Below, one piece after another: positions 1 through 64,000 of a stretch of 64,000 nt of DNA (its first letter is position 1; each line of letters begins with the position of its first letter). Made by a program: the position numbers and the translations under genes. The stretch is from NCBI RefSeq assembly GCF_011493005.1, contig NZ_CP049158.1, forward strand, positions 1,488,001-1,552,000. The letters are read 5' to 3'. Under the pieces are notes generated by a model. That model had not been told where the DNA came from, did not search any database, and worked only from the letters and a program-made list of their open reading frames with translations. The DNA comes from Caballeronia sp. SBC1. Its GTDB lineage: Bacteria > Pseudomonadota > Gammaproteobacteria > Burkholderiales > Burkholderiaceae.

Positions 1-245
1 TCGATCACCCAGCCCGCCGGCAATTGCATCACCGCGTAGGTCCACGCGAACACCGTGCCGAGCAAGCCGATCTGCGTGCGTGACAACCCGAGTTCGCGAA
101 TCATTTCCGGCGCGGCGATGGAGAGACTGGCGCGGTCGATGTAGTTAATGATGCCGCCCGCCACCAGCCATATCAGCACGGTCCAGCGAAAATTCATACG
201 GGCGCCGGTTGCAACTTCGGCGGTTGATACGAGCTTGTCGGCCAC
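1..245 (-). CDS. MFS permease, ACS family, N-terminal part only
   Basis: This is the first 81 codons of a major facilitator permease that runs off the left edge of the window. The start is taken as GTG at 245, preceded by a good GAGGAGAC ribosome site; Met17 at 197 is the alternative. The first membrane helix carries NYIDRAS, followed by a second helix with a QLPAGW turn, typical of anion:cation symporters for sugar acids such as galactonate or glucarate. It lies downstream of a FadR-type regulator on the same strand, with two matching operators in the gap. The substrate is inferred only to be an organic anion. Confidence 0.8.
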   Translation of the reverse strand, partial: MADKLVSTAEVATGARMNFRWTVLIWLVAGGIINYIDRASLSIAAPEMIRELGLSRTQIGLLGTVFAWTYAVMQLPAGWVI

Positions 246-266
246 ATCCGTCTCCTCGTCTACGCG

Positions 267-294
267 AAAGGGCGTCCCTGAATGGACGCCCTTT
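267..294. other. Perfect 11-bp hairpin in the permease leader
   Basis: The arms AAAGGGCGTCC and GGACGCCCTTT flank a six-base loop. The hairpin lies 22 bases upstream of the permease GTG and downstream of the two operators, so on the minus strand it would sit in the permease 5' leader or end the regulator transcript. No clear T tract follows on the minus strand, so terminator function is uncertain. Confidence 0.5.
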
Positions 295-306
295 TATGAG
301 TTTTTA

Positions 307-319
307 ATAGTCACACTAT
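307..319. promoter_or_regulatory. FadR/GntR-type operator, copy 1
   Basis: The sequence ATAGT-CAC-ACTAT is a perfect palindrome around a three-base spacer. It fits the TNGTNNNACNA pattern known for FadR-subfamily GntR proteins. It lies between the regulator gene and the permease it probably controls. Confidence 0.6.
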
Positions 320-370
320 ATTTCGCATCGAATCGGTCAGGCAGCGGCGTAAACCCGGCTTAATCGTCAA

Positions 371-383
371 ATAGTCTTACTAT
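371..383. promoter_or_regulatory. FadR/GntR-type operator, copy 2
   Basis: The sequence ATAGT-CTT-ACTAT has the same arms as copy 1 and begins 64 bp from it, about six helical turns, which would suit cooperative binding or looping by a dimeric GntR protein. Confidence 0.6.
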
Positions 384-412
384 TTTCAACTGATTGGAGA
401 CTAAAACACTGT

Positions 413-1141
413 CTAGGCGCGGCGCGTGCCGCCATCTTCAAGCACGCTGTCCGCATCAACCCGCGCGCTTTCGAGTTGCACCAGACTCGCCTGCCGCGCG
501 CCCAGTGGATCCCGGCTTTGAATGGCCGTGAGAATCGCCTTGTGCCGCGGCAAGGACAGCGCGTGAGTATCGGGATGACGGCTGGTCAGGCGGATGGATT
601 CGGACAATGCGAGCGACATCATATTGCCGATGTACGCCAGCATGTCGTTGTGCGTGGCCGCCATGATCGCGCGATGAAACTCCAGATCGGGTTCGAGCAA
701 TTCGGGCGCGGTTGCGGCCGCCTCCATGCGCATGTAGGCGGCCTCGATCCTGGCAAGATCCTCGCCGCTGCCGCTCGTCGCCGCGAGTGCCGCAGCGGCC
801 GGTTCAATGATGCGCCGTACCGTGAGCAGCGACCGGAAGAACTCGCCTTCGGGCATGCTGCTGAGCGTCCAGTAAAGCACGTCGGGGTCCAGCATGTGCC
901 AGTCGGCGCGCGGCCTGACGACACTGCCTACCCGCGGCTTCGACACCACCAGCCCCTTCGCCACGAGCACACGCGTTGCTTCCCTCAAGACCGGGCGGCT
1001 CACGCCGTAGGTCTCGCACAGCAGCGCCTCGGCGGGCAGCCGTTCGCCGGGAGCCACCTTGCCGCCGACGATGTCCATGCCGAGATCCTGCACGATGCGC
1101 CCGTGCATGCTTTTGCTTTGTTGAAGATGTCGATAGTCCAT
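413..1141 (-). CDS. FadR-subfamily GntR transcriptional regulator
   Basis: A 242-residue regulator. An N-terminal winged helix-turn-helix (about residues 15-75, with GERLPAEALLCETYGVSRPVLREA) is followed by an all-helical FCD ligand domain. The FCD metal-site motif DLEFHRAI is visible near the middle, and further His residues follow in SRHPDTHALSLPRH. FCD regulators bind sugar acids, lactate or other carboxylates and usually repress an adjacent operon. I chose ATG at 1141; an in-frame GTG at 1183 would add 14 residues. The truncated permease downstream and operators on both sides of the gene suggest autoregulation and control of uptake. Confidence 0.88.
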   Translation of the reverse strand: MDYRHLQQSKSMHGRIVQDLGMDIVGGKVAPGERLPAEALLCETYGVSRPVLREATRVLVAKGLVVSKPRVGSVVRPRADWHMLDPDVLYWTLSSMPEGEFFRSLLTVRRIIEPAAAALAATSGSGEDLARIEAAYMRMEAAATAPELLEPDLEFHRAIMAATHNDMLAYIGNMMSLALSESIRLTSRHPDTHALSLPRHKAILTAIQSRDPLGARQASLVQLESARVDADSVLEDGGTRRA

Positions 1142-1212
1142 GTTCGGCGAAAGAGAAGCTTCGGTCCTGACCGACGTACACACAGCATAAGCACGGCGAC
1201 GGAAAATCCAAA

Positions 1213-1225
1213 ATAGTATGACTAA
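1213..1225. promoter_or_regulatory. FadR/GntR-type operator, copy 3, upstream of the regulator
   Basis: ATAGT-ATG-ACTAA differs from the two perfect copies at the final base of the arm only. Its place about 70 bp upstream of the regulator start suggests autoregulation. Confidence 0.5.
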
Positions 1226-1467
1226 ATTGAGGGTAAACGCGCTTGGGTGGTTGCCGAAACGAGGTTTGGTATAACTTCAATCAGCAAAATCTGTGTCGGA
1301 AGGTCGCTGATAACGCAACGAATCGTGAACACGCGTCATCTGGCCGATCACGACCAAGCTCATCCCGCGTCTATCTCTTTGCTTATTTTGCTCCACCCGG
1401 TCTCCTGCATTGACTGGCTCAAATGCGATAATCCCAGGCTGTCACCCTGTTTCCGGAGAACCATCCC

Positions 1468-2586
1468 ATGAGCCGCCTCGACAACCCGTTTCACGACCAG
1501 GAGGCCGGCCGTGCCGACTCGACGCAAGATACAACCCGCATCGACGACGTCCGCATCGGTGCCGTCCGCCCGCTAATTTCTCCTGCGCTGTTGCAAGACG
1601 ATCTGCCTGTGCCGCTCGCGGTGCAGACGCTGGTTGAAAAAAGCCGCGTTGAAATAGCCGACATTCTTCAAGGCCGCGACGACCGGCTGGTCGTTGTGGT
1701 CGGACCGTGCTCGATTCACGACCATGACCAGGCACTTGAATACGCCCATCTGCTGAAGGCCACCGCCGACGAACTGCGCGACGACCTCTTGATCGTGATG
1801 CGCGTGTACTTCGAAAAGCCGCGCACGACCGTGGGCTGGAAGGGTTATATCAACGACCCGCTGCTCGACGGCACGTTCCGGATCAACGAAGGCCTGCGCC
1901 GCGCACGTCAGCTGCTCCTCGAGATCAGCGGCATTGGCTTGCCAACGGGCACCGAGTTTCTCGACTTGCTGAGCCCGCAGTACATTGCGGACCTGATTGC
2001 CTGGGGCGCTATTGGCGCACGGACAACAGAGAGCCAGAGCCATCGGCAACTGGCGTCGGGACTGAGCTGCCCGATCGGTTTCAAGAACGGCACCGACGGC
2101 GGCGTGCAGATCGCAGCGGACGCAATCGTCGCAGCGCAAGCAAGCCACGCATTCATGGGCATGACCAAGATGGGCATGGCCGCCATCTTCGAAACCCGCG
2201 GCAACGCGGACGCACACGTGATCCTGCGCGGCGGCAAGAAGGGGCCGAACTACGACAGCGAAGGGGTCGCCGCCGCCTGTGCCGCACTCAAGGAAGTGGG
2301 ACTTCGCGAACAGGTGATGATCGATTGCTCGCATGCGAATTCGGGCAAGTCGCATCTGCGCCAGATCGAGGTAGGTCAGGACATCGCACGGCAACTGAAC
2401 GGCGGCGACCGGCGCATTATTGGCGTGATGATCGAAAGTCATCTGGAAGAGGGCCGGCAAGATCTGAAGCCCGGAGTACCGCTGCGCCGCGGCGTCTCCA
2501 TTACCGATGCGTGCCTCGCCTGGACGCAAACCGAACCGGTATTGCAAACGCTCGCTGCTGCAGTACGTGAGCGCCGCAAGCACTGA
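1468..2586 (+). CDS. aroG: 3-deoxy-7-phosphoheptulonate synthase (class I DAHP synthase)
   Basis: Cytoplasmic enzyme that condenses phosphoenolpyruvate with erythrose 4-phosphate in the first step of the shikimate pathway. The 372-residue length is normal for the AroF/G/H class. Visible motifs are VVGPCSIHD with the metal ligand Cys81, EKPRTTVGWKGYINDP near 116-131, GARTTESQSHRQLASG near 183-198, and DCSHANSGK with metal ligand His289. The N-terminus is about 20 residues longer than in E. coli AroG. The start ATG follows CCGGAGAACCATCCC. The gene stands alone. The sequence does not tell me which aromatic amino acid inhibits it, so aroG is a conventional symbol here. Confidence 0.95.
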   Translation: MSRLDNPFHDQEAGRADSTQDTTRIDDVRIGAVRPLISPALLQDDLPVPLAVQTLVEKSRVEIADILQGRDDRLVVVVGPCSIHDHDQALEYAHLLKATADELRDDLLIVMRVYFEKPRTTVGWKGYINDPLLDGTFRINEGLRRARQLLLEISGIGLPTGTEFLDLLSPQYIADLIAWGAIGARTTESQSHRQLASGLSCPIGFKNGTDGGVQIAADAIVAAQASHAFMGMTKMGMAAIFETRGNADAHVILRGGKKGPNYDSEGVAAACAALKEVGLREQVMIDCSHANSGKSHLRQIEVGQDIARQLNGGDRRIIGVMIESHLEEGRQDLKPGVPLRRGVSITDACLAWTQTEPVLQTLAAAVRERRKH

Positions 2587-2890
2587 TACGGACTCGCCAA
2601 GGAGCTCACCGAGCTTCCTGGAACATTGCATTGCCGCAAACCCATCGCGTGCTCACGCGATGATCAACCCGCCGGTATTGCACCCTGACCGGTGCAAGAC
2701 CGGATCGCTGCATCGCTTCCCATTAAATTTCATTCGGCATAGACTTAATCCGTCAGCGCCATTCACTCATTGCAGTGAGTCGTCGTGAGTCGTCTTGCAT
2801 CAAGCGTTTTTCGTAGTGATCCGCAGGTTGATCCGGGCAAACCGTCCGGGTTAACTCGTGCCCACCGAAGTACGACGGAGGCGATACATC
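2587..2890. other. Intergenic stretch with two hairpins
   Basis: No gene is seen. There is a CATCGCGTG/CACGCGATG inverted repeat at 2643-2662. A longer hairpin at 2672-2703 has arms CCGGTATTGCACC and GGTGCAAGACCGG with one A-G mismatch and a six-base loop. Neither is followed by a T run. The right half should contain the promoter of the permease gene. Confidence 0.5.
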
Positions 2891-4354
2891 ATGGCTGACA
2901 CGAGTTACATGGCGCGTAAAACCGTTGCCGATATAGTCAAGAGTGCTGACGGCGGCGAGCGCCCGCTAGCGAAGACACTCGGCGCACTGAGCATCACGGC
3001 AATGGGCATTGGCGCCATTATTGGCGCGGGTATATTCGTGCTGACAGGCACGGCCGCTGCGCAGTTTGCGGGTCCGGCCATCATCCTGTCGTTCATACTG
3101 GGCGGTATTGCTTGCGCGTTTGTCGGCCTGTGTTATTCCGAACTCGCAGCCATGCTGCCCGTCTGCGGCAGCAGCTACACCTACACGTACGCCACACTAG
3201 GCGAGGTGTTCGCGTGGATCATCGGCTGGGACCTGATCCTCGAATACGCCATGCGCGCGTCCACCGTTGCGGTCGGTTGGTCGGGTTACATCGTCAGCCT
3301 GCTGCATAACGTGGGCGTCTCCATTCCGCCCCGGCTGGCAGCGGCTCCCGGCACCATGGTGAAGCTTGCCGACGGCACGTCCGTGGCGGGCATGGTCAAC
3401 CTTCCGGCCGTCTTCATCATCGCGATCCTGACGCTCATGCTGGTGATGGGGACCAAGGAGTCGGCAAGGCTCAACAATGTCATGGTCGCGATCAAGCTGT
3501 TTGTCGTGGTGGCGTTTCTCGCGCTGGGCGTGTTCTTCGTGCATCCCGCGAACTGGCATCCGTTCATTCCGGCCAACACCGGCGAGTTCGGCAACTTCGG
3601 CATGAGCGGAATCCTGCGCGGCTCCGCTGTCGTGTTCTTTGCGTTCATCGGATTCGATGCGGTATCGACCTGTGCCCAGGAAGCTAAAAAACCGCAGAGC
3701 GACATGCCGATCGGCATTCTCGGCTCACTGATAATCTGCACGGTCCTGTACATCGCGGTGGCGGGGGTGCTCACCGGACTCGTGCCTTATGGCGAATTGA
3801 ACGTGCCCGATCCTATTGCGAAGGGCGTGGACGTAATCGGCCTCACCTGGTTCTCCATCCTCATCAAGATCGGCGCGCTGACCGGCCTGACGACCGTGAT
3901 CCTCGTGCTGTTGTACGGACAGAGCCGCATCTTCTTCACGATGTCGCAGGACGGCTTGCTGCCGGGATTGTTCGCGCGGGTTCATCCGCGTCTTAAGACG
4001 CCTCACCTCAGCCAGACCATGATTGGTGTGGTCGTCGCTATCGTTGCGGCATTCACACCAATCAGCGTGCTGGGCGAGATGGTGAGCATCGGCACGCTGT
4101 TCGCCTTTGTCCTGGTCTGCGGCGCGGTGATCTATCTGCGGCGCAGCGACTCCGGTGCAAACCGGCCGTTTCGTGTGCCTGGAGTGCCGGTGGTACCCAT
4201 TCTCGGCATCCTGTTTTGCGTGCTCCTGATGACCGGCCTGCCACTCGTCACGTGGATGCGGCTCGTGATCTGGCTGGTGATCGGACTCGTGATCTACATC
4301 TCATATGGACGCAATAACTCGCTGCTGCGGCATCCGGAACGGCACGTGGGGTAA
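2891..4354 (+). CDS. APC-family amino acid permease (cationic amino acid transporter type)
   Basis: Inner-membrane amino acid permease of 487 residues with about 12 membrane helices. The first helix carries the family motif GIGAIIGAGIFVLTG, and SELAAMLPVCGSSYTYTYATLGE, IIGWDLILEYAMRAS and FFAFIGFDAVSTCAQEAKKPQ are hallmarks of the CAT/YfnA branch of the APC superfamily. I chose ATG 2891, which has GGAGG nine bases upstream, over a GTG at 2858 with no ribosome site. The substrate is probably a cationic or broad amino acid, but this is inferred from the family only. No operon partner is evident. Confidence 0.92.
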   Translation: MADTSYMARKTVADIVKSADGGERPLAKTLGALSITAMGIGAIIGAGIFVLTGTAAAQFAGPAIILSFILGGIACAFVGLCYSELAAMLPVCGSSYTYTYATLGEVFAWIIGWDLILEYAMRASTVAVGWSGYIVSLLHNVGVSIPPRLAAAPGTMVKLADGTSVAGMVNLPAVFIIAILTLMLVMGTKESARLNNVMVAIKLFVVVAFLALGVFFVHPANWHPFIPANTGEFGNFGMSGILRGSAVVFFAFIGFDAVSTCAQEAKKPQSDMPIGILGSLIICTVLYIAVAGVLTGLVPYGELNVPDPIAKGVDVIGLTWFSILIKIGALTGLTTVILVLLYGQSRIFFTMSQDGLLPGLFARVHPRLKTPHLSQTMIGVVVAIVAAFTPISVLGEMVSIGTLFAFVLVCGAVIYLRRSDSGANRPFRVPGVPVVPILGILFCVLLMTGLPLVTWMRLVIWLVIGLVIYISYGRNNSLLRHPERHVG

Positions 4355-4454
4355 CAGTGCAGCGTGCGTCGTGCAACGGCGGTTGAATCTCACGCTTCGC
4401 ACGACGCTGACCAGACCCGCTGACCGGCGGACTTACAACGAACTCAGAGGTGAT

Positions 4455-4658
4455 TCAGGCAGGGTGGATATTCGACGCCTGCTTGCCCTTGGGGCCCTGC
4501 CCAATATCGAAACTCACCTTCTGGTTCTCGAGCAATGACTTGAAACCTTCAGTCTTGATCTCCGAGAAATGCGCGAACAGCTCTTCGCTGCCGTCGTCCG
4601 GCGTGATGAAACCAAAACCCTTTGCATCGCTGAACCACTTTACTCGTCCGAACGGCAT
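4455..4658 (-). CDS. cspA: Cold-shock protein, CspA family
   Basis: A 67-residue single cold-shock domain protein that binds single-stranded RNA or DNA and melts RNA structure. RNP1 ([11 protein letters not shown]) and RNP2 (ELFAHFSEI) are both present; the usual VFVHF of RNP2 reads LFAHF. Length and the start MPFGRVKWF are typical. It is convergent with the amino acid permease and divergent from the dehydrogenase operon. Burkholderiaceae carry several paralogues, so cspA is a family symbol and cold induction is not proved. Confidence 0.93.
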
Positions 4659-4841
4659 GGCCGTCTCCTGGCTGGAAAAAGGGGAACGGTATCACGCGCG
4701 GTGGTTTTCGTTCGCGCCGCTTTTTGCCCGCATCGGCTGAACTTCAAACGCGCCGGGCAGTTCCGGCGAAAAATCCTCCCTCAAGCGCCTCCCGACGCCC
4801 GTCCACTACATCCCCGCGTTTACCTTCACTTATAAAAATTC

Positions 4842-4857
4842 TTTTCATATGTGAAAA
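4842..4857. promoter_or_regulatory. Palindromic operator candidate upstream of the SDR operon
   Basis: TTTTCA-TATG-TGAAAA has perfect six-base arms and lies 63 bp upstream of the dehydrogenase start. IclR proteins commonly bind A/T-flanked palindromes of this size, and an IclR gene ends this operon. Confidence 0.4.
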
Positions 4858-4920
4858 TTCAACACAAAATCCATGCGGGAAACCGCATCGACGGGACCAA
4901 CCACCGAAAAAGGAGCATTC

Positions 4921-5691
4921 ATGGTCAAGCGTGTCGAAGGCAAAAACATCGTGGTGACGGCTGCCGGCAAAGGCATCGGACGGGCTTCCGCGCTCATGCT
5001 CGCCGCCGAGGGCGCCAATGTCTGGGCAACCGATATCGACGAAAGCGCCCTCGCCGAACTCGCCCGCGACGCGGGTGAAGGCTCTACCTTGCGTACCGCG
5101 CGCCTGAACGTGCTGGATTCCGCCGATGTCGACGCGTTCGCCGCCACGACCGGCCCGCTCGACGTACTGTTCAACTGCGCCGGTTACGTCCACGACGGCA
5201 ACATCCTCAAGTGCACGGACAAAGACTGGGATTTCAGCTTCGACCTGAACGTCAAAGCCATGTACCGGACCATTCGCGCATTCCTCCCCGCCATGATCGA
5301 CGCAGGAAAAGGGGCATCGATCATCAACATGGCCTCGGCGGCGTCGAGCGTGAAAGGCGTGCCGAACCGCTTCGCTTATGGCGCATCGAAAGCGGCCGTG
5401 ATCGGTTTGACGAAGTCGGTAGCCGCCGATTTCGTGGGCCAGGCCATTCGTTGCAACGCGATTTGCCCTGGCACTATCGAATCGCCCTCGCTGCGTGGAC
5501 GGATCGCGAGCCAGGCCGCGGCGTCGCATCTTGACGAAGAACAGGTCCGTGCCGCGTTCGTCGCGCGTCAGCCTATTGGACGGGTCGGGCGCGCGGAAGA
5601 AGTCGCGGCGCTGGTGACCTACCTCGCCTCCGATGAATCCGCGTTCACCACCGGCGCGATCCACATGATCGACGGCGGCTGGTCAAATTAA
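4921..5691 (+). CDS. Short-chain dehydrogenase, DHRS6 / 2-keto-3-deoxy-sugar-acid dehydrogenase type
   Basis: NAD(P)-dependent SDR of 256 residues. The cofactor loop reads TAAGKGIG (13-20) in place of the usual TGxxxGIG. Asp38 or Asp40 after the second strand suggests NAD. NCAG follows near 85, with Ser139, Tyr153 and Lys157 as the catalytic set. CPGTIESPSL and the ending YLASDESAFTTGAIHMIDGGWS match the DHRS6 subgroup, which includes 2-keto-3-deoxy-L-fuconate dehydrogenases. The start ATG 4921 has AAAAAGGAG upstream; an earlier in-frame ATG at 4873 has none. A permease and an IclR regulator follow, so sugar-acid catabolism is likely, but the exact substrate is inferred. Confidence 0.87.
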   Translation: MVKRVEGKNIVVTAAGKGIGRASALMLAAEGANVWATDIDESALAELARDAGEGSTLRTARLNVLDSADVDAFAATTGPLDVLFNCAGYVHDGNILKCTDKDWDFSFDLNVKAMYRTIRAFLPAMIDAGKGASIINMASAASSVKGVPNRFAYGASKAAVIGLTKSVAADFVGQAIRCNAICPGTIESPSLRGRIASQAAASHLDEEQVRAAFVARQPIGRVGRAEEVAALVTYLASDESAFTTGAIHMIDGGWSN

Positions 5692-5701
5692 TCCTGATTG
5701 A

Positions 5702-5718
5702 TTCGTATAGCTTACGAA
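5702..5718. promoter_or_regulatory. Palindrome between the dehydrogenase and permease genes
   Basis: TTCGTA-TAGCT-TACGAA has perfect six-base arms. It lies 10 bp after the dehydrogenase stop and 30 bp before the permease ATG, so it could be an operator of an internal promoter. It lacks a T run and is not a convincing terminator. Confidence 0.35.
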
Positions 5719-5747
5719 CAATAAAACGTATAACAAGAGGAGACCCC

Positions 5748-7070
5748 ATGTCAGGATCGATTCCGCTAGCGGCGAACCCGGAAGCCGCCGCTGCGCTTGA
5801 AGAAAATGCGTATCGCAAGGCAGTATGGCGGATCGTTCCGTTGCTGATCGTCTGCTTCATCTTCGCCTACTTCGATCGTGTCAACATCAGCTTTGCCAAG
5901 TTGCAAATGCAGGGCGACCTGGGCCTCTCCAACGCGGCATACGGCTTTGGCGCGAGCATCTTCTTCGTGGGTTATTTCATCTTCGAGATTCCCAGCAACC
6001 TGATCCTGAGCCGTGTGGGCGCGCGCGTCTGGATCGCGCGCATCATGATCTCGTGGGGCATCGCCTCGGCCGCGATGATGTTCGTTACATCGGAAACGTG
6101 GTTCTACGTGCTGCGCTTTGTCATTGGCGCGACCGAAGCGGGGTTTCTGCCGGGCATCATCCTGTACTTCACCTACTGGTTTCCTGCGAAGCGGCGAGCG
6201 CGTATCAATGCGCTTTTTATGACGTCGATCTCAATCTCAGGCGTCATCGGCGGCCCTTTGTCGGGCTTCATCATGACGCGCTTCGCCGGTCTTGGCGGAA
6301 TGGCAGGCTGGCAGTGGCTGTTCCTGCTCGAGGGCTTGCCGACCGCCCTGCTCGGCTTGCTGGTGCTGGCCATTCTCGATGACCGCATCGCCAGCGCGAA
6401 GTGGCTCAGCGCTGAAGAGAAGGCTATGCTGCAAGCCAACCTGGACCGCGAGGACCACGGAACGTCGCACAAATTCATCGACGCCATGCGCCAGCCCGGC
6501 ACGCTGCTGCTCTCGCTGATCTATCTTTTCATGCTGATGGGACTTTATGGACTGACGTTCTGGATGCCGCAATTGATCAAGAACACCGGCATCATCAGCC
6601 CGATGACCATCGGTCTGCTGACCGCGATTCCGTATGCGGCAGCGGGAATCGGCATGGTGGTGCTCGGCAGGAGTTCTGACCGGCACGGCGAGCGCCGCTG
6701 GCACCTCGGGCTGGCGGTCGCCGTGGGCGGCATTGGTTATATCCTGAGTGCGTATTTCGCTCATAACACCACGCTTGCGATGATCTCGCTCGTGATCGCC
6801 GCGGTGGGTGCGATCGGCTGCCTGCCGGTGTTCTGGACCTTGCCGCCTGCGTTCCTGAGCGGCACGGCAGCGGCCGGCGGGATTGCGCTGATCAACTCCA
6901 TTGGCAATCTGGGCGGCATCATCAGCCCGTATCTGGTCGGCAAGGTAGTCGACATCACCGGCGTGCCGTCAGGCGGTCTGTACGCTATTGCGGCGGTCCT
7001 GATCCTCGCGGCCCTGCTGATCCTGTTCGGCTTGCCCGCCCGTATTGCTAACCGCGATCAAGCGCTTTGA
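5748..7070 (+). CDS. MFS permease, ACS family (organic anion symporter)
   Basis: A 440-residue, 12-helix inner-membrane permease. FAYFDRVNISFAKLQM in helix 1, the FFVGYFIFEIPSNLILSRVGAR block after helix 2 and the GATEAGFLPGIILYFTYWFP motif place it in the anion:cation symporter family (tartrate, phthalate and glucarate carriers). An AAGAGGAGA ribosome site precedes ATG 5748. It lies 56 bp behind the SDR gene and 52 bp ahead of the IclR regulator on the same strand, so it probably imports the acid that the SDR oxidises. A related paralogue lies at 61789-63132. Confidence 0.92.
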   Translation: MSGSIPLAANPEAAAALEENAYRKAVWRIVPLLIVCFIFAYFDRVNISFAKLQMQGDLGLSNAAYGFGASIFFVGYFIFEIPSNLILSRVGARVWIARIMISWGIASAAMMFVTSETWFYVLRFVIGATEAGFLPGIILYFTYWFPAKRRARINALFMTSISISGVIGGPLSGFIMTRFAGLGGMAGWQWLFLLEGLPTALLGLLVLAILDDRIASAKWLSAEEKAMLQANLDREDHGTSHKFIDAMRQPGTLLLSLIYLFMLMGLYGLTFWMPQLIKNTGIISPMTIGLLTAIPYAAAGIGMVVLGRSSDRHGERRWHLGLAVAVGGIGYILSAYFAHNTTLAMISLVIAAVGAIGCLPVFWTLPPAFLSGTAAAGGIALINSIGNLGGIISPYLVGKVVDITGVPSGGLYAIAAVLILAALLILFGLPARIANRDQAL

Positions 7071-7122
7071 TGGCCTCGGGCCGCTTGATGTCGACGCGCT
7101 CTTTTTCGATCACTACATTGCC

Positions 7123-7953
7123 ATGAATACAGTTCTAAAACCTTCCCGGAACGCGTCCGGCGAGAGTACCGACAGCCCCCGCTACACCGCGCCCGCCCTC
7201 GAAAAAGGACTCGATATTCTAGACGTCCTCGTGGACACCGCCGAGGGTTACACGCTCAACGAACTGTCTGTGAAGCTCGGGCGCACCGTGAGTGAAATCT
7301 TTCGCATGGTCGTGACGCTCGAGCGCCGCGGCTATGTGCAAGGCGACCATAACGACCGCTATACGCTAACGCTCAAGCTGTTCGAGATGGCGCACCGGCA
7401 ACAGCCCATTCGATCGCTGACCGCCATGGCCCTGCCGCTGTTACGCGATCTGGCGAACCTGACGCGTCAGTCGTGCCATTTATCGATCTACAACAGCGGC
7501 CGGGTAGCGGTCATCGCGCAAATCGATAGTCCCGAGCGATGGTCCTTCGGGCTGAAAGTCGGCGCGGTGATGGGTCTGACTGATACCTCGTCAGGCCACG
7601 TGCTGCTCGCTTTTCGCGACGTTGCCGAGCGGGAGCGAATGCTTGCCGCCCATACGCGCGTGGAAGGCGAGAACGACGTGGAACCGATGGCCTTGCTGGC
7701 GTTGCTCGACGAGATTCGCGCGGCCGGACATGAGATCGTACCCAGCCGGCAAATGCGCGGCGTGACCAACGTGGCGTTCCCGGTGATCGGGAGCAGTGGC
7801 GACGCCGTGGCGGCGGTCAACGTGCCGTATCTCGAACGTATTGATAAAAAGATCAATCCCGAATTCGATGAGGTTTGCAGGATGGTTGGCGAGATGACCG
7901 GGCACTTGTCCGCGCTCATGGGGTTCAGCGGTTACAACCTGGAAGGCGAATAA
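7123..7953 (+). CDS. IclR-family transcriptional regulator
   Basis: A 276-residue regulator with an N-terminal winged helix (about 20-85; ALEKGLDILDVLVDTAEGYTLNELSVKLGRTVSEIFRMV) and a C-terminal GAF-like effector domain starting near RSLTAMALPLLRDLANLTRQSCHLS. ATG 7123 is chosen because it gives the usual short leader; an earlier start at 7045 would overlap the permease gene. IclR proteins control carbon-acid catabolism, acting as repressors or activators. The two palindromes at 4842 and 5702 are candidate targets. Co-directional placement after the permease suggests co-transcription. Confidence 0.9.
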   Translation: MNTVLKPSRNASGESTDSPRYTAPALEKGLDILDVLVDTAEGYTLNELSVKLGRTVSEIFRMVVTLERRGYVQGDHNDRYTLTLKLFEMAHRQQPIRSLTAMALPLLRDLANLTRQSCHLSIYNSGRVAVIAQIDSPERWSFGLKVGAVMGLTDTSSGHVLLAFRDVAERERMLAAHTRVEGENDVEPMALLALLDEIRAAGHEIVPSRQMRGVTNVAFPVIGSSGDAVAAVNVPYLERIDKKINPEFDEVCRMVGEMTGHLSALMGFSGYNLEGE

Positions 7954-8237
7954 GCCCCATCGCGCTGGCATGGGCGCTCGAATGCCCCTTGCGGTCCAGC
8001 GTCCGTGCCAGCCGTTTAGAACGCACATAAGATTTTTAAACGTCTGCCGGGAAAAAAATAAAAATAAATCGACTTGGTTTTAGCGCCATTTAATCGCGTT
8101 GACGAAATAAATGCGCAACCGTATAAAACCAGCAACGCCCCGTCCTTACGCAGTCTTTCAACAATCCGACGCCGCTATTCCTGGTTTAGCCGAATGCGCC
8201 CGGTCGATCCAACCATTCAGCCCACGGTGAAGACATC
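7954..8237. other. Intergenic stretch, no gene seen
   Basis: This 284-bp gap separates the IclR regulator from the glycosyltransferase. Its middle (about 8030-8075) is A-rich and could be the promoter or an upstream element of the glycosyltransferase. No convincing reading frame, hairpin or RNA gene was found. Confidence 0.4.
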
Positions 8238-9203
8238 ATGCGACAGACCAAAATCTCGATTTGCGTGCCAACGTGCAACCGCCCCGAACTGCTGATGGAA
8301 TCGCTTACCTCGTGTCTTGCTCAAACCCACGCGAACATTGAAATAGTCATTGGTGACGATTCCAGCGATACCCGCACGCGTAATCTGATGGATACGACGT
8401 ATTTGCACGAAACGCGCATCTCTTACGTCAAGAATGAACCGCCGCTCGGGCAGGCGGACAATATTGCCAGCCTTTTCGAACGTGCCACCGGCGATAAAAT
8501 CCTCCTGATTCACGATGACGATGCGCTCAAACCCGATTGCATAGAACGCCTGCTGTCCGCTTGGAACCTCTACCCGGATCTGGAAATCGCGTTCGGCGAC
8601 CAATATCAAATGGACGATACCGGCCGTGTCGATATGGACGCGAGCCGTAAGCTCAATACGGATTACCACCGCACGGAAGCGGTGGTCGGCCTGCAAGACA
8701 AACCCGGATGCACTGGCCTGATCCAGATGATGCCGAACAATGGCTGGCTCGCCAATGCGGATCTGGTCAAGAAAATCAGCTACAGGAAGCAATACGGCAT
8801 CGGCTGCGAGTTCGTGTTCGGTGCGCAGATTTGCATCGCAGCGCGGAAGGTTTATTACCTCAAGGAATACGTGTCGTTTTACAGGAAGACCGACGTTTCG
8901 ATGTCCAAGACCACGGCCCGCTCAACCACCGCCGCGGCCGTATTGGCCTACGACTTTCTTAAGTCCCTCAAGCTGGACAGCAGCCTTGAGCCGGCGCGTG
9001 AACTGGCGCTCAAACGGATCGTGCCAATTGTTGTGTCGGTGTATGCGCGCAACCATCAACCCATGCAGGGCCTGAGCATCGCACTCGCACATCTGTACGC
9101 GTACAACTATGGGCTCAGCAAACGGCTCTTCTTCCACCTGATGCTGATCCTCAAGGGATTCGCCAGCACGGGAAGCTACAAAAGCAGCACGCAGAACGGC
9201 TGA
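8238..9203 (+). CDS. Glycosyltransferase family 2
   Basis: A 321-residue GT-A fold enzyme. The start ISICVPTCNRPELLMESLTSCLAQ, the nucleotide-binding GDDSSD at 39-44 and the metal-binding IHDDDA with Asp93-95 are the standard family 2 motifs. The acceptor is unknown. The C-terminal 100 residues are helical and may touch the membrane (LFFHLMLILKGF near the end). The gene stands alone, with no polysaccharide cluster nearby, so it may modify lipopolysaccharide or a surface protein; this is inference. The codon mix looks somewhat less GC-biased than its neighbours (several ATA, TTT and AAA codons), which may hint at transfer. Confidence 0.9.
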   Translation: MRQTKISICVPTCNRPELLMESLTSCLAQTHANIEIVIGDDSSDTRTRNLMDTTYLHETRISYVKNEPPLGQADNIASLFERATGDKILLIHDDDALKPDCIERLLSAWNLYPDLEIAFGDQYQMDDTGRVDMDASRKLNTDYHRTEAVVGLQDKPGCTGLIQMMPNNGWLANADLVKKISYRKQYGIGCEFVFGAQICIAARKVYYLKEYVSFYRKTDVSMSKTTARSTTAAAVLAYDFLKSLKLDSSLEPARELALKRIVPIVVSVYARNHQPMQGLSIALAHLYAYNYGLSKRLFFHLMLILKGFASTGSYKSSTQNG

Positions 9204-9343
9204 AACAGCAGAGCGTTATCCAGGGTTCAAGCTCCGGCTTGTGGCGAGTCCGGGCCTGATTTGTTCGGCTGATCCGGCGCGAGCATCGGCATTAGCTTGG
9301 CGGGCGCCAGACTCATTGCGATTCTCGGCGCCTGCCAGCCGCC

Positions 9344-10555
9344 TCAAGTCCCCTTAAGCCCTGCAAGCGTGTCGCGTTTGATCTTCTTGGCGATCGACCA
9401 CTTGTGTACTTCCGTGGGGCCGTCGTAAATACGAAACGCGCGAATCTCGCGGAACACTTGCTCGACCACCGTATCGCGCGACACGCCGGTGCCGCCCATG
9501 ACCTGCACACAGCGGTCGGCCACGCGGAACAGCGCGTCGGCCACGGCAACCTTTGCCATCGAACTTTCAGATGTGCCTAGCGAACCGCCATCGAGTACGG
9601 CTGCGCACCAGTCGATCATCAGTTCGGCCTGCTGCAGATCGATTACGTTTTCCGAGAGCATGAACCCTACGCCTTCGTGATCAATCAGCAACTTGCCGAA
9701 TGCCCGGCGCGTACAAGCGTAGTGTGTCGCGATCTCATGCGCGCGCGTGGTCGCGCCATGCCAGCGCATGCAATGCGAAAGCCGCGCGGGCGAGAGCCTG
9801 ATCTGCGCATATTTGAATCCTTCGTGCACTTCTCCCAGCACCTGGTTGTCCGGCACGCGCAAACCGTCGATCCGCACGACCGCGTGACCACCGGGCATTG
9901 AACTGTCGATCGTGTCGAGAATTCGTTCAAGGTGAATGGCAGGATGCGGAAGGTCAACGAGAAACATGGTGGCCCTGACCCTGTCGTCCCCGTCTTCGCC
10001 CGTGTTGCTGCGCGCCATCACGATGCCGACTGATGCCCCTTCGGCGCCGGTAATGAAGGCCTTCGTGCCGTCGATAACCCAGTGCTCGCCATCGTGTCTG
10101 GCCGTGGTCTGAAGCATGGAGGGATCGGAGCCCGCGCCGCCATCGGACGCGGGTTCAGTCATGAAAAATGCCGAGCGAGCATCGCCCGCTACGAGTGGCG
10201 CGAGAAACCGTTCTTTTTGCGCCCCAGTGCCGATCTTGCCGATCAGGTACATGTTGCCTTCGTCCGGCGCGGCGGTATTCACCGCAACCGGGCCAAGCGG
10301 CGACAAGCCCGATTGCTTCAGGACGGCTGCAGTTTCGAGCTGCGTGAGGTGATCGCCTCCGGCCAGGATATGCGGCGTGAGAACGCCTGCAGCGCGCGCC
10401 TTGTCGCGCAGTTCACGCACCAGTTCCTCGCTCGGCCCGTGATTGCCGCAACGCGGATCGCGTTCGTATGGAACCACCACTGTCCGCACGAACTCTTCCA
10501 CACGCTTTGCGATTTCGCTCGCACGCTCTGTCTGTACAACATCCATGCTGCTCAT
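9344..10555 (-). CDS. Acyl-CoA dehydrogenase, ACAD10/11-like
   Basis: A 403-residue FAD flavoprotein of the acyl-CoA dehydrogenase family, oxidising an acyl-CoA to the 2-enoyl-CoA and passing electrons to ETF. The mid-protein FAD motif FFMTEPASDGGAGSDPSML and the terminal YDGPTEVHKWSIAKKI resemble the ACAD10/11 and FadE-like branch. ATG 10555 is preceded by AGGAGACC. The catalytic base would lie in the C-terminal helical domain, but I cannot assign it confidently. It stands alone, convergent with the glycosyltransferase gene and divergent from the acyltransferase. Chain-length preference is unknown. Confidence 0.92.
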   Translation of the reverse strand: MSSMDVVQTERASEIAKRVEEFVRTVVVPYERDPRCGNHGPSEELVRELRDKARAAGVLTPHILAGGDHLTQLETAAVLKQSGLSPLGPVAVNTAAPDEGNMYLIGKIGTGAQKERFLAPLVAGDARSAFFMTEPASDGGAGSDPSMLQTTARHDGEHWVIDGTKAFITGAEGASVGIVMARSNTGEDGDDRVRATMFLVDLPHPAIHLERILDTIDSSMPGGHAVVRIDGLRVPDNQVLGEVHEGFKYAQIRLSPARLSHCMRWHGATTRAHEIATHYACTRRAFGKLLIDHEGVGFMLSENVIDLQQAELMIDWCAAVLDGGSLGTSESSMAKVAVADALFRVADRCVQVMGGTGVSRDTVVEQVFREIRAFRIYDGPTEVHKWSIAKKIKRDTLAGLKGT

Positions 10556-10898
10556 GCGGGTCTCCTTTTTTAGCGCCACGCAACGCGCGGGCACCGTCTT
10601 CAGGTTGATCGGTCAAATGGCGTCGACACCACGACATTGCCGGTCGCCGTAATAATAGCGATAGATAGAGATACACCTGACAGCCTAATAACGCACCGGC
10701 TGCATCAGGCGGATTGTCTGAGAACAATCATAGCCTTGTTCGCGTGCTCGTTCGCCATGCACGATGATCGCGTTGAATGCCGCCAAAGTAACGCCATAGT
10801 CCGCCAATTGCGCTTTGTGAGCGCTCCCGGACATTGATCCCACCCACGCGGTGATAACCTGCCAAAGCGCTAAAACGGCGGGAAAACGGGAGCACACA
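10556..10898. other. Divergent intergenic region, no gene seen
   Basis: This gap between two divergent genes must hold both promoters. An AT-rich patch with ATAATAGCGATAGATAG lies near 10650-10670. No palindrome, RNA gene or credible small frame was recognised. Confidence 0.35.
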
Positions 10899-12077
10899 GT
10901 GCCTGTTCCGATAAACCAGTCTGGCGATTCTCTACCTGCGTTGACCAGCGTACGCTTTCTTGCGGCAATCACGGTAGTTGTTTCGCATTACTCAGAACTT
11001 GGTCTACTGCCTCTCCCGCCGCAGATCTTCGATTTCGTCGATGGAGGCCGTCCCGCCGTTTCCCTGTTCTTCGTGCTGTCCGGATTTATCCTCACCTTCA
11101 CCTACCGCGATCAACTGCCGGTCAAAGGCCCTCGGCCCTTCTATCAGGCGCGGTTTGCACGTATCTATCCAGGCATATTGCTCGGCCTCGCATTCTGTGT
11201 GCCAACCACGCTGTACCTGCTGAACGGCAACGATCCGTCATTGCTCACGCGGTGGTATGCGCTCAAGAATCACGTGGTCCTGTCGCTGGGCGTGAGTCTG
11301 GTCTGCCAGTTGTTGTTGCTGAATGCATGGTTTCCGTTTGCTGCCGTGAACCAGCCCTGGAACGGACCATCCGATAGCGTTTCGTGCGAAGCGTTTTTCT
11401 ATCTGATGTTTCCACTCATGCTGCGAAAAATGATGTCCATGCGTTTGGCGCGGCTTACCTTCGCTTGCATCGCCTTCTTCCTGATGCAGGGACTCTGGAT
11501 CATGTTCCTGCAAACCTTCCTGCCGCTGTCGCGCAGCGGCTTTCTTGTCGTTGGCCTGCCGCTGACCCGCCTGTTCGAATTCGTCATTGGCATCTACGCC
11601 GCCATTTTGTTTCACCAATTGCGCGAACAAGGCATAAGCCGGCACGCGCTGGGCATCAAGCTCGTCAGTATTGCGTTGATCGCCCTGACGGTTCTTGGGC
11701 TCTGGCGCCCGCTTTCTCCTGCGTTCTATCTCGCCTCGCCGTGGTTCGCGGCGTTGATCCTGGGGCTCGCGCTACTCGAACGCCCGGTGATCAACGTCCT
11801 GAATCGGCGGGCATTCATCAGGCTGGGAGAGGCAAGTTATTCGCTGTATTTGATTCACGTGCCGATTGCCTACCTCGCGTATATAGCGGGGTTCAGACAA
11901 TCGAATGGCTGGATCGCGATGGTGTTCGCCGTTGCGGCGAGCCTTGTAATTTTCACGTTTTACGAAGAGCCCCTGCGCAAACACATCCGGTCACGATTCT
12001 CGGGCATTTCAAGGCCGGTCGATAACAAGGACCGACTGAACGCTGCGTTCGCCGTGCCAACATCCAAGGAAAACTAG
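10899..12077 (+). CDS. Acyltransferase family 3 membrane protein (OafA/YrhL type)
   Basis: An integral membrane O-acyltransferase of 392 residues with about ten helices. The N-terminal LTSVRFLAAITVVVSHYSELG holds the conserved Arg and catalytic His of the family, and RPAVSLFFVLSGFILTFTYRD follows. These enzymes acetylate or acylate sugars of lipopolysaccharide, exopolysaccharide or lipids. I chose GTG 10899, with GGGAG six bases upstream; a GTG at 10851 would add 16 residues with no ribosome site. The gene stands alone and the substrate cannot be told. The C-terminus EEPLRKHI is usual for the family. Confidence 0.88.
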   Translation: MPVPINQSGDSLPALTSVRFLAAITVVVSHYSELGLLPLPPQIFDFVDGGRPAVSLFFVLSGFILTFTYRDQLPVKGPRPFYQARFARIYPGILLGLAFCVPTTLYLLNGNDPSLLTRWYALKNHVVLSLGVSLVCQLLLLNAWFPFAAVNQPWNGPSDSVSCEAFFYLMFPLMLRKMMSMRLARLTFACIAFFLMQGLWIMFLQTFLPLSRSGFLVVGLPLTRLFEFVIGIYAAILFHQLREQGISRHALGIKLVSIALIALTVLGLWRPLSPAFYLASPWFAALILGLALLERPVINVLNRRAFIRLGEASYSLYLIHVPIAYLAYIAGFRQSNGWIAMVFAVAASLVIFTFYEEPLRKHIRSRFSGISRPVDNKDRLNAAFAVPTSKEN

Positions 12078-12277
12078 GCGGGGTCCTGCGTCGGACCGTC
12101 GGCCATTGACGGCATGGCCCTGCCGCTGACCTCATCGCTTTCCCTTATGCAATTAATGACACGCTAGCACGCTTGCATGAGCGCGGCGTATAGTTTGCGC
12201 TCATGCAGTCCAAGCCAGGATGGCGCGTCTACTCCCGCAGTCCGCGCCCCGGATTCCACTTTCTCAGGAGAGTCGCG

Positions 12278-13528
12278 ATGACGTCGGTGTTGTTTCGCAA
12301 CGGCGCGCTGCTGGACCCGTTGCAGCCAGAACTAATCCCCGGCCACGAGGTGCTGGTCGAAGAGGGCCGAATCAAGGAAGTCTCCGACCGCCCGATCAAA
12401 ACCGCCAGTGCCCGTGTGATCGATTTGAAAGGGAAGACGCTGATGCCTGGCCTGATCGATCTGCACGTGCATGTGATCGCGGTCGAATTCAACCTCCCCC
12501 GCGTGATGACCTTACCCAACGTGCTCGTCACGCTGCGCGCTGTGCCGTTGATGCGCGCGATGCTGCGGCGGGGGTTCACTACCATCCGCGACGCCGGAGG
12601 CGCCGGTTACCCGTTCAAGCAGGCCGTGGAAGCCGGACTGGCCGAAGGCCCGCGCATGTTCGTCTCCGGCCGTGCGCTGAGCCAGACCGGCGGTCATGGT
12701 GACATGCGCACGCGTGGCGATTACATGCCACCGGACGCGCCTTGCGGATGCTGCGTACGCGTGGGTGCTCTCACACGGGTAGCGGACGGCGTGGACGAGG
12801 TGCGACGCGCCGTTCGCGAAGAACTGCAGATGGGCGCGGACCAGATCAAGATCATGGCGTCCGGCGGGGTGGCCTCGCCGACCGACCCCGTTGGTGCATG
12901 GGGATACTCCGAGGACGAGATCCGCGCGATCGTGGCCGAGGCGCGCGGCCGTCAGACCTACGTGCTGGCTCACGCCTACACGCCCGACGCTATCGAACGC
13001 GCGGTGCGCTGCGGCGTGCGCACGATCGAACACGGCAATCTCATCGACAACGCGACTGCCCGCCTGATCGTGGAACACAATGCCTTCGTGGTTCCCACGC
13101 TCGTGACCTACGAAGCACTCGCCAGCGAGGGCGGCAAATATGGCTTGCCTGAAGCGAGCCTTGCGAAAGTGGCCGACGTCCATGAAGCTGGCCTGAGGTC
13201 TCTCGAGATCATGCAACGCGCGGGCGTGCGCATGGGCTTTGGCACGGATCTGCTGGGTGAATCACAGCGTCTGCAAAGCGATGAATTCAGGCTGCGCGCC
13301 GAGGTTTTATCGCCGGCTGAAGCCATAGCAAGCGCAACGGTGGTAGGCGCCGACGTGCTCGGCATGACCGACAAACTCGGCCGCCTTGTGCCGGGCGCAT
13401 TCGCCGATGTGCTGGTTGTGGACGGCAATCCACTACGATCCATCGATTGCCTGCTCGGTCAGGGCGAACACATTCCGTTCGTGATGAAAGGCGGCCACAT
13501 CCACTTCGACGAACTCGAGCACGCATAA
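12278..13528 (+). CDS. Metal-dependent amidohydrolase (prolidase / imidazolonepropionase-like)
   Basis: A 416-residue TIM-barrel hydrolase. The metal motif LIDLHVHV places His63 and His65, and KIMASGGVASP near 190 probably holds the bridging lysine. LAHAYTPDAIERAVRCGVRTIEHGN gives two further metal histidines, and GFGTDLLGE the catalytic aspartate. Relatives hydrolyse N-acyl or cyclic amides and Xaa-Pro-type dipeptides. ATG 12278 follows CAGGAGA. The permease gene starts 60 bp downstream on the same strand, so the two form an uptake-plus-hydrolysis pair. The substrate is not identifiable from sequence alone. Confidence 0.9.
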   Translation: MTSVLFRNGALLDPLQPELIPGHEVLVEEGRIKEVSDRPIKTASARVIDLKGKTLMPGLIDLHVHVIAVEFNLPRVMTLPNVLVTLRAVPLMRAMLRRGFTTIRDAGGAGYPFKQAVEAGLAEGPRMFVSGRALSQTGGHGDMRTRGDYMPPDAPCGCCVRVGALTRVADGVDEVRRAVREELQMGADQIKIMASGGVASPTDPVGAWGYSEDEIRAIVAEARGRQTYVLAHAYTPDAIERAVRCGVRTIEHGNLIDNATARLIVEHNAFVVPTLVTYEALASEGGKYGLPEASLAKVADVHEAGLRSLEIMQRAGVRMGFGTDLLGESQRLQSDEFRLRAEVLSPAEAIASATVVGADVLGMTDKLGRLVPGAFADVLVVDGNPLRSIDCLLGQGEHIPFVMKGGHIHFDELEHA

Positions 13529-13588
13529 CTCAAGCACACCTGCCCCCAAGCCGAATCCGTTCATTCCTGTCAGCGAGGCGCGTTACCC

Positions 13589-14968
13589 ATGTCGACGATT
13601 TCCGCCCGTATCGAACGCATGCCGTTTTCATCCTTTCATCGACGGCTACTGCTGATGGGCGGTCTCGGCTACACCTTCGACGCCATGGATGCCGCCGTGC
13701 TCGCGTTCCTGTTGCCAGTGCTGCGCACGCAGTGGTCGCTCAGCAGCGTGCAGACCGGCGTGCTCGGCAGCGGAACGTTCATCGGCTATTTCCTCGGGGC
13801 GATGCTGGCAGGCATTCTCGGCGATCTGATCGGACGACGGCGCGTCATGATGTATGCGCTCGTGATCTATTGCGTCGCATCGCTGGCCAGCGCGACTGCC
13901 CACGACTGGCCGTTCTTTCTCGCGACGCGCATTGTTGCCGGACTCGGCACGGGCGCCGAAAGCGCGATCGTTGCACCGTTCTTGTCAGAGTTCGTCGCGC
14001 GGCGCTATCGCGGTGCATTCACGGGCAGTCTCGCCGGCTTCTTCTCGTTCGGCTTCGTGGCGGCTGCGCTGCTTGGTTATTTCGTGATCCCGCTTGCGCC
14101 GAACGCGTGGCGCGTGGTGATGGTGATCACCGCCCTGCCGATCGTGATGTTGCTCTGGTGGCGGCGCGCATTGCCCGAATCGCCGCGCTGGCTAGTCGCG
14201 CGCGGACGGCACGCGGAAGCTGAGGCAATCGTTGCGCGGGCGGAGGCCGAGTTGATGGCGGCGGGCGTGAAACTGGAACCCCTGCCGGAAAGTGACCCGG
14301 CTGCCGCAGCGGAGGTTCCTATTGCGGCTGAACGCGCGTCGGTGCTCGCGAATGTGAAGGCGCTCTGGTCGCGCAAGCTCGCGCGCATCACTGGCATGAC
14401 GTGGCTGATGTGGCTTTCGATCACCTTCAGCTACTACGCATTCTTCACGTGGATACCGAGTCTGCTCGTGCAGAACGGCATGACGATCACACGCAGCTTT
14501 TCGTACTCTCTCGTGATCTATATCGCTCAGATACCGGGTTATTTCTCAGGCGCGTGGTTGAACGAGAAGATCGGCCGGCAAGCGACCATTGCGTCGTACA
14601 TGGTGCTGGGAGGTGTCTCGGCATTGGGCCTCGCGCTCACGCGCAGCGACGCGGGCATCATGCTGTCCGGCGTGCTGCTGTCATTCTTCATGAATGGCAC
14701 GTATGCGGGTGTCTACGCGTACACGCCCGAGGTTTTCCCAACCGACGTGCGCGCGACCGGCACGGGTCTGGCTTCATCAATCGGTCGGCTGGGCGCAATC
14801 GCCGCCCCTATCCTGGTTGGGTACGTGTATCCGTTACTGGGCTTTCCAGGCGTGTTTGGGGCAACTACATTCGTGCTGCTGATCGGTGCGGCTGCCGTGG
14901 TGCTGATGGGCGTGCCTACGCGTGGGCGGTCGCTTGAAGACATCGCGGCGCAGCAGTTGCGCAGTTAG
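13589..14968 (+). CDS. MFS permease (sugar / aromatic acid porter type)
   Basis: A 459-residue, 12-helix permease. The loop GDLIGRRRVMMYAL after helix 2 and ALPESPRWLVARGR after helix 6 are MFS signatures of the sugar-porter, MHS and AAHS branches. DAMDAAVLAFLLPV in helix 1 resembles aromatic acid:proton symporters. The cytoplasmic loop after helix 6 is long (about residues 195-260). It probably brings in the substrate, or exports a product, of the amidohydrolase encoded just upstream. Confidence 0.9.
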   Translation: MSTISARIERMPFSSFHRRLLLMGGLGYTFDAMDAAVLAFLLPVLRTQWSLSSVQTGVLGSGTFIGYFLGAMLAGILGDLIGRRRVMMYALVIYCVASLASATAHDWPFFLATRIVAGLGTGAESAIVAPFLSEFVARRYRGAFTGSLAGFFSFGFVAAALLGYFVIPLAPNAWRVVMVITALPIVMLLWWRRALPESPRWLVARGRHAEAEAIVARAEAELMAAGVKLEPLPESDPAAAAEVPIAAERASVLANVKALWSRKLARITGMTWLMWLSITFSYYAFFTWIPSLLVQNGMTITRSFSYSLVIYIAQIPGYFSGAWLNEKIGRQATIASYMVLGGVSALGLALTRSDAGIMLSGVLLSFFMNGTYAGVYAYTPEVFPTDVRATGTGLASSIGRLGAIAAPILVGYVYPLLGFPGVFGATTFVLLIGAAAVVLMGVPTRGRSLEDIAAQQLRS

Positions 14969-14992
14969 CAAAATCGCGGGCTCACGCGGAAC

Positions 14993-17900
14993 TCAATACA
15001 CGTCCCGCACATAACGCTTGTCCCTGACCATGCCGCTGACGTATTCCCTGGCCTTGTCGTCGCTCATGCCCGCGTGCTGAGCGACGACAGACTTGAGCGC
15101 CACGTCAACGTCCTTGGCCATGCGGGCCGCGTCGCCGCAGACGTAGAAATGCGCGCCCGCTTCAAGCCATGACCACAGTTCCGCGCCATGCTCACGCATA
15201 CGATCCTGCACATAGATCTTGTCGGCCTGATCCCGCGAGAACGCGAGATCGAGACGGTTCAGCAGACCCTTGCGGCGCATCTCATCGAGCTCATCGCCGT
15301 AGTAGTAATCCGTGGCGGCATGCTGCTCGCCAAAGAACAACCAGTTGCGCCCCGTGTCGCCGCGTGCGAGGCGTTCATGCAAGAAGCCTCTGAACGGCGC
15401 CACGCCAGTGCCGGGACCGACCATGATCATGGGTGCATCGCCGCTATGGGGAAGACGGAAATGTGCCGATTTCTGGACGAACACCGGCACGGTGGCATTG
15501 CCCGCACGATCGGCCAGGAAAGTCGAGGACACGCCCTTGCGCTGACGCCGCCCGTTGTTATACCGGACCGCCGAAACCGTCAGGTGTATCTCGTCAGGGT
15601 GCGCCCTGGGACTCGATGCAATCGAATAAAGGCGCGGCTGCATGCGCTTGAGCATGCCGACCAGTTCCGTGGCTGAAAGCTCGACCGGGAATTCATGCAG
15701 CACGTCAGCCAGTTGCTGACCCCATAGCCATTTCTTCAAGTCCGCCTTGTTGTCCTCGTGGAGCAGTCTGCTTAACGTACCGCTTGCACCATTCGCACCC
15801 TCTGCACCGTTGCGTGTCCGGGCTGCGATGAACGCCAGCGCGTCGTGATTCGGGCGTGCGATTTCATAGTGCTTGCCTAGCGCGTCGGCCAGCCGCATCT
15901 CACCCGCGCCCGGCACATTGACAGCGGCATTGGCGCTAAGACCACTCAGGTCGATGAGCTCGTCGACCAGTTCGGGGCAGTTTCTGGGCCACACCCCGAG
16001 CGCATCGCCAACCTCATAATCAAGACCCGAGTCAGCGGTATCCAGCGAGAAATAACGCGTGTCCTTCGCCGCGCCATGCTTGTTGAGCCGCAGATTTTTC
16101 ACCAGCCGCGACGCCGCCGGGTGGGTCTTCGAGGGCGCGGTGCCGGGCAGCACCGCCGGAATCATGCCGTCGGCCGGGACTGCATACAGCGCCGCATCTT
16201 CTTCCTTGATACGTGCGACGATCCGCTCGAGCCAAGCATCGGCCGCGGGCTGGTACTCGGCATCGCAGTCAACCCGCTCCAGCAAACGTATCGCTCCGCG
16301 TTCCAGAAAACGGGTATCGAGCTTGCGGCCGTGACCGCAAAACGCGTCGTAGTTTCGATCGCCAAAAGCCAGCACGGCATAACGCACGCCATCCAGGCGC
16401 GGGGCGGTATCGGCACTGACCGCGGTCCAGAAACTCTCGCCGTTATCGGGGGCATCGCCGTCGCCGAACGTGCTCGTCATCAGCAGAACGTACTGCGCTT
16501 TTTGCAGGTCGGAAACCGCATAGTCGGCCATGCACGTGGTCCGTATTTCGAAGCCGGACTCCATCAACTGGGTCGCGTATCGCTCGGTCAACGATTCGAT
16601 ATTCCCCGTCTGAGAAGCCCACAACAACACGACCTTTGGCCGCGTCCGAGCAATGCGCACAGAGGACTCGGCGTGTATTGCCGCAACCGACGAGGCCAAC
16701 GTTGGCGCGCCCGTTTCCGCGCGGCTGAACAGCCCCGCGAGGACGCCATCAAGCCAAAGCCGCGTAGCAGGGGCCATGGGCGCACCCAGTGGCAGTGTAG
16801 GTACGCCACCCGTTGCCCCGCCTTCAGTCGAGCGCAGGCCGCTCATGAAGCCATCGACGTAGGTGCGTTCGGTCTGGCTAAGTTCAGGCGCCGGCGTTTT
16901 CGGAATACCGAGCAGCGTAGCAAGGGCATCAATTCGGGACATGTCCAGTTCCTGGTTCGGACGGGCGTGATCGGCAACAACGGAGTCGACGTGTTCCGAG
17001 CGGGCGGCATCGTTACGCGTCTCAGGATTCGCCGTGTCAGCTTTAGGCGCTACGCGGCTGAGCGCAACGGCGCAGAACTTGAATTCAGGCTGTTGCGATA
17101 TGGGGTCGATCGCGTCATTCGTCACGGCGTTGATGCAGAGTTCTTCGCCAAAGACGTCGTTCCAATGCATGGGGGCAAAACAATTGCCGGCACGAACGCG
17201 ATCGGTTATGACCGCAGGTAACACGGCGCGGCCACGGCGCGAACGAATCTCGACCGCATCCTTCGCCTTGATATCCAACGCCGCAGCATCTTCGGGATGA
17301 ATTTCCACGAATGGAGCAGGGTTCAGCTTGTTCAGCATGGGCACCTTGCCGGTCTTGGTCATGGTGTGCCACTGATGCTGCAACCGTCCCGTATTCAGCA
17401 CAATAGGCCGTTCACTGTCAGGCATTTCCGCAGGTGCCACATGCGGGCGAGCGAAGAAAACAGCCTTGCCGGTTGACGTAGGAAAGGCGACACGCGGGCG
17501 GCTGCCATCCGACATTTGCCTGAGCGTCTGGCTCACGCCGTCGTTGATATAACGCACCGGATTGCGATCGGCCGCAACGTCCGGCGCGCAGGGCCATTGC
17601 AATGGCGTCTCGCGCAGGCGCTCATGGCTCGCGCCGCGCAAATCGTAGCCAGTCTTGAGATTCGACGTCCGGGTGATCTCCGCGAATACCTCCTCCGCCG
17701 ATGCATAGCTGAACGCATCGGCAAAACCCATTTCACATGCCACGCGCGCAATGATTTGCCAGTCCGGCAACGCGGCGCCCGGCGGCTCGATTGCCTTTTG
17801 CGTGAGCGTCATGTTGCGCTCGGAGTTGATCATCACGCCTTCGGCCTCGGCCCACAACGCACCTGGCAGAAGGATATCGGCGTAGCGATTGGTTTCGGTA

Positions 17901-19198
17901 TCGAGGAAGGCATCCTGTGCAATGACCAGCTCCGCGGCCTGCAAGCCCGCAATCACGGTCTGCCGGTTCGCCACGCTTGCAACAGGATTAGTGCAGATGA
18001 TCCAGCACGCCTTGATCTCACCCGTCGCCATCCGCGAGAACATATCCACGGTGCCTTGCCCGAGCGAAGTCTTCAGCGTGCCCTTCGGAACTTCCCACAA
18101 GTCTTCCATGAAAGCCCGATCCTCTTCCACGAGCACCGAACGCTGGCCCGGAAGCCCGGCTCCCATGTAACCCATCTCGCGTCCGCCCATGGCATTGGGC
18201 TGCCCTGTGAGCGAGAACGGCCCGCTGCCTGGCCGGCATATCTTTCCCGTGGCAAGATGCAGGTTGCAGATGGCGTTCGTGTTCCAGGTGCCGTGCGTGC
18301 TCTGGTTGAGGCCCATGGTCCAGCAGCTCATCCACTCGGGCGCCTCGCCTATCCATTGCGCCGCGCGACGAATATCCGCTTCGGGGATGCCGGTAATCTC
18401 AGCCACCTTATCCGGCGTATAGCCTTCCAGAAAGGCGGGCATCGCGTCCCAACCCTCTGTCGATTCGGCGATGAAATCAGCATCGATATGACCGTTCTGA
18501 TGCAGCAGATACAGCAAGCCGTTCAGCAACGCGAGATCAGTGCCCGGCTTGATCTGCATGAAGAGGCTGGCCTTGTCGGCGGTCGCATTGCGCCGCGGGT
18601 CCACCACGATCAGCTTCGCACCGGCCTTCACGCGATCCATCATGCGCAGGAACAGGATCGGATGACAGTCGGCCATGTTCGCGCCGATCACAAAAAACAG
18701 GTTGGCTCGGTCAATGTCCTCATACGAACCCGGCGGCCCATCAGCGCCCAGCGAAAGTTTGTAGCCGCTGCCGGCGCTCGCCATGCAGAGCCGCGAATTG
18801 GACTCTATGTTGTTGGTGCCCACAAACCCCTTCGCGAGCTTGTTGACAAGGTACTGCGCCTCGATCGACATCTGCCCCGACACATAAAACGAAAGCGCGT
18901 CCGGGCCGTGCTCGTCGAGCAGCCCGCGCAAGCGCTGAGCCGTGTCGGAAATTGCTTGCGTCATGGGTAACGGGATCGGGTCCTGATCCCGTTCGTGGCG
19001 AATGAAGGCGCATTCCAGACGGCCCGATTTTCGCAAGACCACATGGGCCGACGAGCCCTTGGTGCAGAGGCGTCCAAAGTTGGCCGGGTGCTCCTTGTCG
19101 CCGGAGACCTTGACCACCTGTCCACTCTCGACTTGCAGGACCATGCCGCAGCCAACGCCGCAGTATGGGCACACGGCTTTTACGCTGCCGGAAATCAT
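14993..19198 (-). CDS. nasA: Assimilatory nitrate reductase fused to a CysJ-like flavoprotein reductase
   Basis: A 1401-residue cytoplasmic fusion that should reduce nitrate to nitrite with electrons taken directly from NAD(P)H. Residues 1-60 hold the [4Fe-4S] site (Cys10, 13, 17, 45); the molybdopterin guanine dinucleotide domain follows with the Mo ligand Cys near 137 in SRLCMASAGSG, up to about 770. After a linker come a CysJ-like segment (LSQTERTYVDGFMSGL), a flavodoxin FMN domain near 850-990 (WASQTGNIESLTERYA), the FAD motif RLYSIASSPR near 1186 and the nucleotide motif GPGTGVAPFRG near 1258. ATG 19198 lies 28 bp after nirD; its ribosome site is weak, suggesting coupling. It is last in the narK-nirB-nirD-nasA operon. 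Fusions of this type are annotated in other Burkholderiaceae. Confidence 0.95.
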   Translation of the reverse strand: MISGSVKAVCPYCGVGCGMVLQVESGQVVKVSGDKEHPANFGRLCTKGSSAHVVLRKSGRLECAFIRHERDQDPIPLPMTQAISDTAQRLRGLLDEHGPDALSFYVSGQMSIEAQYLVNKLAKGFVGTNNIESNSRLCMASAGSGYKLSLGADGPPGSYEDIDRANLFFVIGANMADCHPILFLRMMDRVKAGAKLIVVDPRRNATADKASLFMQIKPGTDLALLNGLLYLLHQNGHIDADFIAESTEGWDAMPAFLEGYTPDKVAEITGIPEADIRRAAQWIGEAPEWMSCWTMGLNQSTHGTWNTNAICNLHLATGKICRPGSGPFSLTGQPNAMGGREMGYMGAGLPGQRSVLVEEDRAFMEDLWEVPKGTLKTSLGQGTVDMFSRMATGEIKACWIICTNPVASVANRQTVIAGLQAAELVIAQDAFLDTETNRYADILLPGALWAEAEGVMINSERNMTLTQKAIEPPGAALPDWQIIARVACEMGFADAFSYASAEEVFAEITRTSNLKTGYDLRGASHERLRETPLQWPCAPDVAADRNPVRYINDGVSQTLRQMSDGSRPRVAFPTSTGKAVFFARPHVAPAEMPDSERPIVLNTGRLQHQWHTMTKTGKVPMLNKLNPAPFVEIHPEDAAALDIKAKDAVEIRSRRGRAVLPAVITDRVRAGNCFAPMHWNDVFGEELCINAVTNDAIDPISQQPEFKFCAVALSRVAPKADTANPETRNDAARSEHVDSVVADHARPNQELDMSRIDALATLLGIPKTPAPELSQTERTYVDGFMSGLRSTEGGATGGVPTLPLGAPMAPATRLWLDGVLAGLFSRAETGAPTLASSVAAIHAESSVRIARTRPKVVLLWASQTGNIESLTERYATQLMESGFEIRTTCMADYAVSDLQKAQYVLLMTSTFGDGDAPDNGESFWTAVSADTAPRLDGVRYAVLAFGDRNYDAFCGHGRKLDTRFLERGAIRLLERVDCDAEYQPAADAWLERIVARIKEEDAALYAVPADGMIPAVLPGTAPSKTHPAASRLVKNLRLNKHGAAKDTRYFSLDTADSGLDYEVGDALGVWPRNCPELVDELIDLSGLSANAAVNVPGAGEMRLADALGKHYEIARPNHDALAFIAARTRNGAEGANGASGTLSRLLHEDNKADLKKWLWGQQLADVLHEFPVELSATELVGMLKRMQPRLYSIASSPRAHPDEIHLTVSAVRYNNGRRQRKGVSSTFLADRAGNATVPVFVQKSAHFRLPHSGDAPMIMVGPGTGVAPFRGFLHERLARGDTGRNWLFFGEQHAATDYYYGDELDEMRRKGLLNRLDLAFSRDQADKIYVQDRMREHGAELWSWLEAGAHFYVCGDAARMAKDVDVALKSVVAQHAGMSDDKAREYVSGMVRDKRYVRDVY

Positions 19199-19226
19199 GC
19201 GAGGATCGCAAATGCGCTTACGGTGC

Positions 19227-19574
19227 TCATACTGCGACCCACACGTGGCCATCCTCCACGCGCGCGGCAAAGGCGTTGACCGAGTTCGCCGGTATCTCAA
19301 GGCACTCGCCCGTGCGAAGGTCATAGTGATGCTTGAAGATCGGCGATGCCACCACAATGCGCTCGCCCAGATTGCCGATCAGTCCGCGCGACAATACCGA
19401 TGCATGCGAGCCCGGGTCGAAGTTATCGATTGCGAACACGCTCGGGGTTCCATCGGAGAGATGGAACACGGCGACCTGCTCGCCTTTGATGAGCGCACAG
19501 ACGCCAGTGTTCGGCACGATGTCGTCGAGCGGGCACACAGGCACCCATGAGCTTGGGATTCGATCGTTGTTCAT
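19227..19574 (-). CDS. nirD: Nitrite reductase small subunit
   Basis: A 115-residue Rieske-like partner of NirB. It shows the NirD pattern WVPVCPLDDIVPNTGVCALIKGEQVAVF with a FDPGSHASVLSRGLIG core and SPIFKHHYDLRTGECLE, and it lacks the Cys pairs of true Rieske centres, as NirD does. ATG 19574 gives the usual length. It lies 43 bp after nirB and 28 bp before nasA on the same strand. It is needed with NirB for NADH-dependent nitrite reduction to ammonium. Confidence 0.94.
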   Translation of the reverse strand: MNNDRIPSSWVPVCPLDDIVPNTGVCALIKGEQVAVFHLSDGTPSVFAIDNFDPGSHASVLSRGLIGNLGERIVVASPIFKHHYDLRTGECLEIPANSVNAFAARVEDGHVWVAV

Positions 19575-19617
19575 GATGATGTCCTTAGTGTGGGTGATGT
19601 GCGCTTTGATGTGCACT

Positions 19618-22158
19618 TCAGGCTGTCTCGACAACCACGGGAATGTCGATTCGTTTCAGTTGCCGTTCAGTCCGCGTCGCCGGGCGAATCTGGCCACGCT
19701 CTTCGACAAAACTCACGTTCGCATCGGCTGCATCGCTGTTGACGAAATGGCGGAAGCGCTTGCGCGTGTCCGGATCGTTGACGGCTTTTTTCCACTCGCA
19801 TTCGTAGGTGTCGACCACGTGCTGCATCTCCGTTTCGAGTTCCGCGGCAAGCTGGAGCTTGTCGTGGACCACGACGTCGATCAGGTACTCGAGCCCGCCT
19901 TCCAGGTTGTCGCGCCACACGCTGGTGCGCTGCAAGCGGTCCGCGGTACGGATGTAGAACATCAGGAAGCGGTCGATGTACTGGATCAGCGTTGCACGGT
20001 CGAGATCGGATGCGAGCAACTCGGCGTGGCGCGGTTTCATGCCACCGTTGCCGCATGCATAGAGGTTCCAGCCCTTCTCTGTGGCAATCACGCCAATGTC
20101 CTTGCCTTGTGCCTCGGCGCATTCGCGCGTGCAACCGGAGACGCCGAACTTGATCTTGTGCGGCGTGCGCAAACCCTTATAGCGGTTCTCTATGTCGATC
20201 GCGAGACCGACCGAATCGCCCACGCCATAGCGGCACCATGTCGAACCCACGCATGACTTCACGGTGCGTACCGACTTGCCGTACGCGTGACCTGATTCAA
20301 AGCCGGCCGCGATCAGTTCTTCCCAGATCAGCGGCAATTGCTCAACCCGCGCGCCGAACAAGTCGACACGCGCTCCGCCCGTGACCTTGGTGTACAGGCC
20401 ATACTTCTTTGCGACCTGGCCAACGGCGATCAGACCATCGGGCGTGACCTCGCCACCCGGCATCCGGGGGACAACGGAATAGGTGCCGTCGCGCTGGATG
20501 TTGGCGAGGAAGTAGTCGTTTGAATCCTGCAGGCTTGCATGTTCTTTCTTCAGCACGAACTCGTTCCAGCACGATGCAAGAATCGCGGCGGCGGCCGGCT
20601 TGCAGATATCGCAGCCAAGACCGTGGCCATGCTTAGCGAGCAACGCGCTAAACGTCTCGATGCGCTCCACGCGCACCATGTGATAGAGCTCCTGACGCGA
20701 ATACGGGAAGTGCTCGCATAGATGGTTGTTGACCGCGAGCCCCTGCTTTTTCATCTCGGCCTTCATCACTTGCGTGACCAGCGCCACGCAACCGCCGCAC
20801 GAACTGCCGGCCTTGGTCGCGGACTTCAATGCGCCGATGCTGGTTGCGCCCGCGCAGACCGCTTCGCATATCTGGCCTTTCGACACGTTGTTGCACGAAC
20901 AGATCTGCGCAGCTTCGGGCAGCGCCTCGACGCCAAGGCCGGGCTTTTGCTTGCCGTCGGATGAAGGGAGAATCAGGAATTCCGGTGCCTCCGGCAACTC
21001 GATGCGGTTCAGCATCATCTGCAAGAGCGTGCCGTATTCGGCCGCATCGCCGACCATCACGCCACCGAGCAAATACTTGCCGCACTCGGACACCACCAGT
21101 TTCTTGTAGACCTGCTTGCGTTCGTCGCTGAACTGATACGCGCGGCTGCCCGGCGTCGTGCCGTGCGCATCGCCAATGCTCGCCACGTCCACGCCCATCA
21201 GCTTCAACTTGGTGCTCATGTCGGCGCCGGTGAAACCAGCCAGCTCGCCAGCCAACTGTTTGGCAACAATACGGGCCATGTCGTAGCCCGGCGCGACCAG
21301 CCCGAAGACCTGTCCGTTCCAGAGTGCGCATTCGCCGATCGCGAAGATGTTGGCGTCGCTCGTGCGGCAGCCGTCGTCGATCACAATGCCGCCGCGTGCA
21401 CCGACTTCAAGGCCGCTGATCCGCGCGATCTCATCACGCGGGCGGATGCCGGCGGAGAACACGATCATGTCGGTGTCGAGATGGGTCGCGTCGGCGAACT
21501 CCATGCGGTGCGTGCCGTTCTCGCCATCGACTATGGCAACCGTGTTCTTCTGCGTATGAACCGTCACACCCAGCTCTTCGATCTTGCTGCGCAACACACG
21601 CGCACCGCTATCGTCGACCTGCACGGCCATCAGGCGCGGCGCGAACTCGACCACATGCGTCTGCAAGCCCATGTCGCGCAGCGCCTTGGCGCATTCAAGC
21701 CCCAGCAGTCCACCGCCCACGACCGTGCCCGTCTTCGAGCGCGCGCCACATTCCTTCATTGCCTCCAGGTCTTCAATGGTGCGGTACACGAAACAGTCAC
21801 GACGCTCATTGCCCGCAACCGGCGGCACGAACGGATAAGAGCCGGTAGCAAGCACCAGTTTGTCGTACGCCACTACCTCGCCGGTCGACACCGTCACCGT
21901 ACGCGCCGCGCGATCGATCGACACCGCCTTCGCATTGAGTTCAAGCCGCACGTTCTCGCGCTCGAAGAATCCTGGTTCGACCAGCGACAGGTCTTGCGCC
22001 GATTTGCCGGCGAAGAATTCCGACAGATGCACGCGGTCATAAGCCGGCCGCGGTTCTTCGCATAGCACGGTGATATCGAGCGCATGCGATGCATTCTCAG
22101 CGAGGCATTCGAGGAGTTTATGGCCAACCATGCCATGGCCGATGACGACAATTTTCAT
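19618..22158 (-). CDS. nirB: NADH-dependent nitrite reductase large subunit
   Basis: An 846-residue cytoplasmic enzyme that reduces nitrite to ammonium with six electrons from NADH. The N-terminal FAD/NAD domain begins VIGHGMVGHKLLE. A BFD-type [2Fe-2S] segment CSCNNVSKGQICEAVC...CGGC lies near 420-455. The sulfite/nitrite reductase domains end with the siroheme-[4Fe-4S] cysteines in CVGSTWCRYG (near 637) and GVSGCTRECAE (near 668). ATG 22158 is chosen; an upstream in-frame start at 22212 would overlap narK. It lies 13 bp behind narK, so translation is probably coupled. Siroheme for this enzyme is supplied by the SUMT encoded divergently at 24215. Confidence 0.96.
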   Translation of the reverse strand: MKIVVIGHGMVGHKLLECLAENASHALDITVLCEEPRPAYDRVHLSEFFAGKSAQDLSLVEPGFFERENVRLELNAKAVSIDRAARTVTVSTGEVVAYDKLVLATGSYPFVPPVAGNERRDCFVYRTIEDLEAMKECGARSKTGTVVGGGLLGLECAKALRDMGLQTHVVEFAPRLMAVQVDDSGARVLRSKIEELGVTVHTQKNTVAIVDGENGTHRMEFADATHLDTDMIVFSAGIRPRDEIARISGLEVGARGGIVIDDGCRTSDANIFAIGECALWNGQVFGLVAPGYDMARIVAKQLAGELAGFTGADMSTKLKLMGVDVASIGDAHGTTPGSRAYQFSDERKQVYKKLVVSECGKYLLGGVMVGDAAEYGTLLQMMLNRIELPEAPEFLILPSSDGKQKPGLGVEALPEAAQICSCNNVSKGQICEAVCAGATSIGALKSATKAGSSCGGCVALVTQVMKAEMKKQGLAVNNHLCEHFPYSRQELYHMVRVERIETFSALLAKHGHGLGCDICKPAAAAILASCWNEFVLKKEHASLQDSNDYFLANIQRDGTYSVVPRMPGGEVTPDGLIAVGQVAKKYGLYTKVTGGARVDLFGARVEQLPLIWEELIAAGFESGHAYGKSVRTVKSCVGSTWCRYGVGDSVGLAIDIENRYKGLRTPHKIKFGVSGCTRECAEAQGKDIGVIATEKGWNLYACGNGGMKPRHAELLASDLDRATLIQYIDRFLMFYIRTADRLQRTSVWRDNLEGGLEYLIDVVVHDKLQLAAELETEMQHVVDTYECEWKKAVNDPDTRKRFRHFVNSDAADANVSFVEERGQIRPATRTERQLKRIDIPVVVETA

Positions 22159-22171
22159 GATCAGGACGCTC

Positions 22172-23500
22172 TCAATTGGCAATGCTGTTGTTGATGCCCA
22201 ATGCATCCGCACGCAGCGCAGCTTCCTGTGCCTTGTGCTCGGAGCTAAAGCGCACTGCGAGTGCGCACAACGCGGACAACGTGACCAGCATCCCGAGCAT
22301 GGCGAGCGTCTGCTGAACGCTGCCGAAGCCCTTCATCAGGAAGCCGGCCGCGACTGCACCCACGTTGCCGCCCGCGCCGATAATTCCCGCCACGCCGCCG
22401 AGCGCCTTGCGGTCGATGAACGGCACGAGCGCATAGGTCGCGCCACACGCCATGTGCGTGAACAGTCCGAAACCCAGCATGGCGACCACGGCGAGCGCCG
22501 CGCTGTCCGCATGCGAGAACCAGAGAAGCCCGAGCCCTTCACCCGCGATCAGCGCGAACAGCAAGGTCGAGCGAATCTCCAGACCACGCCGCGCCGCGGC
22601 CTTGTCCGAAAGCCAGCCGCCGAGCGCGCGGGCAAACAGGGCGAGCAGTCCAAAGCTGCCGGCAGCGGCGCCGGCGGCTTTCAGCGACAGATGGAAGTGA
22701 TCGACGTAGTAGATCGCGGCGATGTTGTGGATGAACACCTCGACGCCAAAGCAAGCTGCATAGGTGACGAACAGCATCCACACGCGGTAGTTCGCACAGG
22801 CCGTGCGAAAGCTCTCCCAGCCGCCCTTCTTGCCACCGTCGATGGTGATGCCTTGCGCGCGCAATTGCGTGAAGTTGCCTTGCGGGCAGTCCTGCGTGAA
22901 ACGCCAGTAGAACCACGCCATCACCGGCATGGCCAGCCCGGGAACCACGAGCGCCAGGCGCCACGCGGACGCATCGGCGGCGCCGAGCGCGAGCATGCCT
23001 GCGAGCAGCAACGGCACCAGCATTTGCGCCGCGCCGGCTCCGGCATTGCCCCAACCCGCGCTGGTCGCGTTAGCCGTGCCGACCACGTTCGGCGCGAACA
23101 TCACCGACGTGTGGTACTGCGTAATAACGAAGCTCGCGCCCACCGCGCCAATGCCCAGGCGGCACAGCAGGAAGCTTTCATAACCGCCCGAGAGCGCCGC
23201 GCCGAACACAGGAAATGCGCCGATGATCAGCAGTCCCGTATAAACCTTTCGCGGACCGTAGCGGTCGCACATCGGGCCAATAATCAGCCTTACCAGGATC
23301 GTCGCGGCAACCGCTGCGATGTTGATATTGGCGACCTGATCGATGGACAGGCCGAACTCGCGTTTGATCAACGGCATCAACGGAGCGCATGCGAACCACG
23401 CGAAGAAGCAGACGAAGAACGCCATCCACGTGAGGTGGAAAGCCCGCATGGGCACGGTGCGCAAGCTGAAGAGATCGATCCGGGTTGCTTTGTCTGCCAT
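22172..23500 (-). CDS. narK: Nitrate/nitrite transporter, NNP family
   Basis: A 442-residue, 12-helix permease of the nitrate/nitrite porter family. FVCFFAWFACAPLMPLIKREFGLS in helix 1 and the nitrate signature GWGNAGAGAAQ in helix 5 are clear; a conserved Arg follows in LVRLIIGPMCDRYGPRK. In an assimilatory operon its role is nitrate uptake, so nasA-type transporter names are also used. ATG 23500 has GGAAAGAC upstream; the 5' leader just before it contains a terminator and ANTAR-type hairpins. Confidence 0.94.
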   Translation of the reverse strand: MADKATRIDLFSLRTVPMRAFHLTWMAFFVCFFAWFACAPLMPLIKREFGLSIDQVANINIAAVAATILVRLIIGPMCDRYGPRKVYTGLLIIGAFPVFGAALSGGYESFLLCRLGIGAVGASFVITQYHTSVMFAPNVVGTANATSAGWGNAGAGAAQMLVPLLLAGMLALGAADASAWRLALVVPGLAMPVMAWFYWRFTQDCPQGNFTQLRAQGITIDGGKKGGWESFRTACANYRVWMLFVTYAACFGVEVFIHNIAAIYYVDHFHLSLKAAGAAAGSFGLLALFARALGGWLSDKAAARRGLEIRSTLLFALIAGEGLGLLWFSHADSAALAVVAMLGFGLFTHMACGATYALVPFIDRKALGGVAGIIGAGGNVGAVAAGFLMKGFGSVQQTLAMLGMLVTLSALCALAVRFSSEHKAQEAALRADALGINNSIAN

Positions 23501-23515
23501 TGTCTTTCCAGAAAA

Positions 23516-23564
23516 CAAAAAGGCGTCCCGCAAACCCAGCCGATGGCTGAGTTCAGGGGACGCC
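23516..23564 (-). terminator. Leader intrinsic terminator ahead of narK-nirBD-nasA
   Basis: On the minus strand GGCGTCCC pairs perfectly with GGGACGCC (plus positions 23557-23564 and 23522-23529). An inner helix CAGCC-ATC-GGCTG sits between them, and a TTTTTGTTTT run follows, ending 16 bases before the narK ATG. A terminator inside the leader of an operon implies attenuation. Its left arm overlaps the second ANTAR-type hairpin, so the two structures exclude each other. Confidence 0.75.
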
Positions 23565-23589
23565 GTTGTCCAAAAAGCCCGTCATGGGC
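23558..23589 (-). promoter_or_regulatory. ANTAR-type (NasT) antitermination hairpins in the narK leader
   Basis: The second hairpin (23558-23571) reads GGAC-AACGGC-GTCC: a hexaloop with A at position 1 and G at position 4, the signature of ANTAR targets. Five bases upstream is a first hairpin, GCCC-ATGAC-GGGC (23577-23589), whose loop has five rather than six bases. The second hairpin shares bases with the terminator arm. NasT binding would hold it closed and allow read-through when nitrate releases NasT from NasS. Confidence 0.68.
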
Positions 23590-23645
23590 CGCTGCTGAAA
23601 TCTTGCAATGAAACTGGACCGCCGTTGATCCATGGGTGCTGTAAA

Positions 23646-23661
23646 TGCAAGCGCCATGCCA
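23646..23661 (-). promoter_or_regulatory. Sigma-54 promoter for narK-nirB-nirD-nasA
   Basis: The minus strand reads TGGCATG-GCGC-TTGCA, one base from the TGGCACG-N4-TTGCA consensus with exact GG/GC spacing. Transcription would start near 23635, giving a leader of about 135 nt that contains the ANTAR hairpins and the terminator. Confidence 0.7.
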
Positions 23662-23748
23662 TGCGCGACGTCTCTATATCTGGCGGGCGTTTGCCGTTGG
23701 CATCACGTTTTTCGGCCGATTACGGGCGATGCTTTTTGATGCAGCGCC

Positions 23749-23763
23749 GCACATGCACGGTGC
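23749..23763. promoter_or_regulatory. NtrC enhancer site 1
   Basis: GCAC-ATGCACG-GTGC matches the NtrC pattern GCAC-N7-GTGC perfectly. It lies about 115-130 bp upstream of the predicted narK start and about 200 bp upstream of the predicted cobA start, both within enhancer range. Confidence 0.65.
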
Positions 23764-23769
23764 GACGCA

Positions 23770-23784
23770 GCACTGTCTGCGTGC
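23770..23784. promoter_or_regulatory. NtrC enhancer site 2
   Basis: GCAC-TGTCTGC-GTGC is a second perfect GCAC-N7-GTGC. Its centre is 21 bp from that of site 1, two helical turns, so both dimers face the same side of the helix as in known tandem NtrC enhancers. Confidence 0.65.
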
Positions 23785-23939
23785 GAGCGGAACTGCACCG
23801 TGCTTGGGCTTCCCAATCTGGTACACAAGATCAAAGAGGGATTCATAAGCGGAGATGCGCATAAGGAGCGTGGCTTCGCGCGGCGGCCGCGTTGGTGTTC
23901 GCATGGTTCGTCGCCAGGCGCGCTATGGCAATACTCGTC

Positions 23940-23955
23940 TGGCCTGGATATTGCC
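23940..23955 (+). promoter_or_regulatory. Sigma-54-like promoter facing cobA-nasT-nasS
   Basis: TGGCCTG-GATA-TTGCC keeps the invariant GG and GC with correct spacing but departs from consensus at the A and C of TGGCAC. Transcription would begin near 23966 and give a leader of about 250 nt with its own ANTAR hairpin and terminator. It is weaker than the opposite promoter. Confidence 0.5.
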
Positions 23956-23988
23956 TATGCTTGACCGTGCGCGGCAACGATGTCGGGC

Positions 23989-24028
23989 GCATTGACAAAT
24001 GCATCAACGATTCAGGACAACGGCGTCC
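23989..24028 (+). promoter_or_regulatory. ANTAR-type (NasT) hairpins in the cobA leader
   Basis: GGAC-AACGGC-GTCC at 24015-24028 is identical to the second hairpin of the narK leader, on the opposite strand. A first hairpin, GCATT-GACA-AATGC (23989-24002), lies 12 bases upstream; its loop is not a classical hexaloop. The second hairpin overlaps the left arm of the terminator that follows. Confidence 0.65.
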
Positions 24029-24061
24029 CTTCGTGCAAGAGCACGAGCGGATGCCGTTTTT
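24019..24061 (+). terminator. Leader intrinsic terminator ahead of cobA
   Basis: AACGGCGTCC pairs with GGATGCCGTT (one G-U pair). An inner TTCGTGC/GCACGAG helix and an AAGA loop complete the stem, and TTTTT follows. It sits about 150 bases before the cobA ATG. Its first ten bases are the loop and 3' arm of the ANTAR hairpin, the hallmark of NasT antitermination. Confidence 0.72.
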
Positions 24062-24118
24062 CGTTGGGGCATCATGTGTTGTCGCATCGTCCGGAAGGTC
24101 ATCTGATCTGCCCGACGC

Positions 24119-24145
24119 GCGGCTCATGCGGCTCATGCGGCTCAT
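24119..24145. repeat. Three tandem copies of GCGGCTCAT
   Basis: Three exact nine-base units lie in the cobA leader, after the terminator and about 70 bases before the ATG. They do not lie in a gene. They may be a slipped-strand product or a spacing element. Confidence 0.7.
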
Positions 24146-24214
24146 TACGATCTTCGATCTTTTAAGCAACGCGGCGGCGGTTGCATTCTTGTTAAGCCGC
24201 CAAAGGACATCACA

Positions 24215-25021
24215 ATGACAACTGGCAAGGTGACCTTGCTTAGCGCCGGTCCTGGCGATCTGGACCTGCTCACGATTAAAGCCGCCAAAGCATTGGCGGG
24301 GGCGGATATCGTGCTGCTGGACGATCTCGCCAATCCCGAGATCGTGTCGCTTGCACCTCGCGCACGCGTGATCCGCGTCGGCAAGCGCGGTGGCTGCAAG
24401 TCGACACCGCAAGCGTTCATCCAGCGACTGATGCAGCGTTATGCCCTCAAGGGACTGCACGTGGTTCGCGTGAAAGGCGGCGACGCCCTGCTGTTTGGAC
24501 GTGCGGGCGAAGAGCTCACAGCGCTGCGGCACGCTCAGATTCCGGTGGAGATCATCAACGGCATTTCGTCGGGATTTGCAGCGGCCGCGAGTCTCGGGAT
24601 ATCGCTGACGCATCGGGAACACTGCCAGGGAGTGACCTTCGTCACGGCGCACAAGCAGGATCATGGCGAACCCAACTGGGCCGCTTTCGCGGCAACCGGC
24701 ACGACGCTCGCGATCTACATGGGCATGACGCGCATCGAAAGCCTCTGCCATGCGTTGCTATCGGCAATGCCGGCATCCACCCCGGCCGCAGTCGTTCAAT
24801 GGGCCGGGACAGCATCCGAGCGACGCTGGCTTGGAAAACTGGAGCACTTGGCTATTGACGCGGTGAAGGAAGGCCTGGGAAGCCCCGCCGTGATCCTCGT
24901 TGGCAATGCGATTAGCGAAGCGGTAGATTGGATGTCTCACAACGGCACTCTTGCCGTGGAAGAGCAAACCGTCTTCAACACGCGGCAAGACATCACCGAG
25001 GCGGTCCAGCATGCAGCCTGA
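24215..25021 (+). CDS. cobA: Uroporphyrinogen-III C-methyltransferase (SUMT)
   Basis: A 268-residue SAM-dependent enzyme that methylates uroporphyrinogen III to precorrin-2, the first step of siroheme synthesis. Family motifs are clear: LLSAGPGDLDLLTIKAAKAL at the start, YALKGLHVVRVKGGDALLFGRAGEE, and INGISSGFAAAASLGISLTHR. It lacks the dehydrogenase/ferrochelatase part of CysG. Siroheme is the cofactor of NirB, encoded divergently. ATG 24215 follows AAAGGACATCACA. It is probably co-transcribed with nasT and nasS, 111 bp further on. Confidence 0.95.
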   Translation: MTTGKVTLLSAGPGDLDLLTIKAAKALAGADIVLLDDLANPEIVSLAPRARVIRVGKRGGCKSTPQAFIQRLMQRYALKGLHVVRVKGGDALLFGRAGEELTALRHAQIPVEIINGISSGFAAAASLGISLTHREHCQGVTFVTAHKQDHGEPNWAAFAATGTTLAIYMGMTRIESLCHALLSAMPASTPAAVVQWAGTASERRWLGKLEHLAIDAVKEGLGSPAVILVGNAISEAVDWMSHNGTLAVEEQTVFNTRQDITEAVQHAA

Positions 25022-25132
25022 CCGCCGAAAACGGTGTCGAACAGCGCAAGCGGTCTTTATCGAGCGCGCTGATCCGCCGCCGGCCAGCGTTGCACCGGCC
25101 TTCCACGCATGAGCTATCCCGGCGCTTAATCC

Positions 25133-25708
25133 ATGCTTCGCGTGCTGCTCGTCACCGACACCGACAAACCCATTGGCGATCTTCGCCAGGCACTCGCACG
25201 CCTGGGCTACGACATGCTAGCCGAGGTGGCGACTCCTGCGGCATTGCCCAAGGTCGTGGAAGAACAGCGGCCGGATGTGGTCATCATCGACACTGAATCG
25301 CCTTCGCGCGATACGCTCGAACAACTTGCCGTGATGAACGAGACCGCGCCGCGCCCGGTCCTGATGTTCAGCAACGACGGCGACCAGCAACTGATTCACG
25401 CCGCGGTCGCAGCGGGCGTAAGCGCTTATCTTGTCGAAGGCCTGGAGGCCGCGCGTCTCGCACCCATCCTCGAGGTCGCGCTGGCGCGTTTCGCCCGCGA
25501 TGAGCAATTGCGCAAGCGGCTCGCCGAAGCCGAAAACGAACTCGCGGACCGCAAGCTGATCGACCGGGCGAAGCGCCTGTTGATGGACCGGCGCAAGATG
25601 TCCGAACCGGAGGCTTACGCCATGCTGCGCAAGCGCGCCATGGACGAGGGAATGAAGCTTGCCGAGGTTGCGCGCCAGTTGGTGTCGACGGTCGATTTAT
25701 TAGGGTAG
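25133..25708 (+). CDS. nasT: ANTAR antitermination regulator NasT
   Basis: A 191-residue RNA-binding antiterminator. Residues 1-120 form a receiver-like domain that keeps Asp53, but the Lys normally found after the fifth strand is replaced (AYLVEGL), as expected of a pseudo-receiver. A helix leads into the C-terminal ANTAR domain (about 130-190; DRAKRLLMDRRKMSEPEAYAMLRKRAM). In known systems NasS holds NasT inactive until nitrate or nitrite binds. The cognate RNA targets are probably the hairpins at 23558-23589 and 24015-24028. nasS starts nine bases downstream. Confidence 0.93.
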   Translation: MLRVLLVTDTDKPIGDLRQALARLGYDMLAEVATPAALPKVVEEQRPDVVIIDTESPSRDTLEQLAVMNETAPRPVLMFSNDGDQQLIHAAVAAGVSAYLVEGLEAARLAPILEVALARFARDEQLRKRLAEAENELADRKLIDRAKRLLMDRRKMSEPEAYAMLRKRAMDEGMKLAEVARQLVSTVDLLG

Positions 25709-25717
25709 CCCTACAAC

Positions 25718-26875
25718 ATGAACACGCCCAAAGCCGCTTTGAACCGCGGCTCCAACACCCCCGAGAAGACCCACATCCGTCTTGGTTTCGTGGCGCTGAG
25801 CGATGCTGCGCCGCTCGCCGTTGCCAAGATCCTCGAGTTCGGCCACAGCCACGGCCTGACGCTCGAGCTGTGCCGGCAACCTTCCTGGGCGGCAGTGCGC
25901 GACAAGTTGTTGTCCGGCGAGATCGACGCGGCGCACGCGCTTTATGGGCTTGTGTACGGCGTGCAATTGGGCATTGGCGGACCGCAGGGCGACATGGCCG
26001 TGCTGATGGTATTGAACCGCAATGGCCAGGCCATCACGCTGTCGAACCCGCTGGCCGAAGCGTTTAACGAAAGCGGCAACTTGAAGGAGGCGCTTGCGAC
26101 GCTAGGCCGTCCTCCCGTCTTCGCACAGACCTTTCCGACCGGCACGCACGCGATGTGGTTGTACTACTGGCTCGCGGCTCTTGGCGTGCATCCGCTGCGC
26201 GACATTCGCAGTATCGTGATTCCGCCACCGCAAATGGTCGATGCGTTAGCCGAGGGCCAGCTCGACGGATTCTGCGCCGGTGAGCCGTGGAACGCGGTTG
26301 CCGAGGCGCGTCACGCGGGCAGGACCGTCGCGATCACGAGCCAGATCTGGCCGGACCACCCGGAAAAGGTGCTGGCCAGCCGGCGCGATTTTGTCGCGCG
26401 TTATCCGAACACGGCGCGCGCGCTGGTCCAGACAATGCTCGAAGCGTGCCGGTGGCTCGACGGCCCCGCGCATCGCGCCGACATCTCCACGTGGCTCGCC
26501 GCGCCGGAACTGTTAGGCGTGCCGCAGGAATTAATCGCGCCACGGCTGCTCGGCGACTATGACGCGGCGCAATTCCCCGGGCAGCCGCTTCCGCTCCCCA
26601 TCAGTTTCTTCGATAAAGGCGCCGTCAACTATCCACGGCCGTCCGATGGCTTGTGGTTCCTGACGCAATATCGCCGATGGGGTTTGCTAAGCGGCGCTCA
26701 CGACGACGCCGCCATTGCATCGGCGATCAGCCAGACGGCGCTGTATCGCGAGGCCGCCGCATTGGCGGACGTTCGCGTGCCGGACGAGATCCGCGCGGAC
26801 GTGCTGGTCGACGGGCGCGTCTGGGACGGACAAGATCCCGCGGCCTATCTCGACGGGTTCGCCATACGTGCCTGA
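25718..26875 (+). CDS. nasS: Nitrate-sensing protein NasS (NrtA/CmpA-like, cytoplasmic)
   Basis: A 385-residue protein of the NrtA/CmpA binding-protein family with no signal peptide, so it stays in the cytoplasm as the nitrate sensor that sequesters NasT. It begins IRLGFVALSDAAPLAVAKILEFGHSHGL. GTHAMWLYYWLAALGVHPLRDI and GQLDGFCAGEPWNAVAEARHAGRT are characteristic. It follows nasT by nine bases, with no transporter permease or ATPase genes nearby, which supports the sensor role over transport. Confidence 0.92.
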   Translation: MNTPKAALNRGSNTPEKTHIRLGFVALSDAAPLAVAKILEFGHSHGLTLELCRQPSWAAVRDKLLSGEIDAAHALYGLVYGVQLGIGGPQGDMAVLMVLNRNGQAITLSNPLAEAFNESGNLKEALATLGRPPVFAQTFPTGTHAMWLYYWLAALGVHPLRDIRSIVIPPPQMVDALAEGQLDGFCAGEPWNAVAEARHAGRTVAITSQIWPDHPEKVLASRRDFVARYPNTARALVQTMLEACRWLDGPAHRADISTWLAAPELLGVPQELIAPRLLGDYDAAQFPGQPLPLPISFFDKGAVNYPRPSDGLWFLTQYRRWGLLSGAHDDAAIASAISQTALYREAAALADVRVPDEIRADVLVDGRVWDGQDPAAYLDGFAIRA

Positions 26876-27247
26876 CGCTGTGGGCGCCACTTTGGGCACG
26901 TTCGTCGCTGGCTGCAACGGCTCTGCGATGCATGTCACCGTGTGACGGCCGGGCTTTCATTCGCCCATTCGCGCACCCATTCCCGCACCGATTGAAAAAC
27001 CCGCTGCCCCTGAACGTAGAACTACGTAAAACAAACTTGACGATTGGTGGCGAAACTGCGCGCGAAAACTATCCAAACGGCCTATGAGCCCCGTTTGTGT
27101 TGCCAAGCTGCGACAAGATGACGGATGCTCCATGAGCCCCGCCACGCGGTAGTGTGAGCGTAGGCTTGCCGCCCGTGGAACGCATCGTGCTCCGACGCAT
27201 TTCAAACCGCCAAGATCATCATCACCATCATCGAAGTTGAGGTTTCC
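26876..27247. other. Intergenic stretch, no gene seen
   Basis: This 372-bp gap should hold the nasTS end and the promoter of the YihY-type gene. A ribosome-like TTGAGG lies just before ATG 27248. I found no convincing terminator, RNA gene or small reading frame. Confidence 0.35.
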
Positions 27248-28558
27248 ATGAGTACGTTGTCCACCGAGAAAATTCACGCTGCGGTGAAAAAGGACGCATC
27301 CTGGGTGATGGGCGCGCTCAGGAAATTTGGCGAGGACCGCTGTGCGGCCATGGCTGCGAGCATCGCGTTCTACTCCGCGTTTTCGCTGGCGCCAACGCTG
27401 GTCATGGTCATCGCTGTGGCCGGCTGGGTTTTCGGGGCCGACGCCGCGCGCGGTGAGTTGTTCCATCACGTCAATGGACTGCTTGGCGATCAGGCCGCGG
27501 CGAGCGTGCAGAGCATTGTCGAGAATGCCCACCGTAGCGGGGGCACCGGTGCCGCCGCCGTGATCTCGTTCGTGTTGCTGGCGGTGGGTGCGTCGGCGAC
27601 ATTTTCATCGCTAAACACCGCGCTGAATCTCGTGTGGCCGCTGACCGGCGAGCAGAAATCCAGCGTTTTCGCGCTGGTGCGGGTTCGGCTGATCTCGTTC
27701 GGGCTGGTGCTGGGCGTAGCGTTCCTGCTGATCGTCTCACTAGTCCTCGATACCGCCATCCAGGCCGTGGGCACATGGCTTTGGGGTAATTCGCCTTTCG
27801 TGGTCATCGGCGACATTGTGCAACTGGTGGTCGGACTGGTGGTTCTCTCGCTCGCGTTCGGGGCGCTCCTGAAGTTCCTCCCCGACGGCCGGGTGCACTG
27901 GCGGGACGCACTGGTCGGCGGGTTCGTTGCCGCAATCCTGTTTTCCGTCGGCAAAAAACTGTTTGCTTTCTACCTGGCCCACGCGGGCACGGCGAATTCG
28001 TTCGGCGCGGCAGGCTCGCTGGCCGTGCTGCTGATGTGGCTGTACTTCTCGGCAGCAGTCCTGCTGCTTGGCGCGGAGTTTTCGGCCGCGCGAGCACGTT
28101 TGCACGATCCCCGCGGCGCGTGGGGCCTGCAAAGCACCCGCGTTCCGCCGGGCAGCCGCGCCAAGATCGGCTCGATGCTGGCGGGCTCGACCATCCCTAG
28201 AGCCGACCGTGTGGATGTGGACAACCCCGGGACCACAAAAGCCTTTGCGGTCGTGCCGGGACGGACGCGGGCAGCCATCGAACGGCGGGCCGAACACTCG
28301 CAGCATTTGACACAGCAGGCGCGCCAACGGGTGTCGGCGCTAAGCACTGCGTTGACCCTGAGCCGCAAGCTGGCCCGTGCAGAGACTGCCGCCACTCGGG
28401 TGACGGCGCAGGCCATGGTCGATTGCGGGCGCAAGGCGGTCCAGGCAAATGATTTGGTGAAGCGGCATCCTTGGCGTGCCGTGTTGCTGGCCGGCGGTGC
28501 AGGTTTGGCGCTCGCGCTGCTAACGGGACGCGACCAGCCCCCGGCAAACGACGAATAA
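27248..28558 (+). CDS. YihY/BrkB-family inner membrane protein with long C-terminal tail
   Basis: A 436-residue membrane protein. The N-terminal 290 residues form the six-helix YihY/BrkB domain: MAASIAFYSAFSLAPTLVMVIAVAGW, SFVLLAVGASATFSSLNTALNLVWPL and FGAAGSLAVLLMWLYFSAAVLLLGAEF. The older ribonuclease BN name is not supported for this family. The last 145 residues are hydrophilic and helix-rich, ending in a segment like an ElaB/DUF883 membrane anchor (KRHPWRAVLLAGGAGLALALLTGR). The function is unknown, perhaps envelope transport. The gene stands alone between noncoding stretches. Confidence 0.85.
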   Translation: MSTLSTEKIHAAVKKDASWVMGALRKFGEDRCAAMAASIAFYSAFSLAPTLVMVIAVAGWVFGADAARGELFHHVNGLLGDQAAASVQSIVENAHRSGGTGAAAVISFVLLAVGASATFSSLNTALNLVWPLTGEQKSSVFALVRVRLISFGLVLGVAFLLIVSLVLDTAIQAVGTWLWGNSPFVVIGDIVQLVVGLVVLSLAFGALLKFLPDGRVHWRDALVGGFVAAILFSVGKKLFAFYLAHAGTANSFGAAGSLAVLLMWLYFSAAVLLLGAEFSAARARLHDPRGAWGLQSTRVPPGSRAKIGSMLAGSTIPRADRVDVDNPGTTKAFAVVPGRTRAAIERRAEHSQHLTQQARQRVSALSTALTLSRKLARAETAATRVTAQAMVDCGRKAVQANDLVKRHPWRAVLLAGGAGLALALLTGRDQPPANDE

Positions 28559-29169
28559 CGCTGGCGAGCCCAACGGAATCAAGCGCGAGAAAGAGTCCCG
28601 AACTGGCGTGATCCGCGACACGGCAATTTTCCGTGTCAACAGCCTGACTGCCCGAAATCGCATGGACCAGTCGCGGCTGGAGGCGAGCGCCTTTGTTGCG
28701 ATGGATGCAAGAATCAGGCTTTCAACGAGTAAGGATGTTGGTAATACGCAACGCATAAACTCGCCTCGGGGCGCCGGGCTTTAACGGACCGCGCCAAGCC
28801 GCCGCCCGGCGTAAACCCTCGCGGAACCTATATGCAGCGCTCCTCCTGAGCGCAACAGCTTTCCCCGCGAACACCTCGGGTATATCTCGCTTATAACGCC
28901 CAATTAGTTAAAAACTAATAAAGATCACCCATTTTCACTGAATCAATTGCATTAAAAGGAACTTTCTGAAAGCACCTTTGTCGGTGCCCTTTCACTAGAT
29001 GAATCAAAGGCCAAAGCCTTGACAGGCTTGCCTTACAAGACATCACACGGTCGAACATAAAGTGTCTTTTTTTCGAGACACGTTTTAATTTTTCAGTTCT
29101 TAAGTTTTGTAACGCTGCGTTATTCTCTGCGCCGGCAACAACGAATTTAATCCTCGCGTGGAGAACCTG
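28559..29169. other. Long intergenic stretch ahead of a porin gene
   Basis: No gene is seen. A GACACGG-CAATTTT-CCGTGTC hairpin lies at 28617-28637. From about 28900 the sequence is AT-rich, with runs of TTTTT and TTAATTTTTCAG before the porin start at 29170, as expected for a strong, regulated porin promoter with a long untranslated leader. A small regulatory RNA cannot be excluded. Confidence 0.4.
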
Positions 29170-30366
29170 ATGAAACGTTTCGCACTGACTTCCCTTTCGC
29201 TGGCACTGCTCGGCACAGCTGGCGTGGCTCACGCGCAAAACAGCGTGACCCTGTATGGCGTGATCGACGCCGGTCTCAGCTATGTTAACCACGCGTCCGG
29301 CAACGAGCATCTGGTCGCCGCCAACGCCGGTACCCTGTCGGGTGACCGTTGGGGCCTGAAGGGTCAGGAAGACTTGGGCGGCGGTTTGAAGGCAATTTTC
29401 CAATTGGAAAACGGCTTTAACACGTTCACAGGTGGGTTGAACCAAGGTGGTCGCGAATTCGGTCGTCAGGCATTCGTCGGTTTGACGGCGGACAAGCTGG
29501 GTACGGTCACTCTCGGTCGTCAATACGATCCGCTCGTCGACATGGTGCAAGGCATCACGGGTGACAACTACTGGGCGTCGATTGTTGGTACGCCGGGCGA
29601 CGTCGACAACTACGACAACAGCTCGCGTGTGAACAACGCTGTGAAGTACGTTTCGCCGAACTATGCGGGCCTGCAATTCGAAGGCATGTACGGCTTCAGC
29701 AACGGCGCTGGTACGACAGGCCAAGGCCAGACGTGGAGTGGTGCAGTTGCGTATAACAACGGCCCGTTGGGTTTGGCGGGTGGTTACTACTACACGAACA
29801 ACCCGACCGCAGGCCGCGTGACGCCGGCGACGGCCACGACGGACGCATCGGGTAACTGGAACGGTTCGTCGGACAATATCGTCGACAGCGCAATCAACGC
29901 CGGCTATGTGTCAGCTCACTCGATCGCAATCGCCCGTGCTGCCGCGCAATACGCTATTGGCCCCGTGACCGTTGGCGCTTCGTACAGCAACGCGCAATAC
30001 ACGAACGACGGCCATTCGATCTTCACGTCGAAGGAAAAGTACAACATCGGCAGCGTGTTCGCGAACTACCAGGTTACGCCAGCGTTCCTGGTCGGCGCAG
30101 GCTACACGTACGAAAAGGCTTCTGGCGATACGTCTGCTACGTACAACCAAGTCGGCGTCGGTGCGGACTACACGCTGTCCAAGCGTACGGACTTCTACGC
30201 AGTTGGCGCTTACCAGCACGCAAGCGGCACGCAAGCCCTGAACTCGGTCAATCCGGTAACGGGCGTTCGGAACACGCAAGCCGCACAAGCTTCGATCGGT
30301 TCGTTCGGCTACAACGGAACGAGCACGCAGGAACTCGTGATCGTCGGTATCCGTCACAAGTTCTAA
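29170..30366 (+). CDS. Trimeric outer-membrane porin, OmpC-like (Burkholderia type)
   Basis: A 398-residue 16-strand beta-barrel porin. The signal peptide MKRFALTSLSLALLGTAGVAHA ends in AHA before QNSVTLYG. YGVIDAGLSY, RWGLKGQEDLGGGLKAIFQLENGF, FGRQAFVGL and TLGRQYDPLVD are the standard blocks of this family, and the protein ends in Phe (IRHKF), as needed for assembly by BAM. Codon use is unusually uniform, consistent with high expression. ATG 29170 is chosen, with GGAG nearby. It has its own strong terminator. It is a general diffusion channel; selectivity is unknown. Confidence 0.95.
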   Translation: MKRFALTSLSLALLGTAGVAHAQNSVTLYGVIDAGLSYVNHASGNEHLVAANAGTLSGDRWGLKGQEDLGGGLKAIFQLENGFNTFTGGLNQGGREFGRQAFVGLTADKLGTVTLGRQYDPLVDMVQGITGDNYWASIVGTPGDVDNYDNSSRVNNAVKYVSPNYAGLQFEGMYGFSNGAGTTGQGQTWSGAVAYNNGPLGLAGGYYYTNNPTAGRVTPATATTDASGNWNGSSDNIVDSAINAGYVSAHSIAIARAAAQYAIGPVTVGASYSNAQYTNDGHSIFTSKEKYNIGSVFANYQVTPAFLVGAGYTYEKASGDTSATYNQVGVGADYTLSKRTDFYAVGAYQHASGTQALNSVNPVTGVRNTQAAQASIGSFGYNGTSTQELVIVGIRHKF

Positions 30367-30423
30367 AGCCGGACCCGGCTCGCAGCGTTTCACTGCTCAG
30401 CGCGCCGATTCCGACTGCGGTTC

Positions 30424-30461
30424 AAAAAACAGCCATCGGCTTCGCCGATGGCTGTTTTTTT
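30424..30461 (+). terminator. Intrinsic terminator of the porin gene
   Basis: AAAAACAGCCATCGGC, a three-base TTC loop, then GCCGATGGCTGTTTTTTT: a near-perfect stem with a T run, 58 bases after the porin stop. Confidence 0.93.
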
Positions 30462-30519
30462 ATGCACGTGGGGTACCGGTCGCCAGGTTGCAGCGATCAA
30501 TCAATACTCCGAAGCCGAA

Positions 30520-30565
30520 AACAAGAACGGCCCAATCGACGTAAGCCGATTGGGCCGTTCTTGTT
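30520..30565 (-). terminator. Perfect 19-bp inverted repeat, terminator of the Anbu operon
   Basis: The arms at 30520-30538 and 30547-30565 are exact complements around an eight-base loop (ACGTAAGC). On the minus strand the stem ends in TTCTTGTTTT, which would end leftward transcription from the peptidase gene 79 bases away. Confidence 0.75.
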
Positions 30566-30643
30566 CATGCCGCCTATCTTGCAGAGCCCGTGATGCTCTC
30601 GCCGACACCCGCTCTTAGACCGCCTCTACTACTCCAGTCGGAT

Positions 30644-31513
30644 TCAATGCTGCGACCGACCGCTTCCCGGATGCATCAGCGTCTGAAATGGCGGCGCTGA
30701 CGTGTCGGGTTCTGCGCGCAGGTCGCTGCCTGTCACGCGCGGCACGTTCGATATCGTTTCACGTGCCCGCAACGGCACATTGGCGGGATCGGCCCAGGTC
30801 GGATTCGGAATCTCCCCGAAGATCTGCCGCAGCCTCTCACCCCATGTGCGATGAATCATCTGGAAATACTGGTTGTCGTTATCAATCGTGGAGAACCGCG
30901 TGACCTGCAACGCGTCCTTCTCATACACGAGCAGATCGAGCGGCAATCCCACTGACAAATTGGAGCGCAGCGTGGAGTCCATGGACACCAGCGCGCATTT
31001 TGCAACTTCGTCCAGCGGTGTGGATGCCGTGACAACGCGATCGATGATCGGCTTGCCGTACTTCGATTCACCGATCTGGAAATACGGACTGACCGGCGTC
31101 GACTCCACGAAGTTGCCTGCCGAGTAGATCATGAACAGGCGCGTATTGCCCCCACGAATCTGGCCGCCGAGAATAAAGCTGCAATTGAAGTCGACGCTGA
31201 ATTCCGCGAGCGTGGCCGCATCCCGCCGATGTACCTCGCGGACCGCATCGCCCACCAGCCGCGCCGCTTCCGCCATGGTGGCTACGTTATACAGCGTGGT
31301 CTTGTCTTCGGGCGCCGGTTCCGACAGCAGTTGCATGACTGCTTGCGTCAGCGCGAGATTACCCGCGGCGAGGAGCACGAGGACGCGGTCGCCGGGCTGT
31401 TCGAAGACCGCCATCTTGCGAGCTGCGCTCACATGGTCCACACCGGCATTCGTGCGGGTGTCAGACAGGAACACCAGTCCTTCGTCAACGCGCATTGCCA
31501 CGCAATAAGTCAT
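30644..31513 (-). CDS. Proteasome-like peptidase Anbu
   Basis: A 289-residue self-compartmentalising peptidase of the Anbu family, ancestral-like to HslV and the 20S proteasome. ATG 31513 gives MTYCVAMRVDEGLVFLSDTRTNAGVD, so removal of Met would expose the catalytic Thr; an earlier in-frame ATG at 31633 would bury it. SDTRTNAGVDHVS, FILGGQIRGG and CALVSMDSTLRSNLSVGLPLD are typical. The last 60 residues are polar and probably disordered. It ends a four-gene operon with transglutaminase, alpha-E and permuted ATP-grasp genes, the conserved Anbu neighbourhood. The substrate is unknown. Confidence 0.93.
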   Translation of the reverse strand: MTYCVAMRVDEGLVFLSDTRTNAGVDHVSAARKMAVFEQPGDRVLVLLAAGNLALTQAVMQLLSEPAPEDKTTLYNVATMAEAARLVGDAVREVHRRDAATLAEFSVDFNCSFILGGQIRGGNTRLFMIYSAGNFVESTPVSPYFQIGESKYGKPIIDRVVTASTPLDEVAKCALVSMDSTLRSNLSVGLPLDLLVYEKDALQVTRFSTIDNDNQYFQMIHRTWGERLRQIFGEIPNPTWADPANVPLRARETISNVPRVTGSDLRAEPDTSAPPFQTLMHPGSGRSQH

Positions 31514-31723
31514 GCGCCAATTCCTGAAAGAAGCAAATTTGTATTGTAATCGGGTATTCGCCCGGATCGGGTCGATTGCGGGGACTCGTGACCAGGCACC
31601 ATCATCCGGCAAACGCGCTACCTCACCTTCCATAGTTATCGGCAGATGGGTGGCGCTGCTTGAATATCATGGCGCCGAAGAAATCCGGGCGCAGCGACGA
31701 GTGACGCCGCTCAGCTCGTCAGC

Positions 31724-32521
31724 TCACTGGTCGGCCGTCGCCTGCACTGAAACGTCCACGCTCATGCGCTCTTCCTTGCCACCCACGCGCGAGCCGCGCA
31801 CGGGTGCAGCCGCCTCATAGTCGCGTGCAACTGCAAGCCGGCAGTACCGGCCGCTGGCGAACGCGGTATGGGTGACGTCCACCGACACCCAGCCGTCGTC
31901 GATCCACACATCCACCCACGCGTGGCTCGCGGCGTGCGGGACATCGCCCGGATCGATGTAACCGCTCACATAGCGCGCCGGGAGGCCCCGGGCGCGGCAA
32001 CACGCCAACATCAGGTGAGCATGATCCTGGCACACACCGTTACCGAGCTTCAGCGCCTGCGCAGCGGTACTCGTGACCTCGGTGACGCCCGCCTTGAACT
32101 GCACCTTTGCTTCGATATTTTCCGCCAGCGCAATCAGCGCCGACGGTGAATCGAGCCTGGACACCGAGTTCGCCAGTTCGCGAATTGCTGCGTCCGGCTC
32201 GGTCAGCGCGGTCGCGCATGTGTAGTGCTGCAGAGGAATCAGGCCGGGACCGTCGTTGAGGCGGCCGCCGTCCAGCAACGTGGTTTCCACCTGACCGGTA
32301 ACGGAAAGATGGATCTCCATATGGGGTTTCGTCAGCACCAGCGTATGCAACGTGTTGGAGTACGCGTCGCGGGTGACGTCGAGCTTGCCCACGGTATCAA
32401 TATTCCAGCGCCGCACCAGCTGCGCCGACCCGTTGGCGGGCGTCATGCGCAGTTGCTGGATGGAGTACTGCACCGGCACGGCGTAACGGTAGCTTGTGTG
32501 ATGACGAATGGTCAGAAGCAT
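31724..32521 (-). CDS. Transglutaminase-like protein of the Anbu locus
   Basis: A 265-residue protein with an N-terminal beta domain (about 1-105) and a transglutaminase-like cysteine peptidase core. The catalytic triad is visible as Cys164 in GNGVCQDHAH, His200 in ASHAWVDVW and Asp215 in WVSVDVTH. It may cleave or form amide bonds. It starts 33 bases after the alpha-E gene and lies 210 bases ahead of the peptidase gene. In the model proposed for this gene set, ATP-grasp and alpha-E proteins make a peptide tag or cross-link and the transglutaminase and Anbu process it. Confidence 0.92.
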   Translation of the reverse strand: MLLTIRHHTSYRYAVPVQYSIQQLRMTPANGSAQLVRRWNIDTVGKLDVTRDAYSNTLHTLVLTKPHMEIHLSVTGQVETTLLDGGRLNDGPGLIPLQHYTCATALTEPDAAIRELANSVSRLDSPSALIALAENIEAKVQFKAGVTEVTSTAAQALKLGNGVCQDHAHLMLACCRARGLPARYVSGYIDPGDVPHAASHAWVDVWIDDGWVSVDVTHTAFASGRYCRLAVARDYEAAAPVRGSRVGGKEERMSVDVSVQATADQ

Positions 32522-32554
32522 GATGGGTTCCAGGACGGTGCGGGACGGATGCGT

Positions 32555-33511
32555 TCAGGCAAGGGGCAACATGAGGAAGGTGCGCATCACGCGAACACCG
32601 AGCTCATCGACCCGTTTCAGGAATTGCGTCAGATACGCGTGCACTCCGGTTTCAAGGATCTGGCGGATATCCATGTACAGCACGTCCGCGCGCAGCTTGC
32701 CGGCGAAACGTTCACACTCGTTCGAGCCGCTGGTGCGCAGCTTGTCGAGCGTCGCAACAACACCATCCAGCGACGCCAGTAGCGAGCGCGGCATCTGCGG
32801 GTTGAGGATCAGCAGTTCCACTACCCGCGACGGCGTCACAACGTCGCGATATACCTTCCGATAGATTTCCAGCGCGGACACCGAACTCAAGATGGAAGTC
32901 CAGTAGTAGAAGTCCTCCAGTTGACGCGCGGCTTCACGCGAGTTTGGTTCAGCATCGGCGAAACGCACGTCCAGGATACGCGCCGTGTTGTCCGCGCGTT
33001 CCAGGTACATGCCAAGCTGGATGAACCAGAACGCGTCGTCCTGGAGCGCGGTGCCGACCATCACGCCGCGACACAGATTCGAGCGGTACTTGACCCATTC
33101 GAACAGCATGTCCGGGCTTTTTTCGAGCTCGCCCGCCGTGAGTTTTTCGCCGAATTCGAGCCACGTGAAATTGATGGTCTCCCATGCTTCCGTGGTCAGC
33201 GTGCCGCGTACGGCACGCGCGTTTTCGCGCGCCGCGTGCAGGCAGGAATTGATGCTCGACGGATTGCCGGTATCGGCGACCATGAAGTGCAGCATGTCCT
33301 CGCGCGAATCCGAGCCCGGGAAACGCTCCTCGAATTTCGATTCGAGTTCCGAAATACGCAGTACAGAGCGTTGTGCGCGGGCGGCCTGATCCGGCGTCTG
33401 CGGCAGCAGCATGCCCTTCAGGTTGATATCGAGCATGCGGGCGGTATTTTCCGCACGCTCCATGTAGCGAGCCATCCAGAAAAGGTGATCGGCTGTGCGG
33501 CTTAGCATCAT
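32555..33511 (-). CDS. Alpha-E domain protein
   Basis: A 318-residue, almost wholly alpha-helical protein of the alpha-E family (COG2307). The start MLSRTADHLFWMARYMERAENTARMLDIN and the internal LGMYLERADNTARILDVRF are the paired signature repeats of the family. It has no known activity, but it always travels with circularly permuted ATP-grasp and transglutaminase genes and is thought to be their partner. It follows the ATP-grasp gene by 80 bases on the same strand. Confidence 0.93.
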   Translation of the reverse strand: MMLSRTADHLFWMARYMERAENTARMLDINLKGMLLPQTPDQAARAQRSVLRISELESKFEERFPGSDSREDMLHFMVADTGNPSSINSCLHAARENARAVRGTLTTEAWETINFTWLEFGEKLTAGELEKSPDMLFEWVKYRSNLCRGVMVGTALQDDAFWFIQLGMYLERADNTARILDVRFADAEPNSREAARQLEDFYYWTSILSSVSALEIYRKVYRDVVTPSRVVELLILNPQMPRSLLASLDGVVATLDKLRTSGSNECERFAGKLRADVLYMDIRQILETGVHAYLTQFLKRVDELGVRVMRTFLMLPLA

Positions 33512-33591
33512 GATGGCGTTCCGTTGTTGTGTGGCGCGCGCAGGCGCAGCGCTTGGTAGCGCGCCCCGTTGCGAACAATCCCGGTGGGTGC

Positions 33592-34998
33592 TTAGTCCAC
33601 CATCCAGGTGTCTTTCGTGCCGCCGCCCTGCGACGAATTCACGACGAGAGAACCCTCCTTCAACGCCACGCGAGTCAGGCCGCCGGCGGCCATCGTCACT
33701 TCTTTACCCGACAGCACGAACGGCCGCAAGTCGATATGGCGCGGCGCAATACCCGACTCCACGAAGGTCGGGCATGCGGAGAGCGCCAGCGTAGGCTGGG
33801 CGATATAACCGTCCGGCCGCGCGATCAGGCGTTCGCGGAACGCCTCGATTTCCGCTTTCGTCGATGCCGGCCCGACCAGCATGCCGTAACCGCCTGCGCC
33901 GTGGACCTCCTTCACGACCAGCTCGGGCAGATGCGCGAGCGTGTAGGCGAGATCGTCAGGCTTGCGGCACTGGAATGTCGGCACGTTGTTCAGGATCGGT
34001 GTTTCGCCGAGGTAGAACTCGATCATGTCCGGGACGAACGGATAAATGGATTTATCGTCGGCAATACCGGTGCCCATCGCGTTGGCCAAGGCCACGCGGC
34101 CCGCACGATACGACGTCAGTAGTCCCGGCACGCCGAGCGCCGAATCCGCGCGAAACGCGAGCGGGTCCATGAAGTCGTCATCCAGCCGCCGGTAGATCAC
34201 ATCGACGCGTTTCGGCCCTTGCGTCGTGCGCATGAACACGTAGTTTTCATCGACGAATAGATCCTTGCCCTCCACCAGCTCCACACCCATTTGCTGCGCG
34301 AGGAACGAGTGCTCGAAGTACGCCGAGTTGTACATGCCCGGCGTGAGCACCACCACGTTGGGGTCGTCCACGCCCGCTGGCGCGATCGAGCGCAGCGTTT
34401 CGAGCAGCAGATCCGGATAGTGCGCGACCGGTGCAATGCGGTTCTGCACGAACAATTCGGGGAAGAGCCGCATCATCATCTTGCGGTTTTCGAGCATGTA
34501 GGACACGCCCGACGGCACTCGCAGGTTGTCTTCGAGCACGTAGAACTCGCCCGCGTCACCCGCGCGCACCACGTCCACGCCAGCGACGTGCGCGTAGACG
34601 TCGAGCGGCACGTCCACGCCTTGCATCTCGGGGCGATATTGCGCGTTCGTGTACACCTGTTCGGCGGGAATTTTCCCTGCCCGGACGATGTCGTGATCGT
34701 GGTAGACGTCGCGAATGAACATATTCAACGCGCGTACCCGCTGTCGAAGGCCGGCTTCCAGCTTGCGCCATTCATCGCCGGGGATGATGCGCGGAATCAT
34801 GTCGAAGGGAATCAGGCGCTCGGTGCCCGACAGATCGCCGTTCACGGCGAACGTGATACCAACACGCCTGAACAGCAGATCGGCTTCAGCGCGCTTGCGT
34901 GCGATGGTTTCGGGGCTTTGAGTGGAAAGCCACCGGGAGAAACGTGCGTAGTGCGCCCGCACGGTTTCCTCGTGACGCATTTCGTCGTAGATCTGCAT
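33592..34998 (-). CDS. Circularly permuted ATP-grasp protein
   Basis: A 468-residue member of the COG2308 permuted ATP-grasp family, predicted to ligate a carboxylate to an amine with ATP. Typical segments are ERLIPFDMIPRIIPGDEWRKLEAGLRQRVRALN, FYVLEDNLRVPSGVSYMLENR, VDVIYRRLDDDFMDPLAFR, VVKEVHGAGGYGMLVGP and LRPFVLSGKEVTMAAGGLTRVAL. ATG 34998 (MQIYDEMRHEE) is chosen; an upstream start at 35115 has no support. First gene of the Anbu operon. The amine and acid partners are unknown. Confidence 0.93.
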   Translation of the reverse strand: MQIYDEMRHEETVRAHYARFSRWLSTQSPETIARKRAEADLLFRRVGITFAVNGDLSGTERLIPFDMIPRIIPGDEWRKLEAGLRQRVRALNMFIRDVYHDHDIVRAGKIPAEQVYTNAQYRPEMQGVDVPLDVYAHVAGVDVVRAGDAGEFYVLEDNLRVPSGVSYMLENRKMMMRLFPELFVQNRIAPVAHYPDLLLETLRSIAPAGVDDPNVVVLTPGMYNSAYFEHSFLAQQMGVELVEGKDLFVDENYVFMRTTQGPKRVDVIYRRLDDDFMDPLAFRADSALGVPGLLTSYRAGRVALANAMGTGIADDKSIYPFVPDMIEFYLGETPILNNVPTFQCRKPDDLAYTLAHLPELVVKEVHGAGGYGMLVGPASTKAEIEAFRERLIARPDGYIAQPTLALSACPTFVESGIAPRHIDLRPFVLSGKEVTMAAGGLTRVALKEGSLVVNSSQGGGTKDTWMVD

Positions 34999-35437
34999 CT
35001 TGCGTCCTTTTTTGATCGCGGCCTGATGCCGCCTGTGCGTGGAAATGCCGGCTCGATACCGCTCTTCAAGCTGGGCCACGCCTGTCCGACGCTTAGGTAG
35101 TTTCAGTATCCACAATTAAGCAACAGACGTGCCATTTTTTCTACTACTTGTTTTTACTCATTGTTTTGGCGAGTTAGGGGGAAGTTTGCTTCAAATAAGT
35201 GCGCAGGGGTAGGGCGGTTGGCTGACGCGGTAGAGTGGGCGCCCGATTTTGGTGCGGAAGGGGGCGTTCACACTCGGGGTGGAGTTGTCTGGCCCGAGGC
35301 GAATTGGATTAGGGATTAGCGGTCGGAGTTCATGCCGAGTGCTCTCTGGCAACTACGAGTTGCCTACCGGCCCCACGGCCTCGCGTGTCCACGCCGGGTG
35401 TTTGCACTCGCGCCCTGCTGTCTGGGGCGCCCCGCCC
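34999..35437. other. Intergenic stretch, no gene seen
   Basis: The gap holds the promoter of the Anbu operon, probably in the AT-rich patch near 35125-35165, and the 3' end of the efflux operon. No terminator with a T run was recognised, and short frames here look random. Confidence 0.35.
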
Positions 35438-36976
35438 TTAGCGTAGCCCCACAGCCTCCGGCGCCACCTGCCATCCGCCGCCCAGCGCCTTATATATAGC
35501 AATCAGATCCGTCGTCACGCTGACCGTCGATTGCGCGAGTTGTTGTCGCGTCTCCGCCAACTGGCGCTCAGCATCGAGAACCGTGATGAACGTCACCAAC
35601 CCCTTCCGATAACTCTCCGTCGCTAACTCCAGGCTGATCCGGTTGGCCTCGACCGTGCGCGTCAACGCCTCCCGCCGGTCCTGATCCGTCCGGTACGACA
35701 CCAGCGCGTTATCCACGTCCTGCAGCGCCTTCAGCACCGTCGAGCGATATTGCAACGCCGCCTGACCCGCCTGCGCCTTCGCTATCCGCACGTTCGCCCG
35801 CAACGCCCCGCCCTCGAAGATCGGCAGCGAAATACTCGGCCCGACCGTCCAGAAGAGACTCGACCAGTGCGCCAGATATTTTGCCTCGAGGGCACGCGTA
35901 CCCACGTTCCCCGTCAACGATACATCCGGGTACATCTGCGCCACCGCCACGCCAATCTCAGCGGTGGCCGCATGCAGATCACTCTCCGCACGGCGAATGT
36001 CAGGACGCCGCCGCGCCAACGTAGACGGCAAACCAATCGGCACGCTCGGCGGCACCGGCGGGACAGCGCCCGGCACTTCCAACTCGGCATCCAGCGCCCC
36101 CGGCGCACTCCCGGTCAATACGGCAAGGCCGTTCATTGCCTGCGCAATCTGCGCATCGAATTGCGGTAGCTGGGCCTGCAAGGATCCCACCTGCGCAGTC
36201 GCACTCTGTACGTCACTCTCGCTCGTCAGACCCACGCGCGCCTGCTCACGCGTCAAATTGAGGATCTGCTGCTCCGAATCGATCTCGGCCAGCGTGATCC
36301 GCTTGAGTAATTGCGCCCCGCGCAGTTGCGAATAAGTCTGTGCAACCTCTGCCTCAAGCGAGACAAGGGCGTCGTTGCGATTCTCTATCGCAGATTCCGT
36401 CTGCGCATTCGCTGACTCCACCGAACGCCGTACGCGCCCAAACAAATCGAGTTCCCACGATGCATCGAAACCATCCTGGAAGAGACTCACCGGCGCCGTC
36501 AAGGAATTCAGGGCGCCAGTCACGCCCGCACTGTCGGGCCCGAGCGCGTTGACCTTGTCATACACACCCTGCGATTGCAGCAAGCCCTTCAGACCCAGTT
36601 GCTCGCGCTTATAGCTTGCGTTCGCGCTGACTTGCGGCAACCCCTGCGCGCCCGATACCACCGCCTGTTCGCGCGCCGCCTCAATGCGCAGCACCGCGCT
36701 CTGCAAATCCAGGTTGCCCGCCGCCGCGCGGTCGATCAGCGAATCCAGCGTGGCGTCGTTAAACTGCCGCCACCAGCGAGGATCGGGATCGGCGTGGGTA
36801 TCCACCAGCGACGGCGCGCTCGCATGGGGGAAACGCATGTCGTCCGGCGGGTTCTGCACGCGCTGCAAATCCTGCCAGTTAGCCGGGGCCTTCGCGTCGG
36901 GCGGCGTGAAATTCGGACCGACTGAACACGCGCCGACAAACATTGAAAGCAGCAAGGGAATCAAGCGTTTGCGCAT
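35438..36976 (-). CDS. NodT-family outer-membrane efflux lipoprotein
   Basis: A 512-residue TolC-like outer-membrane channel of the NodT/OprM branch. The signal peptide ends in a lipobox (FVGAC), giving an acylated Cys; GPNFTPPDAKAPANW follows as in all NodT proteins. Two OEP repeats are visible, with long coiled coils. ATG 36976 has GGAGG upstream and lies one base after the emrB stop, so the two are coupled. With the EmrA and EmrB proteins it completes a three-part efflux pump across both membranes. Confidence 0.92.
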   Translation of the reverse strand: MRKRLIPLLLSMFVGACSVGPNFTPPDAKAPANWQDLQRVQNPPDDMRFPHASAPSLVDTHADPDPRWWRQFNDATLDSLIDRAAAGNLDLQSAVLRIEAAREQAVVSGAQGLPQVSANASYKREQLGLKGLLQSQGVYDKVNALGPDSAGVTGALNSLTAPVSLFQDGFDASWELDLFGRVRRSVESANAQTESAIENRNDALVSLEAEVAQTYSQLRGAQLLKRITLAEIDSEQQILNLTREQARVGLTSESDVQSATAQVGSLQAQLPQFDAQIAQAMNGLAVLTGSAPGALDAELEVPGAVPPVPPSVPIGLPSTLARRRPDIRRAESDLHAATAEIGVAVAQMYPDVSLTGNVGTRALEAKYLAHWSSLFWTVGPSISLPIFEGGALRANVRIAKAQAGQAALQYRSTVLKALQDVDNALVSYRTDQDRREALTRTVEANRISLELATESYRKGLVTFITVLDAERQLAETRQQLAQSTVSVTTDLIAIYKALGGGWQVAPEAVGLR

Positions 36977-36977
36977 C

Positions 36978-38546
36978 TCAATGCCCTCCTCCGCCACCCG
37001 AGGCCTTCACCGGTGAAAAGAAAAACGTGATCGGCACGAAGCACAATGCAAAGATCGCCACCGCGCCGAATACGTCGAGGTAGGCCAGGATCGTCGACTG
37101 TGAAATGGTCTGCTTGTACATCAGTCCGGTCGCGGTGGTCATGGCCTGCTGCATGGTCTGGCCCATGTCCATCAGCGTGTGCGTGAGACGTTGTATCGAG
37201 TCGTTGTAGTTCGGGTTCAACGGCGTCATGTGCTCGGACAAGTGCGCCATGTTCGCCTGCGTGCGCTCGACGATCGACGCGGTGGCGAGCGAAATTCCAA
37301 TCGATCCCGCCACGTTGCGGAACATCGTGAACAACGCGGAAGCGTCCGCATTCTCGGACGCCTTCAGCGTCAAATACGCCAGCGTGGTGATCGGTACGAA
37401 CAGGAATGCAATGGCGATGGATTGCGAACTTCGCATGATCGTCAGCGTCTTGAAGTCGATGTTCGGCACCAGGTGATGCGTATAAAACAACGCGCACGCC
37501 ATCAGGGAAAAACCGAAGCCGACCAGGTAGCGGGTTTGTATGATCGGCATCAGCTTGCTGACCACCGGAATGATGGCCACGATCATCAGCGCGCCGGGCG
37601 ACAACACGAGGCCCGCGAGCGTCGCGGTATAACCCAGTTGCTGCTGGGCAAGCTGAGGCACGAGCACCGCGCTGCCATAGAGGATGGCCGCAAAACCCAC
37701 CATGCATACCGAGCCCAACGCGAAATTCTTGTCCTTCAATACGCGCAGGTCGACCACCGGTTTCTTCGCGTAAAGCAGCCAGAAGATCGCGCCGACTATA
37801 CCGACGAGAGACAGAATCGCGAAGGTCGTGATGAAACCGGATTTGAACCAGTCATCGTCCTCACCCCGGTCGAGGAATACTTGCAGGCAGCCGAGACCGA
37901 GCGCAATCAAGCCAATGCCGGTGAAATCGAGGCCCAGTTCGCGGCGATCTTTTTTCCGCTCCCACGGCGGGTCTTCAACAAACTCCATCACCGCAATCGT
38001 TGTAATCACGCCGATTGGCACGTTGATGAGGAACACCCAACGCCATGTGAGGTTATCCGTGATCCAGCCGCCGAGTGTGGGGCCGATCACCGGCGCCACC
38101 ACGATCGCTACAGCCGAAATCGAGAATGCACGGCCGCGCTGCTCGGGCGGGAAGGTATCGAGGATGATGGACTGCTGGTTCGGTTGCAAGCCGCCGCCGA
38201 AGAAACCTTGCAAGACCCGGAACACAATCAGTTGCCACAGGTCGGTGGCCAGACCGCACAACAGCGAACAGACCGTAAACGCGCCGATGCAAATCAGGAA
38301 ATATCGCTTACGTCCCAGCAGTTTCGAGAAAAATGCGGAGATGGGAAGCACAATGCCATTCGAGACAAGATACGCGGTCAGCGTCCAGGTGGCTTCGTCG
38401 TAGCTTGCAGACATCGCGCCCGAGATGTGCGGCAGCGCGACATTCACAATGGTCGTGTCGAGCACTTCCATGAATGCCGCGAGCGTGACCACAACCGCAA
38501 TCAGCCAGGGATTGGACTTCGGTTTCCAGCCGGCATGATCGCTCAT
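36978..38546 (-). CDS. emrB: DHA2-family multidrug efflux permease EmrB
   Basis: A 522-residue, 14-helix MFS drug:proton antiporter. LAAFMEVLDTTIVNVALPHISGAM in helix 1, TWTLTAYLVSNGIVLPISAFFSKLLGRKR, and the motif C block PVIGPTLGGWITDNLTWRWVFLINVPIG are diagnostic of the EmrB/QacA type. Its ATG overlaps the emrA stop (ATGA), so translation is coupled. It probably exports hydrophobic compounds or fatty acids; substrates cannot be told from sequence. Confidence 0.95.
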   Translation of the reverse strand: MSDHAGWKPKSNPWLIAVVVTLAAFMEVLDTTIVNVALPHISGAMSASYDEATWTLTAYLVSNGIVLPISAFFSKLLGRKRYFLICIGAFTVCSLLCGLATDLWQLIVFRVLQGFFGGGLQPNQQSIILDTFPPEQRGRAFSISAVAIVVAPVIGPTLGGWITDNLTWRWVFLINVPIGVITTIAVMEFVEDPPWERKKDRRELGLDFTGIGLIALGLGCLQVFLDRGEDDDWFKSGFITTFAILSLVGIVGAIFWLLYAKKPVVDLRVLKDKNFALGSVCMVGFAAILYGSAVLVPQLAQQQLGYTATLAGLVLSPGALMIVAIIPVVSKLMPIIQTRYLVGFGFSLMACALFYTHHLVPNIDFKTLTIMRSSQSIAIAFLFVPITTLAYLTLKASENADASALFTMFRNVAGSIGISLATASIVERTQANMAHLSEHMTPLNPNYNDSIQRLTHTLMDMGQTMQQAMTTATGLMYKQTISQSTILAYLDVFGAVAIFALCFVPITFFFSPVKASGGGGGH

Positions 38547-39715
38547 TTCAGCATCACCTTCGGAACCACGGAGAGTCCGAGCGGCAGCGGAAGATCGGGC
38601 TGCAATCCGCTGTCGATAAGAATCTTGACCGGCACGCGCTGCACGATCTTCACGAAGTTGCCCGTCGCATTTTCAGCGGGGAACGCCGAAAAACGCGAGC
38701 CGCTGCCGAGCTGGATACTATCCACGTGACCGTGCAGCTTCAGGTTGGGATAAGCATCGACGGATACATCCACCGAGTCCCCGGGACGCATGCGCTCGAG
38801 TTGCGACTCCTTGAAGTTGGCCGTGACCCAGACAGTCGTAGTCACCAGCGAAAAAATCGACGTTCCCGCTTGCAGGAACGTGCCGTACTGCACGTTACGT
38901 TTGGTGACCCAGCCGTCAGCCGGCGCACGCAATTCCGTGTAAGACAGGTTCAACGCGGCCGCTTCCACCTGCGCCGCGGCCTGTTCAACCTGCTGCCGGC
39001 GTTCCTCGACCGTGGCCTGCGCCTGGCTGATTTGCTGTGGCACGAGGCTCGCGGTTTTCACTTGCGCCTGTGCCTGCGCGACGTTGGCCAGCGCGCTCTT
39101 CTGCTGGGCCGTCGCGGTGTCGATATTTTGCTGCGACGTCGCCCGGATATCGACCGTACGCTGCCGTTCATAGGCCGCGCGCGTCTGCACCAGGTTCGCT
39201 TGTGCGCTTTGTTCCTGTGCCTTCGCCTGGGTCAGCTGCGCGGGATATTGCACTCGGGCAATATCCAGTTGCACCTGAGCCGCGTTAAGTTGTGCCTTCG
39301 CCAGACCGAGTTGGGCGTTCGCCTGGTCCAGTTGAGCCTGATAGTCGCGAGGATCGATCTTGATCAGCAGGTCGCCCTTGTGCACGAACTTGTTGTCGCC
39401 CAGGTTCATGACCACGACGTAGCCCGAGACCTTCGGCGCGATTGTCACGGCATCGCCGTCGGTGTACGCGTCGTCTGTGCTGACCTGGTTGCGGGTCGCG
39501 AACCACCAGATCAAACCGCCCAGGATCAGCAGCACCACAACGACTGCCAGGATAATCAGCGGCTTTTTGCCCGGACCTTTCTTTTGCCCGTTAGATTGGT
39601 CATTGGACTTGTCTCCGGCGCCGTTCTTATCGCTATCGTTCTTTTGGGCGCCGCGGGTTGAATCGTCCCCGGCTTTGTCTCGATCATGGTCAGGTCGTGC
39701 GTCTTGATCTGGCAT
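38543..39715 (-). CDS. emrA: EmrA-type periplasmic adaptor (HlyD family)
   Basis: A 390-residue membrane fusion protein. A charged N-terminal tail of about 50 residues, rich in Asp, Lys and Gly, precedes one membrane helix (PLIILAVVVVLLILGGLIWWF). The biotinyl-lipoyl half-motifs (VSTDDAYTDGDAVTIAPKVSGYV and later APADGWVTKRNVQYGTFLQAG) flank a long coiled-coil hairpin rich in Ala and Gln. ATG 39715 is preferred to GTG 39730 because AGAGGGGG lies just upstream. First gene of the operon. No regulator is adjacent. Confidence 0.93.
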   Translation of the reverse strand: MPDQDARPDHDRDKAGDDSTRGAQKNDSDKNGAGDKSNDQSNGQKKGPGKKPLIILAVVVVLLILGGLIWWFATRNQVSTDDAYTDGDAVTIAPKVSGYVVVMNLGDNKFVHKGDLLIKIDPRDYQAQLDQANAQLGLAKAQLNAAQVQLDIARVQYPAQLTQAKAQEQSAQANLVQTRAAYERQRTVDIRATSQQNIDTATAQQKSALANVAQAQAQVKTASLVPQQISQAQATVEERRQQVEQAAAQVEAAALNLSYTELRAPADGWVTKRNVQYGTFLQAGTSIFSLVTTTVWVTANFKESQLERMRPGDSVDVSVDAYPNLKLHGHVDSIQLGSGSRFSAFPAENATGNFVKIVQRVPVKILIDSGLQPDLPLPLGLSVVPKVMLK

Positions 39716-40251
39716 CAGGCCCCCTCTCACTCATTGAAACGTGGAATGACACAGGTGTCTGTCTGGTCACTCCCCAGGTCGCAGGTCGACAGAATGGGAA
39801 TCTCTTGCTCTTGAACTTTTTCTCTTTATTCACGCAACGGTTCGGCGTAAGGGCAAGCTTTAAGCAAACCACGTGCCGTTGTTACCTAGTGAAGGACAAG
39901 CCGCTTTCAGTTTGTTTTCACGCGGTTAGGCCCGCGATTGAGAGCGCCGTGCGGCGTAAGCGTATTCGATCGCGCCATTCATGTTGGGCGCGAAGCCGAA
40001 CGGTTTCCACACCTTTCATGACTAGCTGGGCACCCCTTCTTTCTGCGCTCGTTTCAGGTAAATGGCCGCGTAAATGTGACATTGATAGCGCGTTCCTTCC
40101 CGCACTCTCTTTATCCGGGATCGGCGTTGTTTTTCCCTGCGAACTTCCAGTTGCTGCATTGCGTGCGGGTTCGAAAACCGTCATTGATCGAAAGCTATTT
40201 TGCCGCGTTTTCTTCGAAGGATCTCGTTAATCCCGCCCTGAAGAAGTAGGC
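39716..40251. other. Intergenic stretch upstream of emrA, no gene seen
   Basis: This 536-bp gap should carry the emrAB promoter. Both strands have open frames, but their translations show no protein-like pattern. No regulator gene or clear palindrome was seen. Confidence 0.35.
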
Positions 40252-40293
40252 AAAAAAATGGCCGATTCCTCGCGGAAACCGGCCATTTTTTTT
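40252..40293 (-). terminator. Bidirectional terminator after the HU-like gene
   Basis: AAAAAAATGGCCG and CGGCCATTTTTTT form the outer stem, with an inner TTCC/GGAA helix. A/T runs on both sides would end transcription from either strand. The HU-like gene ends 59 bases away. Confidence 0.88.
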
Positions 40294-40352
40294 CGACTAC
40301 GGTTCGCCTCTACTCCTGCGCTGCCATAGTCCTTCGATGCTGTTCCGTCAGC

Positions 40353-40835
40353 TTACGCTGCGGCATCCTTCAACTTCTTCAACGCACGTGCCTTGATACG
40401 CACGCTCGCCGGCTTCGCGTCAAACCAACGGTCTTCACCCGAGAACGGGTCCTTGCCGAAGCGCCTCTTCTTCGCCGGCACGACTTGCGCCGAAATCTTC
40501 AAAAGACCCGACAGCGTGAACTCGCCCGCGCCCTTCTTGTGAACCGCACCAAGGATGGTGTCCTCGAGTGCCGACAGGACAGCCTTCACTGCTTTCAGGT
40601 CGACAGTCGCACGGTCCGACAGATGCGCGGCGAGCGATGCCTTCGTGAACGTGTCCTTGATCGGCGACAGCGTTGACGTCGTCTTCACGGCAGCTTTCTT
40701 CGCCACAGTAGCCGGCGTCGATGCAGCCTTCTTGGCAGCGACCTTCTTGACGGGCGCTGCTGCGGTCTTCGTTGCAGCCTTGGGAGCAGCTTTGGTCGCA
40801 GCTTTCTTAGCAGCGGTTTTTGCGGAAGTCGGCAT
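40353..40835 (-). CDS. HU-like DNA-binding protein with histone-H1-like N-terminal tail
   Basis: A 160-residue nucleoid protein. Residues 1-58 are a low-complexity Lys/Ala/Pro tail (repeated KAA, TKAAPKAATK) resembling histone H1 and AlgP tails. Residues 60-160 are HU/IHF-like: TFTKASLAAHLSDRATVDLKAVKAVLSALEDTILGAVHKKGAGEFTLSGLLKI, then the basic arm VVPAKKRRFGKDPFSGEDRWFDAKPASVRIKARALKKLKDA. AGGAGAAAC precedes ATG 40835. The tail should add non-specific DNA compaction. Such fusions are seen in Burkholderiaceae. Confidence 0.88.
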   Translation of the reverse strand: MPTSAKTAAKKAATKAAPKAATKTAAAPVKKVAAKKAASTPATVAKKAAVKTTSTLSPIKDTFTKASLAAHLSDRATVDLKAVKAVLSALEDTILGAVHKKGAGEFTLSGLLKISAQVVPAKKRRFGKDPFSGEDRWFDAKPASVRIKARALKKLKDAAA

Positions 40836-40998
40836 GTTTCTCCTACCTGTTGAGGTCAGTGTTTTTAGAATACGGTCGCGTGAATGCATCCGTATCAACG
40901 CCGGATTCTACAAGCGCCATTGAACTTCGTGCGAGTCTTTTTGTGTTTCTAACCCATTTTTTAAGGGGTTTTCGTTACAAGCGTCTGTTTTATGGTGA

Positions 40999-41711
40999 CA
41001 AGGATAGCCGCACGATCAACGGATAGTGATCCAATGCCACTCGCGACAAGCGACCTTCGATACACGTCGACCCATACAAGACGCTCGCCCGAATGCACCC
41101 AGATGCGATCCAAAGCGAACAACGGATAGCGTGTTGGAAAGGCACGTGGAGAGCATGCGCGATGGAAATGCGAGACTAGCTGACACAGCGTCCGGCTATA
41201 AATAAACCACTCGTTGAGGTTGCCCAGAAGGGTCCCCGGCATGGCCGGCGTATTAAAACTTTGCAACACTTACTCGACCTGTGCGCGTCTTTCTCGCGAC
41301 GCCAGCCCCAGATACGTTGCGGCAACACGCCACGTCTCACGGTCGCAATCGAGGTGCGAGTCCAGCGTGCCGCACGGACCGCACCTATCGGAAAGGGCGT
41401 CATCACTGCGTTGCCGTAGCGTTGCGTCAGGGTATCGAGCGGGAGGCCGGCGACTGCGTGGAGGCCCAGTCATGCGCCGTAATATCGCGAGCACATCGGG
41501 CGCGATGCTGCCTCCCAGTGGCACTGACCGCAGTACGAAGATGTCGGTATCGATTTCCGCGAGCGCCGCCGCAATGCGCTCGGAGGCGAACTGGTCGTCT
41601 ACACCCACCGCGCCGTGCATGTCTTCTGTATCGACCTCGTGCATTGATGTCATGGGCTAAGCTCACCCGCTTACCGGAAGCGTTCGGCGCCTCTGCCTCG
41701 ACATCAATCAC
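40999..41711 (-). pseudogene. Broken endonuclease/exonuclease/phosphatase (EEP) gene
   Basis: Pieces of one EEP-domain protein lie in three frames. MHGAVGVDDQFASERIAAALAEIDTDIF and VPLGGSIAPDVLAILRRMTG (41653-41480) continue, after a frameshift, as GLHAVAG...QRYGNAVMTPFPIGAVRA (about 41470-41380). After a gap, GTLLGNLNEWFIYSRTLCQLVSHF and PRAFPTRYPLFALDRIWVHSGERL follow (41250-41060), and DHYPLIVRL closes the domain in a third frame at 41005-41031. The middle section is missing. Intact relatives (YbhP type) usually neighbour a ClsB-like phospholipase D gene, and here a broken one lies just upstream. Confidence 0.8.
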
Positions 41712-41770
41712 GCGTCGTGCAGGTCAGCGCCTCGCGCTCGCCGTGTCGTTCGCCTTCGCCCGCGCGTTCC

Positions 41771-42433
41771 TTGCATCATCGAACGATTGTTGAGATTCGC
41801 CGATCGGACCAGCAACGGGCCGTCGTCGACCACCATCAGTTTTCTGTGAACGCTCATGCAACCCGTTTCGAGCTTCGGTACGCTCGGCTACGTCATGTGA
41901 CACCGGTCGTGCACATCCGCTTGCGTGAGCGATCCGTGCAGCGCGCCCATCGTCATTTCCTGGAGCCAGCCACTCTGCTTGCGCGGCGCGACGATGTCGA
42001 GATCGGGACCATCGAGCTTCTCGTGCAACGCGCCGCCGATCGAACCGCCGTGAAATACGGGTTCTATGTAGATGCGGCGCGTTGCGCGAGGAATGGCATC
42101 GAGATATTGCTGGCGGATTTTGTGAATGACGGGTCGGTCGGCGAAGGCGAGGTCGGTCAGCGACATCACGGTATCAGCGTTATCCAAGTCCATCGCGCGC
42201 GGCGGCCACGGATCGTTGTCCGTCATCGCGAGATGCAGGTGGAAACACGAAGCGCCGCTCGCGCGCGTGTTCGCATCCCGAAGGACACGAAAATAATCGG
42301 AGCCATCGATCAGCAAACTAAAACGATCAGCATGCCGAACGCTGTCGCAATTGCGGACCGGCTGAAAAAACGCTTCGGTGCTCACGCGGCCATCGAATTC
42401 GAACGGATTCTTCAACAGATCCGCCGGGAGCAA
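41771..42433 (-). pseudogene. Broken phospholipase D / cardiolipin synthase-like gene
   Basis: Fragments of a PLD-superfamily protein. RNCDSVRHADRFSLLIDGSDYFRVLRDA is the usual N-terminal block, RRIYIEPVFH...IGGALHEKL...GWLQEMTM belongs to the second half, and after a frameshift the second HKD motif VHRKLMVVDD with SANLNNRSM lies at 41771-41851. The first HKD motif and about 100 or more residues around it are gone, and the C-terminus is lost. The gene cannot make an active enzyme. It is followed on the same strand by the broken EEP gene. Confidence 0.82.
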
Positions 42434-42574
42434 AAACGGCGCGACGTGGGGACGTGGGATAGATCATGCCGATGAAGTCGATGAAGCAACGGCTGATATG
42501 ACGATTTTTGCAAATGCCCTGCCCGATTGCGCGCTGCGCAAAAACGTGCGCACCGTACAGGAAATGATTCGATC

Positions 42575-42597
42575 ATCTGTACCGGTACTGTACAGAT
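42575..42597. promoter_or_regulatory. Operator-like palindrome upstream of the LysE gene
   Basis: ATCTGTAC-CGGTACT-GTACAGAT has perfect eight-base arms and lies 78 bp before the LysE ATG. The central TGTACCGGTAC adds a nested partial repeat. No regulator gene is adjacent, so the protein that binds is unknown; a GntR/MocR or PadR type is possible. Confidence 0.45.
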
Positions 42598-42674
42598 CAG
42601 ATCTCCTAAACTGACGCCAGCGGACACTTACTGATCCGATTCAACTCCTGCTTTGGGAAACACCAGGAAACACC

Positions 42675-43298
42675 ATGCATCTCGACACTGCAGCCTTACT
42701 GACCGCACTCCCGGCCGCGGTGCTGTTCGCGCTCGTCACCACCATCACGCCCGGTCCGAACAACACCATGCTGCTCGCGTCGGGAGTGAACTTCGGATTG
42801 CGGCGCACGGTGCCGCACGTGCTCGGGATCAGCGTGGGCGTAGCCATCCTGATGGTGCTGGTCGGTCTCGGTGTGGGGCAGGCATTCGCGCGTTTTGCGT
42901 GGGCTTACACGGTGCTTGAAACGTTAAGCGTGGCGTACCTGCTGTATCTCGCGTGGAAGATCGCGACTTCGTCGACCATGCAGGTTCGGGACGGCGAGCG
43001 TCGGCCCATGCGCTTTATCGAAGCGGCCGCGTTTCAGTGGATCAACCCGAAGGCATGGATGATGGTGCTGACAGCCGCGACCACTATCCATTTGCATTCG
43101 AGCTTTTCGATGAATGCTGTCTTGATGGCGGTGGTGTTCATCGTGGTTGGATTGCCATGCATCACCATGTGGGCCGCATTCGGCACGTCCATGCGGCGGC
43201 TGCTCACGCAACCACGCTGGCTGCGTGCTTTCAACTGGACAATGGCTACGCTGCTCGTGTTGTCTTTGTATCCGATCGTCGAGCGTGCGTTGGCATGA
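42675..43298 (+). CDS. LysE/RhtB-family amino acid exporter
   Basis: A 207-residue inner-membrane exporter with about six helices. ALVTTITPGPNNTMLLASGVNFGLRRTVPHVLGISVG is the family signature, and FQWINPKAWMMVLTA marks the middle. Relatives export amino acids such as lysine, threonine or homoserine lactone. AGGAAACACC precedes the ATG and is itself part of a short AAACACC repeat. Its promoter region carries the palindrome at 42575. The gene stands alone next to the decayed PLD/EEP region. Confidence 0.92.
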   Translation: MHLDTAALLTALPAAVLFALVTTITPGPNNTMLLASGVNFGLRRTVPHVLGISVGVAILMVLVGLGVGQAFARFAWAYTVLETLSVAYLLYLAWKIATSSTMQVRDGERRPMRFIEAAAFQWINPKAWMMVLTAATTIHLHSSFSMNAVLMAVVFIVVGLPCITMWAAFGTSMRRLLTQPRWLRAFNWTMATLLVLSLYPIVERALA

Positions 43299-43616
43299 TG
43301 GCTTGGTGAGGTAAAGACGCGATAACGGACGTATTGAAGTAATCGTGTAATCAGTGTTGCCGGCGTTTCACTTGCAGCTACTTGATTTGGGAGTTCCGGG
43401 TTCAGATCCAGCCTATTTTTTCGTAGGCGGCGCATACTGGTCCATGCCTGCCGTCGCGCAAAATATGCAGCCTGATTGCAACTTTGGCCGTAAAAAGCGG
43501 CAAGAAATGCGCACACTCCGTTATCGCGGGGGATCGACAGGCATGTACGAAGCTTGCTGCCCGATCAACTCGCGCCACTGTTGGCGCGGCTTTGAAATCT
43601 CCCAAGGAGTTACGCC

Positions 43617-43781
43617 ATGTCTGGAGCAAACCGCCCGTCCGGTCCCGCAACACGCAAGTCCCTCGATCTCGCCGACCAAATTGAACGCGATGAACTCGAG
43701 AACCAACTGCCGGATGCGCTAAACCACGCCGACGATGACGACCTCGACGACGAACCCGACACCGGCAAGCCCCGCCGATAA
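43617..43781 (+). CDS. Very small acidic protein, unknown function
   Basis: A 54-codon gene starting MSGANRPSGPATRKSLDLAD and ending in an acidic stretch (HADDDDLDDEPDTG) with a basic KPRR tail. It is preceded by an excellent ribosome site (CCAAGGAG, seven bases before the ATG) and followed 41 bases later by a strong intrinsic terminator, so it has all the parts of a real transcription unit. I recognise no domain. The middle (QIERDELENQLPDAL) is likely helical. It is probably cytoplasmic and may bind a basic partner or metal; that is inference. Confidence 0.7.
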   Translation: MSGANRPSGPATRKSLDLADQIERDELENQLPDALNHADDDDLDDEPDTGKPRR

Positions 43782-43822
43782 CATCTCTCCTCCTTAACCG
43801 CGCGCGAAAGCGCGTCATCCAT

Positions 43823-43854
43823 GCCGCACTCGCGCAACGCAGTGCGGCTTTTTT
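43823..43854 (+). terminator. Intrinsic terminator after the small acidic gene
   Basis: GCCGCACT and AGTGCGGC pair perfectly around a ten-base loop and are followed directly by six T bases. It lies 41 bases after the stop of the 54-aa gene. Confidence 0.93.
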
Positions 43855-44032
43855 GTGCGTGGATTGTTTTTGACCCTTATTTTCCAGAGTGAATGGTTCT
43901 GGGCACGGCGGTTGCTCTGAGTTCGGGCGCTGCGGGAAGCGTTGCCCTGGCGGCGCAGTTCAAGCAGTAAGGCGGCGAAGGCGTCAAGCCAGCACGCAAA
44001 CCAATCCGATAATCGACCCTTTGGAGGGCTTC

Positions 44033-44194
44033 ATGCTTCGATACGCTGTCATCTTTTTCATCATCGCGATCATCGCGGCATTTTTCGGCTTCGGCGGAAT
44101 CGCTAGTGGTGCAACCGAAATTGCGAAGATCCTGTTCTTCATCTTCATCGTGATCTTTCTGGCAACGTTGTTGCTCGGCGTATTTCGGCGATGA
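44033..44194 (+). CDS. DUF1328 small membrane protein
   Basis: A 53-residue protein with two membrane helices: [27 protein letters not shown] and [21 protein letters not shown]. This matches the DUF1328/YtjA family of tiny inner-membrane proteins, often stress-induced. GGAGG lies just before ATG 44033; a longer frame starting at 43889 is arginine-rich and unlike any family member. An intrinsic terminator follows. Its function is not known. Confidence 0.9.
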
Positions 44195-44252
44195 AGCAAG
44201 TTCGCGCTTTGACTGCCTTGATCCAAGGCGCGAACGCTGGTTGCGTAAGACG

Positions 44253-44279
44253 AAAAGCCTCGCGAGAAGCGAGGCTTTT
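44253..44279 (+). terminator. Intrinsic terminator after the DUF1328 gene
   Basis: AAAAGCCTCGC, a five-base loop, then GCGAGGCTTTT: perfect arms with A and T ends, so it may work in both directions. Confidence 0.85.
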
Positions 44280-44454
44280 CCATTTGGCGCGACTGCCCGC
44301 ATGCAATAGAGTTTGTTCATCGATTCCCGTCTCATAACGGGTTCGCCTGCTACTGCGCTGTTCTCCGAAGTAGGTTGAGTTTGCGCTTATCGATCAAATT
44401 CAGCCAACTCGCCGGAGTGTCCGAACACAAGTTCGGCCGTTCAAGCAGCATTCC

Positions 44455-45582
44455 TTACCATTTAATGCGCATGCCGAGCACAGCAGAGACCTGAGATTTG
44501 GTACTCGACGGCGACAACGTATAGATCTGCGCGAATTGCGCGTCCCCCGCGGCTCTCTGATAAATGCCCACGAGGAAGAGATCAGTTCTCTTGCTGAGGA
44601 AGTAGTCGACGCCCGCGTTCACCTGATGCCATTTCGGGCTGTTGTTCTGCGGATGGTACTGCCCAGTGGTAAAGATATAGGCCGCACCAACCATCACATC
44701 GGGCCTCACGTAATCCGTAAGCGATATCTCATAGTTCTGCAGCGTGAGCCGTGAGGCATCAAGATAGTCGAATCGCACGTCGGTATAGAGCAGCGAAAGG
44801 CTTGCTGTACCCAAGGCATAGGCTCCGCCCGTGCCAAACATTCTTTGCTTGCGTACACCGGATGAAGTTGCCGGATTCGTGAGGAATGGCGACGTATAGC
44901 CGTAGTCGCCCACCACCGCGCCGGCTGAATTGTTAGCGTCGTTCGGCATGTTGACCTGAAGAAATGCCGCTCCAGCCGTCACAGGCCCATTGTGATACTG
45001 CACGCCCGCACTGTAGGCGTTGTTGTCCGAAAAATCGCCCGCCTTGTTTGAGAAGCCGTACAGGCCCTCGAATTGAAGCCCGGCGTATTCGACACTTTTG
45101 TACTGGACCGCGTTGTTGATCCGGAATGTGTCGAACACATTGTCGCTGTCGCCAATGTGAGCGCCGTAGGCTGCAAACTGGCACGCCGACTCGAAGGTGC
45201 ACAACGTCACGGCCTCATCGTATTGCCGCCCAAGCGTCACCGTACCAAGTGTGTTTGACGACAAACCGACGAAAGCCTGCCGGCCAAATTCGCGGCCGCC
45301 CTGCGAGAGCGCCCCCGTGCCAATGCTGTAGCCATTCTCCAATGTGAAGATGGCTTTCACGCCACCACCGAGATCCTCCGCGCCTTTCACGCCCCACCGC
45401 GGCGTCTGCATAGGACCGCTTGCGAATTGCCAGGTCGAGTGCCCTTGCTGGTCGGCCCCTTTCTGATTGTTCGCATAAACAATTCCCACCGATACCAGGC
45501 CGTAGAGGGTCACGCTGCTTTGAGCGAATGCGCCCTGACAGGCCAGAGCAGTTGCGGCAAGAACAACGAGACGTCGATTCAT
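44455..45582 (-). CDS. Trimeric outer-membrane porin, OmpC-like
   Basis: A 375-residue Burkholderia-type porin. The signal peptide MNRRLVVLAATALACQGAFA ends in AFA before QSSVTLYG. YGLVSVGIVYANN, RWGVKGAEDLGGGVKAIFTLENGY, FGRQAFVGLSS and TLGRQYDEAVT are family blocks. It has two cysteines in one loop (LCTFESACQF), which may form a disulfide in loop 3 or 4. The last residue is Trp (GMRIKW) rather than the usual Phe. It is divergent from an ABC-importer operon 500 bp away and may admit the same substrate. Confidence 0.94.
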   Translation of the reverse strand: MNRRLVVLAATALACQGAFAQSSVTLYGLVSVGIVYANNQKGADQQGHSTWQFASGPMQTPRWGVKGAEDLGGGVKAIFTLENGYSIGTGALSQGGREFGRQAFVGLSSNTLGTVTLGRQYDEAVTLCTFESACQFAAYGAHIGDSDNVFDTFRINNAVQYKSVEYAGLQFEGLYGFSNKAGDFSDNNAYSAGVQYHNGPVTAGAAFLQVNMPNDANNSAGAVVGDYGYTSPFLTNPATSSGVRKQRMFGTGGAYALGTASLSLLYTDVRFDYLDASRLTLQNYEISLTDYVRPDVMVGAAYIFTTGQYHPQNNSPKWHQVNAGVDYFLSKRTDLFLVGIYQRAAGDAQFAQIYTLSPSSTKSQVSAVLGMRIKW

Positions 45583-45659
45583 GATTCCCCTGGATGTTTG
45601 TTTAAGCACGTGAAAATTAAAGATGCCGTTTTCTATTAATTAGGATCACGAATATAAAT

Positions 45660-45678
45660 GGATGCCGCATGGGCATCC
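45660..45678. other. Inverted repeat upstream of the porin gene
   Basis: GGATGCC-GCATG-GGCATCC has perfect seven-base arms. It lies 78 bp upstream of the porin start, in the shared intergenic region, and could be an operator or leader hairpin. Confidence 0.4.
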
Positions 45679-45784
45679 GTTCTTCGATGAACCTTCAGGT
45701 CACTCCGCACCTGCCAGACCGAAATCGCCTTCTGACCTCACGGTCAAGGACGTTTCATTGCATGCGGATTCGTCTCTGCTTGAA

Positions 45785-45809
45785 CCGATTTTTGCGGAAC
45801 AAAAATCGG
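45785..45809. promoter_or_regulatory. Perfect 10-bp inverted repeat in the porin/ABC-operon divergent region
   Basis: CCGATTTTTG-CGGAA-CAAAAATCGG. A half-site-like TCGATTTTTT recurs at 45841-45850. It lies about 280 bp before the ABC operon and 200 bp before the porin, so it may bind a shared regulator such as the LysR protein at 52583; it could also be a terminator-like stem. Confidence 0.4.
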
Positions 45810-46087
45810 CCTGCCTAGCACTGAATTTAACTCCCGGTGATCGATTTTTTAGCGCACGTCTATACCGGATGCGTGCTAAACGCGCGCGGCCGGTCTCCGC
45901 ACTCGTCTCTTTCTCAGCATCGGAAAGCTAGCCGTAAACCAAGGTACCGCTCTAATTTCGGCATCGCTTATCTGCAAAATTGATGCTTGCGGGGACACTT
46001 TCGGCTACTGACAATGAATTTCGCCGGCAACACCGCGTGCTACGAGACCGGCCCCCTTGCATCCATGAAGGACCATCGGAGATGAAG

Positions 46088-47119
46088 ATGTCAGAGATCG
46101 AAAGTGCCGGACGCCGGCGTTTGCTGCGAATGTCACTCGCGGCAGGCGGCATGGCAACGGCGGGCGCACTGCTTTCGGTGCGGGCGTTCGCGAGTGGTAA
46201 GGCAACTGTCAGCATGCAGCTCGGGTGGATCCCGGGCGGCAATCAGGTGGGTGAAGTCGTCGCCAAGCGGCTCGGTTACTACGAGCAGGAAGGAATAGAT
46301 TTTCAGATCCAGCCGGGTGGCCCGAACATCGACGGCGTGGCCATTGTCGCCTCGGGGCGCTGTGAAACGGGCGAGATTTCGTCAAGTCCGTCAATCATGC
46401 TGGCGGTTTCGGAGAGTCTGCCGATCAAATGCATCGCCACCGGACTGCAGCAGCATCCTTACACGTTCTTTTCACTCAAGAAAAAGCCGATTCGCTCGCC
46501 GCAAGACATGATCGGCAAGCGGGTCGGTATTCAGTCGACGGGAATGGTGTTGCTCAAGGCGCTGCTCGCGAAAAACAAGATCCCGGAGAGCCAGGTCGAG
46601 ATCGTGCCGATCGGTGCGGACATGATGCCGCTCCTGAGCGGCCAGGTCGATGCCGTGACCGGCTGGCAAACCAACACCACGGCACTCAAGGCGCTTGGGG
46701 CGGACCGCGTCGATTTGCGCTTGTGGGATACCGGCGTGCGCCTTTATGCGTTGCCGTATTACACAACCACCGCAATGCTGCGGGACCATCCGGACACCGT
46801 CGCGAGCTTCCTGCGCGCCACCGCGCGCGGCTGGAACTATGCGAACACCCATCGCGACCAGTCGGTCGATCTGCTCGTCAAGGAATACCCGAACCTGAAC
46901 CGGGCGGACGAGCGCGTCGCCATTGATTCGCTGATGAGCTATGCGTTCAATAAGACCACGCAGACCCAGGGCTGGGGCGCGATGGATACGAGCGTCTGGG
47001 AAGAACAGATCTCCATGTACGCGCAGCTCGGTCAGTTTCGGGCGCAACCGCCGAAGGTCGGGGACGTCATGACACTGGACATCCTCAAGGCCACCCTTTC
47101 CTCTCGCCTCACGGTGTAA
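46088..47119 (+). CDS. ABC importer substrate-binding protein, NMT1/SsuA-like
   Basis: A 343-residue periplasmic binding protein. The N-terminus carries a twin-arginine-like signal (GRRRLLRMSLAAGGMATAGALL, cleavage near AFA-S). The mature part has SMQLGWIPGGNQVGEVVAKRLGYYEQEGIDFQIQPGG, the NMT1/THI5-like fold used for pyrimidines, sulfonates, nitrate or aromatic acids. ATG 46088 has GGAG six bases upstream; ATG 46082 is too close to it. First gene of an operon with ATPase, permease and CoA-pathway genes. The ligand is unknown. Confidence 0.9.
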   Translation: MSEIESAGRRRLLRMSLAAGGMATAGALLSVRAFASGKATVSMQLGWIPGGNQVGEVVAKRLGYYEQEGIDFQIQPGGPNIDGVAIVASGRCETGEISSSPSIMLAVSESLPIKCIATGLQQHPYTFFSLKKKPIRSPQDMIGKRVGIQSTGMVLLKALLAKNKIPESQVEIVPIGADMMPLLSGQVDAVTGWQTNTTALKALGADRVDLRLWDTGVRLYALPYYTTTAMLRDHPDTVASFLRATARGWNYANTHRDQSVDLLVKEYPNLNRADERVAIDSLMSYAFNKTTQTQGWGAMDTSVWEEQISMYAQLGQFRAQPPKVGDVMTLDILKATLSSRLTV

Positions 47120-47122
47120 AAC

Positions 47123-47956
47123 ATGCATGCTGCCACTATCAATCCGCTACGAGCGGAGGTGCCTCACTCGTCCGTTGCCGCGCCGCACGACAGCGCAGTT
47201 GCAATCAGCTGCCGCAATATTAACGTCCGCTTCTTTACGGACCGGCGCAGCGTCATCGCCATCGAAGGCTTGAGCCTCGACGTCGCGCAAGGCGAATTTC
47301 TCACACTGCTGGGTCCTTCAGGCTGCGGGAAATCGACCTTCCTGAGAGTCGTCGCCGACCTCGTCAAACCAAGCCGCGGCGACATCAGCGTGCTCGGCGT
47401 GGCACCTCGGGTCGCGCGCCTGCGCCGGGACATCGGCTTCGTGTTTCAGGACGCAGCGCTGCTGCCCTGGCGCACCGCCATCCAGAATGTACAGCTGCCA
47501 CTGGAAGTTGCTGAAGGCCGTGCGCGAGCCGGGCGGGCCACGCCGCGCGAACTGCTGGAGCTCGTCGGCCTCAAGGGTCGCGAGGACGCTTATCCGCATG
47601 AGATGTCTGGCGGGATGCGCCAGCGCGTCGCGATCGCACGGGCGCTTGTCAGCGACCCGAAAGTACTGTTGATGGACGAGCCGTTCGGAGCACTCGACGA
47701 AATCACGCGCGACCGCCTCAACGAAGAGCTGCGCCGGGTCTGGAAGGAACTGGGACTTACAACGCTGTTCGTCACGCACAGCATTTATGAAGCGGCGTTT
47801 CTCGGTCAGCGCGTCTTGATGCTTGCCGCCAACCCCGGGCGCGTGAAAGAGATCGTGCCGGTCGGCCTGCCTGAAGACCGCACGCTCGATATCCGGGAAA
47901 CACCCGAATTCGTTGAACTTTCCGCCTATTTGCGGCGTGTGCTGGAGACCTGCTGA
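47123..47956 (+). CDS. ABC importer ATPase, SsuB/TauB type
   Basis: A 277-residue nucleotide-binding subunit. Walker A GPSGCGKST, Q-loop FVFQDAALLPWR, signature MSGGMRQRVAIARAL, Walker B VLLMDEPFGALDE and the switch His in LFVTHSIYEA are all intact. It starts three bases after the binding-protein stop and its TGA overlaps the permease ATG (TGATG). It energises uptake of the ligand of the binding protein encoded upstream. Confidence 0.95.
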   Translation: MHAATINPLRAEVPHSSVAAPHDSAVAISCRNINVRFFTDRRSVIAIEGLSLDVAQGEFLTLLGPSGCGKSTFLRVVADLVKPSRGDISVLGVAPRVARLRRDIGFVFQDAALLPWRTAIQNVQLPLEVAEGRARAGRATPRELLELVGLKGREDAYPHEMSGGMRQRVAIARALVSDPKVLLMDEPFGALDEITRDRLNEELRRVWKELGLTTLFVTHSIYEAAFLGQRVLMLAANPGRVKEIVPVGLPEDRTLDIRETPEFVELSAYLRRVLETC

Positions 47957-48795
47957 TGACACCCACCGACATCCGTCTGAACCTGCCGCCCCAATCGGCG
48001 GACCCCGAAGCGCAGGCCTATCTCGCTCGCCGTCGCCAGCAGATCTGGCGCGCGCGCATCTTGCCAATCCTTGGCGTGGCGGGGCTGTTGTTTACGTGGT
48101 GGGCAGTGGTAGCAGGCTTTCACGTAAAGCCGTTTATTGCGCCGTCGCCCTGGCTCGTGGCGCAAACGCTCGTCAGCAAAAGCGACGTGCTGCTGCAGAA
48201 CATGGTGCCTACGGCCATTGAGGCGTCGGCGGGCTTTCTGCTCGGTAACCTTACGGCGATTCTGCTTGCCACCGTCTTCGTTCACAACAAGACGCTGCAG
48301 GACATCTTCTATCCGGTCGCCGTGATGATCAATTCGATCCCGGTAGTCGCGAAGGCGCCCATCCTCGTGTTGATCATGGGCAACGGCCTCGAACCGAAAA
48401 TCACGATCGCCGCAATTGTCTGCTTCTTCCCGACGCTGGTGAACATGGTCCGCGGGCTGCAGGCGGTCAATCCGCAGGCGATGGAACTGATGCAGATCCT
48501 GTCGGCCAGCAAGCGCGAGATCTTCTTCAAGCTGCGTCTCTACGCTTCCCTGCCCTATCTGTTCTCCGCACTGCGCATTGCTGCGTCGATGTCGGTGATC
48601 GGCGCGGTAGTCGGCGAATGGATCGGCTCGACGCAGGGTATTGGCGCCATGATCATCCAGGCAACCTACAGCTTCGATTCAGCCTTGCTGTACACGGCAA
48701 TCATCATGAGCGCGGTCTTGTCCGGCCTCTTCTTTCTGGTGATCGCAATACTCGAACGCTGGCTCATTACATGGCAGCCCGAAGCTTCCCACTGA
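47956..48795 (+). CDS. ABC importer permease, SsuC/TauC type
   Basis: A 279-residue inner-membrane permease with about six helices. The EAA-like cytoplasmic loop reads MELMQILSASKREIFFKLRLYASLPYLFSALRIAASMSVIGAVVGEWIG, standard for the nitrate/sulfonate/taurine group. Its ATG overlaps the ATPase stop. It is followed 63 bp later by the FAD oxidoreductase gene. Confidence 0.94.
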   Translation: MTPTDIRLNLPPQSADPEAQAYLARRRQQIWRARILPILGVAGLLFTWWAVVAGFHVKPFIAPSPWLVAQTLVSKSDVLLQNMVPTAIEASAGFLLGNLTAILLATVFVHNKTLQDIFYPVAVMINSIPVVAKAPILVLIMGNGLEPKITIAAIVCFFPTLVNMVRGLQAVNPQAMELMQILSASKREIFFKLRLYASLPYLFSALRIAASMSVIGAVVGEWIGSTQGIGAMIIQATYSFDSALLYTAIIMSAVLSGLFFLVIAILERWLITWQPEASH

Positions 48796-48858
48796 GCCGG
48801 ACGCGAGGCACCAAGTGCGACAAGCTCGCGAACAACACTTACTTCCGAGAGGAGACAC

Positions 48859-50244
48859 ATGAACATGATCAGTGACTGGATTCAGGAGCCCGCGAGCGAT
48901 GTGCGCGTCGCGGCGAAGGCTAACGTCGTCGTGGTTGGCGGGGGACCGGCTGGCTTGTCGGCCGCGATCGCCGCTGCGCGCAACGGCGCGGAGGTGATCC
49001 TCCTTGAGCGTTACAACCATCTCGGCGGCCTCGCGTCGGGAGGCATGGTGCTGGTGCTCGACGACATGTGGGACAACCATCTGCAGGAAATCTCCGTGCG
49101 CGGCATCTGCATGACCTTTATAGAACGCATGGCGGCACGCAAGCTCGCGAGCTTTCCGCGCTCGGACGAGTGGGGCGACGATCCTGCCGCGTATCGCCGA
49201 TGGGGCCGTTGGGGCACATTCGATTTTCACAGTCAGAAGACCCCGCACCCCGTCTGTTTTGCAGCGGCTTTCGACCCGGACGCAATGAAGCGGGTGGCGC
49301 TTGAAATGGTGGAGTCGCTTGGTATCAAGTTGCGGCTGCACTCGTGGTTCTCGCGCACCCTGGTCGAGGACGGCCAGGTCAAGGGCGTGATCTGCGACAC
49401 GAAAAGCGGTCGCGAAGCGATCCTCGCTGATATCGTGATCGACGCAACGGGGGACCTCGATGTCGCCGCTTCGGCTGGCGTGGAACACGTTGGAGGCACC
49501 TATATCACCACGACAGTGTTCCGTCTCGGCGGTGTAGATACTGACGCGGCCGAGCGCTTCGAAGCTGAGGAACCCGAAGTATTTGCGGCACTGGATCGTC
49601 AGATCAAGCGCATTCTCGGAGGCTCCTGGGGTTATTGGTGGCTGAAGACCCCATTGCCGGGTGTCGTGTGGTGCAACTGTCCGCACATGGCCGGTCTCGA
49701 CGGCCTCAAGCCCGAACACCTGACGCGCGCGGAATTACAGGGCCGCAAACACATCCACGCGGTCGTCGATTTCGTACGCGAGAAGCTTCCTGGCTTTGAG
49801 CAATGCTATGTGATCGACGTCGCCCCGCAAACGGGGGTGCGCCAGACGCGTCTGCTGGAAGGCGAATACGTGATGACGAAAGAAGACCTCGCGCAGCGCA
49901 CGCGTTTCGACGACAGCATTGCGCGGGGACGCGACTACTACATGCCGTATCGTGTGTTGCTGCCCAAACAGATCGACAATCTGCTGGTGGCCGGGCGCCA
50001 TTACTCGGCGACCTCACAGGCACAAAAAATGTCGCGTGAAATTCCTCCGTGCATGGCGATGGGAGAAGCCGCGGGCGTTGCCGCCGCGCAAGCCCTGGCT
50101 GCGGGCGTACGAGTGCGCGATGTGGACGTTCTCGCGTTGCAGAAAGCCTTGCGCGCACAAGGCGCCGATCCGGGTGACCAGACCGGCCGCAACGCCGACG
50201 TGCCGCCTCTTGCCGCGCATGTCGACGCGAGGGCAGCCGCATGA
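48859..50244 (+). CDS. FAD-dependent oxidoreductase (FAD_oxidored / FixC-like)
   Basis: A 461-residue flavoprotein. The FAD dinucleotide fold VVVVGGGPAGLSAAIAAARNGAEVILLERYNHLGGLASGGMV is at 22-63, with VIDATGDLDVAASAG near 193 and a C-terminal NLLVAGRHYSATSQAQKMSREIPPCMAMGEAAGVAAA that closes over FAD. This is the PF12831 group, including tricarballylate- and HdrA-like proteins. A ferredoxin is encoded three genes later and may pass electrons to or from it. GGAG precedes ATG 48859. The C-terminus overlaps the next gene by four bases (ATGA). The substrate is unknown. Confidence 0.88.
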   Translation: MNMISDWIQEPASDVRVAAKANVVVVGGGPAGLSAAIAAARNGAEVILLERYNHLGGLASGGMVLVLDDMWDNHLQEISVRGICMTFIERMAARKLASFPRSDEWGDDPAAYRRWGRWGTFDFHSQKTPHPVCFAAAFDPDAMKRVALEMVESLGIKLRLHSWFSRTLVEDGQVKGVICDTKSGREAILADIVIDATGDLDVAASAGVEHVGGTYITTTVFRLGGVDTDAAERFEAEEPEVFAALDRQIKRILGGSWGYWWLKTPLPGVVWCNCPHMAGLDGLKPEHLTRAELQGRKHIHAVVDFVREKLPGFEQCYVIDVAPQTGVRQTRLLEGEYVMTKEDLAQRTRFDDSIARGRDYYMPYRVLLPKQIDNLLVAGRHYSATSQAQKMSREIPPCMAMGEAAGVAAAQALAAGVRVRDVDVLALQKALRAQGADPGDQTGRNADVPPLAAHVDARAAA

Positions 50245-51422
50245 AGCACGCACCTGACACGATGAAACCACACGACCTGCCCCTTGCGGGCGTACGCGTG
50301 ATCGATCTCACGCAGGTCATGATGGGTCCCGTCTGCACGCAGATGCTCGCCGACTACGGCGCGGACGTGATCAAGATAGAGCGGCAGGGAGCCGGCGACC
50401 TGAGCCGTTCAACGTTCGAGCCGGTGGCTGGCGCGGACAATCCGATCTTCTGCAGCCTGAACCGCAACAAGCGCAGCATGGCGCTCGACTTGCGCGACGC
50501 CGCGCAGATGGCGGCGCTCAAGACCCTGATCGCAGATGCCGATGTGGTGGTCAGCAACTTCCGCGCGGGGGTGATGGACCGCATGGGTATCGGCTATGAA
50601 GACTGTCGCCGGTTGAACCCGCGCGTGATCTACGCAATAGGGTCGGGCTTCGGTGAAACGGGCCCGTACGCACACAAAGGTGGACAGGACGTGCTCGCCC
50701 AGGCAATGAGCGGCGTGATGGCGCGCCGGGCCGACGCGTCAATGCCGGTGTCCGTGTACCCCACCGCCCTCGCCGACTATTCTGCCGGCATGCATATGGT
50801 TCAGGGCATTCTGCTGGCCCTGCTGCATCGTGAACGCACGGGAGAAGGACAGAAGGTCGGCGTCTCGCTCTATAACTCGATGCTTGCAATGCAGATGCAG
50901 GAAGCCGCGATGATCATGATGGCGGACTCGGAGGTGAACTGGGCCGCGATGCCGCTGTCCGGCGTCTTCGATACGCAAGATGGCGCGCTCGTCATGGTTG
51001 GCGCTTTCAAGCCGAATCCGCTGCAAGATATCTGCGCAGCGCTCGAGATTCCCGACCTTTCTGGCGACCCGCGCTTTTGCAACCTCAAGGCGCAATTTCT
51101 TCATAAGCCCGAGTTGCATCGCATCTTCCGCGAGCGCTTCGCGAGCAATACGCGCGAGTTCTGGCTCGATCGGCTGGAAGAGCAGGACCTGCTATGCGCG
51201 CCGGTGCGCGATCTGCGCGAAGCACTCGTCGATCCGCAGACCGTGCACAACCAGTTGATTATCGAAGGGGAAGGCGAAGGTCAGCCGGTGCGGTTCATCG
51301 GCAGTCCGATCAATATGTCGCTGGCGCCCGTAGGCCTTCGTCGCGCGCCGCCGCGCCTCGGGCAGCATACGGAAGATATCCTGCAAGAACTGCGCGGCGG
51401 CGTCGCCACGGAGGCTGTATGA
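50241..51422 (+). CDS. CaiB/BaiF family CoA-transferase
   Basis: A 393-residue class III CoA-transferase that moves CoA from one acyl-CoA to a carboxylic acid. The start LAGVRVIDLTQVMMGPVCTQMLADYGADVIKIE and the catalytic Asp179 in PTALADYSAGMHM are typical; VVSNFRAGVMDRMGIGYE and AIGSGFGETGPYAHKGGQD are further family blocks. ATG 50241 overlaps the oxidoreductase stop; Met8 at 50262 is an alternative. It probably activates the imported acid or the oxidised product. Confidence 0.93.
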   Translation: MKHAPDTMKPHDLPLAGVRVIDLTQVMMGPVCTQMLADYGADVIKIERQGAGDLSRSTFEPVAGADNPIFCSLNRNKRSMALDLRDAAQMAALKTLIADADVVVSNFRAGVMDRMGIGYEDCRRLNPRVIYAIGSGFGETGPYAHKGGQDVLAQAMSGVMARRADASMPVSVYPTALADYSAGMHMVQGILLALLHRERTGEGQKVGVSLYNSMLAMQMQEAAMIMMADSEVNWAAMPLSGVFDTQDGALVMVGAFKPNPLQDICAALEIPDLSGDPRFCNLKAQFLHKPELHRIFRERFASNTREFWLDRLEEQDLLCAPVRDLREALVDPQTVHNQLIIEGEGEGQPVRFIGSPINMSLAPVGLRRAPPRLGQHTEDILQELRGGVATEAV

Positions 51423-52192
51423 CAGTCAGCCTGACAATCGATCAGCATGTCGCGCGGGTCACGCTCGCGCGGCCCGCCGCGCTCAACGCGGTCGACCTCG
51501 CCACCGAAGCTGAACTTCAGCGCATCTGGACCGAGCTGGAACAAAACCGCGACGTCCGCGTGATTGTCCTGACCGGTGAAGGCGAGCGCGCATTTTGTGT
51601 CGGCGCGGACTTGAAGAACTCGTCCACGAGTGGTCTGGAATACTGGGCCGCGCCACGTCCCGGTGGTTTCGGCGGCATTGCGCTGCGCGAGACGCTGAAC
51701 GTGCCGGTGATTGCACGGGTCAACGGCTTTGCGCTTGGCGGTGGCTTTGAAATGGTCCTGGGATGCGATCTGGTCATTGCATGCGAGGAAGCCAGTTTCG
51801 GCTTGCCCGAAGCGCTGGTGGGACGCATGCCGCTTGACGGCGGGATGACGCTGTTGCAACGCCAGATCCCCTATCGGCAGGCAATGGCAATGCTGCTGAC
51901 CGGACGCCGTGTGTCGGCCCATGAAGCGCGCGATATGGGTCTCGTCAACGAAGTGGTGCCGCGCGCGGAACTTGATGCCGCCGTTGAACGCTGGGTCGAG
52001 GCGGTGCTCGCCTGCGCGCCACTGTCCCTGCAGGCGATCAAGCAGGTCGTCAAGCGGACCTCCACGCTGTCGGCCTCCGACGCGCAAGCGCTCCGCTTGC
52101 CCGCTCTCGTGACCGCGTTGCAGTCGGAGGATGCGAACGAAGGCGTACGAGCGTTTCAGGAGAAGCGCAAGCCTCGCTGGAGCGGTCGCTGA
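51419..52192 (+). CDS. Enoyl-CoA hydratase/isomerase (crotonase family)
   Basis: A 257-residue crotonase-fold enzyme. The oxyanion-hole segments are CVGADLKN (60-67) and [18 protein letters not shown] (104-121), with catalytic Glu111 and Glu131 (LPEALVG), so hydratase activity is expected. ATG 51419 overlaps the CoA-transferase stop by four bases. A frame starting at 51194 is longer but has no support. It should hydrate an unsaturated acyl-CoA made by the upstream enzymes. Confidence 0.93.
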
Positions 52193-52545
52193 TGGCCTAC
52201 GTGATTACGTCACCGTGCATTGACGTGAAAGATGGCGCGTGCGTTCAATGCTGCCCGGTGGATTGCATCTACGAAGGCGAACGCACGCTCTACATTCACC
52301 CCGAAGAGTGCATCAACTGCGGGGTGTGTGTATCGGTATGCCCGACCGAGGCAATCTTTCACGAAGAGGAACTTCCACCCGCCGAAGCGCGGTTCACCGC
52401 TGTGAACCGGGAGTTTTTCGGGCCGGACGTCAGTGCGCTCGGTTCCCCGGGTGGTGCGTGCGACGTGGGCAAAGTATCCTGCGATCATCCGACAGTCGCT
52501 GCGTATCTGGCACCCGCTGCACCCGCGGCAACCGCCGCGCGTTGA
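52192..52545 (+). CDS. 7Fe ferredoxin (3Fe-4S/4Fe-4S)
   Basis: A 117-residue ferredoxin of the FdxA/FdI type. Cys9, Cys17 and Cys50 fit the [3Fe-4S] cluster and Cys21, Cys40, Cys43, Cys46 the [4Fe-4S] cluster; Cys25 matches the free Cys24 of Azotobacter FdI, and Cys20 is an extra. Its ATG overlaps the hydratase stop (TGATG), so it is an integral member of the operon. It probably serves the FAD oxidoreductase. The Ala/Pro-rich tail is variable in the family. Confidence 0.92.
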
Positions 52546-52582
52546 GGACCCACGAATGACGAATCACGATTGAGGTAGCACG

Positions 52583-53497
52583 ATGCATGCGAACGTCCTG
52601 AAATATTTTGTCGAAGTGGCGCGATGCAGTTCGATTCGCAAGGCCGCACAGAATCTCTTTGTGGCGTCCAGCGCCGTCAACCGGCAAATCTTGAAGCTTG
52701 AAGCAGAGATGGGGACGGAGTTGTTCGACCGGCTGCCCAACGGCATCCGCCTGAATGCCGCCGGTGAACGCATGCTGCAGCACATTCGCGCAACGCTGAA
52801 CGATTTCCATCTGATGCGAAGCGAGCTCGACGACCTGAAAGGCGAGCGCAAGGGCCACGTTTCGGTCGCGGCAATGGATTCTCTTTTCGTCGATTTCCTG
52901 CCGGCGACGGTCGAAGAGTTTTCGGAGGTTTATCCGGCCGTGACGTATTCGATCGTCGCGGTTCCTCCGCACGATGTGGCGCCGCGTCTCGTCAGCGGCG
53001 AGTACGACATCGGCATCTCGTACATCACGAAGCTGCCAGCGGGTCTTGACGTTGTCTCGGAGGTGTCGCTGCCGCCGGGTGTGATCATGGCGTCGTCCCA
53101 TCCGCTGGCGAAAAAAGAGCGAATCAGTTTCGACGACTGCCGCAACCACGCTTTCCTGCGCCTGGAAGGCCGCTCGCCGATACAGAGCGTGGTATCGAGT
53201 GATTTCACCGCGTACTGGGAAGCGCTGGAGCCCAGCCTGACCTGCAACTCGACCACGCTGCTCAAGCGGCTGATTACGGCGGGACACGGCATCTCGTTCT
53301 TCTCGAAAATGGCCTTTCTCGATGAACTGGTCCGAGGCGAAGTTGTATGGCGGCCCCTCGACGACGCGAATATCAATGCGCTTACGGTTGGCATCATCGC
53401 GCCGAACCAGCGCGTTTTGTCTCACGTCACGCTCGAGTTCCTGGAACGGATCGTGAGGCGTTTGAAGCACGTCGAATTGTCGCTGCGGGAAGCTTGA
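52583..53497 (+). CDS. LysR-family regulator of the FAD/CoA operon
   Basis: A 304-residue LysR-type regulator. The N-terminal helix-turn-helix VARCSSIRKAAQNLFVASSAVNRQILKLEAEMGTELFDRL (about 12-52) is followed by a two-lobe effector domain from about 90. It starts 37 bases after the ferredoxin gene on the same strand, an unusual downstream, co-directional place; LysR genes are more often divergent. It probably senses the substrate or a CoA intermediate and acts at the divergent region 45583-46087. Confidence 0.9.
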   Translation: MHANVLKYFVEVARCSSIRKAAQNLFVASSAVNRQILKLEAEMGTELFDRLPNGIRLNAAGERMLQHIRATLNDFHLMRSELDDLKGERKGHVSVAAMDSLFVDFLPATVEEFSEVYPAVTYSIVAVPPHDVAPRLVSGEYDIGISYITKLPAGLDVVSEVSLPPGVIMASSHPLAKKERISFDDCRNHAFLRLEGRSPIQSVVSSDFTAYWEALEPSLTCNSTTLLKRLITAGHGISFFSKMAFLDELVRGEVVWRPLDDANINALTVGIIAPNQRVLSHVTLEFLERIVRRLKHVELSLREA

Positions 53498-53536
53498 AGG
53501 GAAGCTTGAATCTACTCTGATACGCACAGCGAGGCT

Positions 53537-54946
53537 CTAGCGTTCGATCCACTTCTGGACGAACCCCCACAACGCATCGTCAGTGGAATACGGCACGTTG
53601 AAGCGAAACCAGTTGCTCGCGGCATCGTTAGGGCGAAAGTACGAACCCGGCGCGAGCCAAATCCCATCTTCCAGCGCCTGCGTCGCCAATTCGCTCGCCA
53701 GTTCAGGCTCAACCGGCAACCTCGCCCACACAAACAAGCCCGCACGCGGCCGATGAAACAGCTCAACCCCGAGCGCATCCATCCGGTCCTCGACCTGCAC
53801 GTGCGCGTCCTTGAGCTTCTCCGTGACCGATTCCACGTGACGCGCATAACGCCCCTCGGTCAGCACTTTTTCAACGATACGCTCCGTCGCCGCCGATGAA
53901 GTCAGCCCCACCGCCATCTTCGTCCGTGCCAGTTCGCGCAGCACGTCGCGCTCGGCGACCACATAGCCGCAGCGCAATCCCGGCGTGATCGTCTTCGAAA
54001 ATCCGCCCACGTACAGCACGCGGCTCAAGCCTTCCATGGCGGCCAGAAGCGGTGCCCCGGGCGGCGCGAGTTCGCGGTTAACATCGTCTTCCACAACCCA
54101 CAAACCATAGCGTTCCGCGATCTGCAACAGGCGAAACGCCGCCGCCATGCCGAAGGTCGCGCCGGTCGGGTTCTGCAGCGTCGTGTTGAGAAAGATGGCC
54201 TTGGGACTATGCTCGATCACCAGTTGCTCAAGCACGTCGTTATCAATACCGGCCGGTGTGCGCGGCACACCTCTCACAACCAGGCCGCCCAGTTGCAGGA
54301 TCTGCAGCAGATTGCAGTAGCCGGGATCTTCCACGATGACCGTATCGCCGGGGCGCAACAGCGTGCGCACAATCAGGTCAAGCGCCTGCGTAGCCCCGGC
54401 GGTGAGCAACACGTTCGTGGCGGGGTCGGCGGGCAAACCGTAGCGGTCCAGTTGCTCGGCAATCCGCTCGCGCAACGGCGCAAAACCATACGGATGCCCG
54501 TAGTCGGCCATACGCGCCGCCGGCACGCGGCTGATCGAGCGCAACGCGTGATGCAAGCCGCTTTCGTTGACCCATTCGTTGGGCAGCCAGCCGCAGCCGG
54601 CTTTGATCGGCACGGAATGATCGGCGAATACATCGGACAGGAGCCAGGTCGCGGTGAGGCTCGGTGGCTGCCATGCCACGGCGCGCTTGTGGGCGGCCGG
54701 AGCGCGCGCCGCCACCCTGTACCCCGAGCCGCGTCGCGCGACCACAAGGCCCATCGATACAAGGCGTCCATACGCTTCCGTTACCGTGAAGGTGCTCAAC
54801 CGCTCGGCCTGCGCGAGCTGGCGCACCGAAGGCAGCAACGCGCCAGCACGCAGCGCCTGCTGTTCGATGGCGCCGGAAAACGCCCGCACCAGTTGTTCGA
54901 CGAGCGTCGCTTGCGCGCGGTCACGGTCCAGTTGAAGTTCGATCAT
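53537..54946 (-). CDS. MocR-type GntR regulator with aminotransferase domain
   Basis: A 469-residue chimera. Residues 1-80 are a GntR winged helix (LRAGALLPSVRQLAQAERLSTFTVTEAYGRLVSMGLVVARRGSGYRV). The rest is a fold-type I aminotransferase domain with the PLP lysine Lys318 in GGFSKTITPGLRCGY. Such proteins (GabR, TauR, PdxR) use PLP and an amine as effectors. It is divergent from the omega-aminotransferase gene at 55107, its likely target, with repeats in the 160-bp gap. Confidence 0.92.
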   Translation of the reverse strand: MIELQLDRDRAQATLVEQLVRAFSGAIEQQALRAGALLPSVRQLAQAERLSTFTVTEAYGRLVSMGLVVARRGSGYRVAARAPAAHKRAVAWQPPSLTATWLLSDVFADHSVPIKAGCGWLPNEWVNESGLHHALRSISRVPAARMADYGHPYGFAPLRERIAEQLDRYGLPADPATNVLLTAGATQALDLIVRTLLRPGDTVIVEDPGYCNLLQILQLGGLVVRGVPRTPAGIDNDVLEQLVIEHSPKAIFLNTTLQNPTGATFGMAAAFRLLQIAERYGLWVVEDDVNRELAPPGAPLLAAMEGLSRVLYVGGFSKTITPGLRCGYVVAERDVLRELARTKMAVGLTSSAATERIVEKVLTEGRYARHVESVTEKLKDAHVQVEDRMDALGVELFHRPRAGLFVWARLPVEPELASELATQALEDGIWLAPGSYFRPNDAASNWFRFNVPYSTDDALWGFVQKWIER

Positions 54947-54999
54947 GAGTCGGCAAGAAGAGGATGATCAGGGTTGATCGCCCAAAGTAGACGACCAAT

Positions 55000-55050
55000 A
55001 CAGTTTGCACCATTTTGCCAGCACAGTTCTCTCCGCGACAGGACAACTGT
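55000..55050. promoter_or_regulatory. ACAGTT repeats in the MocR/aminotransferase divergent region
   Basis: Two direct ACAGTT copies start at 55000 and 55023 (23 bp apart), and an inverted AACTGT lies at 55045-55050. MocR proteins such as GabR bind spaced direct repeats, so this is a candidate operator. Six-base words can recur by chance. Confidence 0.4.
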
Positions 55051-55106
55051 CTATGCCGCGGGTTTTTATCGAGGACTACATTGCTTGTTCTAACAGGAGA
55101 CTTCAT

Positions 55107-56435
55107 ATGACTTCGCGCCCCGTCATCGACGACCTCTCGTCGTTCTGGATGCCTTTCACCGCCAACCGGCAGTTCAAAGCTGCACCGCGCCTGATCGAGG
55201 GCGCCAAGGGCATGTATTACCGCGCGACCGACGGCCGCGAGATTCTGGACGGCTGTGCCGGCCTCTGGTGCGTGAACGCAGGCCATTGCCGCGATGAAAT
55301 CGTCGCCGCGATCCAGCAGCAAGCCGCCACGCTCGACTTCGCGCCGACGTTCCAGATGGGCCACCCGCTCGCGTTCGAAGCAGCCACGAAGGTTGCGGCG
55401 ATCATGCCGGAAGGCCTCGACCGCATCTTCTTCACCAACTCGGGCTCCGAATCCGTCGATACCGCGCTGAAAATCGCCCTCGCCTATCACCGCGCACGCG
55501 GCGAAGGCCAGCGCACAAAGCTGATCGGCCGCGAACGCGGATATCACGGGGTGGGTTTCGGCGGCATCTCGGTTGGCGGCATTGGGCCGAACCGCAAGAC
55601 GTTTTCAGGCGGGTTGCTGCCGAACGTCGATCATCTGCCGCACACGCACGCGCCTGAGCACAACGCGTTCTCGAAGGGCCAGCCGGCATGGGGCGCGCAT
55701 CTCGCCGATGAACTCGAACGCATTGTCGCGCTGCACGATGCATCGACCATCGCTGCCGTGATCGTGGAACCGCTGGCTGGTTCGACGGGCGTACTCGTAC
55801 CGCCGCAGGGTTATCTGCAAAAGCTGCGCGAGATCTGCACGAAGCACGGCATCCTGCTAATTTTCGATGAAGTCATAACGGGCTTCGGCCGGCTCGGCAA
55901 AGCGACGGCGGCCGAATATTTCGGCGTGACGCCGGACCTGATGACGCTGGCAAAAGCGATCAACAACGCCGCCATTCCAATGGGCGCCGTGGCTGCGCAT
56001 CGCAACGTGCATGACACGATCGTCAATGCGGGTGCGGCGAACGGTATCGAGTTGTTCCACGGCTACACGTATTCGGCGCACCCCATGGCCGCCGCCGCCA
56101 CGATCGCCACACTCGACCTGTATGCCCGCGAGCAATTGTTTGAGCGAGCGGCATCGAAGGCACCGAAGTTCGAAGCTGCCGCTCATGCGTTGCGCGATGC
56201 GCCTCACGTGAAAGACGTGCGCAATCTCGGCATGGTGGCGGGGGTTGAACTGGAATCGCGCGATGGCGCGCCGGGCGCGCGGGCCTACGAAGCATTCGTT
56301 AAATGCTTCGAGGCAGGCGTTCTGGTGCGCTATACAGGCGATATTCTCGCGTTCTCGCCGCCGCTGATCATCGAAGACGACCAGATCGAGCAGATTTTCA
56401 GCACGGTTCGCAAGGTGCTCGAAACGGTGAAATAA
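55107..56435 (+). CDS. Class III omega-amino acid:pyruvate aminotransferase
   Basis: A 442-residue PLP enzyme of the omega-amino acid (beta-alanine):pyruvate aminotransferase group. The signature FWMPFTANRQFK near the start, FFTNSGSESVDTALKIA, FDEVITGFGRLGKA and the PLP lysine Lys283 in MTLAKAINNAAIPMGAV are all present. It converts an omega-amino acid such as beta-alanine, or an amine, with pyruvate to the semialdehyde and alanine. AACAGGAGA precedes ATG 55107; an upstream start at 55005 is unlikely because it would run into the operator region. Regulation by the divergent MocR gene is likely. Confidence 0.93.
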   Translation: MTSRPVIDDLSSFWMPFTANRQFKAAPRLIEGAKGMYYRATDGREILDGCAGLWCVNAGHCRDEIVAAIQQQAATLDFAPTFQMGHPLAFEAATKVAAIMPEGLDRIFFTNSGSESVDTALKIALAYHRARGEGQRTKLIGRERGYHGVGFGGISVGGIGPNRKTFSGGLLPNVDHLPHTHAPEHNAFSKGQPAWGAHLADELERIVALHDASTIAAVIVEPLAGSTGVLVPPQGYLQKLREICTKHGILLIFDEVITGFGRLGKATAAEYFGVTPDLMTLAKAINNAAIPMGAVAAHRNVHDTIVNAGAANGIELFHGYTYSAHPMAAAATIATLDLYAREQLFERAASKAPKFEAAAHALRDAPHVKDVRNLGMVAGVELESRDGAPGARAYEAFVKCFEAGVLVRYTGDILAFSPPLIIEDDQIEQIFSTVRKVLETVK

Positions 56436-56450
56436 CGCGGGCTCGAAAAA

Positions 56451-56477
56451 GCCGCTTGCAGTGACAACGTAAGCGGC
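56451..56477 (+). terminator. Hairpin after the aminotransferase gene
   Basis: GCCGCTT and AAGCGGC pair around a 13-base loop, with AAAAA before and ATTTTCC after. It is a weak terminator candidate 15 bases after the stop. Confidence 0.5.
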
Positions 56478-56567
56478 ATTTTCCGCGAAAACACATCGCC
56501 CGACGGCTTGGGGCTGAACACTGCGCTCGCACATCTCGGCGTGCAAGCCGTGCACAACTGCAAGTCT

Positions 56568-56605
56568 AAAGGCCGTTCTGGATGATCCGGAACGGCCTTT
56601 TTTTT
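56568..56605. terminator. Strong bidirectional terminator
   Basis: AAAGGCCGTTC and GAACGGCCTTT are perfect complements; TTTTTTTT follows on the plus strand. It sits between the converging aminotransferase and KA-rich protein genes. Confidence 0.85.
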
Positions 56606-56636
56606 CGTGGCGAGCGCTGTGAAAATACGCACACTC

Positions 56637-57131
56637 CTAACGAGCGTGCCGCGCCGAACCCGACTTCGAAGCCGCCTTGCGGCGCGTCTCCCAGCCTTTC
56701 TTGGCGGATGCTGAGCGATCAGCGGCAGAACGCCGGCTTGCACTTCTATGCGTTTGCTTCGAGAGCGCTGTGTGCGAAGCGGCCGCGCTGCCCTCGCGTT
56801 TAAGCACGCGCGTGGACGTGGCGGAACGCTTCGCCGTGGATTCCGTACTCGCGCTGCGTCGGGTCTTGTGCTGGCCGGCCTGTGTGTCCTTCGACGCTTT
56901 CTTCCGAGTGGCAGCGGACGCCGCGCCCTTCTTCGGCGCCTTCAGGCCCACACCCGACCTGCGCGCCTCCGACAACCCGATCGCAATCGCCTGCTTCGCG
57001 GACTTCGCCCCGTGCTTGCCCTCGCGAATGTGATCGATCTGTTCCTTCACGAACGCGCCGGCCTGCGTGCTGGGCGACTTCCCCGCGCGTTTGGCGGCAT
57101 GGGCGCGTTCGATGGTTTTCTTCTCAGGCAT
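56637..57131 (-). CDS. Basic Lys/Ala-rich protein, DUF6496-like
   Basis: A 164-residue, strongly basic protein. The N-terminal part (MPEKKTIERAHAAKRAGKSPSTQAGAFVKEQIDHIREGKHGAKSAKQAIAIGLSEARRSGV, 1-61) matches my memory of the DUF6496 family. The rest is a low-complexity Ser/Arg/Lys/Ala tail ending KKGWETRRKAASKSG. It probably binds nucleic acid. ATG 57131 has AGGAGTGCCATC upstream. It stands alone between a terminator and the ArsR gene. The family assignment is from recognition only. Confidence 0.75.
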   Translation of the reverse strand: MPEKKTIERAHAAKRAGKSPSTQAGAFVKEQIDHIREGKHGAKSAKQAIAIGLSEARRSGVGLKAPKKGAASAATRKKASKDTQAGQHKTRRSASTESTAKRSATSTRVLKREGSAAASHTALSKQTHRSASRRSAADRSASAKKGWETRRKAASKSGSARHAR

Positions 57132-57229
57132 GATGGCACTCCTTTGAAAAAACGGCGTTGGACTAGCCATAGCCAGCGCAGCAACGCGCGTGCCATATCA
57201 CGCTGCAATGACCGCATCGAGGCCGACGC

Positions 57230-57940
57230 CTAAACTGCTTTCTCAATGCATCGCTCATCAACGCCGAGCTGTTCCTTGAGGCCAGCCCATCCCTTTGGCG
57301 TCACCTGTACGGCCCGGGAGTTTTTCAAACGACGGACCCACCCCTTCGCGCAAAGTTGCGTCATCAACGCGACGCCTAACGGTCCGGCCAGATGATGCCG
57401 CCGCTCGGTCCAGTCGAGACACTGCCGGGCGAGACCACGCCGGGTCGGCTTCAGCCCGGCCATGTCCAGCCCCATGCTGTTGAACCATTGAACGCCGGCC
57501 GGCGTTACATCGAATTGCTTGTCATCGGTTGCAACAACCAGCGCGCGATCCTGCAACGCCTGCGTCACCGCCACGCCCAGGCCGCCCGCGAGATGGTCAT
57601 AGCAGCATCGTGCGAACTGCAGGTCCTGGGCTTCCCGGCTACGCGGCATTCGACGCACGGGTTCGCCTGGCGCAATCGATGCAAGATTTTCAAGCGCCAG
57701 CGCAACATGCGAACCGGCGAGACGGTAGTACCGATGCCGGCCCTGCGTTTCCACCACCAACAACCCGCCCGCCAGCAGCTTCGCGAGATGCGAGCTTGCC
57801 GTCTGGGCAGTCACGCCGGCCGCGTGGGCGAGCTCGCCCGCAGGTTGCGCGCGTCCGTCGGCGAGCGCCATGAGCATGGTGGCGCGAGTGGGATCGGCAA
57901 TCAGGAAAGCGGCCGAAGAGACTGCGGGATGAGGACACAT
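57230..57940 (-). CDS. ArsR-type winged-helix regulator
   Basis: A 236-residue regulator. The HTH (about 10-75) reads SSAAFLIADPTRATMLMALADGRAQPAGELAHAAGVTAQTASSHLAKLLAGGLLVVETQGRHRYYRLAG, an ArsR/HTH_20 type. The second half is longer than in SmtB-type sensors, lacks clustered metal cysteines apart from a Cys-Cys (ARCCYDHLAGGLG), and resembles small-molecule-responsive ArsR relatives. GGAGATCC precedes ATG 57940. It is divergent from a DHA2 exporter, with a perfect palindrome between them, and probably represses that exporter. Confidence 0.87.
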   Translation of the reverse strand: MCPHPAVSSAAFLIADPTRATMLMALADGRAQPAGELAHAAGVTAQTASSHLAKLLAGGLLVVETQGRHRYYRLAGSHVALALENLASIAPGEPVRRMPRSREAQDLQFARCCYDHLAGGLGVAVTQALQDRALVVATDDKQFDVTPAGVQWFNSMGLDMAGLKPTRRGLARQCLDWTERRHHLAGPLGVALMTQLCAKGWVRRLKNSRAVQVTPKGWAGLKEQLGVDERCIEKAV

Positions 57941-57991
57941 GAAGGATCTCCGCTTGGATCTCGCCATGATAGTCCGGTCGCGTGTCCGCAT

Positions 57992-58011
57992 GCTTCGATA
58001 CGTGTCGAAGC
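57992..58011. promoter_or_regulatory. ArsR operator candidate between regulator and exporter
   Basis: GCTTCGA-TACGTG-TCGAAGC has perfect seven-base arms and lies 52 bp from the regulator start and 57 bp from the exporter start, ideal for shared repression. Confidence 0.55.
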
Positions 58012-58067
58012 TTGTGGCATGAGAACGTCCCTACACTGAATTTCCCGTCTTACTGCGAAACCTCCCT

Positions 58068-59474
58068 GTGCCCGACACCCGAACGCTTCAGCGCCGCGTC
58101 CTCGCTGCGACCAGCATCAGCTATATAGTGGTTATTCTCGATACTTCCATTGTCAACGTTGCGCTAGGCAGCATCGCCGATGCGCTCGCGACCAACACCG
58201 CGGGTCTTCAATGGGTCGTCAACGCGTACACGCTGACCTTCGCGAGCCTGCTTTTGACGGGCGGCGCACTGGGCGACCGGTTGGGTGCGAAAAATGTTTA
58301 TTTCGCTGGCCTCGCCGTGTTCACGCTGGCGTCCGCGCTCTGCGGTCTTGCGCCCAACCTCGCTGCGCTGACCGGCGCCCGCGTGTTGCAAGGGATCGGT
58401 GCGTCGATGCTGGTGCCGTGTTCGCTGATGCTCATCAACCGCGCCTACGCCGACCCAGGCGAGCGCGGCCGCGCGATCGGCCTATGGGCAGCGTGTGGCG
58501 GCGCGGCGATGGCCGGCGGTCCATTGATTGGCGGCATCCTGATCCATGCGCTCGGCTGGCGCAGCATCTTCCTCGCGAATCTGCCAATCGGATTGATCGG
58601 CTTGTGGCTGACATCGCGGGTCGCAAGCACTGAACGGGCTGACCGTGGTGACCGTATTGACCGTCCGCCAGCGACGCGTCACCTCGATCTCACCGGTCAG
58701 GTCACCGCCATCCTGGCGCTGGGCAGTTTGATCGCCGTGCTGATCGAGGGGCATTCGTTTGGCTGGCGCTCGCCGTGGATCTTGAGCGGCATTGCCCTGA
58801 GCGTGCTTGCGGCGGGAAGCTTCTTTGCGATCGAATCGAAGCGGTCGCAGCCGATGCTGCCACTGTCCTTGTTCGGTAACCTGATTTTTTCCAGCGCCGC
58901 GTTCGTCTCGATGGTCTCCGCCATGACCTTCTATGGCTTGATCTTCACGCTCAGTCTTTATTTCCAGCAAGTGCGTGGTTATTCGCCGTTGCTGACCGGC
59001 CTCGCGTTCTTGCCGCTGACTGCGCTTGTGACGGCGGGCAGCATGTCGGCGGCGCGATTTGTCAGGATGTTCGGGCCGCGCCGGCCGATCTGCGTCGCCC
59101 TGGGCATCTATACGATGGGCTTCCTTGGAATGCTGATGTCGACGGACACTTCGCCGTACTGGCTCATCGCGCTTCCCATGCCGGCCATCGGCTTTTTCGC
59201 TGGCCTCATTACGCCGATGGCCACGCGTTCGCTCATGGATACCGTCGATAAAAACCGCGCCGGGATTGCGGCCGGCGTGCTGAACTCGGCGCGGCAGACA
59301 GGCGCGGCGCTGGGCGTCGCGGTTTTTGGCGCGATGCTCACGACGCCGGGTCAGTTTGAGCGGGGCATGCATACCGCGATGGCGATGGCCGCGGCCGTGT
59401 CGCTGACAGCGTCGCTGGTGTGGTGGTTTGCATCGAAAGCCATAACGCGGGAGCGGATTAGCCCGGCGGTTTAA
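58068..59474 (+). CDS. DHA2-family drug exporter (EmrB/QacA type)
   Basis: A 468-residue, 14-helix MFS drug:proton antiporter. ISYIVVILDTSIVNVALGSIADAL in helix 1, WVVNAYTLTFASLLLTGGALGDRLGAK after it and the motif C-like GGPLIGGILIHALGWRSIFLANLPIG are diagnostic. The start is GTG 58068 with a poor ribosome site (AAACCTCC), so a downstream start or low translation is possible. Divergent from and probably repressed by the ArsR-type regulator. No adaptor or outer-membrane partner is adjacent. A (GGGTTC)4 repeat begins at the base after its stop. Confidence 0.9.
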   Translation: MPDTRTLQRRVLAATSISYIVVILDTSIVNVALGSIADALATNTAGLQWVVNAYTLTFASLLLTGGALGDRLGAKNVYFAGLAVFTLASALCGLAPNLAALTGARVLQGIGASMLVPCSLMLINRAYADPGERGRAIGLWAACGGAAMAGGPLIGGILIHALGWRSIFLANLPIGLIGLWLTSRVASTERADRGDRIDRPPATRHLDLTGQVTAILALGSLIAVLIEGHSFGWRSPWILSGIALSVLAAGSFFAIESKRSQPMLPLSLFGNLIFSSAAFVSMVSAMTFYGLIFTLSLYFQQVRGYSPLLTGLAFLPLTALVTAGSMSAARFVRMFGPRRPICVALGIYTMGFLGMLMSTDTSPYWLIALPMPAIGFFAGLITPMATRSLMDTVDKNRAGIAAGVLNSARQTGAALGVAVFGAMLTTPGQFERGMHTAMAMAAAVSLTASLVWWFASKAITRERISPAV

Positions 59475-59498
59475 GGGTTCGGGTTCGGGTTCGGGTTC
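59475..59498. repeat. Four tandem copies of GGGTTC
   Basis: Four exact hexanucleotides begin immediately after the exporter stop codon and are followed by a partial GG. A six-base unit keeps the frame, so length changes would not shift a reading frame. The tract is long enough to slip. Confidence 0.85.
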
Positions 59499-59663
59499 GG
59501 CTGACGGCTGGGGCGCTTGCCGCGTGGATTTACTCGTGGCGGTGGACGGAGAACGCTGCTGGCGGCAAAATCGAGGCGCCGGACCTCTCCCGCACAGGAA
59601 ATATCCTGGCCGCCGTGGCGAAATCCGCACAGCACTCCGCCGGTGTGAACTCCTCCTTTAATA

Positions 59664-60248
59664 ATGCTCAAATCATCCCGCACTGCGACACCCATCGACT
59701 TCAACGCGCCGTCCGAACAGGTCGCGCGCCGCCTGATCGGCGCGATCTTCACCGTCGATGGCGTCGGCGGCAGGATCGTGGAGACAGAAGCCTACGATCG
59801 CGTGGATCCGGCGTCGCATACTTTCTCCGGACCGACCCCGCGCAACGCTGTCATGTTCGGCCCGGCTGCCCACGTGTATGTGTATCGCTCGTACGGAATT
59901 CACTGGTGCCTGAACTTCGTTTGCCGCGAAGAAGGTCACGGCGCGGGTGTGTTGATCCGCGCGATCGAACCACTTACCGGTCTCGATGCCATGCGCCAAC
60001 GGCGTGGCCTCGAACCGCCAAGGCTCCTGTGCTCGGGGCCGGGGCGCGTTGCGCAGGCATTGGGCATCACGCACGGCAACAACGGCATGTCGCTCTTCGA
60101 AGCGCCGTTTCACCTCGAAGCGCCCGAGGAGGAATATGCGGTCGCGACCGGACCGCGCATCGGCATCTCGAAGGCAGTAGACGTACCCTGGCGCTTCGGG
60201 CTCGCGGGGTCGAAGTTTCTCAGCAAGCCGTTCCCCAAGGAAGCTTGA
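59664..60248 (+). CDS. DNA-3-methyladenine glycosylase (AAG/MPG family)
   Basis: A 194-residue base-excision repair enzyme that removes alkylated purines. The fold of the eukaryote-type AAG family is recognisable: [17 protein letters not shown] with the catalytic Glu, [40 protein letters not shown] and [13 protein letters not shown]. Length is normal. The start ATG 59664 has a poor ribosome site. The gene stands alone. Confidence 0.93.
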
Positions 60249-60386
60249 CCAAACATCGGGCGTCATTTCCTGCGCGACGGGCGCTGATTTGATCAGCGTG
60301 ACTGAACGCACACGGCGTCGCTTCACATCGACCACTTCCTTGAGCGGGTTCGTCGCCAGCGATTCATTAAGGTATACGTAGCAATC

Positions 60387-61184
60387 TCAGCCTTGCATTA
60401 ATTGCGCGAGCGCCTTGAGTTGCAAACCATCGGGGTCGGCGAGATCATAGAGAATGGAGAAGTGGTCTGCTCCAGGCATCGGCAAGTAGGTCACGCGCTC
60501 GCCCGCCTCGGCGCAAGCATGAGCATAGTCATGCGAATGGCGGATGAGTTCGGGAAGTTCTGCGTCGCCGACGGAGACGACTATCGGGGCACCTTGATTG
60601 ATGTGGCGCATTGGGCTGAAGCGCGTGATTTCCTCCGCCGATAACCCGAGCTTCTCGTTCAGTCCGCCTGCGCTGATGGGTTCGAGATCGAAGAGGCCGC
60701 TAACGGGCAGCGCGTATTTGACCGCCGGATGATGACGATGCATGGCCGTCAGATGACCGCCCGCGGAGTGGCCGCCGAGTACGAGTGTTGTGTGGCCTTG
60801 CTCGACGAGGAAGTCGAGTAACCGTCCAATCTCGCCGACAATTTGCGTCATCGAAGCGGTGGGCGCCAGCGTGTACTCCGCTACAGCGACATTCATGCCA
60901 CGGCCGAGCGGCCCGAGCGCCACGAAGGCGCAGAGTTCCTTGTCGCAGCTTTGCCAGTAACCGCCATGAACGAAGACGAAAGTCGGCGTGTCCGTCGGAT
61001 CGGCTTTACTTGTTGGAAAAAAATCAAAGCGCTCGCGCGGGGCGGGTCCGTATCTAAGGTCGAGTTCGCCATGATGCGTCGCGTAGAATGCCGCGCTGCG
61101 CGTCCGGAAATCGGCAGGCGGGTCGCCATTACTATAGGCCGCGTCTAGAGTCGCGCGATCCATGTTGCGCCACGAGAGGTTCAT
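60387..61184 (-). CDS. Alpha/beta hydrolase, kynurenine-formamidase-like
   Basis: A 265-residue serine hydrolase. The oxyanion motif FVHGGYW (71-77), nucleophile Ser140 in GGHSAGGH, an acid in VVSVGDAELPEL and His241 in GADHFSIL complete the catalytic triad. It is most like the alpha/beta-fold arylformamidase/esterase group with HGGYW. No tryptophan-degradation genes are near, so formamidase activity is only a possibility. The start MNLSWRNMDRATLDAAYSN is typical of the group. Confidence 0.88.
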   Translation of the reverse strand: MNLSWRNMDRATLDAAYSNGDPPADFRTRSAAFYATHHGELDLRYGPAPRERFDFFPTSKADPTDTPTFVFVHGGYWQSCDKELCAFVALGPLGRGMNVAVAEYTLAPTASMTQIVGEIGRLLDFLVEQGHTTLVLGGHSAGGHLTAMHRHHPAVKYALPVSGLFDLEPISAGGLNEKLGLSAEEITRFSPMRHINQGAPIVVSVGDAELPELIRHSHDYAHACAEAGERVTYLPMPGADHFSILYDLADPDGLQLKALAQLMQG

Positions 61185-61788
61185 GCATTGATCTCCTTGA
61201 AAGTTCGAGCTTACACGGTCTATTTTTCAGGTGAAGTGTAGGCAAATCGCAAGCCGTCTGCATCGGGATGACGAATAAGACTCGACGGCCGCTATCGACA
61301 CCGGAACAATGCGCGGTGCGGTCGCTCGACTATTCGTTTAGCGAAGCGCTCGGACAGACGCTGATCGCGGGCATTCGTGGCGTCGAAAAACCAACCTGAC
61401 GCACCGTTCCCTCCCCAAAACCTTCACTTGTTGGCTGATGAGCCGATCTGTCACACGTCACACGAGACCGTCGCGTTGTGCTCTGACCTGCACGGCGTAA
61501 AACGTAAGAGCAGATTAATTTTGAGACAATTTTTTATAATTAGTAAAGCTAATTTCACGATTGGTTGAAAAGTACCTTGTATATGGGATGCTCATTCGTA
61601 AGTTGACCGGGCTTCAGGTCGCCCATAGAGTTGACCGATAGCAACGCATTGAGCGATCACAAACAGATTGCAAACGGATCGCAAATATCAACGTGGCGGG
61701 AAACACCACCGCGGCAACGGTAATGGCTTATTACGCCATCACACGACTGCGGCGCTGACCAGCGTCAAGAAAGACAGAGAGAGACAAA
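61185..61788. other. Long intergenic stretch with one doubtful short frame
   Basis: The gap should hold the promoters of the hydrolase and the permease. A 43-codon frame at 61268-61399 (MTNKTRRPLSTPEQC..., ending GIRGVEKPT) looks protein-like in composition, but it has no good ribosome site and no recognised relative, and may be a fragment. An AT-rich stretch lies at 61510-61580. Confidence 0.35.
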
Positions 61789-63132
61789 ATGCAGGTGCAA
61801 TCACCGGCCGTCGACGGCGAACGAATCATTAGGCGTGCCACGTTAAAACTCATGCCGTTGCTTGGCCTGCTCTATCTGATCGCCTATCTCGACCGGCAGA
61901 ATATCGGCTTCGCAAAACTGCAGATGGTGGCCGACCTTGGCGTGAGCGAAGCAGCCTATGGGTTGGGGGCCTCACTGTTCTTTATCGGCTACCTGCTGTT
62001 CGAGATACCGAGCAACATCATGCTCGACAGAGTCGGCGCGCGCCGATGGTTCGCACGGATCATGCTGTCATGGGGCGCGGTGACGGTTGCGCTCGGCTTC
62101 ACCCACAACACGGCCATGCTTTACATCCTGCGCTTTCTGCTCGGCGCCTGTGAGGCAGGGTTTTATCCTGGCGTGCTGTACTACTTGACGCTCTGGTTTC
62201 CCGTGCGCCACCGCGCGCGGCTGATCGGCTATTTCATGATCGGCAGCGCGCTCGCCAATGCGGTGGCAGCACCGATTGGCGGCGTCCTGCTGGACTTCGA
62301 CGGTCTGCTCGGCATGCGCGGCTGGCAATGGGTGTTTATTGTCACGGGCATGGCGGCGGTGCTGATGAGTCCAGTGGTATGGAAAGTGTTGCCCGAGTCG
62401 CCGCAAACCGCACGCTTTCTCACCGAGCCCGAGAAGAGCTGGCTGCTCAAGACCTTGCAAGCCGAGGCTGCGCGCATTGCGCCGACCGGCCACACGAATC
62501 CGTTTGCAGTGCTACTGGACCGGCGCGTGTTGCTGATGTCGTTTTATTTCCTGTTCTTCCCGCTGTCAGCCTATGGCATGAGCTACTGGTTGCCGACGGT
62601 CGTCAAAGGGTTCGGCGTCAGCAACACCGTCAACGGTCTACTGAATGTCATCCCCTGGTTGATGGTCGGCTTTGTGCTGTGGTGGGTGCCGCGTCGCTCT
62701 GTCGCCCGAAACGAGCAGACGTGGCACATTGTCGTGCCGGCGTTGCTGGGTTCGTTGTTCCTGCTACTGAGCGTCTTCGTTCCCGGCAATACGCTGCAGT
62801 TTATTTGCCTGTGCTTCGCAGCGGCCGGCATATTCGCCGGGCAACCGGTGTTGTGGTCGTTGCCAGGCCGCTTTCTGACCGGCGCCAACGCGGCAGCGGG
62901 CCTCGCAGCGATCAATTCAATCGGCAACCTGGGCGGATTCATTTCGCAAAACGTAGTGCCGATGATCAAGGATCGCACCGGTAGCGTCATCGCGCCGATG
63001 CTCTTCCTGTCTGCTTGTCTCGCGTTCGGCGCGATGATGACTTTTGTGATGCAAGCGGTTATCCGCAAGTCAGAGCGGCGCGCGGCAGACCTCGAAACCG
63101 TTTCTTCGAGCCGAGCAGACTTATCAGTTTGA
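61789..63132 (+). CDS. MFS permease, ACS family (organic anion symporter)
   Basis: A 447-residue, 12-helix permease. LIAYLDRQNIGFAKLQMVADLG, FFIGYLLFEIPSNIMLDRVGARRWFARI and GACEAGFYPGVLYYLTLWFP are the same ACS-family motifs seen in the permease at 5748. AGAGAGAGACAA precedes ATG 61789. The porin gene follows 274 bp later on the same strand, so the two may give outer- and inner-membrane uptake of one substrate, unidentified. Confidence 0.92.
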   Translation: MQVQSPAVDGERIIRRATLKLMPLLGLLYLIAYLDRQNIGFAKLQMVADLGVSEAAYGLGASLFFIGYLLFEIPSNIMLDRVGARRWFARIMLSWGAVTVALGFTHNTAMLYILRFLLGACEAGFYPGVLYYLTLWFPVRHRARLIGYFMIGSALANAVAAPIGGVLLDFDGLLGMRGWQWVFIVTGMAAVLMSPVVWKVLPESPQTARFLTEPEKSWLLKTLQAEAARIAPTGHTNPFAVLLDRRVLLMSFYFLFFPLSAYGMSYWLPTVVKGFGVSNTVNGLLNVIPWLMVGFVLWWVPRRSVARNEQTWHIVVPALLGSLFLLLSVFVPGNTLQFICLCFAAAGIFAGQPVLWSLPGRFLTGANAAAGLAAINSIGNLGGFISQNVVPMIKDRTGSVIAPMLFLSACLAFGAMMTFVMQAVIRKSERRAADLETVSSSRADLSV

Positions 63133-63406
63133 TTTCGGCCCCGAACCATTCCGGTCGTTTGCCGAGATGCTCAAGCCGTTGCGTTGATTCGCTCGAGATA
63201 GGGGGCGATTTTCGCCTCCGTTCCTGTTGACCGCCTACGCATTATCGTCGGAACTGCCGGCACCGAGCACTAACAGTTGAACAAGACCTACTAAAGCATG
63301 ATGCTACACAAAATTAATTCGTATACCTATGTATTTTATAGATACATAAATTGATTCAAGCCGGTGAAGGTTCATAAATAACAGCGATCTGTTCGAGAAT
63401 ATTCGC
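63133..63406. other. Intergenic stretch, porin promoter region
   Basis: The right part (63300-63360) is AT-rich, with repeated TATNTAT words, before the porin start. No gene or hairpin with a T run was found. Confidence 0.35.
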
Positions 63407-64000
63407 ATGAAAAGACTTATAACCGCTGGTGTCTGTCTCGCTTCCTATACCTGCGTTAGCCATGCGCAGAGCACCGTTTCACTGTACGGCGTTATCGACG
63501 TCGGAGTTGTGTACAACAACAACGCGCATGGCGCGAAACAATATTCGATGGTCGCCGGTTCACTTAAAGGCAATCGCTGGGGGTTGCTCGGCAAAGAGGA
63601 TCTGGGTGGCGGCTACAAAGCGGTGTTCCTGCTTGAAAATGGTTTTTCGGCAACGAACGGCACTCTCGGACAAGGTGGCGCCGAGTTTGGCAGGCAGGCT
63701 TACGTCGGATTGGGTGGTCCAGCCGGTACGGTCACCCTAGGCCGGCAATATGATTCGATCGTCGATTACGTCGGCGTGATGAAGGCGGGCGGCGATACGG
63801 TAGGCGGCTACGCCAGCCACCCCGGGGACCTGGACAACACGGGAAACAGCTATCGCGTCAACAACGCGATCAAATACACGAGCCCTGACTATAGAGGCAT
63901 TACGTTCGGCGGTGTATTCAGTCCTGGTGGCATCGCAGGAGATTCTCAGCGGAACCGGATTTACTCCTTCGGAGTGGGCTATAAACAGGGGCCGCTCGCG
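63407..64000 (+). CDS. Trimeric outer-membrane porin, N-terminal part only
   Basis: The first 198 codons of a Burkholderia-type porin that runs off the right edge in an open frame. The signal peptide MKRLITAGVCLASYTCVSHA ends in SHA before QSTVSLYG. YGVIDVGVVYNNN, RWGLLGKEDLGGGYKAVFLLENGF, FGRQAYVGLGG and TLGRQYDSIVDYVG are family blocks. The signal peptide contains two Cys residues, unusual for this family. It follows an ACS permease. Confidence 0.93.
   Translation, partial: MKRLITAGVCLASYTCVSHAQSTVSLYGVIDVGVVYNNNAHGAKQYSMVAGSLKGNRWGLLGKEDLGGGYKAVFLLENGFSATNGTLGQGGAEFGRQAYVGLGGPAGTVTLGRQYDSIVDYVGVMKAGGDTVGGYASHPGDLDNTGNSYRVNNAIKYTSPDYRGITFGGVFSPGGIAGDSQRNRIYSFGVGYKQGPLA

What the first reader, a model, noticed from the sequence alone, without database searches (positions are those of the whole stretch)
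23989..24061. A second, opposite-facing ANTAR leader before cobA-nasT-nasS
The identical 14-nt hairpin GGAC-AACGGC-GTCC is found on the other strand, again overlapping the left arm of a terminator ending in TTTTT, 150 bases before cobA. If functional, NasT would control the siroheme enzyme and also its own gene and that of its inhibitor, a feedback loop. Both leaders share the second hairpin exactly while the rest of the terminators differ, which argues for selection on the hairpin.
Basis: seen in the sequence. Interest (0 to 1): 0.75.

Follow-up and report, generated by a model that had tools for sequence, protein, structure and literature searches.

The report
Nitrate-responsive RNA switch before cobA-nasT-nasS
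In a soil bacterium of the genus Caballeronia, an RNA switch of a known type (read by the nitrate-responsive protein NasT) sits in front of the genes for a haem-like cofactor enzyme and for NasT and its inhibitor themselves, so NasT probably helps to control its own supply; no experiment has yet shown this.

Summary
The + strand leader of cobA-nasT-nasS has a sigma-54-type promoter (23940-23954, predicted start ~23966), a first hexaloop hairpin P1 (23972-23985), a 29-nt linker, P2 (24015-24028) and an intrinsic terminator that uses the 3' part of P2 (24019-24061). A tandem NtrC-like site lies between this promoter and that of narK, whose leader has the same plan. P2 is kept in 27 of 28 named relatives with this gene order, P1 stems covary, and NasT is the genome's only ANTAR protein. 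The nearest known thing is the NasT-controlled, sigma-54/NtrC-driven NalA leader of Pseudomonas. New here is a separate leader on cobA-nasT-nasS, so probable NasT/NasS feedback: nasT has no sigma-54 site of its own where cobA precedes it (0 of 47), but usually has one elsewhere (27 of 32). The leader follows cobA, not nasT, so feedback may be a by-product. Linkers of 19-73 nt break the short-spacing rule known for EutV. In 11 of 27 relatives no T-run follows the terminator stem. No expression test was possible.

The parts
23749..23784 (.). tandem NtrC-like sites GCAC-N7-GTGC (23749-23763 and 23770-23784, 21 bp apart) between the two divergent promoters
   Evidence: sequence; a tandem pair with at most 1 mismatch in all lies in the corresponding region of 36 of 36 loci examined, window included. 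The NtrC assignment rests on the half-site pattern and general knowledge, not on a binding test
23940..23954 (+). sigma-54-type promoter TGGCCTGGATATTGC; predicted transcript start about 23966
   Evidence: TGGY-N7-TTGC lies within 190 nt upstream of P2 in 28 of 28 cobA leaders (window + 27 named loci), 0-6 nt from predicted start to P1 where P1 was found; of 5 further cobA leaders shown in the same call, 4 have it (L204 does not)
23972..23985 (+). P1 hairpin CGGC-AACGAT-GTCG (hexaloop A1, G4)
   Evidence: stem covariation score 0.594 vs shuffled mean 0.271, 0 of 500 shuffles as high
23986..24014 (+). P1-P2 linker of 29 nt (19-73 nt in relatives); no significant fold of its own
24015..24028 (+). 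P2 hairpin GGAC-AACGGC-GTCC (antiterminator; hexaloop A1, G4)
   Evidence: matching P2 in 27 of 28 named loci with the same gene order
24019..24061 (+). intrinsic terminator; its left arm is the 3' part of P2; T-run 24057-24061
24215..25021 (+). cobA, uroporphyrinogen-III C-methyltransferase (siroheme synthesis)
   Evidence: NF004790 280 bits, cut-off 198; TIGR01469 248.7 bits, cut-off 185; PF00590
25133..25708 (+). nasT, receiver + ANTAR antiterminator, the only ANTAR protein found in the genome
   Evidence: PF03861 E 1.3e-19; 1 match in the genome at E <= 0.001; relatives with solved structures include 1s8n, 4akk (nitrate regulatory protein) and 1qo0 (AmiR)
25718..26875 (+). nasS, NMT1-like nitrate-binding sensor, presumed inhibitor of NasT
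   Evidence: PF13379 E 4.1e-88; the name rests on position beside nasT and on the literature about NasS
23647..23661 (-). sigma-54-type promoter TGGCATGGCGCTTGC of narK
   Evidence: present in 29 of 29 narK leaders examined
23615..23632 (-). P1 of the narK leader, TGGATC-AACGGC-GGTCCA
   Evidence: covariation
23558..23571 (-). P2 of the narK leader, GGAC-AACGGC-GTCC
23517..23564 (-). terminator of the narK leader, T-run at 23521-23517
22172..23500 (-). narK-type nitrate/nitrite transporter, first gene behind the other leader (nirB, nirD and a nasA-flavoprotein fusion follow)
   Evidence: TIGR00886 288.9 bits, under its cut-off of 311.7; PF07690

Best explanation
A NasT-type (NalA-like) ANTAR antitermination leader controls the cobA-nasT-nasS transcript. 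Under nitrogen limitation NtrC, bound at the shared tandem site, starts transcription at about 23966 from a sigma-54 promoter (inferred from sequence). Without nitrate, NasS holds NasT and RNA polymerase stops at the terminator 24019-24061. With nitrate or nitrite, free NasT engages P1 and P2; P2 takes the bases that the terminator needs, and cobA, nasT and nasS are read (mechanism transferred from EutV, NasR and NasT studies). Siroheme synthesis thereby rises together with the siroheme-dependent NirB encoded behind the divergent, equally built narK leader. Because nasT and nasS lie behind this terminator, NasT raises both its own level and that of its inhibitor: coupled positive and negative feedback (inferred).
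For: Anatomy. Both hexaloop hairpins carry A1 and G4, the bases found important for EutV and NasR (PMC3369931, PMC3369936, passages). Conservation: P2 in 27 of 28 named loci with narK divergent and cobA before nasT; a divergent P2 pair 350-541 nt apart in 34 of 41 genomes of the genus. P1 covariation: 20 cells changed on both sides vs 8.5 in shuffles, score 0.594 vs 0.271, at most 0.226 when slid. Sigma-54-type promoter in 28 of 28, tandem NtrC-like sites in 36 of 36. NasT is the only ANTAR protein found. Five leaders in the genome at 48.5-57.6 bits, next match 18.0 (all five were in the training alignment). nasT without a sigma-54 site within 250 nt in 47 of 47 loci with cobA in front, with one in 27 of 32 others. 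In B. cenocepacia H111 an ntrC mutant lowers the uroporphyrinogen-III methyltransferase (-11.4), nasT (-8.1) and the next gene (-4.2; log2 scale by the paper's text) (PMC5491218, table passages).
Against: No transcript, binding or read-through data for this leader. 11 of 27 relatives lack a run of 4 or more T within 96 nt behind P2, and the strict scanner that demands P1, P2 and terminator reports only 14 of the 27 cobA leaders. One named relative with the same gene order (L091) has no leader. In the family sample the covariance model reports a leader before 14 of 21 cobA genes of the window's genus g1 and 12 of 22 of genus g11 (lower bounds, list cut off). C. glathei lacks cobA and leader but keeps nasTS, so feedback is dispensable. 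P1 is broken by a mismatch in 2 of 28. The 29-nt linker exceeds what EutV tolerates (PMC3369931, PMC8934654). Rfam has no hit at gathering threshold. A sigma-70 promoter before nasT was not excluded. I did not check whether B. cenocepacia H111 itself has the leader.
Confidence: 0.85

Rival explanations
1. The leader is a real NasT switch for cobA, but nasT and nasS are supplied mainly by a promoter inside or behind cobA or by terminator leak, so there is no meaningful feedback.
For: The leader tracks cobA: cobA2 on G000:C4 has its own leader and no nasT behind it; P. xenovorans has P2 and terminator before cobA while nasT lies elsewhere with its own sigma-54-type promoter and no leader; C. glathei lacks cobA and leader together. 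P. denitrificans nasTS is expressed at low level on all nitrogen sources tested (PMC5424462 passages). The graded drop cobA > nasT > next gene in the B. cenocepacia ntrC mutant allows extra promoters.
Against: No sigma-54 site within 250 nt upstream of nasT in 47 of 47 loci with cobA in front, in contrast to 27 of 32 without; nasT falls 8.1 (log2) without NtrC in B. cenocepacia.
Confidence: 0.3
2. The terminated leader RNA is itself the product: a short sigma-54-driven RNA with a NasT-binding hairpin that titrates NasT, as ANTAR-binding small RNAs do elsewhere (recalled, EutX; not looked up).
For: A short discrete RNA is predicted (about 23966-24061); five such leaders in one genome. Some relatives keep P1 and P2 although no T-run follows the stem.
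Against: P2 is tied to the terminator, and the five leaders of the genome lie in front of cobA, narK, cobA2, nirB2 and an MCP-like gene with narK2.
Confidence: 0.1
3. An ordinary constitutive terminator with a chance resemblance to the narK hairpin.
For: The 14-mer alone at 2 mismatches is not rare.
Against: P1 covariation, conservation of P2, promoter placement and the rarity of the full anatomy in shuffled windows.
Confidence: 0.03

Closest known systems
NalA leader RNA of the nirBD-PA1779-cobA operon in Pseudomonas (Romeo et al. 2012, title only; summarised in review PMC12830290 and in PMC8092218, passages read)
   Same: sigma-54/NtrC-driven leader, terminator, NasT antitermination released from NasS by nitrate; cobA under NasT control as a distal gene of the operon
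   Different: There one leader precedes nirBD...cobA. Here cobA has a separate leader, divergent from narK, and nasT-nasS follow in the same direction; P1-P2 linker 29 nt
nasA leader of Paracoccus denitrificans, NasT-NasS (PMC3795266, PMC5424462; passages read)
   Same: NasT binds the nasA leader; hairpin HI needed for expression; NtrC controls nasT
   Different: nasTS there is a separate transcript with an NtrC site; the passages I saw describe no NasT leader in front of it
AmiR/AmiC and the amidase leader of P. aeruginosa (PMC3369936, passages read)
   Same: ANTAR antiterminator and its ligand-sensing inhibitor encoded in the operon that the leader controls (the paper writes amiECBRS), so feedback through one's own leader has a precedent
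   Different: Amide, not nitrate; single leader before amiE; no divergent twin leader mentioned
EutV dual-hexaloop leaders of E. faecalis (PMC3369931, PMC8934654; passages read)
   Same: Two hexaloop hairpins with A1 and G4, P2 overlaps the terminator
   Different: Linkers of 5-12 nt; 14 nt drastically lowered induction and an added 20 nt abolished antitermination, whereas here the linker is 29 nt and 19-73 nt in relatives

Membership tests
ANTAR dual-hexaloop antitermination leader | two hairpins with hexaloops bearing A at 1 and G at 4 | tested here: met
   window. Relatives: P2 pattern in 27 of 28, P1 found in 26 of 28 cobA leaders
ANTAR dual-hexaloop antitermination leader | P2 overlaps the 5' arm of an intrinsic terminator and excludes it | tested here: met
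   for the window; no T-run in 11 of 27 relatives
ANTAR dual-hexaloop antitermination leader | genome encodes an ANTAR protein | tested here: met
   one, NasT, beside the leader
NasT-type (NalA-like) leader | sigma-54 promoter and NtrC sites in front of the leader | tested here: met
   by sequence pattern only
NasT-type (NalA-like) leader | NasT binds the leader and raises read-through in nitrate | not testable with these tools
   needs EMSA and reporter fusions
EutV-type eut leader | P1-P2 linker of 5-12 nt; longer linkers impair or abolish antitermination | tested here: not met
   29 nt here, 19-73 nt in 26 cobA leaders; therefore not filed as EutV-type

The most novel reading that the evidence does not exclude
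In the Burkholderiaceae NasT does not obey the fixed P1-P2 spacing held to be required for ANTAR antitermination. P1 is pinned to the very 5' end of a sigma-54 transcript (0-7 nt) as a landing site, P2 is pinned to the terminator, and the distance between them is free (19-73 nt, differing even between species with at least 95% identical NasT). That would favour successive hand-over or two independent dimers over simultaneous binding, in a circuit where the antiterminator, its inhibitor and a cofactor enzyme are all made through the same switch.
Probability: 0.4. Interest if true: 0.62.

Novelty: new variant of a known kind. Interest (0 to 1): 0.5.

Why it matters
It extends nitrate antitermination from the nitrate/nitrite enzymes to a separate unit for the cofactor of nitrite reductase plus the regulator pair itself. 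It also gives a natural set of strains with the feedback wiring present (Caballeronia and part of Burkholderia), absent (C. glathei, L091) or replaced by a direct sigma-54-type promoter on nasT (Paraburkholderia). The variable linkers make an open mechanistic question, how one or two ANTAR dimers use P1 and P2, directly testable with natural sequences.

Tried and rejected
A conserved third hairpin in the P1-P2 linker: 19 linkers folded (17 cobA leaders of relatives out of 27, the window's cobA leader and the window's narK leader; z from -2.3 to +1.2 against dinucleotide shuffles); not claimed. Sigma-70 promoter scan of 23400-24400: none found, not informative for sigma-54. The terminator scan tool listed neither the cobA nor the narK terminator, probably because its stem and loop limits do not fit them; the fold shows both. 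Rfam: no family hit. Leader as a recent inverted copy of the narK leader: considered; only P2 is shared exactly, while P1 stems, linkers and inner terminator stems differ, so shared constraint is the simpler reading. The four other degenerate P2 matches in the genome (three on C1, one on C2): one reaches 16.8 bits with the model and three are not among its matches at E <= 1; two lie inside ORFs on the same strand.

Limits of the tests: the rows of alignments A1-A3 were picked with the P2 pattern and with an AACG/AATG loop behind the promoter, so the invariance of those letters in them is partly by construction; the independent facts are the 27 of 28 and the stem pairing. Four of the 28 narK rows were left out of A3. 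Over the 80 named loci the scanner gave one hit outside the leaders (L075, 6872). Model R1 was trained on 20 leaders including all five of the genome, so its hits there are not independent; its value is the gap to the next match. In the family search its list was cut off and its filters are strict, so counts are lower bounds. Of the genomes places chosen by me (about one per genus) were fetched and scanned. No family tree was made.

Full report
WHAT IS THERE. The 14-mer GGACAACGGCGTCC lies exactly at 24015-24028 (+) and 23558-23571 (-) and nowhere else in the window within two mismatches. On the + strand it overlaps the left arm of a terminator: 24019-24028 pairs with 24049-24058, an inner stem follows, and T57-T61 end it. 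In isolation the terminator folds at -28.0 kcal/mol and P2 at -4.0, so P2 would need help, presumably from a protein, to win. The narK leader on the other strand has the same order: promoter 23661-23647, P1 23632-23615, P2, terminator. Between the promoters lie two GCAC-N7-GTGC sites 21 bp apart, 23749-23784.

CHANCE. A scanner for two A1/G4 hexaloop hairpins plus a terminator built on P2 finds only these two places in the window; 60 dinucleotide-shuffled windows gave a mean of 0.03 and none with two. In 41 genomes of the genus the degenerate P2 pattern gave 117 matches against 34 for the reversed control pattern, with 34 close pairs, all in the divergent orientation, 350-541 nt apart, in 34 genomes.

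RELATIVES. 80 named loci with nasT were fetched (193 found, best 80 kept). 28 of them have cobA directly before nasT and a narK match; a P2 match on the cobA side is present in 27 of 28. The exception, L091 (Burkholderia sp. Bp8963), has the promoter but no leader. In the alignment of window + 27 (rows picked with the P2 pattern, so partly by construction) the P2 left arm GGAC and loop bases A1, A2, G4 and G5 are invariant; the left arm takes no part in the terminator, so the hairpin itself seems to be selected. Loop position 3 varies; the opposite terminator base changes with it in 2 of 23 distinct rows and the pair is broken in 7. P1 stem: 90.4% of cells paired, 20 cells changed on both sides (shuffled mean 8.5), covariation score 0.594 (shuffled 0.271, sd 0.038, 0 of 500; slid at most 0.226), while two other measures did not beat the shuffles clearly (pairs with a change on both sides 4 vs 3.6; further pair types 10 vs 8.3, 52 of 500). 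The tool warns that relatedness inflates the shuffle test; the slid control keeps relatedness. In L096 and L109 the P1 stem has a mismatch. The narK P1 gives a similar picture (24 of 28 rows aligned). The strict scanner, which also demands a T-rich tail, reports 14 of the 27 cobA leaders.

PROMOTER AND ENHANCER. TGGY-N7-TTGC lies upstream of P2 in 28 of 28 cobA leaders and 29 of 29 narK leaders; predicted starts are 0-6 and 2-7 nt from P1 where P1 was found. Tandem NtrC-like sites lie between the promoters in 36 of 36 loci examined. In B. cenocepacia H111 an ntrC mutant lowers the neighbouring genes for nasA, nirD, nirB and the transporter (-6.5 to -6.8), the uroporphyrinogen-III methyltransferase (-11.4), nasT (-8.1) and the next gene (-4.2) (PMC5491218, passages only; log2 scale by its text). 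That shows NtrC-dependent transcription of a homologous gene set, not the leader's action; I did not check whether that strain has the leader.

WHO READS IT. The genome has one ANTAR protein at E <= 0.001, NasT. A covariance model of 20 leaders finds five strong leaders in it (48.5-57.6 bits; next 18.0; all five were in the training set): narK, cobA-nasTS, and three in a second cluster on contig C4 (cobA2, nirB2, and an MCP-like gene with narK2).

DOES THE LEADER BELONG TO cobA OR TO nasT? Three cases separate them. cobA2 on C4 has a leader and no nasT behind it. P. xenovorans has P2 and terminator before cobA (P1 weak, 3 bp), while its nasT lies on chromosome 2 behind its own sigma-54-type promoter without a leader. 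C. glathei lacks the leader and a close cobA (best remaining match 48% identity) and keeps nasT behind the same kind of promoter. In the family sample of 200 genomes, nasT is not directly behind cobA for 12 of 12 cobA genes of genus g20, at least 3 of which have the leader; in the window's genus g1 nasT is behind 20 of 21 cobA genes and a leader is reported for 14 of 21; in g11 nasT is behind 22 of 22 and a leader is reported for 12 of 22 (leader counts are lower bounds). So the leader is first of all a cobA element. Yet where cobA precedes nasT, nasT has no sigma-54 site within 250 nt (0 of 47), against 27 of 32 where it does not (L087 dropped, too short; the five without a site, L069, L090, L093, L098 and L105, show a nirB match upstream). 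In these species nasT probably depends on the cobA transcript, which makes feedback likely.

OTHER ARRANGEMENTS. In 18 of the 60 places fetched the scanner puts a leader behind nasT or nasTS. So NasT feedback may have arisen more than once; these cases were only scanned.

LINKER. P1-P2 linkers are 19-73 nt in 26 cobA leaders and 41-67 nt in 29 narK leaders. In eight relatives with NasT 95-98% identical to the window's (L033-L040) they are 53-73 nt, against 29 here. EutV leaders have 5-12 nt; 14 nt drastically lowered induction and an added 20 nt abolished antitermination in vitro (PMC3369931, PMC8934654; passages). The linker fold is not clearly better than shuffles. Either NasT differs, or P1 serves as a landing site at the 5' end.

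AGAINST. No expression data exist for this leader. 11 of 27 relatives, with leaders that resemble each other, have no run of four T within 96 nt behind P2 although the hairpin loops remain; how the leader works there is unexplained. Absence in L091 and C. glathei shows that it is dispensable.

KNOWN OR NEW. NasT antitermination, sigma-54/NtrC-driven leaders (NalA) and cobA under NasT as a distal gene are known in Pseudomonas (PMC12830290 and PMC8092218 passages; Romeo 2012 by title only). Feedback of an ANTAR protein through its own operon has a precedent in amiECBRS (PMC3369936 passages). ANTAR motifs in Burkholderia were reported without detail in the passage I saw (PMC3369931). A separate leader on cobA-nasT-nasS was not named in the listings and passages I saw; the searches were made, in an open-access library that lacks key papers, and supplementary tables were not seen. 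I therefore rate it a new variant of a known kind.

Noticed in passing
L143 (G000:C4:194500-206500), leaders at 4269 (+), 3745 (-), 7685 (-): Second nas-type cluster in the same genome with nirB2, nirD2, cobA2 and an MFS transporter gene, and three NasT-type leaders but no second nasT; one leader precedes a 285-aa protein with weak matches to methyl-accepting chemotaxis proteins.
   Followed up: partly
L066, L067, L068, L075, L077, L086, L088, L096, L100, L107, L109 (cobA leaders): P2 and the P1 loop are retained but no T-run follows the stem in these 11 of 27 loci; another mode of control (Rho, translation) or decay is possible.
   Followed up: partly
L183 and L187, just before nasS: Two unnamed, Pseudomonas-like genomes with a dual-hexaloop leader and terminator directly before nasS-nasT, perhaps an independent case of NasT feedback.
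   Followed up: partly
L168 (Pandoraea), L214 (unnamed G140), L171 (Trinickia): nirB-nasA-cobA-nasT-nasS in one direction behind one leader, so nasTS would be the last genes of the NasT-controlled operon.
   Followed up: partly
window 14993-19357 (-): Assimilatory nitrate reductase fused to a CysJ-like flavoprotein reductase in one 1454-aa ORF.
   Followed up: no
genomes G082, G125, G180 and G101, cobA matches: The cobA match reads through one in-frame TGA in four genomes; not examined, it may only mean that the match runs past the true stop.
   Followed up: no
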